From Antedon mediterranea (taxonomy: Eukaryota > Echinodermata > Crinoidea > Comatulida > Antedonidae), in the NCBI RefSeq assembly GCF_964355755.1, contig NC_092679.1, positions 15,366,932 to 15,430,931 of the forward strand: a DNA stretch of 64,000 nt, given 5' to 3'. Each line of letters begins with the position of its first letter. Positions within the stretch are counted from its first letter, which is position 1. A program made the translations under genes and the position numbers. The notes beneath the pieces were generated by a model. It was not told the DNA's origin, did no database searches, and was given only the letters and a program-made list of their open reading frames with translations. Positions 1 to 64,000 of this stretch are shown here, piece after piece.

Positions 1-656
1 CTTCGTTTTCATTTATCCATGGTCCTTCTCGTACTACGTACACCAAGTAGTTCTTATGCATTAGTTTGAACGTCACAAATTTAGTTATATATATATTTGA
101 TTATCGGGGTTTAGATGTCATCCGTACATTTCAGTAAGGGTTTTTTAGTGACAAAATGATTTTTAATTTTTTTTTAAGTTTTCTTTTGATCATTTTAATA
201 TTGCTGTTTTAATAGTTACCCAGTCCGCTTAATACATGTATTATTACGATACCGTTTCTTCGGGGTGTTTAAGAAATTATAATCAAAAGTCAGGAAGGGG
301 TTAATAAAGAGTAGACTAATAGTTATAATTATACCATGTTAATAACTATACCATTTCCACGTTGATGTTAAACCAGACATATACCTATTTTGTGAGAGTG
401 TTGTGGAGTAAAATACTTCATATTTTTAACGATTAGGCTGATTTAAATAAAACTTGGTAGTTAAAAAATTAAGTTCATGGACTGGTTAAAGATGCGGTCA
501 AAGGTCATTCCTCTGACCGGGTTCATGTTCTATTGAACATAATTATATCTAGTTTTAACTGTAATTGTGTTGTAGGCATTATAACTGCTTTAATACCGGT
601 AATAATCATTATCAATATTGTTGTTGTTGTGATCGTTACGCTTATTCTACTCGTAC
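1..656. other. Intron 5 side of SLC17 copy A, no gene
   Basis: No coding signal on either strand. The stretch matches 24464-26553 almost base for base, apart from the 1.48 kb element that sits only in the second copy. It is therefore intron 5 of SLC17 copy A. The junction between bases 328 and 329 is the empty site of the element at 24765-26246. Confidence 0.8.
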
Positions 657-3600
657 CTCTTCAAGCGTTTCGAAACTGTTTATGTATTCACGTTCTGTAT
701 TGGAAATATACGGATCTTTATTTGGATTCTCATAAATGAATAACATCCATATCATTGCTATAAAAACTGAAAACACACCTACAAAAAGAACAATCATGGT
801 TTTAAATGTACGTATCAAACGATATGGTAACTCTCAATTCGATTTTTTTTTTAATTGTCCTTTTTCTTGTTTGTAAATATTTTAAAGTGGAGTACAGCGC
901 TAAGAACGTTATACAAATCTATAGTATTAGTGTTATTAATAATTAAAATTGGACCTTCCGTATCACTCTACAAAAATGATTGAGAAGATATAAAACGTAT
1001 TGCCTAACTAACTAACATAACAAAGATTTGTTGAAATGGTGATAAATTAAACATGGGGCATTCAACCCCTTCATTTTATGAGGCACGTTTTTTTCTTATT
1101 TCGAAGGATAATTTACATTGTTATTTCAAGTTTGCACGTGAAACTAACTAACTAACTAACTGTAACTTACATATCATAGATTCGTTGAAATGGTGATGAA
1201 TTAAACATGGGGCATTCAACCCCTTCATTTAATGAGGCACGTTTTTTTCTTATTTCGAAGGATAATTTACATTGTTATCTCAAGTTTGCACGTGAAACTA
1301 ACTAACTAACTGTAACTTACATATCATAGATTCGTTGAAGTGGTGATGAATCAAACATGGGGCATTCAACCCCTTCATTTTATGAGGCACGTTTTTTTTT
1401 TCTTTTTCGAAGGAAAATTTACATTTCTATCTTGAAAACTAACAATTAAATTGTAGATTTAATGTTTTAAACTCAAGCTTATATAGCACAGTAGATTAAT
1501 TTAATCTATATATACCAGTGTATAATTGTATTTACTGAGAATATAGAAGGTATACTGCCATCCACCAACATCACAGATCCAACTTGACATCTTATTACAG
1601 AATGCTACACTAAGAGGCAATGCTGTAAGAGAAGATTATTATTAATTTGATCAAGAAACTTTTCACTAGGTGAATTTAGTCGCGTGGATCTTTTAGTCTA
1701 TTCGCATGAGTTCACATGAACAAACTTATTTCCCGTTCTCTGATTGGTTGCGAACATTTTGTGCAATTTGAAATGCGCAAGAATTATCTTACGCATTTTG
1801 TAATTGTAGGGCCTAGTTATAACCTATACTAGATGAAAACTTGAATTGGAAAAATATACCTTACCTGAAAATGCAATAGACATTAGTTTACTTCGTTCGT
1901 GTGGAATTATCCAATTTTCTAATAATTCACAGAGAGCTGGGTAGTACACGCCCTTTAAAAAAACAATCCCAAATGTATATACTTCCGATGTGAGCCCGTC
2001 TTGTAGGAGGTGCACGAAAAAGACGCTCTTTATGTCAATTTGAGTTACCGCATTTATTCGAACAAATGCCCCGGAGCGTTTATTGTTCAGGAGGGTTTAT
2101 TTGAGGGAGGCGTTTATTGTGAGGAGGGGTTTATTTTTTTAATGTATTATGGTAACATGTATAATCAAATCCCCTAGATAGGAAAGAATACAACACAATT
2201 GACATCAAGGAGTGATAAAATACAGTAAAATTCAAAATGCTTAGTAAATTGTAGATCAGGTTAATCAAAATATTCTACTATAAAGAGAAGTGTGTTGTAA
2301 TACCATATTGTGCATATGACGGGCGTTTATTCGAGGACATATATAAACGCCTTTATTTTATTTATTTATTTATTTAACAACATATTTATACAAGATTATA
2401 CACAATCAAGTATAAATATACTTGTTTTACATTGTGGTCCTATCGACAAAAACGGATATAAATTTAAATACTTATAGGCTACAATTAATAATAATAATAA
2501 CAATAAAATATATAAACTGGAAGTTAAATGTTATGAAAAGAAATGAGATCTGTATCTAGCTTTAAAGGACATAAACGTGTTTTATATCTGCTGCTGGCAA
2601 GTCATTCCATATTTTTCCGCCTGAAACTTTAAAAGACGAATCCATTTTGCTACGGGTATAATGAGGTATAACAATATTTAAGTTATCTACTCCACGCGTT
2701 GAATGGGTGTGTACATTCCCAATTAGTTCAATTTCATTAGTCAGTCTGGTTGGCGCAAGGCTGTGAATATATTTATAAGATAAGATAAGATAAGATAACT
2801 TTTATTGATCCTCAAAAAGGAAATTCATTGCTCGTCATAATAACAAGAAAACACAATAAAAACAAATATAGCATAAAACCATTCATATAAAAACATCAAA
2901 AAATACAAGATAAAATTATCTTCTTGACTTTCTGTTGTACTGGATGATACCACATTAGACTAGCTAGATAAAAATCTCTTCTCTCTTCAAATGTTTTCCA
3001 GGAAAGATCCTGAATAATGTCATCACCCCTCATGTCAACAAAATCTAAATTTTGGGTAACAATGCGAGCCGCTCTTCTGTGAAGACGCTTCAAAATATTC
3101 TTGTTTTGCTCAGAGGTATTTCCCCAAACAGTTATGGAATAGTCACTACAAGGTTGCATGGTACTCAAAAACAACGTTTCTAATAATGATTTATTTAGAC
3201 ATCCCGCCATTTTACTCAACATTGTAATTTTATACCCAATATTTTTACTGATAGACTAGGTATTCCACGTTAAAATTTCATCTATAATAACTCCCAGATA
3301 TCTTATGCTATCAACTTGTTCAATTTTGGTGGGCCCAATTTTAATATCCAGTATATCTAGTATACACAACAACATCATCATCAAAAATGCTGCAAGTTCC
3401 ATTTATAACAGACTGCGAAATATCATTAATAAATAGAAGAAAAAGGATGGGCCCTAGGACACTTCCTTGCGGAACACCAATGTTAATATCTCTCGTCATA
3501 ATAACAAGAAAACACAATAAAAACAAATATACCCAATACAAATCAGGCACAGTGAAGATATTCCCAAAGCTAAAAAGAAGTATAGAAGACACGATATTCA

Positions 3601-5551
3601 ACATACTTTTCTTCAAAAATAGTTTATACTCTTGTAATAAAAAAACGGTTTCAACATTAAACATGTATAGATACGACAATTATCGGCTGTCACGACAAAC
3701 TTTTGATCGATTTAGTTTGAACTTAGAAGCATAGCACACTCAGTAAGTATTGTTATGGTGCCGCGTTTTATTCAATCAAATTATACATAGGCATATTATT
3801 ATTAAGTATGTCTAATTCTTACTTAGAAATGTAAAAAGCTTCCTTGTATTCACGAGTGTCAAATATTTACGCTGGATAATAAAGTCTGCACATATTCCAG
3901 ATGTTTGAAACATTTTCTATTGTTGCAGTATACAAACTGTTTTCTGTTTTTCAGATAATTTACAAACCACTAAAACCGTATTTATCAAGTTTATATACAA
4001 GAATTGAATGATCGATCGTATCAAAACATTTAGATATATCCAAGAAACAAGCGCCGATCAATTCAGAATCATTAAAACTTTCCAACCAATCATCAATCAC
4101 TCTGTGTAAGCACGTTACAGTGGAATGGTTTTTCAAAAACGCAAATTGGTCCACATTAATTAAATCATAAGACTCAAGAAAGGTAATTATTTGTTCCTGA
4201 ACAACTCTCTCAATAATTTATGCAATATGACCGACAACAGAAATTGGTCCGTAGTTGTTCATACTCTCTTTACTACCCTTTCCCTTATAGATTGGGGTCT
4301 TCCTTGCAACTTACCAGTCACCTTTCCATTCGAGGGGTACGTTTATTCAAAGCGGGGCGTTTATTCGAATAAAAGCGGTAATGAAGATTCAGGGCCGGTG
4401 CACACTGAATATTTTCACAGGAAACGTCATATCGAAGATTTTCAATAAGATTTAAATATTAAATTTACCTATACGGCATTAGCATTGTAAGGGTTGCTTA
4501 CACATTTTATCTGATATGTTGTGTATTTTGTTTGATTCTAGCCCACTCACTTGAGTCTTTTCGAAAGAATGTATTTGTTTTAACTTCCAGTACGTTTATT
4601 TTATTTTATAGTATAAGACAGTTAATGTAAAAAGCTGTAAAAATTATAAGATACTAACCTGTACACAACCATCTAAAATTCGAATACAAAGTAATAAATA
4701 ATAGTTAAACCCCGCAGCCCATGGTATCAATGCAGTAAGTAAACCTGAGCATAGAAGAACTCCAACCATGGATCGTTTTCCACCAATCTGGCGAGCTAAC
4801 CAACCTCCTGGTATTGACGTTACAGCATAGCCGTAATAAAATGCAGCCAGTACTGTTTGTTTTTGTCGTTCATTCCAGTCATATCTATGTATCTGTTGTA
4901 CAGATAAGTCAATAAGTGAATTCGAGAAGAAAACAATGTTTTTTTTCAGTAGTAGCATCCCTACCCACCTTTCAAGTTCGCCATGTGCATAAAGCCTATA
5001 TAAAAGCATTTTTGTCATTGTCTTTTGACTAAATAAAGCAAGTGTCGTATAGATCGGGCCCTCACTTTAGTGAGTCGAAAATATGACATAAATTCATTAC
5101 TTTGATATTGCCCCTCACCACCCTATTTTCTGTACTATATTATATATTATATATCAGCAAATTATAATAAAATACTCTGTCACATTATGTATCAATGTTG
5201 CGCGTGATGTTTAGGTTTGGTTAGGTCTCACTGTATGGTATAGGTGTCATATCATAATATATATGTGAAACTGTATTATAACCTTTGTTATTATACAGGG
5301 CACAAATACATACAGTACCGAGGAATCGGCTACCTTTGCTCATTCGTTGTATAATAGTGATTAGACCTACTTACCTCTGTCACAAGTTCATCTGTTTTGT
5401 GATTAGACCTCATATTATCAGTTAAATTCTGATATTCTGTCAAATTCTCTCTTCTAACCATTTCGATAATTGCAAAACTAAGATTAATTCGTAGAGACAA
5501 TATACAAATACCAGCCAAACAGCACATACTAGCCACAATATACCGCTTCAT
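657..5551 (-). CDS. SLC17-family transporter, copy A (exons 1-5, partial)
   Basis: Partial gene for a multi-pass organic-anion transporter of the SLC17 (sialin / VGLUT / NPT) branch of the major facilitator superfamily, cut by the left edge. Exons: 1, 5375-5551 (ATG at 5551); 2, 4659-4892; 3, 1865-1952; 4, 1536-1622; 5, 657-778. All have GT/AG borders and compatible phases (0, 0, 1, 1, 0). Exon 1 gives TM1 and a luminal loop with two NLT glycosylation sequons. Exon 2 carries the MFS loop motif GGWLARQIGGKR. Exons 2-3 join as RILDGCVQGVYYPA and then HERSKLMS, as in SLC17 TM4 and the following loop. Family members have GEG where this reads VQG. Intron 2 holds a LINE with a patch of SLC17 DNA. 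Substrate cannot be told. The call as SLC17 is firm; orthology to sialin itself is not. Confidence 0.85.
1025..1435. repeat. Tandem repeat, three units of about 133 bp
   Basis: Three near-identical units in intron 4 of SLC17 copy A. Each contains CATGGGGCATTCAACCCC, an ATGAGGCACG stretch and a (CTAA)n run. Copy B has only part of one unit (26925-26970), so the array grew after the gene duplication or was lost from B. Confidence 0.85.
2778..2952 (-). mobile_element. Short retroelement 3' tail with (GATAA)n
   Basis: 175 bp insert that splits the LINE coding sequence between FYLASLM and YKYIHSLAP. It ends, read on the minus strand, in (TTATC)n after a conserved-looking stretch around 2800-2835. 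It looks like a truncated LINE or SINE 3' end; the family is not recognised. A 40 bp piece of it recurs at 3490-3530. Confidence 0.6.
3490..3911 (-). other. Patch of SLC17 exon 8/intron 7/exon 7 DNA inside a LINE
   Basis: Bases 3531-3911 match 23322-23740: part of SLC17 exon 8, all of the short intron 7 and part of exon 7, in unspliced form. A 40 bp piece identical to 2831-2871 sits at its left edge. The LINE reading resumes on both sides (NYLKNRKQF on the right, DINIGVPQG on the left). Because the intron is present this was copied as DNA, not as mRNA. Confidence 0.8.
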
Positions 5552-5765
5552 GTTGATACTGTTACTGCAGTACTTCCTTCTATATCGGCAATTTAAAACT
5601 TAGCTTTTTCAAGTGCCATGAACCGTGGTTATTCTTTGATCACCACTAATACAATAAAAGGCAAGAAATACCTCTTAGTTGAATTCTAAAGAAAGGATTA
5701 AGCTACTGACGTACAGCGATAGCCTATTGTTATTGTAAACACGTCTTTCATTTTTTCTGCTCATT

Positions 5766-6484
5766 TTTAATCGCGTGGACGCGACTCTATAGTTCACTAT
5801 GTCTGTCGGTCGGTCGGTCTGTCGGTCGGTCTGTCTGTCTGTCGGTCCGGTATCACTATGCGTTTTATCGCTTTCTGACCGTATCTTGATATCAGTTTAA
5901 TCTAGCTAAGTCAATTGTTCACAGTATATTCCTTATGGCCAGGAATCGATGTGGTTATGTTTTGACGGTGCGCAATAAAAAATTACGCGGTCTACGCACG
6001 ATTTAACTAAATCACGTTTGTAATCATATCTTCACAACCATGAATCACAATTAAATAAAATTTGGTACTCATAAATTTCAGGGCATAAATCATCATATGG
6101 CAATACAATTACGTGCGTAGCGCATGTAACGCATACGTACGCGCGCTTAACATTTTCAAAATTTATTTTCGATAAAATAAGAGTACGTTTCAGGCAATTT
6201 TAAGCGTTTACAAAATTGCCATGAGTGCGCAGAATTTTGCGTTAAATGTTATTGCGCACTCTTTTTGCCCAATTTCTGTTTTCTTGACTTACTTTTCAAC
6301 TCGAAATTACGTTATACGAGCACGTCAAAAGTGACAGGCTACGCACGTGTAAATTAAAAAAAAAAAATGTTTTTAAACATTTCAACATTTTTAAACATGT
6401 TCAGTAATTTCGGTCAGTTGGTAGGTTGGTCGGTCGGTCGGTAAACAATAATGAGCACGCGACTACAGCCATCTATATGGCCTT
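5766..6484. mobile_element. Insertion bounded by GGTC microsatellites
   Basis: About 719 bp in the flank upstream of SLC17 copy A and absent from the matching flank of copy B (33440-33480), where TGCTCATT runs straight into GTTTGTGTC. It has (GTCG/GTCT)n near the left end and (GGTC)n near the right end, and an ACGCGACT motif at both. A small hairpin TCGCG/CGCGA lies at the left end. No coding capacity. Superfamily unknown. Confidence 0.65.
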
Positions 6485-6772
6485 GTTTGTGTCTCGCAGA
6501 TCTCTAAAACGGCGAAAGCAGTTCAGCTGTAACTCGACCACTAGGTGCCCGTATATTAGAGCACGTTTCAGGACATTTTAAGTATTTCACACGCGGCTTA
6601 GAAAGACCGTGTTTGCACTTAATATGTGTACATATATATATATACCTTTTATGATAAGTACCTTTCATTACAACACGTTAAACTTTTATAATCGTGTGCT
6701 TGAAAATGGATAATTGTATACATGTATGTGTAAAAATATGCCTATTTTGAATCTATTATAGCTCTCCGGGAT

Positions 6773-7139
6773 GCATTTTTTTTCCTATGAGACTAATGCA
6801 GAAATCATGAATAATTCATTACCTTAATTTTATGACATAATATGGGACATTATAGAGGGCGCTATATTATAAGCATGGAGAGAAATCAAATATCTTGTGT
6901 AAACAGCGTTTGCCAACCGAATTGTTTGGTTTAGTAGTAACGGCTTTAACCTATAACACTGGTTCGAGGTGTATCAAGAACATGATTTTTTTTAATTTAA
7001 TAGTTGAGAGAGATTATTTAGAGGGTTAGGTTTAGTATATTTAGGACGCAGATCAGCTATCTTGCAATTCTTTATAATAGAAAATAATTAGGTAATGAAT
7101 TATTCATGATTTCTGCCTTAACCTCGTAGGAAAAAATGC
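6773..7139. mobile_element. MITE with 9-bp TSD (MULE-type)
   Basis: 367 bp non-autonomous DNA element. Inverted terminal repeats of about 55 bp begin GCATTTTTT and share AATCATGAATAATTCATTAC. Both sides carry the perfect 9-bp duplication CTCCGGGAT (6764-6772 and 7140-7148). A 9-bp duplication is the known signature of Mutator-like elements; the assignment is by that alone. Confidence 0.8.
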
Positions 7140-7148
7140 CTCCGGGAT

Positions 7149-7430
7149 GGCTGACTATCCCCTATTTTTTTTAACTTATTAAAAGTTAATGAGTTGTAGA
7201 TATGAATTCATGTACAATTTAGACCGTAAGTTTGCTATATGACGTCATCATAGGTTAATCTGAATTTTTAAAATAGTATTTTTATCTCTTTCGGCACAGT
7301 TCTTTACATTCAATAGAGCGCATATCGCGTAAACGATGATCAATTTCTTCCAATTTTCAATATGTTATTACTAAAACAATTCTCCATCAGACATAAACAA
7401 GAAAAATAAATATACTGTACATTAAAATTT
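7149..7430. other. Intergenic, upstream of SLC17 copy A
   Basis: No gene seen. Part of it (about 7355-7400) matches 34215-34260 upstream of copy B, showing that the duplicated unit extends this far. Confidence 0.6.
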
Positions 7431-7564
7431 ATCTAGTATTTTAAATATATTTATCAAGGTTTTAATTTATTTTAAGCAATATATACAATAGTATTAATTT
7501 AAATGAATTTATTTATTTACTTATAAAAATCCTATATAAAAAAAATTATTTCGAGTTAAGCAGA

Positions 7565-8560
7565 TTAACAATATACGGTTTTGCATTTAGGCACTTCAAG
7601 ATTTCCACCATTGGATCTAAGGTTTAATTTTCGCTTGCGGCAAGGAGGGAGCATATCCCTGTGCAAAGCCGATTTTATGAGACCCTGACCAAAGGAAAGG
7701 ACCAGACTTTTCCTCCTTGCCGCAAGCAAAAGGAGTTGCGTCTCCTCTAAAGCTAAATCGTACGATATATAATTTTTTCCCAGGATAGTTCTTAGAGCTC
7801 TTTTTTGAACAGCTTCAATTTTATGTGCTAATTTTTTAGTAATTGCACCATGCCACACAGGGCATGCATACTCAAGAATAGGTCTAATATAGCAACAGAA
7901 CACCTTGATCAGGTCATCCACAGACGCGCGAGACCTCCTCATCACAAATAAGGCAAACATCTTTCGAGATGCCTTAGAGACTATGTCTGCGACATGCATG
8001 TCCCATTTCATATTATCTTGAATAGTAACCCCTAACAATTTGAGGTTGCCAACACATTCAAGGATAGTATTGTTGAGGGTGAATGGCTGGAACTCACTAG
8101 CATTACGCAAAAAATTAATTGTCATAACATGGCATTTAGACGGTTTAGGCAACATATTGTTAGCTTTACACCAGTCATCCAAATCATCAAGGGAGACCTG
8201 TAAATAGGAATTATTGTTTTTTTTCACGACTTCACCTAGAGTGAGATCATCCACATACTTCCATCTTCTGCAGCTTCCTAGACTGGCATCATTAATTAGG
8301 ACCAGAAATAAAACTGGGCCCAATTTAGTGCCCTGGGGCACGCCGCAGGTGATCTTTCTTGTACCCGAGATGGTCTTACCCACTCTGGTATTGATGCCTC
8401 TATTAGTAAGGAAGCTGCAGATAATGGGTATTATGGATGATCTCACTCCGATATCTATTAATTTGTTAATAATTATAGTATGATCAACCCGATCAAAGGC
8501 TTTAGTAAAATCAACCGCGCATAAATTAACATAACAATGTTTACCATCAGTATCCTTCAT
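7565..8560 (-). pseudogene. LINE reverse transcriptase, C-terminal two thirds
   Basis: Open for 331 codons. Shows DFTKAFDRVDH (palm A), CGVPQGTKLGPVLF (B), KYVDDLTLGE (catalytic YVDD, C), KLLGVTIQDNMKW, RPILEYACPVWHG and a thumb/C-terminal helix region. The YVDD-L-T-L-G variant differs from the FADD/YADD of the other LINEs here, so this is a separate lineage. Upstream RT block at 8585-8827 (VVPVPKIKG, DLRPISLTP) lies in another frame. Confidence 0.8.
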
Positions 8561-9407
8561 TCAATACAGAATCAATTAAACTAATTAGGTAATGGGTGGT
8601 GGATGCACCCTTGCGGTTCCGAATTGTCGACTATCAAGCTTAACGCTAATGTCCTCTATGATCCAATTAACTAAAAAAGTCTCAAAAGTTCTTGCTAATA
8701 AGGGTGTAAGTGAAATAGGACGCAAATCGTTACAGGTATTAGCTCCTTTGATTTTAGGGACAGGTACTACTGTCGCATGCTTCCACCTATCAGGGAAAGT
8801 ACCTGCTTTTAGGGCGCAGTTAAACACATTGGTTATAGGGGGCGCTAGTTCAAAAGCACATTCTCTTAGAAGTTTAGCAGGTCTTCTGGATGTCCTGCCT
8901 TTTTGGGTTTTATTGATTGTAGCAATCTCTGGACCTGTCCAGGATAGATTTCAGGAGGCGGCTGCGAGGATGGAAGATATGCAGGCAAGTTGTTTTGGTC
9001 CAGAGCAGGTAATTGGCAACAGACATCCGCAAAGTGCTGATTAATTGATTCAGCAGTTTCCTCTTCGTTAAGACCTGGAATGCTAAATGACTGCTTCTGA
9101 TTAAGATTACAAAGTTTTCCAACATTCTTGTGCCATTTGGAGGAGTCCGAATTGTGAAGGCCAGAAATCGCGTCTTGGTAGTAAGATTTTTTCGCGTCCA
9201 TAATCGCTTTTTGTACACCATTTCAAAGTTTTTTCCACTTGCTAGATTTTCCAAATTTAACATATGCTTTTTGTCGTTGCTTTATGAGTTGTTTCACTCT
9301 TTTCGTAAGCCATGGGCTCCTCATCAGTACTCCTCATTTTCAGCAACTCAGTCGGGAAATTACTATAATAGGCATTTTGTAGAGTAGTAGCTAGCATCGC
9401 AGTTTTA

Positions 9408-10229
9408 TCATTTGTATCCATAAGGTCGCCTCATGGACGAGTCCTTCATAGGTCTAATCTTTACCGCGAAATGATCATTTTTAGGTAAACAAGTTATCAT
9501 TAACACCGAGACGTGATCACTGCACCCAATGGGTGCTTTCCGTACTATATCATCATATAATTCAGGGTAATTCATAAAAATTTTGTCAAGTGTAGAATCT
9601 TTCCGTGTATGAAAATTAACTACTTGAGCTAGGCCAAGATTGTCACAAAGCTCATTAGTATTAAGGTCGTTGAAGTCACCTAGAATTATAATTGGAACTT
9701 CATGGTTGGCACTGCGTATCCTGTCGACTGTTTCAATCACATGCGATACAAGTTGTCCAGCTCCAGCCGCTGCGGGTGGATAATATATCGCACCAACATA
9801 TAAGTGTTTCAAGCGCCTGATGTTATTGGGTATTGTAATACAACACCAAAGACACTCAAAATTACACTGATCATGGTGTTCAGTGTGATTCATAGTTAGC
9901 CTGTCAACTGAGTACACAGATACTCCACCACCTTTCCTTCCAACACGCATCTTATTGAAATGTTGATATCCAGGAATAGTTGCTAAATTTTCAGTTTCGG
10001 CATTTAACCACGTCTCAGTTACAACTGCCAAGTCAATTTTGTATTTGCTAAGGGTAGCCTCAAATTCATCCACTTTGTTTCTAATTGACCTTACATTGGT
10101 TAACAAAATCTTGGGGCACGAAAAAACGTTTATGTTCATGTACTTAGTATTCTCAATAGTTATAAGATTGCTCATTACTCGGCCTCTTATTTTACTAGCT
10201 TTACTAGAGTAAGGTGTGTTAATAATCAC
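9408..10229 (-). pseudogene. LINE apurinic-type endonuclease domain
   Basis: 273 codons with the exonuclease-endonuclease-phosphatase signature: LLTNVRSIRNK, VVTETWLN, GRKGGGVSVY, YVGAIYYPP, ILGDFNDLN and GCSDHVSV in the usual order. All expected catalytic positions (N, E, D, N, D, H) can be seen. It nicks target DNA to prime reverse transcription. It is in frame from a Met but cut off from the RT by stops between 8828 and 9400. Confidence 0.8.
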
Positions 10230-10300
10230 CGATATTTTTCTTCTTAATTTCCTACCTCCTCGCTTGCGATGTCTCCGTTTACAAAATGGCGACTTGGTCT

Positions 10301-11032
10301 TGGCCCTTCACTGTTTAATTCGCTATTGAATGCGATGACGTCGGGAGGAGGTATGCCTCGGTTCGCGAATCGAAGTGCGACGCGATCCTGGGCTGAATAT
10401 CGAAGATAGCACATCGTGGCTCAGGACAGAATTTTCACTATAGTGCTCAAAAAAGAACCAAAAACTTATTCAAACGTAAGTCGTACGGGTTGCACAACAA
10501 GAACAATACAAAATCACATAAACAATCAATCAAAAACGAGACAAAATCAGCAAAACTGCCAACACACGTAGAGCAAAAAAAAAGGGAATGGAGTCGCAGA
10601 TGAACAGCGCCACCAAAACAATTTGAGGTATGTAATAGAACATTTTTACCAAATGTAACCGGAAATGCTATTTTTCTGCACTATTGACCCTTGGTCTTGA
10701 CTCGCACTTATCTAAAAAACGACTGATTATAGAAATTTAAAAAATGGTCTCAAATTGCTCAGACCATACATATTTATATATATATATATATTTTTTAATG
10801 CAACATTTTGTTAGAAAATGACCGGAAGTAAAGTTATTGACCTTTGACCTAATAAACATGAATTTGAGCATGTATCGGCAATTGTTTGTGGTAGGAATTA
10901 CAAAATGAGTTTATACATACTATTATCATTCGAATATTTAATTTCTAATTCACATATTTAGTTTTTATATATAGTATATTCTCAACGCAAATGGCACCGT
11001 TCCGGTTTGTTTGTTCTTCCAGCAGAGACTGA
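10301..11032. other. No gene seen
   Basis: AT-rich non-coding DNA with a short (TA)n run near 10770. Nothing supported beyond a possible LINE 5' UTR at its left edge. Confidence 0.5.
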
Positions 11033-11697
11033 GAATCCAAACAAAATGATTATGTTTGTGTATTCCGACACACTCTACTACTAGTTAATCTGGTTGGAGT
11101 TGTCATATCGTTAGTTGGAATGTTTTTTACCTTTACAATACGATGTGTTGTACTTGAACTACAAACACATAGTCAAAAGATGATTATGAACCTGTCCTTT
11201 TCTCTCTTTTTCGCCCAATTGTTAACTCTTTTCCAAGAATACTTCATTCACAATACAGCAGCATGCAGTTTAGTTGCGGCAACCCTCCACTACATCTGGT
11301 TGGTAGCATTTCTCTGGATGAATTCAATGGCAATCGACCTGTTCCGTGTTTTTCATTCTGTTCAACTTACCAGTCAAGATAAAAATCACAACCGAATTAC
11401 GTACAGAAGATACTTTTTGTACAGCTGGTTCACTCCTGCTGTTCTAGTTAGTATTCTCATTGATATCCAATATTCAGATTCATAGTTTCTGTATGGCGAT
11501 GAATCCGTTTGTTGGATCAGTGATGATAAAATGATGGTTTTTGGTTTACCGGTTGCCTTGGTGATTTGTGTAAATTTTATTTTATTTATCTGCATCATAA
11601 ATGGAATTTGAAAGGCAAGATTTTCGACCACATTTTTGTACATCCAGATCAATCAAAACGAAAGCAAATATCCGCAGATGCAAAGATATATATCAGG
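11033..11697 (+). pseudogene. Adhesion-GPCR seven-helix fragment, decayed exon
   Basis: Translation resembles TM1-TM5 of family B2 (adhesion) receptors: VNLVGVVISLVGMFFTF, QKMIMNLSFSLFFAQLL, AACSLVAATLHYIWLVAFLW, MNSMAIDLFRVF, QYSDS and then, past a TAG at 11483, DESVCWISDDKMMVFGLPVA. A TGA near 11608 and one frameshift follow before HPDQSKRKQISADAKIYIR and a good GTAAGT donor at 11698. A TTCTTCCAG acceptor precedes the exon. Two stops and a frameshift argue for a pseudogene. A source gene elsewhere is likely; no other exon of it is seen in the window. Confidence 0.75.
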
Positions 11698-12754
11698 GTA
11701 AGTTTTTAATTCTTATTGGATTTTAAGAATTTAAAACGGTGTTTAATCACAAAGTCAATGAAAAACCATATTTAATGAGGGTGATCCATCCAGCTATTGC
11801 TGATCATTAGGGACCCTCAGAGGTTCACAAGACAAACATATACACAAGATGCTCTACATAAACAAAGTCTTATTACAAGTCTTTGGGAGTGGAATAATTT
11901 GGTCCCTTCTAAGGACCAATTTTTTTAGTATGAGCGCGGTATTGCGAAATCGACAATTCTAAATATAGAAAAAACACGTTAAACTGTTATAAAATAGTGC
12001 TATAAATAGTTTTATTTTATGTTTATTTTAAACGAACTATAGACGGAGATATGTTTAAATGTAATTAGTTTGAAAATCATTAAATTATTTTAATACATTA
12101 AAATTATCGTATGCCATGTTGCGTCTTTCTGTCATATTTTTATAATGTTTCTATCCTGGTTGTATCATGACATGATGGCATTTATTACTTAGTTTTGAGT
12201 TCATATATATATGTATATATAAGATTTCTTTTCTTGTTCAGTTCTCATGTGAGCGGTTCTGCTCTTCTGTGCACCCACATAAAAGTGAAGGTAAACATGA
12301 CAATGACCTTTAGTATATTCATGCCAAATCCCAGCTCAATACTACAACGAATAAGGGAGGAGATAGTACTTTAAAAATCGCACTTTTTACTCATTAGTGT
12401 CCAGATATAGGAGATGAGCGAGTCCTAGACTCGGGTACCACAAGTAATAAAAAAAACTAGGGCTTTCTATAGTTACCGTACTCTTCGTTATGCATGTTAA
12501 ATTTATGAGAATGATTACGTATCAGAACGGATTGCGTATAACATATACCCGATAATGGTACAAATAATGGCATGAAGTGAAATATAGATTAACAGCATGG
12601 CATGTGAATGAATGGTTAGTCGTAGCAGCTCCGCTAAATATCCTCTAAAACGTTACTAATATCTAACTATCATCAAGTCTAAGTATATTTGAACTGTGAG
12701 TATTTCATTTGTAGTATACCACATCTTAATTACACGGTGAAATTTTAAGTTAGA
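11698..12754. other. No gene seen
   Basis: AT-rich sequence without coding signal. It may hold the 5' UTR of the LINE that follows, whose ORF1 starts at 12755. Confidence 0.45.
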
Positions 12755-13266
12755 ATGCCAAAAAAGAAGGAAATAGTCCTAGCCCCAACATCACTTGAGC
12801 CACCAATACTGGAGGCCGCTGTCGCCGAAACCGACACAGAGCTATTGAGGCGTGAACTTGTAGGACTAACAACAGATCTGCGCGGTATTCGTGACCAGCT
12901 GGATTCGGTCTTGCGTAACCAACAAACCATGCTTACGAGGATGGACACACTTGAAACCAAGCAGTCTGAGTTTGAAAAATCAATTGAATTCGCATGTGCT
13001 TCAATATCGGATTTAAAAAATAAAACTGCTACTTTAGATGCGAACATTAAAGATGTTTCGGCTGATGTTGGAAATGAAAAATTGAAGTTGTCAACGATGC
13101 AAAAACAACTGAATAAGCTCGAACGGCACTCAAGATCTTACAACTTGCAATTCGGCGGTCTTCCAGAACATGATCATGAAAATGCTATAGTGAAAATTAC
13201 AGATTTGATTGAAAAAGAACTAAATATACCAGACATCAAAATTGAAACGCTCATCGTATAGGAAGG
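12755..13266 (+). pseudogene. LINE ORF1, coiled-coil RNA-binding protein, N-terminal part
   Basis: Starts MPKKKEIVLAP and then shows a long heptad-rich stretch (about residues 28-130) typical of ORF1 trimer coiled coils. ERHSRSYNLQFGGLPE follows, as at the start of the RRM-like domain of L1-type ORF1 proteins. A stop lies at 13259. The frame resumes at 14192 (HRMKHQD) once the 909 bp element and one copy of its 8-bp duplication are left out. The role would be RNA chaperone in the retrotransposition particle. Confidence 0.75.
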
Positions 13267-13274
13267 CCCCGTAC

Positions 13275-14183
13275 GCGATTTTTTTTTTTCGTACATAAGT
13301 TGGGGACCCCTTAATGAAACGTCACAAAATAAACATGAATAATTCATCAGTTAAATTTTCTTGTTCCGTGTACACCCAAGCGTATAGCAACAAGTACGTG
13401 ATTACACGACACAACTGCGATACGATTCTAGGCCTATCTCCGCTGTGATTGCGCTGTAGGATTTCATAAAAGAATAGCGGCGTTTTGTGTGGATTGTCGA
13501 AATAATCAGCCTTTAGTTTATGATAGTGTTTTTAATATAATGTATTACTAAAGAATTACGTGTTAAAATTATAGTTTCTATTAATACTATTAGGCCTAAT
13601 TATTAGTCTCTAAAGCGCATGTCTATTCTAGTAGCCTGTGTGGGTGTGACGTGTGTGTTACTGTTAGGTATGACACAGTCCGAGTAATAAGTCAGCAAAA
13701 TTAAACAATTACATTACACAAAAATACATTTTTTATTCTCGTGGTTCTAATCTTTCCATCTCATGTGTTCATATACGCGCATTTTTAAAGTTCCTTTTAG
13801 ATGCATATTGTTTGATAATAAAATAGCAGAATTAAAAAATTACAGAACACAAATTATACACATTCTTTATTCTTGTGGGTCTAAGCTTTCTTTGGGCTAT
13901 GTCCAATTACTACTTAGTTTAATGTCTTGCCTAGCTGTCGATTAGCCTCGACACATTTTGCATAGGTTGGTGTGTGTGTGTGAAGAAGAGTGCGCGAAGG
14001 CAGTCACATGAATTGACCTAGAATCCTAGGCCTAGAAAGAATCGTATCGCAGTTGTAATCACTTGTTGCTATACGCTTGGGTACGTACACACGGAACAAC
14101 AAATTTAACTGATGAATTATTCATGTTTATTTTGTGACGTTTCATGAGGGGTCCCCAACTAATGTACGAAAAAAAAAATCGCT
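13275..14183. mobile_element. hAT-type non-autonomous element with 160-bp TIRs
   Basis: 909 bp element inside LINE ORF1. Its ends are inverted repeats of about 160 bp beginning GCGATTTTTTTTT and including GTTGGGGACCCC and AATGAATTATTCAT-like stretches. It is flanked by the perfect 8-bp duplication CCCCGTAC (13267-13274 and 14184-14191); removing element plus one copy restores the ORF1 frame. 8-bp duplications are typical of hAT elements. The centre has no coding capacity. Confidence 0.85.
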
Positions 14184-14191
14184 CCCCGTAC

Positions 14192-14560
14192 ACCGAATGA
14201 AACATCAAGACATATTATCGTACGTTCTCAACGTAATCAAGTCTTTACACAAGCGAGGTCACTATTTAAAAATACCAGTAAATTTGTCATTGATGATCTC
14301 AGTGAATCAGACTTAAAGAAAAAAAGAGGCTTGAGAGAAGTGATGACCAAGGCATATGAAGAAGGGAAGTGACCTACTTTCAGAAATGGTAACCTCTATA
14401 TCAATGGTCAGTTATATGGCTAACTTTAATTGTATACATTATCCTGAGAAGTAATGATCACGGCCTATGATGAAAAGGGGAAGCAACCAACTTTCAGAAA
14501 TGGTACCTCGTGAATGTTAATGGTTTGTTGTATGGCAACCAACTTTAATTGCACATATTT
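14192..14560 (+). pseudogene. LINE ORF1 C-terminal part with internal duplication
   Basis: Continues ORF1 after the hAT-type insert: HRMKHQDILS, then LHKRGHYLK in shifted frames. The stretch GAAGTGATGACCAAGGC...TTTCAGAAATGG...GGTCAGTTATATGGC (14335-14425) is repeated with changes at 14447-14550. The C-terminal block thus exists twice. Several stops; not functional. Confidence 0.6.
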
Positions 14561-14771
14561 TGTAACTGCTTTCTTTTAATTTCTTAAATGTTTAATTGGC
14601 GGAGCATGCTACTATTTAATTTTTTTCCTAAACATGTCAGAAAGAAAATACTTTATTATATATCTTATCTATTTATTATTATTTTTTATCTATTTATTAT
14701 TTACTCAAAAAAAATGCTAACACAAAGTAGTATAAATATCTTAAATATTAATATTACTATGCATATATATT
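14561..14771 (+). other. LINE inter-ORF spacer
   Basis: Very AT-rich spacer between ORF1 and ORF2 of the plus-strand LINE. No other signal. Confidence 0.5.
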
Positions 14772-16298
14772 ATGATTGATTTTAACATTACTAATTCATA
14801 CCTTGATTATGACGCATTTGATGATCAAGGGTTTTTTCCTTTAAATTGTGAATACCTCACTGAACACAAATTTCATGAACATTTTGCATCGGATACAAAC
14901 CAAATTTCATTACTACACTTCAATATCCGTAGTATGAATACAAATTTTGACCACCTCTATAATTCTTTTTTATCACATATTGATTCTGCTCCTACAATTG
15001 TTGGTCTCACAGAGACTTGGCTATCTGATTCTTCACATAACCTTTACTCACTCCCTGGCTATAATTTGTTAACAAACAGTAGACCTGGCGATCAACGTGG
15101 AGGTGGTGTAGCAATATACTTGCCTTCTACCTTCGATTGCCAAGAATTATCTGAATTACAATTTATGAATGACATATTGGAATCTATTTTTGTAGAAATC
15201 GGATGTCCTAATAAAAAAAATATTGTCGTTGGAGTCGTGTACAGACCACCACAAAGTAAGTTATCATTATTTAACACTGAAATTGAAAACATTCTCTCAC
15301 ATCAAGCATTAACAAATAAAAATGTGTTTATTATGGGCGATTTTAATTTAAATTTACTACATCACGATGAAAATGCACGCATTAGTGAATTTCTAGATAC
15401 ATTAATTTCATTTTCACTTATTCCACTTATTACCAAACCCACACGTGTAACTGATACTTCATCTACGTTACTTGACAATATTTTTAGCAATATCCACCCA
15501 TTCCCGGTCTCGGGAATTTTTGTATTCGATATATCGGATCATTTTCCGATATTTGCAAAAACCTCGCTAACGGTTAATCAACATTGTAACTGTCATTGTA
15601 ATACGACAATCTACTCTTTTAATCCCCAATCGTTGGCTCACTTTAAAGAACGTTTGGCAAACTCTGATTAACAATTAGTTCTAGATGAAAATGACGCTAA
15701 CAAGTCTTTTGATGTATTTATGGAAAGACTTAAATTTCTTCAAAATGAATGTTTTAGTCAAAGGGCAAGTCGTGTCAGAAGTCGTAAAAAAATCCCTCGT
15801 ATGCCATGGATATCAAGGTCTATATTAAAATCAATAAATAAGAAGAACAAACTTTTTTATAAATTTAAAATTTCTAAAACACTCGAATCTAAGACGAAAT
15901 ATAACAAATATAAAAATATTCTTACATCCTTAATACGTTCTGCTAAGAAAGACTATTTTTTCGGTCAATTTCAATCCGTATACAATGATATAAGAGGAAC
16001 GTGGAAAGTGATAAATTCTGTATTGAATCCCGACCAAAGTCGCAAAGCGATCGGAAAATTAAAAATTAATGGTCAAACTACCGATGACAAACAGATCATA
16101 GTTGAACACCTCAATGAATATTTCTCAAATATTGGCACTTCCTTAGCACAATCGATTCCAACTACAAACAAATCTTTTCATAGTTATATGAATGATCCGA
16201 ATAAAAACAGTATTTTTTTCGTTCCAATAACGGAAATGGACGTTATTGATAGTGTAAATACCCTTAAGAAAAAAAAAGTCCTGGATTTGATGGAATAA
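14772..16298 (+). pseudogene. LINE ORF2, endonuclease and linker
   Basis: Endonuclease domain with all expected boxes: HFNIRSMN, GLTETWL, DQRGGGVAIY, VVYRPPQS, IMGDFNLN and DISDHFPIF. One TAA (15669-15671) interrupts an otherwise continuous frame, which goes on through the basic linker (MPWISRSILK, SLIRSAKKDYF) to an A-run near 16270. A one-base slip there shifts the frame just before SPGFDGISNDLIK. With only these lesions plus insertions, the ORF was recently intact when the nested elements arrived. Confidence 0.8.
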
Positions 16299-16322
16299 GC
16301 AATGATTTAATTAAAAGCATTA

Positions 16323-16720
16323 AGGCCCATTCACACTAGGACGATAACGATCGACGATAATAGACAATAATTTGCATTTTTCATACATAAAATAAAAGAA
16401 ATTAAAACCTTTTCATTCTAGAACTATAGAATAACCATCTATGCTTTCTTTGATGAAAATGATATTTTCACACGTCCAATCAAATGACGTCATGATTATA
16501 AGAGCAATAATATCGTGACAATACAACGATTTTATTGTTTTTATGTATCATGACGTCATTTGATTGGAATTTTTAAAATATTATTTTTATCAAAGACAGC
16601 ATAAATGATTATCCTATAGTCCTAGAACGAAACCCTTTCTAATTTCTTTTGTTTTATGTTAAAAAAATGCATGCTTATATATTTATCGTCGATCCTTATC
16701 GTCCTAGTGTGAATGGGCCT
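16323..16720. mobile_element. Full-length palindromic MITE with TA duplication
   Basis: 398 bp element whose two halves are inverted copies of each other over about 180 bp. It starts AGGCCCATTCACACTAGGAC and ends in its complement. It lies between TA at 16321-16322 and TA at 16721-16722; removing it with one TA restores the LINE reading SITSQHCNAF. The TA duplication fits Tc1/mariner-like mobilisation. RNA or single-stranded DNA from it would fold into one long hairpin. Confidence 0.85.
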
Positions 16721-16900
16721 TACTTCCCAACATTGTAACGCCTTTAACTCATATATATAATCTTTCAATATGTAACGGGTGTGTCCCTAAAAGAATGAAA
16801 ATTGCGAAAGTAATTCCTTTATTAAAGAAAGGAAGTCCTCAAGAAGCATCAAATTACCGACCAATTTCACTATTGACATCATTTTCAAAAATTTTAGAAA
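16721..16900 (+). pseudogene. LINE ORF2, start of RT domain
   Basis: Reads CVPKRMKIAKVIPLLKKG and then EASNYRPISLLTSFSKILE, the conserved first RT blocks. It is cut at 16901 by the next insert and continues at 18386. Confidence 0.8.
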
Positions 16901-18385
16901 CTAGACGGCACGCTCGCTTCGCTCGCGTACCATCTAGGTCGTGCCCACAGATGGTTCTCGAATACACAGTATTTCCAGCGAGAAAAAAATGGAGATTTCA
17001 AATGTACGTACCGCAGGACTATAATACATTGTCGTTTACAGAAACGAATAAATATACACAATGATTTATGTAATCAACCAAAATTAGCACCCTGAGAATT
17101 ACTTCCGAGAGAGAAACAAAATGAGTCAAAATTTTTTATTTGGACTCATTTAAACAAACCCAATTTGTGTTTTGTATGTAACATTAAGGGTTGAGGGATG
17201 GGGGAAGAAGATAGGTACAAAGAGGAAACATTTTAAAATATATTCTTATCCACCACTCAGTAACGAAATATTGTTTTTAATGTTTTATAGGCCTATAAAT
17301 AATATACCACTAAATACAGTAAAACATTTACGATTTAATACGGTACGTTGTTAAAACTCTCACTGTCATAGTCGATTGAAATAGTAAAGTACATGTAACG
17401 ATACACCACTACGACGTTTATATAGTTTTAAATTATTAATTAATACAAACGTTGAGAAGCAACTGTCAGTAATAACGTTTATTTATTTGTATATTATATG
17501 TTTATAATCTAACAGTAGGGCCTACCCACACTCACAGTAATAAAGTTTATTTGTAATACCTTAACAGTATTGTACAGCATTGCAATACTATTTATGTTTA
17601 TTCTCCAAGGGGGCCCATAAATCTAAATCTATACCTCTATGGTTAAACCAAATAATTTGGAATGTTTATTTGTATATTATATGTTTATAATCTAACAGTA
17701 GGGCCTACCCACACTCACAGTAATAAAGTTTATTTGTTTATATTTTTATATTACATCTAACAGTACCGACACTCACAGTAAGACATTTGCGATTCAAATT
17801 GCGATCAAAAGTGGTTAATACCTTAACAGTATTGTACAGCATTGCAATACTATTTATGTTTATTCTCCAAGGAGGCCCATAAATCTAAATCTATACCTGT
17901 ATGGTTAAACCAAATAATTTGGAATGTTCCATTCATCACAAATCAATACATTTGTAAAAACGTATATTAAATGTATCAAAATAGTATTTTTTAAAGAAAA
18001 TCGGCCTGTCTTCAACATTATGATGCTGTACTCGAACTGTTCAACCGGTTTTCAGCTATTAAAAACAATTATCGTAGGAGGAGATAGAAAAATGCGAAGC
18101 CTCCTCGCATTTTTGTGGCGGGTATTTTTCAAGATGGACATCCATTAGACAGTGTATACCACGATCGGAAAACACCCCTATTTGGGGCAAATCTTTGAAC
18201 CTAAATTCGTTTTAATCGTCAATAACTAATTATCTAACTTAATTTAATTAGTAAACAGGGTTAAATCAGGTGGTTAAAATCAGTACCGAAAGTACGAACC
18301 AACTTTACATACCATCGAGTAAAAATTCTAAAAGTAAGGCGCGATTTACCGAATTTTGCCCTTACGTAAATTTATATATAGAAGC
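16901..18385 (-). mobile_element. Element R copy 1: hairpin-ended non-autonomous element
   Basis: 1485 bp insert in the LINE RT. On the minus strand it starts near CTTCTATATATAAATTTACG and ends with an inverted-repeat hairpin (CTAGATGGTACGC ... GCGTGCCGTCTAG) at CTAG. Copies: 28573-29943 (inverse orientation) and a deleted one at 43225-43450. No coding capacity. The hairpin next to a CTAG end recalls Helitron-type termini, but there is no TC start, so the class is open. Confidence 0.7.
17476..17930. repeat. Internal duplication in element R copy 1
   Basis: Two blocks (CTAACAGTAGGGCCTACCCA, and CCTTAACAGTATTGTACAGC plus the following roughly 90 bp) each occur twice, at 17480-17665 and 17665-17925. 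The second round carries an extra stretch between the blocks. This explains part of the extra length compared with copy 2. Confidence 0.75.
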
Positions 18386-19630
18386 TTGTATATATGCGGA
18401 CTTTACATTTTTTAAACCAGTGTAATATTTTTTCAAACATTCAATTTGGATTTAGAGAAAAGCACACTACGTCACATGCCATTTTACACTTCGTTGACAT
18501 GATTACATCAGCCTTAGATAATCATATGCATACAATTGGTATTTTCCTCGATTACTCCAAAGCTTTCGATACTGTTAATCATGAAATCTTACTGCATAAA
18601 TTATCAAACTATGGAATTAGAGGGGTGGCTCAAAAATGGTTTAGAAGTTACCTTTCTGATAGGCAACAATTTGTATCATTAAATAATTTTGAATCAAGCT
18701 GCAGACCTGTTACATGTGGTGTCCCCCAGGGTTCGATTCTGGGCCCACTTCTTTTCATAATTTATGCAAATGATTTCAATAATATATCTAATGTCATGTC
18801 GTCAATACTGTTTGCGGATGATTCAAGTCTGTTTTATTCGCATGATGATCCAGATAGTCTATGTGACATCGTTAATCAAGAACTAAAAAAGGTTACTACT
18901 TGGATACATGCAAACAAGCTATCACTAAATATGCTAAAAACCAATTTTATGTTGTTTAGTAACAAATATAGTATGTTACCAAAAGATATTATTTTCAACA
19001 ATGTTCCTATTAATCAAATAACCAACACAAAATTTTTTGGTATATTTATTGACGACAGACTTGACTGGAAAGCCCATGTTAATTACCTTTGCAAATTATT
19101 ATCAAAAAATGTTGGCATGATGTATAAATTGAAATCAATATTTCCTCAAAAAGTATTAAATATTTTATATTCTACTCTTATTTTATCGTACTTAAATTAT
19201 GGTGTTCTTGCTTGGGGAAATGCTTCAAAATCAATTATTACTAAAATTTTATTAATCCAGAAACGAGCTGTCAGAATTATCTCAGGGGTAACTTTTCGTG
19301 CTCACACCCAAGATCTCTTTCAAAAAAATAAAATATTAAAAATTGAGGATCTCTATAGATTTAATGTTGGTGTCATCATATTTCAATTAACCGCCGGACA
19401 CTTACCACCTATAATATCCAGTAAATTACTCAAAATAAACAATACCACACTCACCAAACAAGACAAAAAGATCAGTATCACCTGCCATTTACTCGAACTA
19501 GACTTAAAATGAATACCCTTGTATATACTGGACCTAAACTCTGGAATTCTCTTCCTTTATCTCTTAAAAAATCTCATAACTGTGCTTTATTTAAACGTCA
19601 ATTTAAACTATTATTGGTTGAAGGTTCTTT
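18386..19630 (+). pseudogene. LINE ORF2, RT core and C-terminus
   Basis: Long open stretch with FGFREKHTTSHA, FLDYSKAFDTVNHEIL (palm A), CGVPQGSILGPLLF (B), ILFADDSSLF (catalytic FADD), FFGIFIDDRLDWKAH, YLNYGVLAWG and LLIQKRAVRIISG. A frameshift near 19490 precedes TGPKLWNSLPLSLK, the usual last motif of CR1/Jockey-type ORF2. Catalytic residues are intact. Confidence 0.8.
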
Positions 19631-19733
19631 GTAAATTCTTTTATTATTGATATATTTGATATTTCTTAAATAATTTATATAATCTATTTTTTACTTGTTT
19701 TTTTAGTTTTAAACATGTTAAACTTATGTGTTA

Positions 19734-20754
19734 CAGGCCCGTAGCCAGGGGGGGGTTTTATGGTTCGGGCGAACCCCCCTTTACAGCGAACCCCCCTTAA
19801 CCGACTGCGAACCCCCATCCCCGACATGCCCAATACCTCACTCTCATCTACAAAAATCCTCCAAATACGTGCCCCACAGTACAAAAAATTGTTTGTAAAT
19901 TGAAAAATTCGTAAACTTGTTCGTGAACCTTCTTCTCTGTATGAGCGTCAACTAGCGATACGTGTCTGTAAATTTGTAAAAGCTGCAAATGAATTGCCGA
20001 TTTTAACCTGAAAAATAAATGTTTGGTCCCTGCATGTAACATGATATTGACGCGTCTCATAGCGAACTGGGGCACGAACGATTCGTACAAAGGACACCGC
20101 CAGACAACTGCGTACCTATAATTGTTTAGATCACTGGCAGTCAGGCAGCATGCATAAAGTATATAGCCTTCCGACGTACATCAGTATTTATGTGTGACTA
20201 TGAAGTATAATGTATCATAGAGGATTATAGTGAATATTAATATTTTACACTATAATATCTATGGTATCAAGTACTGTAGTTCACATTATGGCATCCGATT
20301 ATTTTTTTCTAGACCACCAGCCGATACGTACTAAAATGTATCAATATCACCTATTTAAATATTTATATTCCTCAACAAATTGCTGTAAATAAATATTATA
20401 GATAGAGCTAGCAAATAGCATTTGCCTTCAACCAGTGTGCTTTTTTCGGGGCTGCTCCTAGATGTACGTTCTCATTGAACTTGAACGCAAAACAAAATAC
20501 GGAGTAAATGATCAAACAATCGGCGGTTCCGCACAGAGCACGCGCATCTAACATACGGCAACAAATAGTTATCGTCCTTTAAATTATCGACGTGTTTGAG
20601 AAGGAGGAAAAAAGTACGATCTTTTTGCTCATTGGTAGCATGCTGCACGAGAGTGTCTTTTCCGGCCATCTAGGGGTGTCATTTAACAAAATTCGCTTCG
20701 CATCAGGCCCCGCCCCCGGGGGGGGGGGGGTTTGACCCAAATATTTAGTGTCCG

Positions 20755-20790
<36 letters not shown>

Positions 20791-20816
20791 TTTGACAGAT
20801 CCTGGCTACGGCCCTG
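19734..20816. mobile_element. CAG-ended DNA element with 5-bp TSD
   Basis: 1083 bp insert in the LINE 3' UTR. Short inverted ends: CAGGCCCGTAGCCAGG on the left, and the complement of CAGGGCCGTAGCCAGG on the right. It is flanked by TGTTA on both sides (19729-19733 and 20817-20821). It contains G-rich and C-rich runs, including more than 35 C in a row at about 20751-20790. No coding capacity. CAG ends with a 5-bp duplication recur at 28327-31312. Confidence 0.75.
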
Positions 20817-20992
20817 TGTTAGAGAAAAGATATTAGTTTAATTGTTGTTTTTTTTGGAGTTTCTAATTGTGTTATATTATTTATATTTTATTTGTTTTGT
20901 TTTGAGGAGCCTATTCACCACAAGCTTTGCTTTCTTTTAGGCTCCTCCACTTTATATTTATAAAGTGAAATAAATAAATGAAATGAAATGAA

Positions 20993-21475
20993 AATATAAC
21001 TATTTACACGAATATAAAACATTCATTATTTGTTTTATATAACATCTAAATAGATTCCTATTTGAATCAAATAAAAGGTAGGCCTAGCCAAGGCCTATAT
21101 TTGATTCACATTGATTAAAACAGTAACATTTGGTTTTTAATAATTATATTAAATATTATTATTATATGGATTTATTAACGCACCTACTGTTAGCGTTAAT
21201 TATGTCAACAAACGACCAAACAATCCTAGGCCTAGCAAGGCTAAAACGCCTGAGCCTAGTCGAATACTAAAAAGCCTACTACTAGGCCTAGCTAGGTCTA
21301 GGCTGAAAGAAAGCAATACAAAATTTCGACAGGCAACTGTCTAATTATGTTTTTTCCAACGATTCCACGTCTTGTAGGGATGTCCCCATTAATTAATCAA
21401 AATCCTAAAAACGATCTAAATTTAATTTAAATGAAATTAGTACATAATGTATCTCCAAATCATACACAAAAATCT
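20993..21475. other. No gene seen
   Basis: AT-rich DNA with repeated AGGCCTAG-type words. No coding or RNA signal. Confidence 0.5.
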
Positions 21476-22366
21476 GGGCGCTAGTTCCGTTTCGCACCTG
21501 TCGTTTATTTCGACTCAAAATTGGTTAAGTAACTTTATCGTGAGTACCACACCTTAGAATTAGGCCTCAAAAATATTTTTACGAAGGAGATCACACAAAA
21601 AGTAAAAAATAAATCCTTTAAATTGATGAATTTACAGACGTGTTTCTCGCACATCGGTTCGTGAATTTCGCATACTCCATGTTCAATGTTGTTGTTTCTA
21701 TGGAGCGCCAAAAGAGCAATCATAATAGAGGGCTAAAAACTCAATAAATTGCGTATATTTAATGCATTTATTGGTGAAAATTACGTTCAATTTTATCAAA
21801 TTTTGTCAATGTCAATGCAACAAAAATATTACTGTTGATACTGTACATGGTTTTTGCAGGAACTTTTAGGAATGAAAATCGACAAATTCATCATCATATT
21901 ACATGTACTGTAGGGGTATACCTGATCTAAATAATATTCCTCTTAGTCTAATACTCTTAGGCCTAGGGTTGGTTGCTATTTGAAAACAGCAAATTATTAG
22001 CAGTAAAATGTTACAGCATTTTTATTGACAAAATATATTAAAATTAAACGTGTATTTCAATAATAAATGCATTAAAAGAAGACGCGTTCCACTGAGTTTT
22101 TAACCATCTATTGTTGTTGCTCTTTTGGCGCTCCATAGAAACGAAAATATTGAACTTCGAGTATGCTAAATTCGCGAACGGTATGCGAGAAACATGTCTG
22201 TAAAATCATCAATTTAAGGATTTATTAGTTACTTTTTATGTGATTCTTCTTCATAAAAGTACTTATGAGGCCCAATTTTAAGGTGTGGTATTCACAATAA
22301 GTTGCTTAACAATTTGGAGTCAAAAGGAAGTCGAAATAAAAACAGGTGCGAAACGGAACTAGCGCC
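21476..22366. mobile_element. Foldback element with 270-bp inverted arms
   Basis: Left arm 21476-21745 and right arm 22095-22366 are inverted copies. They begin GGGCGCTAGTTCCGTTTCGC and share TTTGGCGCTCCATAGAAAC. The same 7 bases, AAAATCT, flank both outer ends, a likely target duplication. The spacer of about 350 bp is AT-rich and non-coding. Confidence 0.75.
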
Positions 22367-22479
22367 AAAATCTGCTGCTGTTACAAACAAAACAGAGGCA
22401 AGACAACAGGAGGCGCTGTTGTATTTTACAGTAATTTGTACACTAGATTTTTTTTCATCCGCGAAACGTTTTTTTTTTT

Positions 22480-22600
22480 CGTACACAAAATGTTTAGAAA
22501 GTACTATTAAACGGTCGTTCAATAGTCCGTACTATTGCACGCCATATGATCCACAATTATCCAATCAAATAACAGGAATTTATTTAGGTGTTATATAATA
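22480..22600. repeat. Dispersed repeat, copy 1 of 3
   Basis: About 110 bp with TACTATTGCACGCCAT, CCAATCAAAT and GGTGTTATA. Further copies at 38690-38815 and 40605-40695 lie in introns of SLC17 copy C. It sits just past the 3' end of copy B. Origin unknown; perhaps an old MITE end. Confidence 0.65.
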
Positions 22601-22623
22601 TAAAATAGACGCGAATCTCATTG

Positions 22624-22629
22624 TTTATT
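22624..22629 (-). terminator. Candidate poly(A) signal of SLC17 copy B
   Basis: AATAAA on the minus strand about 60 bases after the stop codon at 22690-22692. The position is plausible; not proven. Confidence 0.4.
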
Positions 22630-22689
22630 ACCGGTACCGGTGGATCGGTTTATGTCATACTCTTGTAAAATTGCATCGTTTGCCTTGGT

Positions 22690-25600
22690 TTATTCTTCGA
22701 TAGCTTTGTAAGATTTCGTTTCGTGTTTAGCTAAGTTCTCATCTGAGCGTTTCTGTTCTGTTGCACTCCCAAATAACAAAAAAGTAAACATTCCAATTAG
22801 TCCTATTCCAGCAGTTATGTTAAACATCCAAGACCATTGCTTGAATGTATTCTGAAAATAGGTAAACATTTCATGATTAGCAGCGTATCCATGATTTTTC
22901 AATTACATGTCGTTGCTTTTTTCGTTTTTAGTTGCATGTCGCTGCTTTTTTTTGGTTTTTTTTTAGTTGCATGTCGCTGCTTTTTTCGTTTTTTTTTTGT
23001 TGCATGTCGCTCTTTCAATTGCAATGAAGTCGCTGCTTTTTTTGTTTTTCGTTACAATTCATTAATTTATTCATTTATTTCTATACAATCAACTTTATGA
23101 AACAATCATTACTTACATTGTCTACAGTGAATGCTCCTAACATCATTGGACCAATAAAGCAGCCGGGGCCTGCAAGTGATGTCATAATTCCAGCAATAAC
23201 CCCTGAATGACCTTTAGATATTTCCATTATATTCGGTATGACACTTGATGTATAAAATCCTAGAGAACTAAATGCTACAGTAAGAAAAACCACTGATGCA
23301 CCTGAGCTCTCTTCGAAAACCCCAATACAAATCAGGCACAGTGAAGATATTCCCAAAGCTAAAAAGAAGTATAGAAGACACGAAATTCAACATACTTTTT
23401 TTCAAAAATAGTTCATACTCTTGTAATAAAAAAAACGGTTTCAACATTAAACATGTATAGATATGACAATTATCGGCTGTCACGACAAACTTTTGATCGA
23501 TTTAGTTTGAACTTAGAAGCATAGCACACTCAGTAAGTATTGTTATGGTGCCGCGTTTTATTCATGGATGTTATCGCCTGACACGAAATCAGCCAATAAA
23601 ATTATACATAGGCATATTATTAATATATATATATAAGTATGCCTAATCCTTACTTAGAAATGTAAAAAGCTTCCTTGTATTCACGAGTGTCAAATATTTA
23701 CGCTGGATAATAAAGTCTGCACATATTCCAGATGTTTGAACCACCAACAGCTGGAACAGACCTGGCATAGATGTTAATAATCCAGTCTACAAAATAGAAA
23801 CCGAGAACTAGCTTTATACCTGCATCTGACCACCAACCGCTCTAACACCACTTATGTCAGCCAATATCCTATACAGTATATTTAACCACCATCATAAATG
23901 TTTTACTTACTGTTTTCAGGTCGAATCCTAAGATTACATTTATAAAAATCGGTGACTCGGTAAGAAGGAGCACAAGAATAAATATAAAAGCCCAATACGC
24001 AATGACTAAAGCCCATACTGCAGACGATGTAAATATCTTAAACCAGGCAATTGGTGTATTCTAAAAATAAAGAAGATTGTTTAATAGTAAAGTATAAACA
24101 ATGGTTATACTCTCAATTCATGTTGAAGAAAGCTTTAGAGGTGCATACAGGTATAATGAATACTAGTCTAGTTAGTGTCTTTGTCCATGTTAGTCCACCG
24201 TTTTGATTTTTCAATTTATATCTATGAAACGCCAAATGTGCCAACATGTCTATCTTTGGAAATACAATTTAGAAATTCGATGGATTAAATGGATTAATAA
24301 TCTGATACCGTAAATATTAGTATGTCGAACTCAACCAAGAACGAATGCTAACCTACCAAATCCTGCCCCTAAATCTTAACGGCGCATGCGCAGAGCAATT
24401 AAATGTGCGTGCTTAAGGGCCGCAAGAGACATTGTCCATTTGATCTAAAGCCAATACAAGTCCTTCGTTTTCATTTATCCATGGTCGTTCTCGTACTACG
24501 TATACCAAGTAGTTCTTATGCATTAGTTTGAACGTCACAAATTTAGTTATATATATATTTGATTATCGGGGTTTAGATGTCATCAGTACATTTCAGTAGG
24601 GGTTTTTTTAGTGACAAAATTATTTAAATTTTTGAAAAAGTGTTATTTTGATCATTTTAATATTTCTGTTTTAATAGTTACCCAGTCCGCTTAATACTGT
24701 ACATGTATTATTACGATACCGTTTCTTCGGAAGGGGTTAGTAAAGAGTAGACTAATAGTTATAACTAGAATTTAATTCGTCACTTTGACGAATTATAGGT
24801 GATCATTATTATCATTTTATTGACATTAATTAATTACTGAAAATAATTTGTTTTAAACATGCACGTACGTTATCATACGATCGGAAAATGATGATACATT
24901 CCATCCTATTATATGCTTATAGTGTTGAGTTGTGCCTATTATATGCCATATACAATATACAGTATATACTGTATATCTATATACAGTGTAGCATAGGTGA
25001 AATTACGGAACTCATATCGTGTTCTAATTTTTTGGTATGATGGAATTTTCAAAATAAACTCGAAGATGACAATTTCGAAAGATAATGAATTGAGCAAATA
25101 AATATAAGGATTGGAAGAAAATTTGACACGTAGAAGCGCAATGAAATTTGTATAACTTTGACTAAAGAAATTTAAAAACTACTTTTTAACTTCAACTGGC
25201 CATTTGATAACATCACAACATCCGATAGGCTTAATTTTAATATGAATTCATATCTACATTTCATCAGCTTTCATAATAAGTTATAATCTTCAAGGTCACC
25301 TTTAATTCTGAAGAGCTATAAGATATTCAAATGTATGGTGTAGCTGAAATTACACGACCTAGGTTATTCAAGTTTTTACGCGTGATGACGTCATCAAAAT
25401 AAAAATGTTGACAACTCATTAGAAGAATAATTAATTGAGCAAGCACCTACTAAAAGTTGTGCGAAAATCTGGCACAAATAACGGAGATGCGCTCTATTGA
25501 ATGTGATAACCCACACAAAAAGAAAAAAATTCCTAATTTTTAAATTCAAGTGGCCATTTGATGACGTCATACCATTTTGTACGTCTAATGTGTAGATACA

Positions 25601-28600
25601 TTTGTATCTACAACTTATTGGCTTCCATAATAAGTTAAAAAAATTGGGGGTCATCTGCCATTCTGAAGAGTTATATTCATTTTTAAAAGTCCTTATTTTT
25701 TACCATTTTTAGCACTTTTGTACAATTAGTGTGCGCATTTTGTCATTTTTAACGTGCTCGTATAGCGTTATTTTAAGTCGGAATGGACTCAAAATTGGTG
25801 AATGTACTAAGGATTGTGAGTAGAATGTGATTTATACATCAAATTTTATTTTTTACGCATTTTAAGAATCGTGCGCACAAAAACGCATGACCTTGAAACG
25901 CGCAACTTTTTATTTTCTAATATTTTTACCCTTAACCTGAAGTTTACCTGTAGTGAATTTCATTAATATGTCATAATGAATTATGGAGATATGATTGATA
26001 ATGTGATTTCACAAAATGGCGTATAAATGACGTCACGGATGAGTGATCACGCTGGAAAGCTGATTAGGATTAAGTTATATTATTTGAAAGATATTCTGAA
26101 ATTTTGGTAATCATTGACATTGAACTTTTTGAGATAATTGTTACACAAAATAGTGTACAGAAACAATAAAAAGAAAAAAAAATAATAATAATAAAGATTT
26201 CATACAATAACAATAGGTGATCATTTTATTCTAAATGATCACCTAATTATACCATGTTAATAACTATACCATTTCCACGTTGATGTTAAACCAGACCTAT
26301 ATCTATTTTGTGAGAGTGTTGTGGAGTAAAATACTTCATATTTTTAACGATTAGGCTGATTTAAATAAAACTTGGTAGGTAAATAATAAAGTTCATGGAC
26401 TGGTTAAAGATGCGGTCAAAGGTCATTCCTCTGACTGGGTTCATGTTCTATTGAACATAATTATAACTAGTTTTAAATGTAATTGTGTTGTAGGCATTAT
26501 AACTGCTTTAATACCGGTAATAATCATTATCAATAATGTTATTCTACTCGTACCTCTTCAAGCGTTTCGAAACTGTTTATGTATTCACGTTCTGTATTGG
26601 AAATATACGGATCTTTATTTGGATTCTCATAAATGAATAACATCCATATCATTGCTATAAAAACTGAAAACACACCTAAAAAAAGAACAGTGTACATATC
26701 AAACAATATGGTAACTCTAATTTCGATTTTTTTTTCAATTGTCCTTTTTCTTGTTTTTAAATATTTTTAAGTGCAGTACAGCGCTAAGAACGTTATACAA
26801 ATCTATAATATTAGTGTTATTAATAATTAAAATTGGACCTTCCGTATCACTCTACAAAAATGATTGTTTAAAAAAAATTCAACTAATAATTGAGAAGATA
26901 TAAAACGTATTGCCTAACTAACATAGATTTGTTGAAATGGTGATGAATTAAACATTGGGCATTCATTCATTTAATCTATATATATACCAGTGTATAAACT
27001 TGTATTCCAAAAATTTAAATGTATTTACTGTATGTATAAAAGGTATACTGCCATCCACCAAAATCACAGATCAAACTTGACATCTTATTACAGAATGCTA
27101 CACTAAGAGGCAATGCTGTAAGAGAATAGTATTATTAATTTGATTAAAGCTTGGTTCCCACTAGAACGTAACGCAAGGACGTAAACGCAACGCAAGCGTA
27201 TTAACCAATGACAAGCGAAGTTATAGACAGTTAGCAATCACAAGCGAATAAGCCATCGCTTGTGATTGGTAAATTCACTTGCGTTGCGTTACGTCCTTGT
27301 GTTGCGTCGCTAGTGGGAACCACGCTTAAGAAGCCTAAAATATATTGCTTTCCACTGTGTGAATTTAGGCGCGTGAATCCAATATTTTAGTCGATTTGCT
27401 CATCAACAAACTCATTTCCCGTTCTCTGATTGGTTGCAAAAAATTGAAGCATTATTTTGTGCAATTTGAAATGCGCAAGAATTATCTTACGCATTTTGTA
27501 ATTGCGCAACGTGGTTATAACCTAGATGAACACTTGAAATGCCAAAAATATACCTTACCTGAAAATGCAATAGACATTAGTTTACTTCGTTCGTGTGGAA
27601 TTATCCAATTTTCTAATAATTCACAGAGAGCTGGGTAGTATACGCCCTGTAAAAAAACAATCCTAAATGTATATACTTCCGATGTAAGCCGGTCTTGTAG
27701 GAGGTGCACGAAAAAGACGCTCTTTATTTCAATTTCAGTTACCGGATTTATTCGAACAAATGTTTATTGTTCAGGAGGGTTTATTTGAGGGAGGCGTTTA
27801 TTGTGATAAAATACAGTAAAATTCAAAATGTTTAGGCCTAGTAAATTGTAGATCATATCAATCAAAGAATTCTACTATAAATAGAAGTAGTGTGTTGCAA
27901 TACAATATTGTGCATATGACGGGCGTTTATTTAAGGACATTTATAAACGCCTTTATTCGAGGGGTACGTTTATTCAGAGCGAAGCGTTTATTCGAATAAA
28001 AACGGTAATAAGGATTCAGGGCCGGTGCACACTGAACATTTTCACAGAAAACGTCATATCGAAGATCTTCAATAAGATTTAAATATTAAATTTAGCTATA
28101 CGGCATTAGCATTTTAAGAGTTGCTTACACATTTTATCTGATGTGTTGTGTATTTTGTTTGATTCTAGCCCACTCAAAATCTTAGGATAATCCATTTTTG
28201 TTTATACAATCTACTGTAGGCCTATATGAAACCTATCAAGTGTTAGTGACGTCATCACGGTTCACTAATATCCCTATAAAACACTAGTACTTTAATAGTA
28301 TTCTAATATTTGAGTCCTTTCGAAAGCAGCGGCGGACCTAGGGGTGGTGCCCTAGTGGCCCGGGCAACACCCTTAATTTCATACTAAATGTTGTTTCTGC
28401 CACTAAATTAAAATTGAGTCCCATTTCAATACAATACAATATCCATATTTATACGTTATAGAAGTCCAGTGTGGAAGAGAATATTTGTAAATTGGCAAAA
28501 TGCACAGCAGTCCCCAATAGGCTTACTATACCGCGCACAGATAAGGGGACCCCGGACCCGGAACTTGATAGGCTTCTATATATAAATTTACGTAAGGGCA

Positions 28601-30478
28601 AAATTCGGTAAATCGCGCCTTACTTCTAGAATCTTTACTCGATGGTATATAAAGTTGATTCGTACTTTCGGTACTGATTTTAACCACCTGATGTAACCCT
28701 GTTTACTAATTAAATTAAGTTAGATAATTAGTTATTGACGATTAAAACGAATTTAGGTTCAACGATTTGCCCCAAATAGGGGTGTTTTCCGATTGTGGTA
28801 TACACTGTCTAATGGATGTCCATCTTGCAAAATACCCGCCACAAAAATGCGAGGAGGCTTCGCATTTTCCTATCTCCTCCTACGATAATTGTTTTTAATA
28901 GTTGAAAACCGGTTGAACAGCTAGAGTACACCATCATAATGTTGAAGACAGACCGATTTTCTTTAAAAAATACTATTTTGATAGATTTAATATACGATTA
29001 TACAAATGTATTGATTTGCGATGAATGGAACATCCCAATCTCTCAGTCTGCCAGAGTTTGGTTTAACACAAGTAGGTAAATTTATGAGCCCTTGGTTTAA
29101 CACATACGGTAGGTAAATATATGGGCCCTTTGAGAATAAACTTGGCCCTGTTCAGACCCATGGCGTTATTTTATTTGACTTATTTTATACTGTAAATACC
29201 TATTAACTATTTTTAGTCCTCATTTGAATCGAACATTTCTTACTGTGAATGTTCGTACTGTTAGATGTAATATAAAAATATATACAGATAAACTTTATTA
29301 CCGAGATTGTGGATAAGATCTACTGTTAGATATATAAACACATTATTATATACAAATAAACTTTATACTGACAGTTCCTTCTCAACGTTTGTATTAATTA
29401 ATAATTACCAATAAAATAAACGTCGTAGTGGTGTATCGTGACACGTACTTTAATATTTCAATCACTTATGACAGTGACAGTTTTAACAAAGTATTAAATC
29501 GCAAATGTTTTACTGTATTTAGAGGTATATTATTTATAGGCCTATAAAACACGAAAAAAATATTTCGTTACTGAGTTGATAAAGAATATATTGAAAAATT
29601 GTTCCTCTTTGTACCTATCCGCTTTCCCATCCCTCAACCCTAATATAAAAAAAAACCCATACAAAACACAAATTGGGATTCTTTAAATCAGTCCAAATCA
29701 AAAATTTTGACTCATTTTGTGATAAGTTTCTCCTTCGGAAGTAATTCCCAGGGTGCTAATTTTAGTTGACTGCATAAATCATCGTGTCTATTTATTCGTT
29801 TCTGTAAACGACAATGTATTATAGTCCTGCGGTACGTACATTTGAAATCGCCAGTTTTGTTACGCTGAAATTACTGTGTATTCGAGAACCATCTGCTGTG
29901 GGCACGACCTAGATGGTACGCGAGCGAAGCGAGCGTACCATCTATTTATTTTTTATTTATTCATAAAAAATAAATAGATGGTGCCAACGACCTTCACAAC
30001 CAAAATATTTCTTTGTAACAACATTTATTTTAAATGGAACGCTACAAAAATAATCCTCCGCTTCATTACTGTATGAATACCTAATAACCAGACAAGAACG
30101 TATTTTTGTTACGTTTTACTATCAATCCATTTTCATATCACGCAATCCATTTTTCAACAATATAGTAGTATAATAATAACATTTTGATTGAATAATGAGG
30201 GATTAGTTACAGTGTTGACTTTGAATAAACCATTGGTTTACTTTACTTACTATTACTAAAAATCCAAAATAAACGAATGTGTTATAATACACTAAACAAA
30301 ATTATCAAAGAAATGCTCTACTACACATGAGAAATAGATGTCGGTGGATAAACTTCTGACGACTAAAACAACGAAAATCAGCTAAATGTATTCGTGATTT
30401 TATTTCATCTCTGGCTTGTTACATTATCATGACACATTACCGGACTTCACCCTCCTCTCGCAATGAACGGCAGTACAG

Positions 30479-30511
<33 letters not shown>

Positions 30512-33256
30512 AATAATCGATTTGTCCATAATTATTGCGTTTTGGGTTTTTCATAATATTGGCCAATTTTTAGGCCAAATCATAATTGTGCGTATACAGT
30601 AGTATTGTATTTCCGATGCGTGTAGTACCCTATTTATTTTCACTACCGTGCGTCCGGGTAAATATTAGGCCGAATTTCCGTAGTAATTTATGGACTTTCC
30701 GAAAGTTGAACCGTGTTATCAGAGCAAAGTTTGCTTCTTTCTGCAAATGCCCTATCTTTAATTTCTTTGTTTTATTTTGGAGTGTGTTTTAAACAACACT
30801 TTTGTAAAGTTTATAGTGGATAAATAAAAATGAATTTGGAAATTGTGGTTTTAACATCTGATTTTTAGTAGCATTTAATTCAAAATAATACAATTTAACG
30901 TTTTTCTCAATATATTTATAGCAGCAGCTTCATATTTATTGTATAATTTTTTAAAATTATTAATTGATAATTAATTTACATTAATTGAGTACAGTTATTA
31001 GAATGTATTTTACCGTACCAGAAGTACCTTCATCGGGGACTTCCCTGTGACGTTCGCATTGAACGAAAAAATTGTTATCCTATATTGTTAGTCGCGTATG
31101 TTTTATTACCGGCGGAATAATATAGGCTACAATCCTCTGTTTGCTACAATGAGTGACATTTTCGGGGAACTAGAGGTGCAATTTATCATGTATTTTACAT
31201 GCGCGAGTACCATTTGCGGCCATCAGGAGTGTAACAATTTTTCAAATACTCAGTGTCTACAGCCCTGGAGTCTTTGGGCAACCCTCTTAAAATAGTCCTG
31301 CGACCGCCCTTGGAAAGAATGTATTTGTTTTAACTTCCAGTACGTTTATTTTATTTTATAGTATAAGACAGTTAATGTAAAAAGCTGTAGAAATTATAAG
31401 ATACTAACCTGTACACAACCATCTAAAATTCGAATAAAAATTAACAGATAATAGTTAAACCCCGCAGCCCATGGTATCAAGACAGTAAGTAAACTTGAGC
31501 ATAGAAGAACTCCAACCATGGATCGTTTTCCACCAATCTGGCGAGCTAACCAACCTCCTGGTATTGGTGTTACAGCATTGCCGTAATAAAATGCAGCCAG
31601 TACTGTTTGTTTTTGTCGTTCATTCCAGTCATATCTAGGTATCTGTTGTACAGATAAGTCAATTAGTGAATAATGTGACAAAAGTAAAAAAACCCAAGAA
31701 AAAAGAGTTTTAAAAAAACACAATTTCGTGAAGAAAACAATGTTTTCTTCAAATAGTTCGCCATGAGCAGAAAGCCTATATAAAAACATTTTTGTCATTG
31801 TCTTTTTACTAAATAAAGCAAATTCCGTATAGATATGGCCCTAGTATGAACTGTAGTGAGTCGAAAATATTAAATAAATTCATTACTTTGATTGCTCTTC
31901 ACCACCCGATGTTCTGTACCGTACTAGATCTCCACATAGCATAGTTTGTTCAGTATTGAATTGAAATTTATATTTATACTGGGTATAAAGCAAATTATAA
32001 TATAATAGAACCGTGTCACATTATGTATCAATGTTGCGCGTGATGTTTAGGTTTGGGTTGGTCTCACTGTATGGCATAGGTGTCATGATGTGAAACTGTA
32101 TTATCTTTTTTTTTTTTTTTTTTTTATTTCGACCGCGATTTTTGTCTGAAAATACAGACTTGTGAAACACGTATAGAAATCGATTTGCAGACCGCAAACA
32201 TCCGATAAGAATGACATAGGTTATCATACCGTATTTGGCTTTATGGGGCGGGCGGTATGTAAATATGGATTTCGAATCAACCAATGATCATTTTGTTTCA
32301 AAATGAAAAAGATCGAGACGTACGTACAGTGCTGAATGTACGATCGAGACTGTTGAAATATAAAATCGTAATGCCAAGTTTTGTTTATTAATTGTTTAGT
32401 CCTTGGCCTAGGCCTCTTTCGTAGGTCCCACTCAACTCGCACGTATGACCTGCCAAATAAAACGCCAATAAAGTAGCCCTACATAGGCCTACCACCACCG
32501 CCGGCACACAAAACAGGGCTACACCACCACACAGAACAGGACAGGGTCTGGGTGGGAATTAAATCAAAATTATCTCCGCGTAATAAATGATCCATTAAAT
32601 GTTTGATTTGCGGAGAAGGAGAAGCTAGCCTATCATATCAAGACGAGTTTTCATGTTCTTAGAAAAAATCCCATCAAATGTTTATCAGACTACTAGGCAT
32701 ATAACATAATTTCTAGCCTTCAGAAACTTTCATAAATGTACCGAAGTACACATTGTCTAAACGTAACATAGCGCATGCGCATCATCTTAGTTGTTGAGTC
32801 TTCGGAAATTCTGAAATATGAATATTAAAACGGTGTACGAGTGAGTAGCCAATCGCATGCAGCTGAAACTAGTCAACCGGATAATCGTATGCACCAAGAA
32901 TTCTTGGTGTCAAACCACGTGACTTGTGCGTGTTTCCACAGACGGAGTATCCAAAATCAAGTAGTATACGTATGAAACGCCATATGTGCCAAAATATTTA
33001 TCTTTTTACTAATATTAAGACAAAACTCCGTCTGGAACCCAGACTAATTCGTTGTATAATAGTGATTAGACCTACTTACCTCTGTCACAAGTTCATCGGT
33101 TTTGTGATTAGACCTCATATTATCAGTTAAATTCTGATATGCTGTTGAATTCTCTCTTCTTACCATTTCGATAATTGCAAAACTAATATTAATTCGTAGA
33201 GACAATACGCAAATACCAGCCAAACAGCACATACTAGCCACAATATACCTCTTCAT
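22690..33256 (-). CDS. SLC17-family transporter, copy B (nine exons)
   Basis: Exons: 1, 33080-33256; 2, 31409-31642; 3, 27559-27646; 4, 27029-27115; 5, 26554-26675; 6, 23911-24060; 7, 23654-23786; 8, 23117-23358; 9, 22690-22851. All GT/AG, in phase, 464 codons. Exon 8 is 48 bp shorter than in copy C because about 200 bp of unrelated DNA replaces its 5' part. A pyrimidine-rich TTCTTTTTAG just inside gives an in-frame acceptor. Predicted: a 12-helix vesicular or plasma-membrane anion transporter of the sialin/VGLUT type lacking about 16 residues (DISTNIN to the start of a helix). Introns hold a Helentron-like element, a palindromic MITE and a 3 kb DNA transposon. It is either functional with a shortened protein or a young pseudogene. 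Confidence 0.75.
22900..23060. repeat. Minisatellite in intron 8 of copy B
   Basis: About four units of roughly 30-35 bp built on GTTGCATGTCGCTGC followed by a T-rich run. No coding meaning. Confidence 0.8.
23359..23575. other. Foreign DNA at the exon 8 boundary of copy B
   Basis: Compared with copy C, about 200 bp (up to CATGGATGTTATCGCC) separates the old acceptor GTGTCAGGCGAT from the conserved exon 8 sequence and replaces its first 48 bases. A version of the same DNA, without the old acceptor segment, is in the patch at 3531-3911. All readings through it from the old acceptor hit stops. Confidence 0.7.
24765..26246 (-). mobile_element. Helentron/HINE-like non-autonomous Helitron
   Basis: 1482 bp, present in SLC17 copy B intron 5 and absent from copy A, where ATAA joins TTATA at 328/329. 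On the minus strand the 5' end is TTAGGTGATCATTT. The 3' end is a hairpin AATTCGTCA/TGACGAATT followed a few bases later by CTAG, then T of the target. The 5' terminal AGGTGATCATT is found inverted just inside the 3' hairpin. Such asymmetric inverted repeats, insertion between A and T without duplication, and a 3' hairpin are the known marks of Helitron2/Helentron elements. No Rep/helicase coding, so non-autonomous. Confidence 0.75.
27147..27328. mobile_element. Short palindromic MITE in intron 3 of copy B
   Basis: About 180 bp foldback with arms sharing TTCCCACTAG and ACGCAAGGACGTAA. Absent at the matching place in copy A (about 1640). Exact duplication not resolved; TA or TTA is possible. 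Confidence 0.7.
28573..29943 (+). mobile_element. Element R copy 2
   Basis: 1371 bp, same family as 16901-18385 but reversed. It ends in the perfect inverted repeat AGATGGTACGC / GCGTACCATCT around GAGCGAAGCGA (29911-29943). It lacks the internal duplication of copy 1. Non-coding. Confidence 0.75.
29938..29981. repeat. 19-bp perfect hairpin at the edge of element R copy 2
   Basis: CCATCTATTTATTTTTTAT is followed after six bases by its exact complement. It overlaps the CCATCT of the terminal hairpin of element R, giving two hairpins in a row. Confidence 0.85.
30479..30506. repeat. A-run of about 28 bases
   Basis: Long homopolymer within the CAG-ended element. It could mark the end of a short retroposed piece, but no element could be traced upstream. 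Confidence 0.7.
32104..33043. other. Extra DNA in intron 1 of SLC17 copy B
   Basis: Absent from copy A, where the flanking sequences are joined near 5285-5335. Begins with a T-run (32107-32127). Contains no ORF, TIR or RNA signal I could support. Confidence 0.55.
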
Positions 33257-33694
33257 GTTAATACTGTTACTGCAGTACGTCCTTCTATATCGGCAATTTA
33301 AAACTTACCTTTTTCAAGTGACATGAACCGTGGTTATTCTTTGATCACTACTAAATACAATAAAAGGCAAGAAATAACTCTTAGTTGAATTGAAAAGACT
33401 GATTAAGCTACTGACGTAGAGCGATAGCCTATTGTTATTGTAAACAATTTCATTTTTTCTGCTCATTGTTTGTGTCTCGCAGATCTCTAAAACGGCGAAA
33501 GAAGTTCAGCTGTAACTCGACCACTAGGTGCACGTATATTACAGCACGTTTCAGGACATTTTAAGCATTTCACACACGGCTTAGAGAAAGACCAATTTTG
33601 CACTTAATATTTGTATACATATATATAATTCCAACGTACCACGCCGAGAATGTTAGAGAGTCGCTACCGAATCGAGTTCGAACAATACCATGAA

Positions 33695-33766
33695 GGCCCC
33701 AGTGGTCTAATGGTTAGGACATCTGCATATCAAGCAGGCGGTCCGAGTTCGAGCCTCGCTTTTTCT
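33695..33766 (+). tRNA. tRNA-like SINE head or tRNA pseudogene
   Basis: Has D-arm/A-box GTGGTCTAATGGTTAGGA and T-arm/B-box GAGTTCGAGCC in tRNA spacing, closest to Glu/Asp tRNAs. The anticodon stem TCTGC/GCAGG holds a loop with T33 and ATC. The first seven bases (GGCCCCA) do not pair with the last, so it is not a working tRNA. Pol III promoter boxes are intact. Confidence 0.6.
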
Positions 33767-34004
33767 CATTCTCACAGATTTCCTCATCTTTATCGTTTCA
33801 AATTAATTATATAAATTTCAGTATATCACCGGGCAGTTTAGAATTAATGTTCTTTGCCTGTTGTGTTTATATATATAATTATATATAAACAAATCAGGCA
33901 AAGAACAGTAATTCATATATATATATATAAATCAAAGAGCTGCATAGGCAGGATATAGAAAAAAATCAAGATCAAATAAGTTAAAACTGCCTCAATATAG
34001 ATTT

Positions 34005-34049
34005 ATTTTAACGACATGTTTCGGGCATAGCCCATCATCAGGTGAAAAG
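34005..34049 (-). ncRNA. Hammerhead-ribozyme-like motif (Penelope type)
   Basis: On the minus strand: CUGAUGA (34041-34035), stem II GGGC-UAU-GCCC, then GAAAC, a very short stem III AC-AU-GU, and C at the cleavage place. Stem I can form between UUUUCAC before the core and GUUAAAA after it (one mismatch). Tiny stem III hammerheads are known in Penelope-like retroelement ends. One extra U lies between CUGAUGA and stem II, which may weaken or abolish activity. Confidence 0.5.
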
Positions 34050-34105
34050 AATTGTAACAATATATATATATAAACACAGCAGGCAAAGAACATTAATATA
34101 TATAC

Positions 34106-34611
34106 CTTTTAGAAAAGTTCCTTTCATTATAACACGTTAAACTTTTATAATCGTGCGCTTGAAAATGGATCATCTTATGGATGCATGATGTGTAAAAATA
34201 TGCCTAGTATTTTTTCATTCAATTTTCTATTACTAAAACGATTCTCTTTCAGACAAAACTTTTTTTAAATTTTAAACGGTCATCATATTCAAACAATTGA
34301 ATAAACGTGAGTGGTGGAAAATAAAAACTAACCGTCCACTAAACCATTTAGGCTACAATGCCAATACTTTCAACAGTTGACGACGCTTGTTGAACAGTTT
34401 TCACCGATGCTATGCTGTTCGTACCAAAGATTGTATAGCGCCGCTACGCGCCCTGTAAATATCATGGGCGCCATTATTCGGGCGGATAAACTTCTATTTC
34501 GATTTAAAATGTAAATGGTTTAAATTTTGCGCTACGCCTCGAAGTATCTGTGGTTAACCATCTCGAGGGTGGATTCATGGAAAGAGAAGAAATTATGTAA
34601 ATAGGCCTATA
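34106..34611. other. Upstream flank of SLC17 copy B, no gene
   Basis: 34110-34260 matches 6655-6740 and 7355-7400 upstream of copy A, the far end of the duplicated unit as seen here. The rest shows nothing. Confidence 0.55.
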
Positions 34612-34720
34612 GCCTACGGCCATACTGCGTTGAAACACCGGTTCTCGTCAGATCACCGAAGTTAAGCAACCCAGTTGCTTTCTGGATGGGAGACCGTCTA
34701 GAAATAGCGGCGGGTGCTGT
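34612..34720 (+). rRNA. 5S rRNA-derived sequence (not a functional gene)
   Basis: Reads like 5S rRNA from GCCTACGGCCATAC through CACCGGTTCTCGTC, GATCACCGAAGTTAAGCAAC, TGGATGGGAGACCG to GGGTGCTGT. The internal promoter parts (A box, intermediate element, C box) are recognisable. It is about 11 bases short in the middle and the 3' end does not pair with the 5' end, so it is the head of a SINE3-like element. Confidence 0.75.
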
Positions 34721-35062
34721 ATATGCCGAAGAGTGATGGTGTAATGGTAATATCGGACTAGCATGTGATAGGCATGCGTTCGAGGTTATCTGTATCCATA
34801 CTAATTGCATCCTTAGGCAAGATGCTTTACTCTCATTGCCTCGTCCTCCGGGTGAGATGTAAAGCCGTTGGTCCCGTGTACTTAACAGTGCACGTTAAAG
34901 AACTTGGTACACTATTCGAAAAAGAGTAGGGGATCGTCTCCAAGTGTGCTGATCTGGTAGGCGCTGCACTGCTGGCATACCGTGGGTCCATGGAGGGCCT
35001 AATCTGAATGTCCTCAGTTTCCAGAATTTAACATTTAGGCCTAAACAAAGTAAGTAAATAAA
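34612..35062 (+). mobile_element. SINE with 5S rRNA head, tRNA-like unit and conserved body
   Basis: About 450 bp. 34612-34720 is 5S rRNA-derived. 34735-34795 has tRNA A-box-like TGGTGTAATGG and B-box-like GCGTTCGAGGTT. The body (34815-34935) contains AAGCCGTTGGTCCCGTGT and GTGCACGTTAAAGAAC, a type of core shared by marine invertebrate SINEs. The tail ends in an (AAGT/AAAT)n run at 35048-35062. Two different Pol III heads in one SINE is unusual. Confidence 0.7.
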
Positions 35063-35065
35063 GTT

Positions 35066-36270
35066 CTTTTTGGATCTAGGCACTTTCCGATTAATTAGGC
35101 ATATGTGTGTTTACATTGATACTTGGTTAGACAACGGTATTGCCTTATTCTGGTTTAAATTTGTCCGCCGGAATGACGTCCATGGGATTACAGTTATCTA
35201 TAGCCTACAATCTTTGGTTCGTACAAACGTTGTATTACAGCCTACTGTACGATGCGTTGCGATAGCCTAACTCGTCATCGTGACGTTAAATCTAGTTAAT
35301 CATAGTATTCTAATATAAGAAAAGTTTGACCATACCAAATAAACCTTCATATATATATATCATATAAAAAAATCATAAACATGAAAGATCCAGTAAGCTA
35401 TCTGCATATCAAGTAGACAATGATAACTTCATTGTGCATATAAATGACAAAAGAACCACTTATAACAGGACATTTTATTGTAGTGAGAAATAATATGCAT
35501 CAAGGCCACCATTTCTGCCGAGTTACCGACATTTATATTTTAATGATTATTTGGTAGAGGCATGGACTCCCAACAGACTATACAGTATCTCGAAAATTGA
35601 TTTTAAGTGCGACAATATTCCGGGAATGTCGTATAATTCAGCAGAAGTAACACTTACGGTTCTGCTTTCAAAACCAAATACTTAACGAAATTGTAAATCT
35701 TTAATTAAATTCAAGTATTCATATAAATAATAACAATTGTCATTGATGTTTAGCATATAGGTAGGCCTATAGGTATACTTTGAGATGCAGTATTTTTATC
35801 AATTAGATGGCTTTAATATCATCAACACACTAAACTATAAGTGTGAAAAAAGTTGTTATTTGATGGTCCATCATCGTCTACGCTTGGAAAAGTTTTAGCA
35901 TTCTTTAAAGATCTTTAGATCTTGTTGAATCGATATTCCAATTGTTTTAGGTTTCTCTTGGCTGATAACAAATCTTAAAATTGTACAATAATATGTATTT
36001 GTCTCTTGCAAACGCACTCACTTGCTCACTGAACGTAAATGTTGGCTGATAAAAAATTTTCTTGATACAATTTTTACAATAGGCATGAAAAACAGATAAG
36101 TATATAAATTAATTCATTATACTTTTCCAAAACGTAGGTTTGATGCTTGTGTGCTTCTTTTACGGGATGTATCAGTGAGATTGCATACTTCTAGAGTAAA
36201 AATAGTCTCCAATCGAGATGATTTTTACTAATTCTTATGGAATCCAAATCTGCTAAGAACTTGCTTAGAG
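35066..36270. other. Intergenic between SLC17 copies B and C
   Basis: No coding, RNA or clear repeat signal. AT-rich. Confidence 0.5.
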
Positions 36271-36274
36271 TATT

Positions 36275-39200
36275 TTATTCAATAGTCCGGTAAGTGCTCA
36301 TTTCATGCTTAGTTAACTTTTCATCTTCAGAGCTTGTCTGTTCTTCCGAGCGTCCAAATAACAGAAAGGAAGACATTCCAACGAGTGTTGTTCCAGCAGT
36401 TATGTTGAACATCAAAGACCATTGCTTGAATGTATTCTGAAAGTGGACAGTGGACATACTGTAATTATACCTCCTAACTGATAGTTTACATTTTACCAAA
36501 AAGCTCCGAAGCTTAATTTCTAAGATAAAAAGATCAATTCAAGTCAGGTCTCGAACAGGCATGGGCCGACCACCACTTAAAATTTGCGCCGTATTCGAGA
36601 TATGATGTCATTTTCAAGAGGGGTTTATAGGCATAGTCTAGACTTGATTCCGGATCCAGTAGATACTGAGCTCCGGAAACAAGTAAACCAGTAAGTGAAT
36701 TTATTAGTATGGTTTCGATTAGTTAATCGTGTTGCGCATCACACAAAGTAGATACTAATACGCATGCGCATAATTGATTTCGTTTATTATTTACAAAATG
36801 ATTAAAACATGAATTAAATAATAAAATATACAATCAATACGTACATTGTCTACAGTGAATGCTCCTAACATCATTGGACCAATAAAGCAGGCGGGGCTTG
36901 CCAGTGATGTCACAATCCCTGCAATAACCCCTGAATGACCTTTAGATATTTCCATTATACTCGGCATGACACTTGATGTGTAAATTCCTAGAAAAATAAA
37001 CGCTAAAGCAAGAAAAACCACTGAGGCCGCTGGGCTGTCTTTGAAAAATCCAATACAAATCAGACACAATGAAGGTATTGCCAAAGCTGAAAAGAAGTAA
37101 TCCGTAATAAAGTTAATGTTTGTTGATATATCGCCTGAATGAAACAACATTACCATAGCCATGTGATACGATTTCAGCCAATCAAATTATACATAAATAA
37201 AGGTATGTTATGAAAAAGTATAGTGTACATAGGCCTTATATGTTCTTACTAAGAAATAAAAACAACTTCCGTGTGTTCAAGAGTGTCAGATATTTACGCT
37301 GGATAATAAAGTCTGCACATATTCCAGATGTTTGACAGATCAGTAACTGCGAAAGTCCTATAATTGATACAAATAAGCCAGTCTACGAAAAAAAAAATGC
37401 ATGTCACCAACAAGGTGAAATATATATTTACTGACTAATGGCCAACCACTGCTGCAAAATACAATTATTCAAAGTTTTGGCTTCAAACAAATAGAAAACG
37501 TCCTATCACTGCCATATGATCAACCTCTACCAGACATTGTGATACCACTACCGACCAATATGGCCTACCCCTTATCCAATCTGCAACCACTAGCGCAATA
37601 CCAACCACTACGCCTACCAAATCCACACACGACCAACCTCTACCAGGTGACATACGGCCTATCACCACATGGCCAACACGACCACTATACAATTTACCAG
37701 TTTTACAAAACAGTAAGAATCAACCTCAACCACATACGGCTCACCACCACATGACCTATTTACATGATCACTACAATTGGCCAGTTTTTAAAAAGCGGTA
37801 AAAATCAACATCAACCACATACCGGCCTAACACGACCACTACAATTTGCCAGTTTTTACAAAGCGGTAAAAATCAACATCAACCAAATACTGGCCTAACA
37901 CGGCCACTAAGTAACAATTGGGCAGTTTTTACAAAGCGGTAAAAATCAACATCAACCACATACCGGCCTAACACGGCCACTACAATTGGGCAGTTTTTAC
38001 AAAGCGGTAAGAATAATTATGTCGCTTACTGTTTTCAGGTTATAGCCCAAAATTCCATTTATAAAAGTTGGTGACTCGGTAAGAAGGAAAACAAGAATGA
38101 ATACAAAACCCCAATACATAATGACTGCAACCCATACTGCGGAAGATGTCAATACCTTGACCCATTCGATTGGTGTATTCTAACATAAAGACAAAGAAGA
38201 TATTTTATGTCAAGATGTCATACATTACTGTTAGTTTAAACAAGACGGATGGGAAATAATACCTTTAATTCATCACGTTGGTTGTAAAAAAACCTTTTAT
38301 AAAATAAATTACCGTACACTTTTGTATATCGTACTCGTCATATTGGGTTTTTTTCATTAATAAATTGTTCAATGTTTTATTATCTGGGTTAGAATTGAAA
38401 AAAATTTGAGGTTTACCGTTTTCGTGACAAAATGGTACATTTTTAATCATTTTATTATTGCAGATTTAATCGTTTGCCTTGAGCAATATTAGTTGCCTTT
38501 ATTGTTTGTTTTGGTTCGTCATCAGAGTTACTTTTATTAATAATTATTATACAAATAAAATGTTTATGAGTTGTAATTTCATCGCTAAACCAGTCATAAC
38601 AATAACATTGGCGACGAAAGTGCAAAATGTTCAAAATCAATAGAATAAAAAAATATTTTCCAAACGCAAACAGATTTTTTTTTTTTGTACACGAAAACAA
38701 GTACCGGTACTATCAAAATATCGTTTAATAGTGCGTGTTATTGCACGCCATGTGACCCACAATCGTCCAATCAAATGACAGGAATTGTGTAGGTGTTATA
38801 TAATATATCATAATACTCGTACCTGTTCAGACGTTTCAAAACTGTTAATGTATTCACGTTCTGCATTTGAAATATATGGATCTTTATCTGGTTTCTCATA
38901 AATAAAAACCATCCATATTATTGCTACAAAAACTGATAACATACCTACAAAAATAATAATTCTTTAATACATTCTAAGAAAATCATCGAGATCATTCTCC
39001 GCCATGATTTTGCTAAACTTTTGCAATGCTATGGCGTCATATGTCCACTCGTACTCGTGTCAGAAAGCGAACGGCAAAATGCCAATGAACAAGTTCTCAT
39101 ATTTGGCAGCCGACGTGCCAGACAACTTGCGCATGTTCATATCATAAAATGACGTCATATGGTAGCAGCCGACATAGTGGACGTGCAACTCTAAAAGTCT

Positions 39201-42200
39201 AAAAAACCTAACGTTTGATCATCAAGGACCTAGATAGGTTCATGGTTTGATTCACGGAGCCCGAGAACAGGATCTCTCAAACAAGCCCTAAACCGATGAC
39301 ATCATTCACAATAAGTCGAGGTTTTTGAATGCCAGATTAGTGCAGATTAGAATAAGTATTACATTTTTGGAATCGTTTGTATTATGCTTTTCCAGTATTT
39401 AACAAAAAATCACCCTTCAGTTTCGTGAAAGAAAATGTGTAAATAATGTAGGCTAAGAAAATAAGAGATGCGTGCACTCTTCATCTCCCTATCTAAGCTG
39501 GTAACTGGAGTGTTGAAAATGGTTTTGTTATTTAGATGGATAATTTAAAATCTTACCCGCTCAATACATTTGCACGTGAAAACTGACAATTAAATTGTAT
39601 TTACTGTATGTATAGAAAGTATACGGCCAACCGCCAACGGAACAAATCCAACTCGATAACTTGTTATATAATGTTACACTAAGGGACAATGCTGTGAAAG
39701 AAGAAGATTGTTTGAATAACAAGATACATTGCGACTGTTTCATGTACGATTTGAAGAAAAAAAATGCAATTATTTGTTTTCATTCTTCATTTCATCTATT
39801 TTCTTATTATTGTATTGTTTAATTAATCTAGGTTCTAGATCGTAATATTACTAAAAAGATAAATATTTTGGCACATATGGCGTTTCATACGTATACTATT
39901 TGATCTCACACTTTCACAATTTTCCAGAAAAAATCAGAACGCCGACGGGTGGACTACATAATAAAGAATAAATAAATACAGACTTAGCACAAGTCTATAA
40001 TTTGCTTCGTGAATACAAAAAAATACATCTTACCAGAAAATACAATGGACATTAGTTTACTTCGTTCTTGCGGAATTATCCAGTTTTCTAACAATTCATA
40101 CATTGCTGGGTAAGATACGCCCTTAAATTAAAAAAAAAAAGAGAGAGAGATATAAAATGGAATTGATTTTACTTTCTCTTTTGCCGTTTGAGCGGATGAA
40201 CTTAAATCTGTTTTAAAATCAAAAAATTATGCCGCTGATCAAACTGGAGGGTAGCCTCCAGTTACGTAATCAACCCCTCGCGGAATATTGACAAACGTTT
40301 TTTTCCGAATATTTTCTATAGATGTTTTCTGGACGGTACTGTACTACTGAATGTAATACTTATTGTATCTAAACGGATAGCAAACCGAACAAAAAACTAA
40401 AAGTTGTATTATTACATGTTATGTAGTTAGGTGTATGTAGTGAAAATGAGAATAATAAAGGTGGGCGAAATTCACAAAAGAGAGAACAAAGAATAATATT
40501 AATATATAACATATAATTATAGAATGGTTCTGTAAGTTTTCACTACAAATACTAACCTGTACACAACAATCTAAAATCTAAAAACGAAAAAGTGGTATTT
40601 AACCATCGTGCGAATAGTGCGTACTATTGCACGCCATGTGACCCACATTCGTCCAATCAAATGACAGGAATTTGTTTAGGTGTTATACAATAATATATAA
40701 GATAGAGTTATGATAATAGGATTGTCCTGTGATAATAAGGGTTCACTACAAATACTAACCTGTACACAACCATCTAAAACTCGAATAAAAAGTAATAGAT
40801 AATAGTTAAAACCCGCAGCCCATGGTATCAAGGCAGTAAGTAAACCTGAGCATAGAAGAACTCCAACCATGGATCGTTTTCCACTAATCTTGCGAGCTAA
40901 CCAAGCTCCTGGTATTGGTGTTACAGCATTGCCGTAATAAAATGCAGCCAGTACTGTTTGTTTTTGTCGTTCATCCCAGTCATACCTAGGTATCTGTTGT
41001 ATAGGAGATATGAAAGGTAGATGATGATAATAATTCTACTGGGAACAAATAACCGATTTATAACCGTGTGAATAAGTTAGTTTTGGACGGATTTAAGTAA
41101 GTCCCCATAGATATATTTAAAGATGTATTGTCCCTTGAAACACAAAAAAAATGAAGGTCAAAATATACTAAATTTTAAGTGGCCATATCAAAGTAATATT
41201 AAAGTTATTCGAAAATTCAAGCCAAAAACAACAATTTTACGTAATTAACAGCTAAATTAATTTGATTACATTTCGTCTGGAAAATAGTCGCGAGCGAAAG
41301 ATTTCAAACCATGAGTATACATTATGCATGATGCAGGATTGTTTACAACTCGTCACGGTTGAGAAGGTGTTTTCACACAGATCGCGAGGAAGTTTTATGA
41401 TTATGCATACAGAGTAGCCAAATAAGCGCATTGCATTATGAGATATGTTTTGATAGAAAACTTTGACTGAAAGTCAAAGTTATTTTTTGAACCAAAAAAC
41501 GTCTGTATTTCAGTTAAATTATTTTTTTTCGACTAATGTTTGGTGAAAGTTAATAACTATTATGATACTTCAAAATGACAACTTTTTTTCGAAATCTTTA
41601 TAATTCCTCATGGACTTATTTAAATTCATCCATGGAAAGGGCTTATTTGAAATGCCTTAATATACTTATTTAAAATTTGTCAATAGACTTATCTCAACGT
41701 CCGCATGGACTTTTTTTAAATTCCTCCATGGAATTTTTTGAAATGTTTTCATGGATTTATTTGAAATTCCTCCATGGACTTATTTGAAATTCCTCAATGG
41801 ACTTATTTGAAATTCCTCCATAGACTTATTTGAAATTCTTCCATTAGACTTATTTGAAATTCTTCCATGGACTTATTTGAAATTTCTCCATGGACGTTTG
41901 AAATTTCATTAGTCTTTTCTATATGGATGAACGTATTAGTAATTCTTCCATGGACTTTATTGTATTATTTTCACAGGATTTGAAATATACAAAACAGTTT
42001 ATCCTTTAAAACACTTTAGACAATGGTGCTTAAAACGATGGTCATGGTTAGGCTAAAGCTGACCTTAAAATACCTCCGGAATAGTCAAATTGACTGTAAT
42101 AAGTCAATAGGTTTTTTGGTTGAATTTAACCGTTTATGTTGTACTTTTATAAGTGAAAACATTAACAAATGTTTCAATGGAATTGATTAACGTTACTAAA

Positions 42201-43087
42201 CCTGCCAAATGGCATATTCAAAATATTTGTTTTAGTAATCTTCATTTTTCATGTTGTTGGGAGACAATACATCTGTCTATACCAAACAGCATTTTGTATC
42301 ATTGTCGTTTTTACCAATTACAGAATATAAACAGGAGTACATGCAATCAATACAAAAAAAATAATAGTATTCATACCCATAAAACTAGATCCTCCTGTAA
42401 TCTCCACCCTCCCCGTACCAAATTAACATTAATGCAACATAATATCCGTTATAGTGGCACCAAATTATTTAATGATCTCCCCGACGAAATTAAATTGGCA
42501 CCTTAAAAAAATACATTTTCTTTTAAACTTAAACAAATTCTACTCCATAAATAACTAATAATAATAAAACAACATGTTTATTCTGGTTTTTCTGTGCTTC
42601 CATAGTATTTTATTATTATTCATTTGTCGTTGTCTTGCTTTACATGTTTGTTTGTCTTGTTTTGTTTCTGTTTGTTTAAACTCAAATATGATTACAATTT
42701 CTTAACTGGCTACCCGTCACAAGTGTCTTTGGAGGGAAACCTTTCTGGGTTTTGCCTCTTAATTATTTATATTTAAATTGTTATTTTGTTTACTTTGAAA
42801 TGATAAGAAATAAATGTTATTATGAATGAATGAATACATTCAATGATCATAAGGATTCATGCTATCCTATTTCAATATTGTCGTTCAGACAGATTCCTAG
42901 TAGACCGCCTACTTACCCCTGTCTTACGTTCATCGATTCCGTAAGTCAAATTATCTGTTAAATTGTGATATTCTGTCAAATTCTCTCTTCTAACCATTTC
43001 GATAATTGCAAAATTAAGATTGTATCGCAGACACAGCAGACAAATACCAGCCAAGCAGCACATAAAAGCCACGATATACCGCTTCAT
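36275..43087 (-). CDS. SLC17-family transporter, copy C (nine exons, intact)
   Basis: Exons: 1, 42917-43087; 2, 40760-40993; 3, 40034-40121; 4, 39605-39691; 5, 38823-38944; 6, 38030-38179; 7, 37250-37382; 8, 36845-37134; 9, 36275-36436. All GT/AG, phases 0,0,1,1,0,0,1,0, giving 478 codons, close to human sialin length. N-terminal MKRYIVAFMCCLAGIC is TM1; NLT sequons in the first loop; YDWDERQKQTVLAAFYYG in TM2; TM4 has R, D and Q-G-V-Y-Y-P; C-terminal half has YLTLLNTRK and SKGHSGVIAGI. The MFS loop reads GAWLARKISGKR, changed from GGWLARQIGGKR in copies A and B. Likely moves organic anions across vesicle, lysosomal or cell membranes; substrate unknown. Confidence 0.85.
37680..38010. repeat. 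Minisatellite of about 70 bp in intron 6 of copy C
   Basis: Four to five units containing CCAGTTTTTACAAAGCGGTA, ATCAACATCAACCA and CCGGCCTAACACG. The last unit runs up to the splice donor of exon 6. Confidence 0.85.
38690..38815. repeat. Dispersed repeat, copy 2 of 3
   Basis: Same family as 22480-22600; here in intron 5 of copy C, ending right before the exon 5 donor. Confidence 0.65.
40536..40775. repeat. Dispersed repeat copy 3 with duplicated exon 2 edge
   Basis: The repeat (about 40605-40695) lies between two copies of TTCACTACAAATACTAACCT plus GTACACAA. The inner copy is the true exon 2 donor of SLC17 copy C; the outer (40536-40575) is a decayed duplicate of the exon edge. Confidence 0.6.
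41590..41960. repeat. Minisatellite of about 24 bp
   Basis: Some 12 imperfect units of CTCCATGGACTTATTTGAAA type in intron 1 of SLC17 copy C. Starts of units are often ATGGACTT. Confidence 0.85.
42310..42838 (+). mobile_element. LINE 3' fragment in intron 1 of copy C
   Basis: Only the ORF2 C-terminus (THKTRSSCNLHPPRTK, GTKLFNDLPDEIKL, then a stop and FKLKQILLHK) and a 3' UTR ending in (TGAA)n. Strongly 5'-truncated, plus strand, opposite to the host gene. Confidence 0.75.
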
Positions 43088-43224
43088 GTTTAGTACTGTA
43101 GCCTAGTAGACTAAATTGTTTTTCGTTAATTTGAAACTGACACGGTCCATAAGTTTTTTCTGAAGCATACTTTTCTCGCCCACATATACTTCTCAATAAT
43201 AATATTGTAGTGAATTTATTAGAA

Positions 43225-43450
43225 CTAAATGGTACGCTCGCTTTGCTCGCGCACCATCTAGGTCGAGCCCACAGATGGTTCTCGAATACAGTAATTTCAG
43301 AGTTAAAAAAACTGATTTCAAATGTACGTACCTCAGGTATAAAATGCATGTCGTTTACAGGAACGAATAAATAGACATAGTGATTCGTATGTTAGTAAAC
43401 TAAAATTACCGAACCAACTTTATATAGGCCTACCATCGATTAAAATTCTT
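43225..43450 (-). mobile_element. Element R copy 3, internally deleted
   Basis: Keeps the hairpin end (GGTACGCTCGC ... GCACCATCTAG) and about 150 bp next to it, then jumps to the other end region (GAACCAACTTTATA). Just upstream of SLC17 copy C. Confidence 0.7.
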
Positions 43451-44069
43451 TTTTTTGTGTCAAAGTGGATCTATTATGTGACACACACTAGTGATATCCT
43501 CCTTCATTTAATGGTTGTGGCTCAGCCTTTTAAGTTATACCATAATTATGTCTAACTGTAACTGATTTCAAAAATTGAAAAATAATTATAGAAAGGTCGT
43601 CATACTATACATATCCAAGTGAAGAAAATAATTTTAATTGAAAATCGTCCAAAATATGCAGTTTTTAAAAATAATTATTACATTATTAATATGCTAACAT
43701 TACTGTACTGTATATTATCGCAGTCGTCTGGTATCGCAACCTTTCGAAACATTACCTAATTTAGAAAATCTTGAGTAGGGACGTTTCTGGGAACAAAATT
43801 ATGAATAATTAATGTTGTTGAATTTTTAATAGACTTCCCAAAATCTATAGTTATTGTTTTTTATGTTCAGTATTTGTTTCGATTTTTGTCTAAAACGTGT
43901 GCCAAATATTTATTTTTTACTATTTTAAGTAAAAATGCACCTAGACTACGGTACATTTTAATGTGTTTGCGTTATCTTATAGTGTAAAAAAACTTTAATT
44001 TCCATCTTTTTCATTATTTCACATAAATAGAATCATATAATGTGTTCTACGCATTTAAATTATGAGATA
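43451..44069. other. No gene seen
   Basis: AT-rich spacer between SLC17 copy C and the satellite; nothing recognised. Confidence 0.5.
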
Positions 44070-45924
44070 GTAACCCTTAATGTGAAAAATTAAAAGGTCG
44101 AAATTTGGCCATTTCGCCCATTTTTTAAAATAAATTAAACTATAATTTTACCTCGCACTATCAATGTAAATGCTACAATTGGATGGGCTCTTGTATTTTG
44201 GAAAATGTTTACCGCCCTTAAATAGACGTATTTTGGTCAAATCGCATATTATGGAAAATGAAAATGAAATTAGAATATGGCCAAATTTTGACCCTTATAT
44301 TTTCGACATATAGTTACTATATAATAATTGACATCCAAAACACATTTTATGATTCAGCGCATGTGATATAGTAACCATTTATGTGAACAATTAAAAGGTT
44401 GAAATTTGGCAATTTTTCGAAACTTTTCCTGTATTATATAGTGCAGGAATTTGTTTTCAAAATTATATAGCCAAATTTGGACCTTTTTATTATTATTATT
44501 CGACTCTGCGCATGTTTATTATGCTATAGTAACCATTTATGTCAAAAAATGAAAGGGTAAAAAATTGACGAATTTTCGACCTTTTTATTTTTCGTTGAAA
44601 CTGGTTACTATAGCATAATTGACATGCGCATAACCCATTATTCGATTCTGCGCATGTTTATTATGCTCTAGTAACCATTTATGTCAAAAAATAAAAGGGT
44701 CGAAATTTGACCAATTTTCGAAAATTTTTAAAAAATTGCCAAATTTCGACCTTTTTATTTTTCGTTGAAACTGGTTACTATAGCATAATTGACATTCGCA
44801 TAACCCATTATTCGAATCTGCGCATGTTTATTATGCTATAGTAACCATTTATGTCACAAAATAAAAGGATCGAAATTTGACCAATTTTCGAAAATTTCCA
44901 TGTACAGGGATTTTTTCAAGAAATTGCCAAATTTCGACCTTTTTATTTTTCGATGAAACTGGTTACTATAGCATAATTGACATGCGCAGAACCCATTATT
45001 TGACTCTTGTTATTATTGTTTATTATGCTATAGCAACCATTTATGTCAAAAACAAAAGGGAAAAAAATTGGATAATTATCGAAAATTTCTCTGTACTATA
45101 GTACAGGGATTTTTTCAAAAAATTGCCAAATTTCGACCTTTTATTTTTCGTTGAAACTGGTTACTATAGCATAATTGACATGCGCATAATCCATTATTCG
45201 ACTCTGCGCCTGTTTGTTATGCTATAGTATAAAAAACTGGTTACTATAGCATAATTGACATGCGCATAACCCTTTATTCGATTCTGCGCATGTTTATTAT
45301 GCTATAGTAACCATTTATGTCAAAAAATAAAAGGGTTGACATTTGATCAATTTTCGAAAATTTCCCTGTACTGTAGTACTGGGATTTTTTCAAAAAATTG
45401 CCAAATTTCGACCTTTTTATTTTTCGATGAAACTGGTTACTATAGCATAATTGACATGCGCATAATCCATTATTCGACTCTGCGCCTGTTTGTTATGCTA
45501 TAGTATAAAAAACTGGTTACTATAGCATAATTGACATGCGCATAACCCTTTATTCGATTCTGCGCATGTTTATTATGCTATAGTAACCATTTATGTCAAA
45601 AAATAAAAGGGTTGACATTTGATCAATTTTCGAAAATTTCCCTGTACTGTAGTACTGGGATTTTTTCAAAAAATTGCCAAATTTCGACCTTTTTATTTTT
45701 CGATGAAACTGGTTACTATAGCATAATTGACATGCGCATAACCAATTATTCGACTCTGCGCATGTTTATTATGCTATAGTAACCATTTATGTCAAACAAT
45801 AAAATAGTCGAAATTTGACCAATTTTCGAAAATTTCCCTGTACTAAAGTACAGGGATTTTTTCCAAAAAATGACAAATTTCGACCTTTTTATTTTTCGAT
45901 GAAACTGGTTACTATAGCATAATT
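44070..45924. repeat. Palindromic satellite array, left part
   Basis: About nine units of roughly 180-200 bp, the first ones diverged. Each has two dyads: GGTTACTATAGCATAAT facing ATTATGCTATAGTAACC with ATGCGCA/TGCGCAT inside, and CCCTGTACTGTAGTACAGGG-like flanked by inverted CGAAATTTG/CAAATTTCG. 45157-45430 and 45431-45712 are nearly identical, a higher-order unit of about 275 bp. The array goes on at 54943 after the LINE nest. Confidence 0.85.
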
Positions 45925-46254
45925 TTTTATTTTGTTATTTATTTCTTTATTCTGATATAAAATCAATAGGATAAAAACACAAAAAAGTACCGAGACGGCA
46001 AACTTATTTCCATTGTGGTCCTAAACAAATATAACAGAATAAACAAGGAAAACCACAATTACTTAAATAGCAAATTAAATTTCTCTTAATCTAAGAATTT
46101 CACAAAAATAACCTTTTGATCTCTGTTTAAATAATTGTAATGAAGAGGAGCTTTGAACAAAATAGGGGAGTGAATTCCATAACTGAATGCTTGTTATTAA
46201 GAAAGTTGACCTGTTGTGAGTTCCTATGACTGGAATTTGGATCGAAATGCTGTC

Positions 46255-48214
46255 TCAAGCAAATCTTGTATTGTGATTGTGACGTTGTCTCGTCAGGGTA
46301 ATTGTATCCAGGTAAGTTGGAGCACTTTTATTAATTATTTTATACATAATACATAGTTTCCTCTCTTGTACTTTTAGGTCAACTGGCAACCAATTTAAGT
46401 TTACAAACTCATGTATACCTATATGAGATCGTGGTCCTAGGTTCGAAATGCACCTAATAATTTTGTTTTGAGACGTCTGTAGCCTATTTTTAATATATTT
46501 ATTTGTACACGAGTACCATACACAGCACCCATAGTCATAATGACATTGTGTCAGAGAAGATGCAATTAATTTAAGAGCATATTTAGTAATATATTTTTTA
46601 TTTCTATTAAGAAATTTAAGTATACAATGAATTTTATTGATTACTTTCATACCTGTAGCTGTACCAGTCAGGTTCTGGTCAAGATCAATTCCAAGGTATG
46701 TGATTGAAGATTTAGCAGTTATGTTTTTATTATTACAGGTAATTTTCATTTCTGACTGTTTTCTACACATGGTTTTTGTACCAAATAAAATTGACTCCGT
46801 CTTACCCAGAAAGCCACAGATTCAACGCTTGCAATTCATTACTTAGTCTGTTTTCAATATACTCTCGGTCTTTATTTGTGACCAAAAGGGCTGCATCGTC
46901 TGCATATAGCAACAACTTACAACCAACGGCCGATTCCATGTCGTTGACATATAGCAAAAATAGTAAGGGACCCAGAATAGATCCCTGGGGTACTCCACAT
47001 TTGACGTCAAGAAATGTTGATTTAGTACCTTTTATGTCAACAACCTGGGATCTACCGCGGAGGTATGATTGCATCCATGACAGAGATAGACTAGTAAAAC
47101 CCATGGCCTTTAATTTATACAATAATATGTCGTGGTCTACTGTGTCGAACGCCTTTTGAAGGTCAATTATTATCATACCAGTCATTTTCCCTTTATCCCA
47201 TCCATTTCTAACAGAATCCGATAGATGTATTAGTAATCTTTCTGTAGAAAATGAAGGTCTAAAACCTGATTGATAGGTATAAAGAAGTGATTGGTCGTTT
47301 AAGGAACTCATTAATTGATTATACATTATACATTCTATAATTTTAGACACTGCAGATAGAATAGAAACGGGTCTATAGTTTCCAGCATATAATCGATCTT
47401 TCTTTTTGTAAATAGGCACTACCTTAGCAGATTTCCAATCAGAAGAGATATAACCGGTTGAAATGGATATATTTATAATATGGCTCAGTGGATGTAAGAT
47501 AGCCAGAGCCCCATCTTTGACAAATCTGGCAGGCAAGGAATCTAAACCCGCACCTTTCTTACTATTTAAGTTGTTTATTATCGTTAGTACGGTTTGTTCA
47601 TTTACTTCTTTAAAGGCAAATACACCTTTTTTATCTGCATAGTAATGTTTAACGTGGTTTTCATTGTAAGTATTAGATGAAGGAGGAAGTTTGTTGACTA
47701 AATTTTCAGGAGTATTAATGAAAAAGGAATTTAAATAGTCAGCAATCGAGCTTTTGTCATAAATTATTTTATCTTCACATTTTAGAGCAATGTTTTCAGA
47801 TTTATTTTCTGTTCCGGTACCTAAACTTGTTAAAACATTCCATAATGTTTTGGGGTTATTTTTATTTTCATTTAGTTTGTCCGAAAAATAAGATGACTTA
47901 GCTCTTTTTATTTTATATTTTACAGAATTTCTTAACTTTTTAAAGACAGTAAATATGTGCTCATTACGAGTTCTCTTAAATTTACCTAAGCATTTATCAC
48001 GATTAATGATAAGATCTCTAATTTCTGATGTGAACCAGGGTTTGGAACGTTGTTTAATTCTTATTTCTTTTAAAGGAGCAACTTGGTTGATGGCATTCAT
48101 CATTTTTAGTTTAAACCAGTCCCATGCAGTGCAGACATTTGTGCAATTTGTGATATCGGACCAATCTAATTCATTTAATTTAGAAGTAAGTAGTTCTGAT
48201 GAGTATGATTTCAT
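46255..48214 (-). pseudogene. Outer LINE ORF2, RT part
   Basis: 470 codons open from 48214 to 46802, then 171 more in a second frame to 46255; a single frameshift near TGKTES separates them. Shows QRSKPWFTSEI, VVPIYKKKDRLYAGNYRPVS, IIIDLQKAFDTVDHDIL, CGVPQGSILGPLLFLLY, LLLYADDAALL, TYLGIDLDQNLTG and LNWLPVDLKVQERK. Catalytic YADD intact. Confidence 0.85.
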
Positions 48215-48585
48215 AGATCGTATTTTAATCGTCTTATGCCTCTTAATCGGGATTTTAACTATCTTTCTGGTGCAGTAAGTTATAAAATGATCACTGACAC
48301 CGTAAGGGATAACTCCGTATTGGAAAATGTTAAGAGGTTCGGATGAGAAAATAAGATCTATGATGGTAGAGGTAGTGCAAGTAATACGTGTTGGGTTGGG
48401 TGAGATTAAACATATTACAAAATTAGGACACCCATTTATTTTTACTTAAATTATTAGATGATACTTCTACATTAAAGTCACCTAAAATAATAACTTCTTG
48501 ACCTTGTAAAATATAATAATAATAAATGAAAACTTATATAGCGCCGGTATCCTCCACCCATATGGCGCTCATGGCGCTTTGTGCA

Positions 48586-49150
48586 TTAACAACGTGCGAG
48601 AACATCAGCGAATAGCGACGTCTTTAGGTTGGTCTTGAAACTGTTTAGACTAGTTGAGCATTTAACTGTTGCTGGTAAGCTGTTCCATACACTTGCGGCC
48701 GCAACGTAAAAAGATCTCTGACCCCACTGATTTTTCGCTCTACGCTCTTGAAGAAGGTTTTGTGACAATGATCGTAGGCCTCTGCGGGATGATTCGTAAC
48801 GATCCACAAGGTCAGATAAATAAGCAGGAGCACTGTCATTTAGGATCTTGAATACAAACAACGCAAGTTTGTACTTAATACGTTGTTGAACAGGCAACCA
48901 ATGCAAATCCATCAGGACAGGAGTTATGTGAGCGTTTGATTTTGTATAAGTTACAATTCTAGCTGCCATATTTTGCAAGCGCTGCAAACGTTGTATTTGA
49001 GATTTTGGTATGCCAAACAACAAGGCATTACCAATGTCAATTTTAGAAGTGACAAATGAGTGTACAATCAATTCAGCTGTTTTCTTGTTAAGATTACCGC
49101 GAATACGACCAAGGTTCCTAATCGATATGCATGCTGCTTTGGATACAGTT
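48586..49150 (-). pseudogene. Middle LINE ORF2, C-terminus
   Basis: Continues after the inner LINE: VSKAACISIRNLGRIRG, ELIVHSFVTSKIDIGNALL, LQNMAARIVT, LMDLHWLPVQQRIKYK, SVWNSLPATVK, FKTNLKTSLF. Standard CR1-type end. Confidence 0.8.
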
Positions 49151-49151
49151 A

Positions 49152-51327
49152 TTATTGGACACATCCTAAACAACCAACGCGGACAACCTCTTACCGCAAA
49201 CTTCGTAACATTGATCTAAATTGTTTTGTGGAAGATATAATGAATTCCCCGCTCGTCTGCGCACCGGAAGATAATGTCTCCGATCTCGCTGACCAATACA
49301 ATAATGTATTGCAGTACATCCTTGACCAACATGCTCCGTTAACAACTAAACTGGTCACCATTAGACCACGGGCACCATGGTACACGAATGAACTCCGTGA
49401 AGCGAAGTGCGTCAAACGGAGATCAGAACGCAGAATGTTGAAATCTGGTTTGGATATCGACAAACAGAGGTACAAGTTGGAATGCAAAGCATATAAAGAT
49501 ATGCTAGATCTAGCAAAATGCAATTATCATCGCAATGAAATCGCTAATGCGGATGACAAGAACCTTTTCCGCATCATAAGTAAACTGTACTCGGTCGATT
49601 CTTCTCCTGTTCTGCCAAAACACACATCTTCAATGGATCTCGCAAACCAGTTTGGCTGTTTCTTTAATGAAAAGATTCTGAAAATTTGCAAGAAACTTAA
49701 CTCCATAAACACTCCACTAATAACTGTCAACGTCGACGAGTCATGTAATAGTAGTTTCGCTGAATTTGAGCAAATATCAGAAGATACGGTACGCAAAGTC
49801 ATCGCTGAAAGCGCATCTAAGTCCAGTAGACTTGACCCAATTCCAACACGGTTACTAAAAAACTGCATTGACGCTCTACTACCGCATATCACTAAAATCG
49901 TCAACATGTCGCTGTCATCAGGTACTGTACCATCTGCATTTAAATTGTCCCTCGTTATGCCACTGTTGAAAAAGCAAAATCTCGACTCCAACGTCCTACA
50001 AAATTATAGACCAATAGCAAATCTTCCCTTCCTTTTCAAAGTCTTGGAAAGAATTGCAACTGCTCAGATAAAAGCATATATGGATGAACATTTCCTGTTT
50101 TCAAAAGTCCAATCAGCCTACCGCCGCTTCCACTCAACTGAAACCGCTTTATTACGTGTTACAAACGATCTACTACTTGCTTTAGACAAAGGTAATGAAG
50201 CGGTACTTATTCTACTCGACTACTCCGCAGCATTTGACACTATCAATCATGATTTATTATTTCAACGTCTTCATAAAAGATACGGCATAAGCGGAACCGC
50301 ATTGAAATGGTTTATTTCATATTTTGAGAATCGTAGACAAGCAATCATTGTGGGTGATTCGATGTCTGATGAGTTCGCTCTACCCTGGGGTGTACCACAG
50401 GGATCCGTAAAAGGTCCACTCGATTTCATCTTATACACTGGACCACTCAGCAACATCATTGATTCCCACCCGGAAGTTCGTCATATGATCTATGCAGATG
50501 ACACTCAACTATATTTAATCATGAAACCTACACATCACTCTGAATCTGTTAACAGCCTTGAATCATGCATTGCAGATGTTCGCTCATGGGCCATTCAAAA
50601 TAAACTCATGCTCAACGACTCCAAGACTGAAATGATCCATTTTCATTCAAAGTTCCGTGAGGCATCATCATTTCCTTTGGTCCATATCGGAGATACTAGT
50701 GTCTCTACCTCCAGCTCAGCCAGAAATCTAGGCGTCCAACTAGACAACAGCCTCGGTTTAAAAGAACACATTCGTAATGTTTGCCGTGGTGCTTCCTTTG
50801 GAATTTACCAGATCGGCCAGATTCGTAAGTACCTTGACAAAACATCAACTGAACGTCTTGTTCATGCTTTTGTTTCATCTCGTCTGGACTGTAATAACTC
50901 GCTTCTGTACGGCCTACCAACTTCTTATCTGTCTCCTCTTCAACGAATCCAAAATTCCGCCGCAAGACTTATCACTGGCACTAAACGACATGAACATATT
51001 TCTCCCGTTTTACGTGACTTACACTGGTTGCCTGTTGATCAGCGCATTCGTTTTAAAATCCTGTTGCTGACATATAAGGCCATCAACGGATGTGCTCCAG
51101 CCTACATATGTGACATCATTACTCCGTCAACCAACTCTTCGCTTCGTTCATCCAGCAGACTTCTTCTAAAACCTGGACCCCGTTCCAGAACTCGGTTTTA
51201 CGGTGATCGTGCTTTCGCTGTCGCAGCCCCAAAACTCTGGAACACTCTACCACTCGAAATACGCTCATCAAAATCTGTTATCACATTTAAAACTAAACTC
51301 AAAACTCATCTCTTCAGAGAAGCATAA
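49152..51327 (+). CDS. Inner LINE reverse transcriptase (no endonuclease)
   Basis: About 725 uninterrupted codons. Linker with RPRAPWYTNELREAK; RT blocks LVMPLLKKQNLD, LQNYRPIANLPFLFK, VQSAYRRFHSTETALL, LILLDYSAAFDTINHDLL, WGVPQGSVKGPL, MIYADDTQLYLI, NLGVQLDNSLGLKEH; C-terminal LRDLHWLPVDQRIRFK and APKLWNTLPLEIRSSK. The polymerase is full, but with the endonuclease and 5' UTR lost the copy cannot move alone. Confidence 0.85.
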
Positions 51328-51425
51328 TCGCACGCTACTACTTGCACTGATCTTGGAAAACACAGCGCTTTGAAACCTTTGTCTCTTGCGCTTTATAAAT
51401 GTTATTTATTATTATTATTATTTGT
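49152..51425 (+). mobile_element. Inner LINE, 5'-truncated, intact RT
   Basis: Plus-strand CR1-type LINE inserted in the middle LINE. It begins inside the linker after the endonuclease (first recognisable residues HPKQPTRTTSYRKLRNIDLN) and ends at 51425 with an (ATT)n tail. Youngest layer of the nest, since nothing interrupts it. Confidence 0.85.
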
Positions 51426-51429
51426 GCTT

Positions 51430-53971
51430 CCATAGTGAGATTACTATCCAGCATGATTCCCAGATTCCGGACCACCGATGAGGGAGCGATGTTAGAGTTT
51501 CCGATTCTGATATGTGTGATGTTGATTTTGGAGATGTTACATTTAGACCCGACGATAATAAACTCTGTCTTTCCATCATTCAACTTTAGGTAATTTGTTG
51601 TCATCCAATTGCGAACATCTTCTATACAGGCTTCCATCTTACTGATTGCTGCAGCAACATCCCTTTGCACTGGATTTACTGACACATAAATCTGTGTATC
51701 ATCTGCATAGAAATGGAAATGTAGACTGTGTTTGCGAATAATGTCACCAAGGGGAAGCGTATAAATGGAAAACTGGCCAGGCCCAATTACTTACCCCTGT
51801 GGTACACCATATTCCAGGCAAGCTTCATCTGAGAATGCATCATTGATACAGACTAGCTGACGTCTTCCTGTAAGATATGACTGGAACCAGTTAAGAGCAA
51901 CACCATTTATGCCAATGCGATTTCTCAGACGGGTTATCAGTCTTTGGTGATCAACTGTATCAAACGCTGCTGACAAATCCAACAACACCAATAGCGTTAT
52001 TTTCCCATCATTCATTCCTTGTAACAAATCATTCTGTACCTTTAAAAGGGAACTCTCCGTGCTATGACATGCACGATATGCCGACTGGTAATTCTCATTT
52101 AAATTATGCTTTTGAAGATATGGAGTAATGCGTGATGTCACTACACGCTCCAGAGTCTTTCCAAGAAAAGAAAGATTCGACACCGGGCGGTAATTTTTCA
52201 GCGTGTTATGATCCAAGTTTTGCTTTTTTATTAAAGGACGAACGTGAGCAATTTTCAGTTCATCTGGCACTATGCCGGTATTAAGAGAATGGTTAATGAT
52301 TTCCGTTATTATTGGAACGACTGCGTCTATACACTTCTTCAGTATAGAAGTAGGAACTGGATCTAACCTGCATGATTTTGTTGGTGATTTCATCAGAATG
52401 TTGCGGATCTCATCTTGAGATGCTGGTGTAAATGTTGTGAGATGCTGATGAACAGCTGTCACAGGCTCATTAAATGACATGTCATCAATCTTGAAGTCGT
52501 CTCTGATGATCTTGATCTTGTCTGTGAAAAACTGACAGAACCTGTTCGCAAGATCTAAGTCAGAAAGACTATCTGGGAGAGGTGATACCTGGCGATGATG
52601 AAGGAGTTGGTTAACAATTTTAAAAAGTCCTTTCTGATCTGCTGCATGTTCTTCACACAAGCCAATGTAGTAGTTGGCCTTTGCCTTTCTTACCATGGAA
52701 TTTACATTCCTCTTCTGTGCAATGTAAGCTTGACGATCTATTTCCAGATGAGAGATTCTCCATTTCTTTTCAAGCTTACGCTTTGTTCTTTTCTCAGCAT
52801 AGATGTCACTGTTATACCAACTAGTGTTTGGTCGGACCTTTACTGTTCTCTTTTTCGGTGGTGCGTGTTTGTCAAGAAGTTCACTCAAAGTGGTGACATA
52901 TAGTCGTACTTTACTTGATAAATCATGATTTGAGAGCGAAGTTCCGAGATCAGACTGTGTGATGTCTTTACATAATGTCTCAAAATTTATAGCATTCCAA
53001 TGACGAGTTTCGATGGATTTAGTGATTACGGGTGGCTTCTTGATAAGGAGATTACATGTGATTGCATAGTGATCTGATATACCATCAATGACATTAAGGT
53101 TTGAGAAAACAGGAGGATCAGATGAACGAGTGATCAGCAAGTCTAATGTATGACCATGTCGGTGTGTAGGTGTAGACACATGCTGTTGAAGACTGCTTGC
53201 TACAAGTAGATTCCGAAAATGAATTGCATCTGCATCATTTGGCATATCCACATGGATGTTAAAGTCTCCAACGAATAGTATGGGAGCCGGCTTCAATACA
53301 TAGTGATCAACCAAAGTTGAGAATTCTTCAGTGAAAACATTTAGACTGCAACCCGTTGATTTGCTTTGAGGACGATATACTGCTACGAGGAAAACTGAGG
53401 ATGCATTGCTGACTATTTCCACATTTAGCAGTTCAAATGATTTTGGTAATAATCCCGTGTCATAACATTTAACCGCTATGCTTTCCTTGTAAAGAAGTGC
53501 AACTCCACCACCTCTTTTAGTACCAGCACGGGGAGCATGTTTGAGAGAGTATCCGTTGGGTGTAATATTTCCTATAACTGATGTGTCTTCTGGTTTAAGC
53601 CACGTTTCCGAAAGGGCAACAACATCCAGATTATGTTCGATAACGAAATCCACAAATTCTGTTGTTTTGTTCCGAACGGATCTTGTATTAATACTGCAAA
53701 ATTTAATATTGTTTTTAGATAAGAGAGAGTTTGATGATAAGTCCAGAAAAGATAGATTGTTTTTAGTGTGTTTGTCACGCCCAGCTCTTGTACCACGCCT
53801 GGTTTTTCTTTTTGGCCTCCTTGGTAATAGGTGGATACTACAGCTACTGGAGTTCAACTTAAAAGATTGTATAATTAAGCAAAATTCTTCAAGAAGTTCA
53901 CAACTGTTATTGTTGTTGGTTACACAGCCCTGTAAACCATGAAGAAACTCAGAGCTATAGCTAATTAGCAT
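51430..53971 (-). pseudogene. Middle LINE ORF2, endonuclease and RT
   Basis: 726 codons open. Endonuclease: FCSINTRSVRNK, ALSETWLKPED, TKRGGGVALLY, VAVYRPQSK, VGDFNIHVD, GISDHYAI. RT: HVRPLIKKQNLD, LKNYRPVSNLSFLGK, YQSAYRACHSTES, LLDLSAAFDTVDH, YGVPQG followed by one TAA (at about 51791), then HFYADDTQIYVSV and LGIMLDSNLTMEA. All catalytic residues are visible; the single stop after GVPQG and the inner LINE are the only lesions seen. Confidence 0.85.
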
Positions 53972-54255
53972 GACAACAGCAGATCTTCAAGCATGAGGTG
54001 TACAAGGTCATTTACATAACAATATGCACAGTCAGATTGAAAGTACAGGGCTAGCTTCCCACTGATGCTAGTAGACCATTGTTCTTGGGCAGTGATGAGT
54101 TTGAATTAAAACAATAAAGGCACAAGCAGGGCCTAGCTGAACTTCAGGAAACAACAAGAAAAACAACTGCGATTTACTCCAAGATACGATTATTTCCACA
54201 TAAGAAATTTGTGAATATATGGTGCTCAATTTGCTATTCCAGCATCCAGTAAAAC

Positions 54256-54936
54256 TTATTTGATGAAAAAAAACCATCTGCAAACAGATACGAAGTTGTT
54301 ATGCACAGAGCAATATAGAGCCGCCACATGGGCGCTGCAACATTCCTCTATATCTCCACAGATTGTCTCAAGTGAGGTAAAAAACGATCGCTGCTTTTCA
54401 GGTCGGTAACAGGTTCCGATTAGAATAGGTTTGGTTTTAGGTAATAGTATATTTATCCATAAAGATTCAATATCATCGTTTTGGAGATCATATCTCACGT
54501 TGTAGGTAAGATCATTTCGTATATAGAGGCATACGATTCCTCCAACACTATTCGTACATCTATCTTTTCTTTCAATTGAATAATTTTCGATACTTATTTC
54601 ACTGTTATTTACAGATTTATCCAGCCAGGACTCACTAATTGCTATTAAGGATACATCAGTCTTTTTTGCAATAGACCGAATTTCATCGATTTGTGGAAGA
54701 AGGCTTCTGGTGTTCAGATGTAAACAATGGAGACCTTTGCATCTGAAGACTTCAGAAAACAATGTATCGGGGTCATCACACGAATCGTTTGTAAGAGTTG
54801 ATGTATCGATATCGCGGTGGTCATTTGAAGTATCGTTAACATCAGCGTTGCTAAACGGCAGGTTTCTAAATACATATTCTTGGCATCCATATGCAAATTC
54901 TTCCCCTGAATGGAAGTTAACGGGAAGTTTATGCAA
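54256..54936 (-). pseudogene. Outer LINE, N-terminal endonuclease piece
   Basis: Reads CLHLNTRSLLPQIDEI, LIAISESWLDKSV, SVGGIVCLYIRNDL, ILIGTCYRPEKQR and stops being LINE-like near 54334, where the middle LINE begins. The catalytic N and E boxes are present; the GDFN box is at 48490. Confidence 0.75.
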
Positions 54937-54942
54937 TTTATG

Positions 54943-55060
54943 TTGACATGCGCATAACCCATTATTTGACTCTGCGCATGTTTATTATGCTATAGTAACC
55001 ATTTATGTCAAAAATAAAAGGGTCGAAATTGGATAATTATCGAAAATTTCCCTGTACTAC
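54943..55060. repeat. Palindromic satellite array, right part
   Basis: Last partial unit (TGACATGCGCATAACCC to TTTCCCTGTACTAC), continuing the array interrupted at 45924. Confidence 0.85.
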
Positions 55061-55074
55061 AAATAACTCAATGT

Positions 55075-55255
55075 GTGCTGTAGAATTGGACAATGAATTG
55101 AACAACTGATTGACCAATCAGAGCAGCGGAAAGCGTTCCAAAAGTTGAACAATCAGAGCACTGAAAAGTGACGTAATCAGAGCATTAGAAAAATTGTTCC
55201 AAATTTGTCATTTTGACCAATCAGAACACTGAAAAGTGACGTAATTAATATGTGA
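55075..55255. repeat. Short tandem repeat, about 60 bp unit
   Basis: Three loose units containing GACCAATCAGAGCA or AATCAGAGCACTGAAAAGTG and GTGACGTAAT. The CCAAT and TGACGTAA words look like promoter motifs, but no transcript start is implied. Confidence 0.6.
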
Positions 55256-55535
55256 CTTCAACAAGTTTTTCACAACACAAACAATGATGAGATTTTGTCC
55301 AGAGACTAACATGCGACAACATCTTTTTACAAATCCTCTAGACTTATTATTATTAATTTCAAGGCGAATTCTGGTAGTAGCTGTATTCAACTCGAACGTG
55401 TACTTGCATTAAAGGTAAGAGCGAAATTGATTTCATGCTTGAAATCGGCATTTAAAGTGTTGATAACTTGTTTGGCCTAGGCCTAACCTAGCCATACATA
55501 GCCTCATAGTCAATAGAAACTATGCCATGGCCTAG

Positions 55536-56312
55536 CAAATGTGTTTGTGTTATGCGCGATTTGAACGATTTGCGCAATTTGAAATTGCGCAAAAAAAATC
55601 CTTGCGCAATTTGAATTGAAACATGTGTTTCAAATTGCGCAAGCAACGTATTAAATTGCGCAAGTAATCTGCAAACTGCGCAAGGTTTTTCGACAGATTG
55701 TGAAATCATGCACACCCATATTTATATAGTAATTTCTAAGAATGATTCAAAATTAAAGATAAATATCGCATTTCCTTATTTTAGTAGTGCAAATATTGTT
55801 ATAAGTTAGCATACCGTCGAAGAACCGACGAAGGAAAACGAAGCGGTGGTGTTCCACCAGGCGGGCGCGGCGCGGGCGGCCGGCTATACTACTCTAGCCT
55901 AGCTAGGGTCTGGACTACTGATACTGACTAGGTTACATGGCCTAGCTTAAACTAATATTAAAAACTTAATTTTTACATTTATTTTGATTTATTTCAAGTT
56001 ACAGTGATAATATTATTTAATTGTAATAATAAATGTTATGTATTTATTATACACATGTTATCTTCGCATTTATTATGTTTTATTTTGAGTTATTTAGTTT
56101 CCAATAAATTATTATAATACCGTTGTCTGGTAGAATTTTGTTGCGCAATTTGAAAATTTACAGTTCGTTTTCAAATTGCGCAAAGGTGTCATATTGCGCA
56201 AGAACTATCTTGCGCAATTTACAAATTGTGCAGCGCAATTTAAAATTGCGCAAAGATTTTCTTGCGCAATTTCAAATTGCGCAAATCGTTCAAATCGCGC
56301 ATAACATTTGCA
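55536..56312. mobile_element. Element rich in TTGCGCAA palindromes
   Basis: Inverted ends: GTTATGCGCGATTTGAACGA on the left and the complement of this at 56285-56305. Between them, more than a dozen TTGCGCAATTT / AAATTGCGCAA words are clustered at both ends (55565-55690 and 56140-56285). The middle (55815-55885) is GC-rich. Decayed pieces of the same words occur in intron 3 of SLC17 copies A and B (about 1757-1805 and 27465-27510). Non-coding. Confidence 0.75.
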
Positions 56313-58184
56313 TGGGTGCCGACGCTAATTCTTGTTGGCGGTAGTCTGCTCTGTGTGTGGTAAAATGCATTTGCTATTATTACTTATCCCCCTAGATAGA
56401 AAGACCTCTAGGTAGGCCTAGATCTTTTTTGGTTGCCATGAATTGTAAGTCAAACCATGGGCCTGTAAGGGCTAGGCCCTAGTAAGATGCTACCTACTTA
56501 GGGCTCCCTGTTATTTATTTTCTTCAAAACTTATCTACTACTGTAGTTTAGACTAGGCCTAGGCTTAGTTAGGGTTACCGAGAGTTGACTCCATTGTTAT
56601 TGCCACGATTCAACTCCGCGTACGTTACCATGCGCGCTATGTCATTGACGCGATTATTTGTCCATTGGTAAACACATTTTTATGTAGTATTATTCTGAAA
56701 ATAATTGAACTGTAAACATAATTCTTTTGAGTATTTATTTATTTACATATCATTCCATAAGATCAACTATTTTTTATCTTCATTACATTCAACCAAACAT
56801 GTAAAAAATGTGGTTAAAATATCTTACTGTCTAGCGCGTACGACCATACGCGGTAGATTGTTTACTCAAAAACCTTCGAACGGTCCAGTGACCTAACCCT
56901 ATTCAACCTTGTTTTTGTAGTTGAGCCTCTCATGACCTGGGATTTGTTTGTCTTCCTACGCCAAGATAATATAGTTCTACATGCCATGTGCTTTTTTCTC
57001 TGAGAAATATTTATTATAAGTGCCAAAAAAACGGTTTTTTCTCGATATGAAGCCTTTATTATTCAAATCTTTTAGAGAAAAATCAGACATACCATAAAGA
57101 AGGTCTATTTATTTCATTTTTGAAATAAAATTGTGAAAATTACGTGAGGCTCAACTACAAAACCACCATTTTGTGATATGATGTCATCGTAATCCAATCA
57201 AAGCTGAGATTTCCCGCGATCGGCAGAGCAGCTCACGGTTGAATGATTTTGGATTCTGGCTATTTGATTGGTGGACGCGAATCACCCACAGCGGAATGTT
57301 TTCTCTCGCGTGTACTGCGAAGTCACATGGTCTGTCTGTACTGATCGTTACTACACAAATTTAGAGCAATGAATTTGTACGAATTCCGTTAAATAAACAA
57401 CTTTATATATTTTGTAAACATTTAATAATATATTTTATTGATATTTCCAATGTTGATATATAAAATAAATTACTATAAAACGTAATTATATGTAATTATT
57501 TTAGCGAAAAACGGTGTGGTTCATACAATTGTCGACTGAGGGCGCAATTTGTTTACAACGTTCGTGGCCAAAAACGATCATTTTCGGCGATGTTTTAGAC
57601 CCTATATTTCGAAAACTACAAGTCAGATTTTCGTAATTCTTTCTTTATTGGAATATTGAAACAAAATACTAACATATAATATTTAAATTGGTTTAAAAAT
57701 AACAATAAGATAAGATTCTCAAATAATTTGATTGCATTAAAGGAAGTGCTCAGGGATCAAAGAGTTGATACATACACTGTTTAATAAACAAAGATTATTC
57801 AATTTACTCTAATTTATGTTGTAATTCTTTATATAGTTTTTTTAATTGAAAAATTCATTCATATGTAATATTTTCTTAATTTAATTTAGATAAAATAGTT
57901 TGTTCTTAGTAGATATGTTTTAATGCTATATGTAATTCATTTTATTAATATTTTACATACATTACATTGGTCTACTATTAATTATTACTTGAGAAATTTT
58001 AACCCACAGATATTTTATTTTATTTAGATTTGATTTTCTTTTATTTACAGCCATTTACTACAACTGCACGGTGCACAGTGGCATTATACGGGTAAAATTT
58101 TCTTTTTTCACATACTTTACTTACATATATTTTTGCCTTTGATCAGTTTTTTTAGTTTTGCAGGTGTTCAATAGACAGTACAGT
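56313..58184. other. Upstream region of the DUF6729-like gene
   Basis: No coding exon supported. A possible 5' untranslated exon lies at about 58050-58091 (TTATTTACAG before it, GGGTAAAA after it). Acceptor TTTTGCAG at 58156-58163 starts the first coding exon. A CCAAT-like box (CCAATCAAAG near 57195) is present; no TATA box stands out. Confidence 0.45.
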
Positions 58185-61100
58185 ATGTTCAGACCAACTT
58201 TTCGGCGCAGTGAAGAGGGTGCCTTAATTCTTGAAGATACATCTGCTGCTGTAGTATTTAACAGCTTGAGAAAACGACCAACTGGCAAGTGTCTAACTCC
58301 TGATGATGTACGGCAAGATGCCTTGAAGGAGGTGTGCAGGCTGGGTGGAAATACCAAAGATGAATGTGATGTGTTGGGCTGCTACAAGTTTCAGCATAGT
58401 AAATACAGTGGACAAACATTCAAGTGGATGGTCGAAAATGTACTGGAATATGCAGTATGTTTTGTTATTAAAATGGCTAATGAAATTCCAAGTACAAGTT
58501 CACTTAGTATTAACAAATTCAACTTTAAGAGGTACTTGGAGTCTTTCCCAGAAGGCAAAGAAGCCATAGCAATGAAAGAAATAAAACGCTGCAGGAAATG
58601 CCCAACTAGACAGACATCGTACATACCTGTTGGTATTAAGCTACAAAAGGTTGAGGATGTCACAGATGAAACACTTTCTGGTACTGATGTCTTTGATGCT
58701 TCTTTGCAACCATCAACCTCATATGCACCAGGTAAGACTTATTCCATATTTGTGTTTTTTGTGCATTTTCTAAATTAATAATTTTAGGTTTTGCATTTTT
58801 AGTGCCTGTGTATGTTGTAGGCTTGCTGGGTTTACGTTTTTTTTTATGCATTCATTTATACTCAATCATAAAATCGTGTTGTTTAAATACATTGCTTTAT
58901 AGCATACTGTAGATAGCGAATGAAAGTAGTTTACTGCTAAATATTCTTTAATTTTCCGTCTTACAGCTCAACCAAATACATCTTATGAACCTGTTAGTAC
59001 TATGCCATCCACTACAATAACTATCAAACAGAGTGAAGGTAGTTTATTTCATGTAATTTTAATTATTTTGTTTGATTTTTAAAACTAGAAAATGAAAATT
59101 ACATAATGTAGTTTCATTAATTATACAATTTTGTTTTGGTTTTTCTTGCAGATTGTCTCATACCAGATAAATGGAAGAAGAACTTGCCCGAGATTGATCA
59201 GCAGTGGATTTCAAAAACCTTATTCAAGAAATCGAAGAAGGGGACCGCAGAGTTGGATTCAACTAAACTCAAACAACTTTGTTATTATCCACCTCAACCG
59301 GATCCGCTCAACAAAAACATACCCATGGCCAACAGTTACTTCGGTCATCGTCTTCTTCTTTGGTTGCCCCGCAAGACTTGGCAGGTCAAGCTGGTCTGCC
59401 CTCGGCCAGAATGCAAGAGCTATCCACTAACATCAGGCGGCCTCCATGGAATCGTTCGTCCGGTCCTGGATTTAGACTGCCACTACTTTCTTGCAACAGA
59501 GCAACTGAGGTGCTCTAATTGCAAACAAAGACAAATTGGCTGGAGTGAAAACATTTTAAAGCAACTTGATTTAGCACATCGCCTTCAGTTTCCTGTTGTA
59601 CTTTCGTATCACTTGGCCTGCGACAACCGGGTCCTGCAGCTTCTAAAGTACCGCGGTCTCGGTAACAGTCCATCACAGCTTCGCCAACAAGTCTTAGAAC
59701 AACACACAAGGCGGTGGAATGAGAGAGTGGCTCTCTACTTAGAAAATTGCAAGAAGTTCTGTGGTTCTCGTGATGATTATGTCATTGCTGCTTCTAAATT
59801 TGATGAGGTGTCTAAAATGATTCCTGTTCCCTCTGTCCAATGGTTTCTTACCATCTACTGCAACGAAGTAATGGGAAGAATCGACGAACTCAAGGCTTCT
59901 ATCACATCGACGTTCGGAAGAGTGTTGAAGATTGACTCGACCAAAAGGGTAAATAATTTATAAACAATACTATTTCTGCAATTTACTTTTAATTATTTGA
60001 ATTTTTTTTTTTTTTGCAGATTGTGGGGAAGCTTTCTTCCTAATAAATTTGTTTGGTTTTTTTTGCAGATTGTAAGGAAGCTAGCCGGTCGTGCATGTGG
60101 AACAGGAGCATGGGCAACAAACGTCGGAAATGAGTACGGCCAGGTGCTCATTACAGTCCTGACTGCTGCAGAAGGATGTGGCTTAAACAACATGACAAAC
60201 GGCATCATTAACCGATATGCTTTGGCAGGCGTACCTCCTCCCGAGATTCTCTACGTCGACCGTGACTGCTGCGGTCATTCAAGCATAAGGAAGATGTTCA
60301 GCGCCTGGCCTGACATGAAAATTCGTCTGGACATCTGGCACTTCATGAGGAGAATTGCTGCAGCTTGTTCAACAGAATCACATCAGTTGTATCCGATATT
60401 TCTCAAACGTCTTTCCGCTTGCATTTTTGAGTGGAGCGCTGACGATGTTGAACTTCTGAAGCTCGCCAAGCGTGAACAGCTCATTGCAAGCAAGAAGCAT
60501 TCCAACCCAACAGACGACATCATATTGAAAAACATCAGCAAGAAGGAGTATGCTTTACATTGTCGCAGGACAACACGAGGGACTCGCGAGACTGCCAACC
60601 TAATCCGAGAGCTGCTGACTTCCCTCGATGGTGAAGAAGGCCGTGACACAATGGGCGTCCCACTCTTAGACTCTGAACAGACCTGGGATATCTGGAGCTC
60701 ACAAGAGCGACACATCGCCTGCATCCAGGATCCAGAAGGCATCCCGCTCTACACAAAAACCAGTGAGATGCTTAAGGGTGGAGTTACCTTGCCAGTATAT
60801 CGTTGCGCAAGAGGCTCCACTTCTTTGGAATCGTTTCATCTTCACCTTAACAGGTTTATTCCAGGTACAGTATTACTTTTTATTTGGTATCTACCAAATC
60901 TTCAAACCGATCTACAGATTTTTGTATTATTTCATTATTATGGATGTTTTATTTTTTTCTCAGGTGAGCGTGCTAGCGACTTACATTTCCAAGCTTACCT
61001 GATGGATGGACTTGTTCGATGGAATGCAAACCGTGCACTAGCCGCTACCCAGTCTGGAGGACCCATCTCCAGTACATATAGTGGACTGCATCAGCATGCT

Positions 61101-62783
61101 CTCAACATACTGGCAGAGCAAGTGATTGGCAAAAAAGTGTACAAAAGTTTTATCATTCCAAACAAGTACACTGGAGAACTCATCGGAGTGGAGTACCTGT
61201 ACAACCAGTCGAACAAAGTGCTCGAAACTCAATTTCCTGTCAAAACAGATACCATTTATGATGAAGACTTTGATGAAGAAATTTACACTTTTGATGTTGA
61301 TGAAGGGTATGATGACAAGACTCAACCAGACTACAAACCACCTAAGCGTTGTTTTAAACCTCGAAATGCTAAAGAACCCTCACCACCCCAGCTGGAGCCC
61401 TTGCCTTCATGTGACGATAATGATGATGATGGTCAAGGAAAAGCAGCCCTTTTTGACACAGTGAGTTAAATTTGTGTCATTAGGTTCTACCTCACAAATT
61501 TTGTTTCTGTTTTGAAATACAATGCACGAGTCTGATTATATATTTTGTTTTCATATTTTACAATTTAGGAACTTGAGGATTCCACTGGACCGGACAACAT
61601 TCCAGGCTACGCCAAAGTTGAAGCCATGGCAGACTACCTTATGCAGTTTAAGGAAGACAGTGGAGTGATAAGTCAAAGTCATGCTGAACATGTCGCAAAG
61701 TTGTGGAACAACCTGGATGCTTATGACAAAACCATTAAGCGCAAAGCACGGCATCAAGATTACCTGACGAAAGGCAGGTTCAAGAAAAGTAAAACTACTT
61801 CCGTAATACCTGGTGTCGAAAGCACTCGACGGTAAGGCAGTTTCCAGCGTTTTTTACTTTGTTGCATGATGTGTCTTAAATCTAAGTTGTTTCTTTGGTT
61901 TTTTTTTTAAAAGATGCTTCTTAGGTCAGAACACCGGGCCAGCTCAGTGGCCGGACTGCAATCGATATATGGAGTGCATTATTACAAAACTATGTGAAGC
62001 GTATCCATCTACCGTATCTATCGAAGGTAGACGTTTCCAGCGCTGGCCGCTCATTACCAAAGGCTACAAGAACATTCGTCGGAAAGTGCTATCGAATGGA
62101 CACCTTATGTTGTTTGCTAAGCTTCAGTTGATGGAGATAAATCGTACGACACTCATCCAGTGGTGAGTTTTTACTTGTTATTGATTGTTATTTTACGCTA
62201 CAGTAAATACATTAAAGTTTTTAAATACTGTGTTTGATTTATTTTCAACAGGTACAACAGAACGTCAAAGAAGCAAGAGCGGCAAGTGTTGGAATCTGGC
62301 ATCTCGGCAACAATACCCAAACTTGTCTCTGATAAAACCCTACTTGAACCTTTAACCAAGCCAGCGGTGCTAAACGTTCATACAAGCGCTCCATCTTTCA
62401 CATTTGTCCTACCAAAAAACACTTCCGGCCTAGCGACTCAAGGAAACAGACCGTCGATCCCAGTTCCTGGCGAGATAGCAAAACCACCACCATCAGTCCC
62501 TGAGGCTAGCAGTACTCGTATTCCTAGAACTACCCTCTTGTACAGAAAACGAGTGGCTAAAGACATATCGGAAGGGAAACCGATCAAAATATACAAACCA
62601 AGAACGTCTGCGATTGTGTGCTCAAAGTGTAAGCAACCAAGATTAAATAAGAACCACACTCAGTACTATGGAAATTGGTATTGTGCTGCAACATCTGATG
62701 TGACTTTTAAAGAATGGAAATCGGCTATGGTTGCCATCCGTCGCCTTCGTCAAGAGAGGAAAAAAAAGCAGCAAAAAGAATGA
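58185..62783 (+). CDS. DUF6729-like zinc-ribbon / DDE transposase-type protein
   Basis: Eight exons: 58185-58731, 58967-59038, 59152-59948, 60069-60864, 60964-61460, 61569-61831, 61914-62162, 62252-62783; all GT/AG and in phase, 1250 codons. Residues 1-182: conserved region with KYSGQTFKWMVENVLEYAV. About 250-405: module resembling DUF6729, with C289-x4-C294 and C327-x2-C330, HLACDNRVLQLLKYRGLGNS. About 460-740: RNase H-like core with IDSTKR (D468), YVDRDCCG (D536), LDIWHFMRR (D560, H563) and STSLESFHLHLNRF (E726), the order of D, D, H, E boxes in Mutator/hAT-like transposases. About 820-900: acidic tail. End: CxxC-x8-H-x8-C (C1197, C1200, H1209, C1218), then a basic helix. No TIRs or duplications found, and no lesion: a domesticated or still mobile transposase-like gene. 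Biological role unknown. Confidence 0.75.
60001..60068 (+). promoter_or_regulatory. Tandemly duplicated 3' splice site before exon 4
   Basis: TTTTTTGCAG-ATTGTGGGGAAGCT (AG at 60018-60019) and TTTTTTGCAG-ATTGTAAGGAAGCT (AG at 60067-60068) are two copies of an acceptor and exon start, 49 bases apart. The second keeps the frame (IVRKLAGRA). The first reads IVGKLSS and stops at TAA. Use of the first would truncate the protein right after D468, before most of the catalytic core. Confidence 0.75.
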
Positions 62784-64000
62784 TTCCAAATGATTGTTGT
62801 AGCCATGGATAGTTTTTATACTGTTTCGTATATCTTCAATTTTTTTTTGTTCTGTGATTTTATATTCACTTTTTACAAAATATTTGTATTTTATGCAATT
62901 TGGCCATTGGGCCACCATATCTAATGGTATTCTGAATGTAAGAAGAATAATAATAAAAAAAAGTTTTTAATGCTGCCAAATCCAAAGAGCAATGATTAAT
63001 GTTGTAAATTATTTTGTAATTTTTATAAATTACATTCAGTTTTAATTATTACATTATAATTTACATTATATCATTCATTGCACTTTGTATTTGAAGGTCC
63101 CAAGCCCTTACAAAAAAAGCAGAGGGGAAACTTTTGCAGTTGAGTGTACATTAAAGGGTGAATTCTATATTCTTGTCAAGACTATTTCCTTAGTAGTGTA
63201 AATTCTCAAATATTTTATATTTATTTCAAGAGCAATTCCACTACAATTCATTTTGATGTGAATCAAATAATTCATTCCACCAATTCTAATAATATATTTT
63301 GATAATAACTCATACTATAGAGGTTATTATCCAGTAACCTTCAGTTACTCCTCTTACAGTTACACATATCCTATGATACCATGTGGCCTAGAAAAAAAGC
63401 CCCAGACAAAGTTAACGGTAATTTTGTCTAAATTTTTGAATAAGGCTAACTTATCAAACTATTTGGAATATGGTTGGCCAATCAGAAGTCAGGGTGGGTT
63501 TTTTAAATAGTTACATAGTATTTAACATATATATACAATTTTGATTGACAATTGTTCACACCCTAAAAACACAACAAAAAACGTCTCGTCATATTAAAAG
63601 AACTAACAATTAATACAACATACATATTGTAGTCGAATTTACCGTGTTTTAAAAACAAAATTCATGTACTGTAGTACAAGGATTTTTCGAAAATTGGATA
63701 AAAAAATGTCGACTTTCTCAACTTTTAACAAAAAATTTAAGTCTTATTATTCTATTATTTAATATTTTTATTCATTTAATACATCGATCATGTGATAAAC
63801 CCCTAAAATTGACAGTTTTTAGTATGCCGGTATTCAAAACAACCTCCTAGATTCTTGGGTCCCATTGGCCAATTGTCTAGTTTCCTCATTATCTAATGAC
63901 TCAGTCCAATTCAGTTTTAATGACCCCACATGGCTCTGTCCATTTCTTGTCCATTTATTTTTGCGTTCTTTACCGTTTCGAGTGATAAGATTGAGCTGTA
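62784..64000. other. 3' flank of the DUF6729-like gene
   Basis: AATAAA at 62952-62957, about 170 bases after the stop, is the candidate poly(A) signal. Beyond it no gene is seen. CATGTACTGTAGTACAAGGA at 63663 resembles the short dyad of the satellite at 44070-45924. Confidence 0.5.

Follow-up and report, generated by a model that had tools for sequence, protein, structure and literature searches.

The Dada superfamily of DNA transposons is defined by its transposase, and insertion into U6 snRNA genes is typical of one lineage, Dada-U6. As printed by Kojima and Jurka (2013, PMC3706591), Dada-U6 elements encode a multi-exon DDE transposase with a DxxH, a CCCC and a CCHC motif, have no terminal inverted repeats and are flanked by six-base sequences, TTGCGC in the U6 gene (printed as GCGCAA, on the opposite strand). 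One hexamer separates copies standing head to tail, and GAGAAGA is found near the right end. Introns are printed for all members of the superfamily except those of Perkinsus. In Dada-tA and Dada-tY, which insert in tRNA genes (Kojima 2022, PMC8869645), the target hexamer is replaced on one or both sides; in Dada-tA the replacement is TTGCGC, which the author speculates to be a carry-over from an older target. In the same paper, one of the five full-length copies of Dada-tV_OL lies inside hAT-N16_OL, a non-autonomous transposon.

The features printed for Dada-U6 recur in an element family of Antedon mediterranea, one copy of which is found in the stretch of 64,000 nucleotides analyzed here (the window). 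Judged from its sequence, the gene of this copy encodes, with a probability of about 87%, the transposase of a Dada superfamily transposon that looks autonomous and has moved recently; its ancestry is probably in a Dada-U6 lineage. The assignment is based on the motifs, spacing, ends and target site printed for the published Dada elements (PMC3706591, PMC8869645). The low-copy, little-studied transposon superfamily that the initial annotation had named as its second choice thus appears to have been the right one.

With GT/AG introns, eight exons join into an open frame of 1250 residues, from the ATG at 58185 to the TGA at 62783, as had been annotated. The coding exons are located on the forward strand at 58185-58731, 58967-59038, 59152-59948, 60069-60864, 60964-61460, 61569-61831, 61914-62162 and 62252-62783 (including the stop), and the coding part is therefore interrupted by seven introns. 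In comparison, Dada-U6 is printed with 11 coding exons and 1402 residues.

The zinc-ribbon module, annotated as resembling DUF6729, is indeed recognized by Pfam as this domain (residues 214-447, E = 1.6e-77; 59172-59873, forward strand like all features of the protein). It contains a CCCC motif (C289, C294, C327 and C330; 59397-59522). The four residues singled out in the initial annotation and the C-terminal CxxC-H-C motif are all present: D468 (59934-59936), D536 (60258-60260), H563 within the DxxH motif D560-I-W-H563 (60330-60341), E726 (60828-60830) and the CCHC motif C1197, C1200, H1209 and C1218 (62619-62684). D468, annotated as lying at an exon-exon junction, is close to it and not on it, since exon 3 continues for another four residues, up to residue 472. 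The spacings are close to those printed for Dada-U6_DR (PMC3706591). The distance between the two aspartates is 68 in both proteins, the CCCC gaps are 5/33/3 versus 5/35/3, the CCHC gaps 3/9/9 versus 3/10/9, and the D-E distance 190 versus 176.

D468, D536 and E726 are presumed to be the catalytic residues of a DDE-type enzyme. In an alignment of exon 4 from three lineages, two of which share 85% and 41% identity with the window, D536, D560, H563 and E726 are invariant. The RNase H-like fold proposed in the initial annotation remains putative: no PDB entry was matched by a profile of the three lineages, no Pfam family was found in exon 4 alone from any of them, and the single-sequence AlphaFold2 model of exons 3-4, with a mean pLDDT of 36.5, was set aside. 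Among viral contigs, six pattern matches were obtained, with no relative among them. DUF6729 is mentioned in none of the papers searched; the present assignment would give this Pfam entry a biological name, as the zinc module located N-terminally in Dada transposases.

The gene had been described as lacking termini. Both ends are in fact present: the left one at 55058 (left-end match 55058-55491) and the right one at 64004, four bases outside the window, corresponding to 8004 in locus L001. The element occupies 55058-64000 of the window on the forward strand and measures 8947 bases in total. Compared by eye, its terminal sequences, TACAAATAACCC on the left and GAGYTGTACCCT on the right, do not form an inverted pair, so that a search for inverted repeats would miss both. 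The left end starts with TA and the right end is CCCT. IS3EU elements, printed with TA..TA termini and a 6-base duplication (PMC10045372), were considered because of the six-base duplication and the TA start, and were ruled out by the CCCT end. Near the right end, GAGAAGA is found in the window-type family and CAGAGAAGA in the sister copy L011. Unlike in Dada-U6, this sub-terminal inverted repeat is seen only at the right end: no left partner was found in the first 60 bases of the window family or of L011, the best candidate having 4 mismatches out of 9.

The 5' part of the window copy is broken up by two repeats with approximate boundaries, one inserted at 55549-56306 and the other, at 56573-57707, replacing about 355 bases of the other copies. 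The hexamers flanking the copy, CTGTAC on the left (55052-55057, forward strand; the tip of a palindromic repeat) and TAGCGC on the right, differ, and hence there is no clean duplication. A multi-exon frame that has stayed open in such an interrupted copy, and the unlike hexamers around it, speak for the reading preferred in the initial annotation, a domesticated transposase serving the host and no longer mobile. The genome speaks against this. An exon-4 probe gave 18 matches, of which 13 cover 598 or more of 601 bases at an identity of 99-100%; eight of ten spliced copies have an open frame, so openness is not special to the window copy, and the ends and the target sites are common to the copies. 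Near-identical copies with shared ends, six-base flanks and targets are precisely what the annotation had said would point to an ordinary active transposon, and domestication is rejected with hardly any residual doubt. Of the 28 pairs among the eight open copies, two show no change; in the rest, dN/dS lies between 0.12 and 2.13, with so few changes that it speaks neither for nor against selection. Between the window and the sister family, exon 4 has a dN of 0.080 and a dS of 0.60.

Dada elements are characterized by a target site duplication of 6-7 bases. At four of the seven loci where both outer hexamers could be assigned, the two are equal (L002, L004, L010 and the array at C5:17.12 Mb), and at three they are unlike (the window, C8 and C4). 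The sister copy L011 splits a U6 snRNA gene, TTGCGC|AGGGG, at the position printed for Dada-U6. The window-type family, in contrast, is not found in U6: no U6 gene was detected at Rfam's cut-off in L001-L010, in L012 or in the window, and the main target is a palindromic repeat. Two left ends of the window-type family come directly after a sister-type right end, with TTGCGC in between. A separate superfamily that merely looks like Dada in its motifs, its ends and the U6 preference of the sister is very improbable. The left sub-terminal repeat is indeed not found, and the likeness is known from printed motifs rather than from a protein alignment; however, motif order, D-D spacing, introns, type of ends and tandem junctions all agree with Dada as published, and so does the U6 site to the base.

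The palindromic, MITE-like repeat adjoins 12 of the 19 outer right ends with its tip. In comparison, Dada-tV_OL likewise shows a Dada within a non-autonomous transposon, for one of five copies (PMC8869645), and Dada-tA and Dada-tY are found in tRNA genes, whereas the window family is mostly in a non-coding repeat. At a loose threshold, Rfam gave 20 matches on this repeat, 19 to miRNA hairpin models and one to a riboswitch-like model, all below the cut-offs and such as a long hairpin would give. As hAT elements can end in CAGGG, the repeat might be a hAT; it is termed only palindromic and MITE-like here.

The link with the repeat could also be explained for a genuine Dada without any targeting, by duplicated flanks or by clustering of the repeat. 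The repeat is common and clustered in the genome, 4 of 300 random pieces of the window score at least 60 against its tip, two pairs of right ends with common flanks look duplicated (C2:369k/370k and C10:11.20/11.27), and 7 of the 19 right ends do not adjoin a tip. However, the 12 matching flanks are spread over six contigs (listed as C1, C2, C4, C5, C8, C10 and C11; seven including the window's own), differ in their letters and, by eye, all begin at the identical position of the tip, and L002, as the only locus, is flanked on either side by TAGTAC, the native hexamer. This explanation is therefore considered unlikely, and insertion into the repeat tip is preferred.

The U6 hexamer TTGCGC is found at 12 of the 19 right and 7 of the 13 left outer ends. 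Yet TTGCGCAGGGAWWTTTT occurs only six times in the genome, five times adjoining this element, whereas the native TAGTACAGGGATTTTTT occurs 1481 times. TTGCGC thus probably travels along with the element, a replacement of the flanking hexamer like that in Dada-tA and Dada-tY. If so, empty sites would read CCCTGTACTATAGTACAGGG where this genome shows TTGCGC flanks. The sixth TTGCGCAGGGAWWTTTT match, on C6, was considered as an excision scar and discarded, as it sits within another repeat.

The DDE transposase would bind through its zinc modules, the CCCC inside DUF6729 and the CCHC. The target would be cut with a six-base stagger beside AGGG or a similar sequence, and the element joined there. 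The window family would have shifted mostly to the multicopy palindromic repeat, with the tip TAGTAC|AGGG, and would often bring TTGCGC to the new target. It is possible, albeit doubtful, that six-base single-stranded tails carry the donor hexamer to the foreign target and that head-to-tail joining yields arrays. The excised Dada would bear tails holding the hexamer of the donor, and these may fill the six-base gap of the new site, leaving the U6 hexamer at a foreign target, or mixed hexamers like TAGCGC after mismatch repair. Since the tails of one element would be complementary to each other and not to themselves, elements or circles would join head to tail only, with one hexamer in between, resulting in arrays like those observed.

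If true, this would account for the hexamer replacement reported in Dada, and would offer a route by which an element leaves an RNA gene for a repeat of mobile type, the two targets having AGGG beside the cut in common. Both states of a site-specific DNA transposon that has changed its target are seen in a single genome: the sister in U6 and the young family in a hairpin repeat, where it still bears the U6 hexamer. These copies make both the target change and the replacement of the flanking hexamer testable.

The intact, multi-exon gene of 1250 residues proposed in the initial annotation is reproduced by joining eight coding exons (58185-58731, 58967-59038, 59152-59948, 60069-60864, 60964-61460, 61569-61831, 61914-62162 and 62252-62783), which gives an open frame of that length with GT/AG introns. 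The proposed resemblance to DUF6729 is borne out by a Pfam match at residues 214-447 (E 1.6e-77), the sole family found at E up to 10, and all the catalytic-type and zinc-motif residues named at that stage are present. D468 is indeed near an exon junction, but not exactly on it: it lies four residues ahead of the final residue of exon 3.

According to two papers (PMC3706591, PMC8869645), Dada transposases are multi-exon DDE proteins with DxxH, CCCC and CCHC motifs; the elements have 6-7 base duplications, without terminal inverted repeats, and head-to-tail copies have one duplication between units. For Dada-U6_DR, the residues printed are C389 C394 C429 C432, D567, D635, E811 and C1359 C1362 H1372 C1381 (PMC3706591). 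The window protein has C289 C294 C327 C330, the putative catalytic D468, D536 and E726, and C1197 C1200 H1209 C1218. The D-D spacing is 68 in both, but the D-E spacing is 190 against 176 in Dada-U6_DR. PMC10045372 and PMC12730594 served for comparison with IS3EU and the DxxH group. By its printed motifs and ends, the window element can be filed under Dada. We infer that DUF6729 is the zinc module of these transposases, although no mention of it by name was found in the literature searched. The element is not filed as Dada-U6, because searches around it and its family's other fetched copies gave no U6 match.

The genome covered amounts to 354 Mb in 18 contigs (window, C10:15366932-15430931). 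A 601-base probe that runs from the last part of intron 3 into exon 4 has 18 matches. Thirteen are 99-100% identical across 598 bases or more; two adjoining partial matches (97-98%) come from a single broken copy, two others reach 83-84% and a short one 90%. Ten copies (L001-L010) were spliced and eight are open; L003 has one stop and L010 a shifted frame. The three unspliced near-identical copies are units 2 and 3 of an array on contig C8 and the copy at L012, where a search for exons 1-2 gave no match. Among the open copies, pS is 0 to 0.02. For the window copy against the sister family, dN is 0.13 and dS 0.84 in exon 3, and 0.080 and 0.60 in exon 4. Exon by exon, at least 28 matches to DUF6729 and at least 29 to the exon 4 protein were found, counts that take in fragments and distant lineages.

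The left end TACAAATAACCC is common to the copies, as is the right end GAGYTGTACCCT. Their length is 7505 to 7550 bases at five loci (L002, L004, L005, L007, L010); the window copy (55058 to 64004, 8947 bases) is longer because of two genome-wide repeats within its 5' part. The one at 55549-56306, inserted in Dada, has TTGCGCAATTT-type inverted ends and occurs in at least 39 other places (98-100% over most of its length); the 1.1-kb one at 56573-57707 occurs in at least 30 others, at full or near-full length (about 90-99%). Elsewhere in the window, a 5S rRNA-like stretch (34612-34725, 47.1 bits) and a tRNA-like stretch (33701-33760, 31.2 bits) score just over the Rfam cut-offs of 38 and 29, and could be pseudogenes or belong to short repeats.

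A pattern search allowing up to 3 mismatches found 29 right ends (one in the reversed control) and 19 left ends (control, none). Seven array junctions were subtracted from each. Three variant right ends terminating GTGGCCT (L030-L032) were also left out as a possible other family, leaving 19 outer right ends; L031 and L032 have the common flank TAATTTATGTTATTAC, and therefore represent a related family or duplicated flanks. The 12 remaining left ends became 13 with that of L002, missed by the search; L009, whose first left-end bases are lost, was left out.

The 84 bases past each outer hexamer were compared with a typed consensus of the tip of a palindromic, MITE-like repeat, with 200 shuffles each. 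Twelve right flanks match well above shuffles (window, C1:11.13, C1:21.85, C5:1.1, C5:17.137, C5:17.560, C8, C4, C11, C2:369k, C2:370k, C2:14.3), and by eye the tip starts directly after the hexamer. C1:9.378, within the repeat and barely above shuffles (41 vs. 34), was not counted, and six are not above them (C3:24.56, C1:9.384, C9:11.28, C10:23.77, C10:11.20, C10:11.27). The flanks are common within the pairs C2:369k/370k and C10:11.20/11.27; with each pair taken once, 11 of 17 are at the tip. On the left, 7/13 flanks exceed shuffles, two adjoin a sister Dada and four do not exceed them, three of which resemble, by eye, internal or truncated stretches of the repeat. As background, a score of at least 60 was reached by 4 of 300 pieces drawn at random from the window, which may itself contain the repeat. 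The palindrome CCCTGTACTATAGTACAGGG has 619 exact occurrences (reversed control 0; 0.0001 expected from base composition), and TAGTACAGGGATTTTTT has 1481 on both strands summed (0.16 expected). The portions of the Dada literature searched describe no family that mainly targets a repeat of this kind.

The sister copy, L011 (85% identity to the window in exon 4), interrupts a U6 gene: L011:756-826 matches model positions 1-71, and the 3' portion of the gene follows at 9616-9660. The break, at TTGCGC of ...CCTTGCGCAGGGGCC, is the published Dada-U6 site, and the right end holds CAGAGAAGA, a motif printed for Dada-U6. The remnants on the two sides read TTGCTC and TTGC, which leaves the extent of the duplication in doubt by a few bases. 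Another relative, L014, is located within a U6 array of contig C9 and has U6 pieces at two places; it is decayed, and the target site is not visible at its junctions. It is adjoined by three full-length U6 genes spaced at about 1.96 kb (C9:21741345, 21743303, 21745275). More distant Dada-like lineages are represented by L013 (C3:36.53 Mb), with 41% identity over exon 4, and by two similar broken copies, L015 and L016 (C8:15.03 and 15.04 Mb), about 13.3 kb from each other; no RNA gene was found at Rfam's cut-off in these three loci. At L035 and L037, nothing but TTGCGC separates a window-family left end from the sister-type right end before it. AGGG beyond the hexamer is common to U6 and the repeat, on the side where Dada is thought to bind according to PMC8869645.

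TTGCGC is present at 12/19 outer right and 7/13 outer left ends. The pattern TTGCGCAGGGAWWTTTT, laxer than the native TAGTACAGGGATTTTTT, occurs six times in the genome, five directly beside a window-family end and once on C6 in another repeat; hence, the target does not natively carry TTGCGC. Mixed hexamers (TAGCGC, ATGCGC, CCGCGC) are also seen. Both outer hexamers could be assigned at seven loci: they are equal at four (TAGTAC at L002; TTGCGC at L004, L010 and the C5:17.12 Mb array) and unlike at the window (CTGTAC/TAGCGC), C8 (ATGCGC/TTGCGC) and C4 (TAGTAC/TTGCGC).

Head-to-tail arrays comprise four units on C8, two on C4, three of a shorter form at C5:17121818-17137429 (17.12 Mb; period 5206 bases) and a minimum of two, sharing one junction, at C5:17.57 Mb. 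All three C8 junctions carry ATGCGC and the one on C4 carries TAGTAC; of the C5 junctions, two have TTGCGC and one has CCGCGC. At 17.12 Mb, TTGCGC is at both junctions and both outer ends. In the two arrays with unlike outer hexamers, C8 and C4, the junctions repeat the left one; C5:17.57 Mb is a possible third case, its right end being uncertain. With 2 differences in 7550 bases between C8 units 1 and 4 and none in 7538 between those of C4, local amplification is favoured over repeated independent insertion. The arrays may also be an assembly error.

Copies, ends, hexamers and sites were observed. By analogy with the Dada papers, the element would move by DDE transposition with a six-base stagger. 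We propose in addition that six-base tails bear the donor hexamer, which would account for the replaced and mixed hexamers and for head-to-tail joining. For the arrays, a simpler explanation than such tails is unequal exchange once an initial duplication had arisen. For Dada-tA, the mechanism of hexamer replacement is called unknown in the 2013 paper (PMC3706591), and the 2022 paper (PMC8869645) speculates that the hexamer transposed together with the element. The carry-over idea is published; the genome count of the flanked tip is new here. The simplest inference is that TTGCGC was carried over from a U6 stage.
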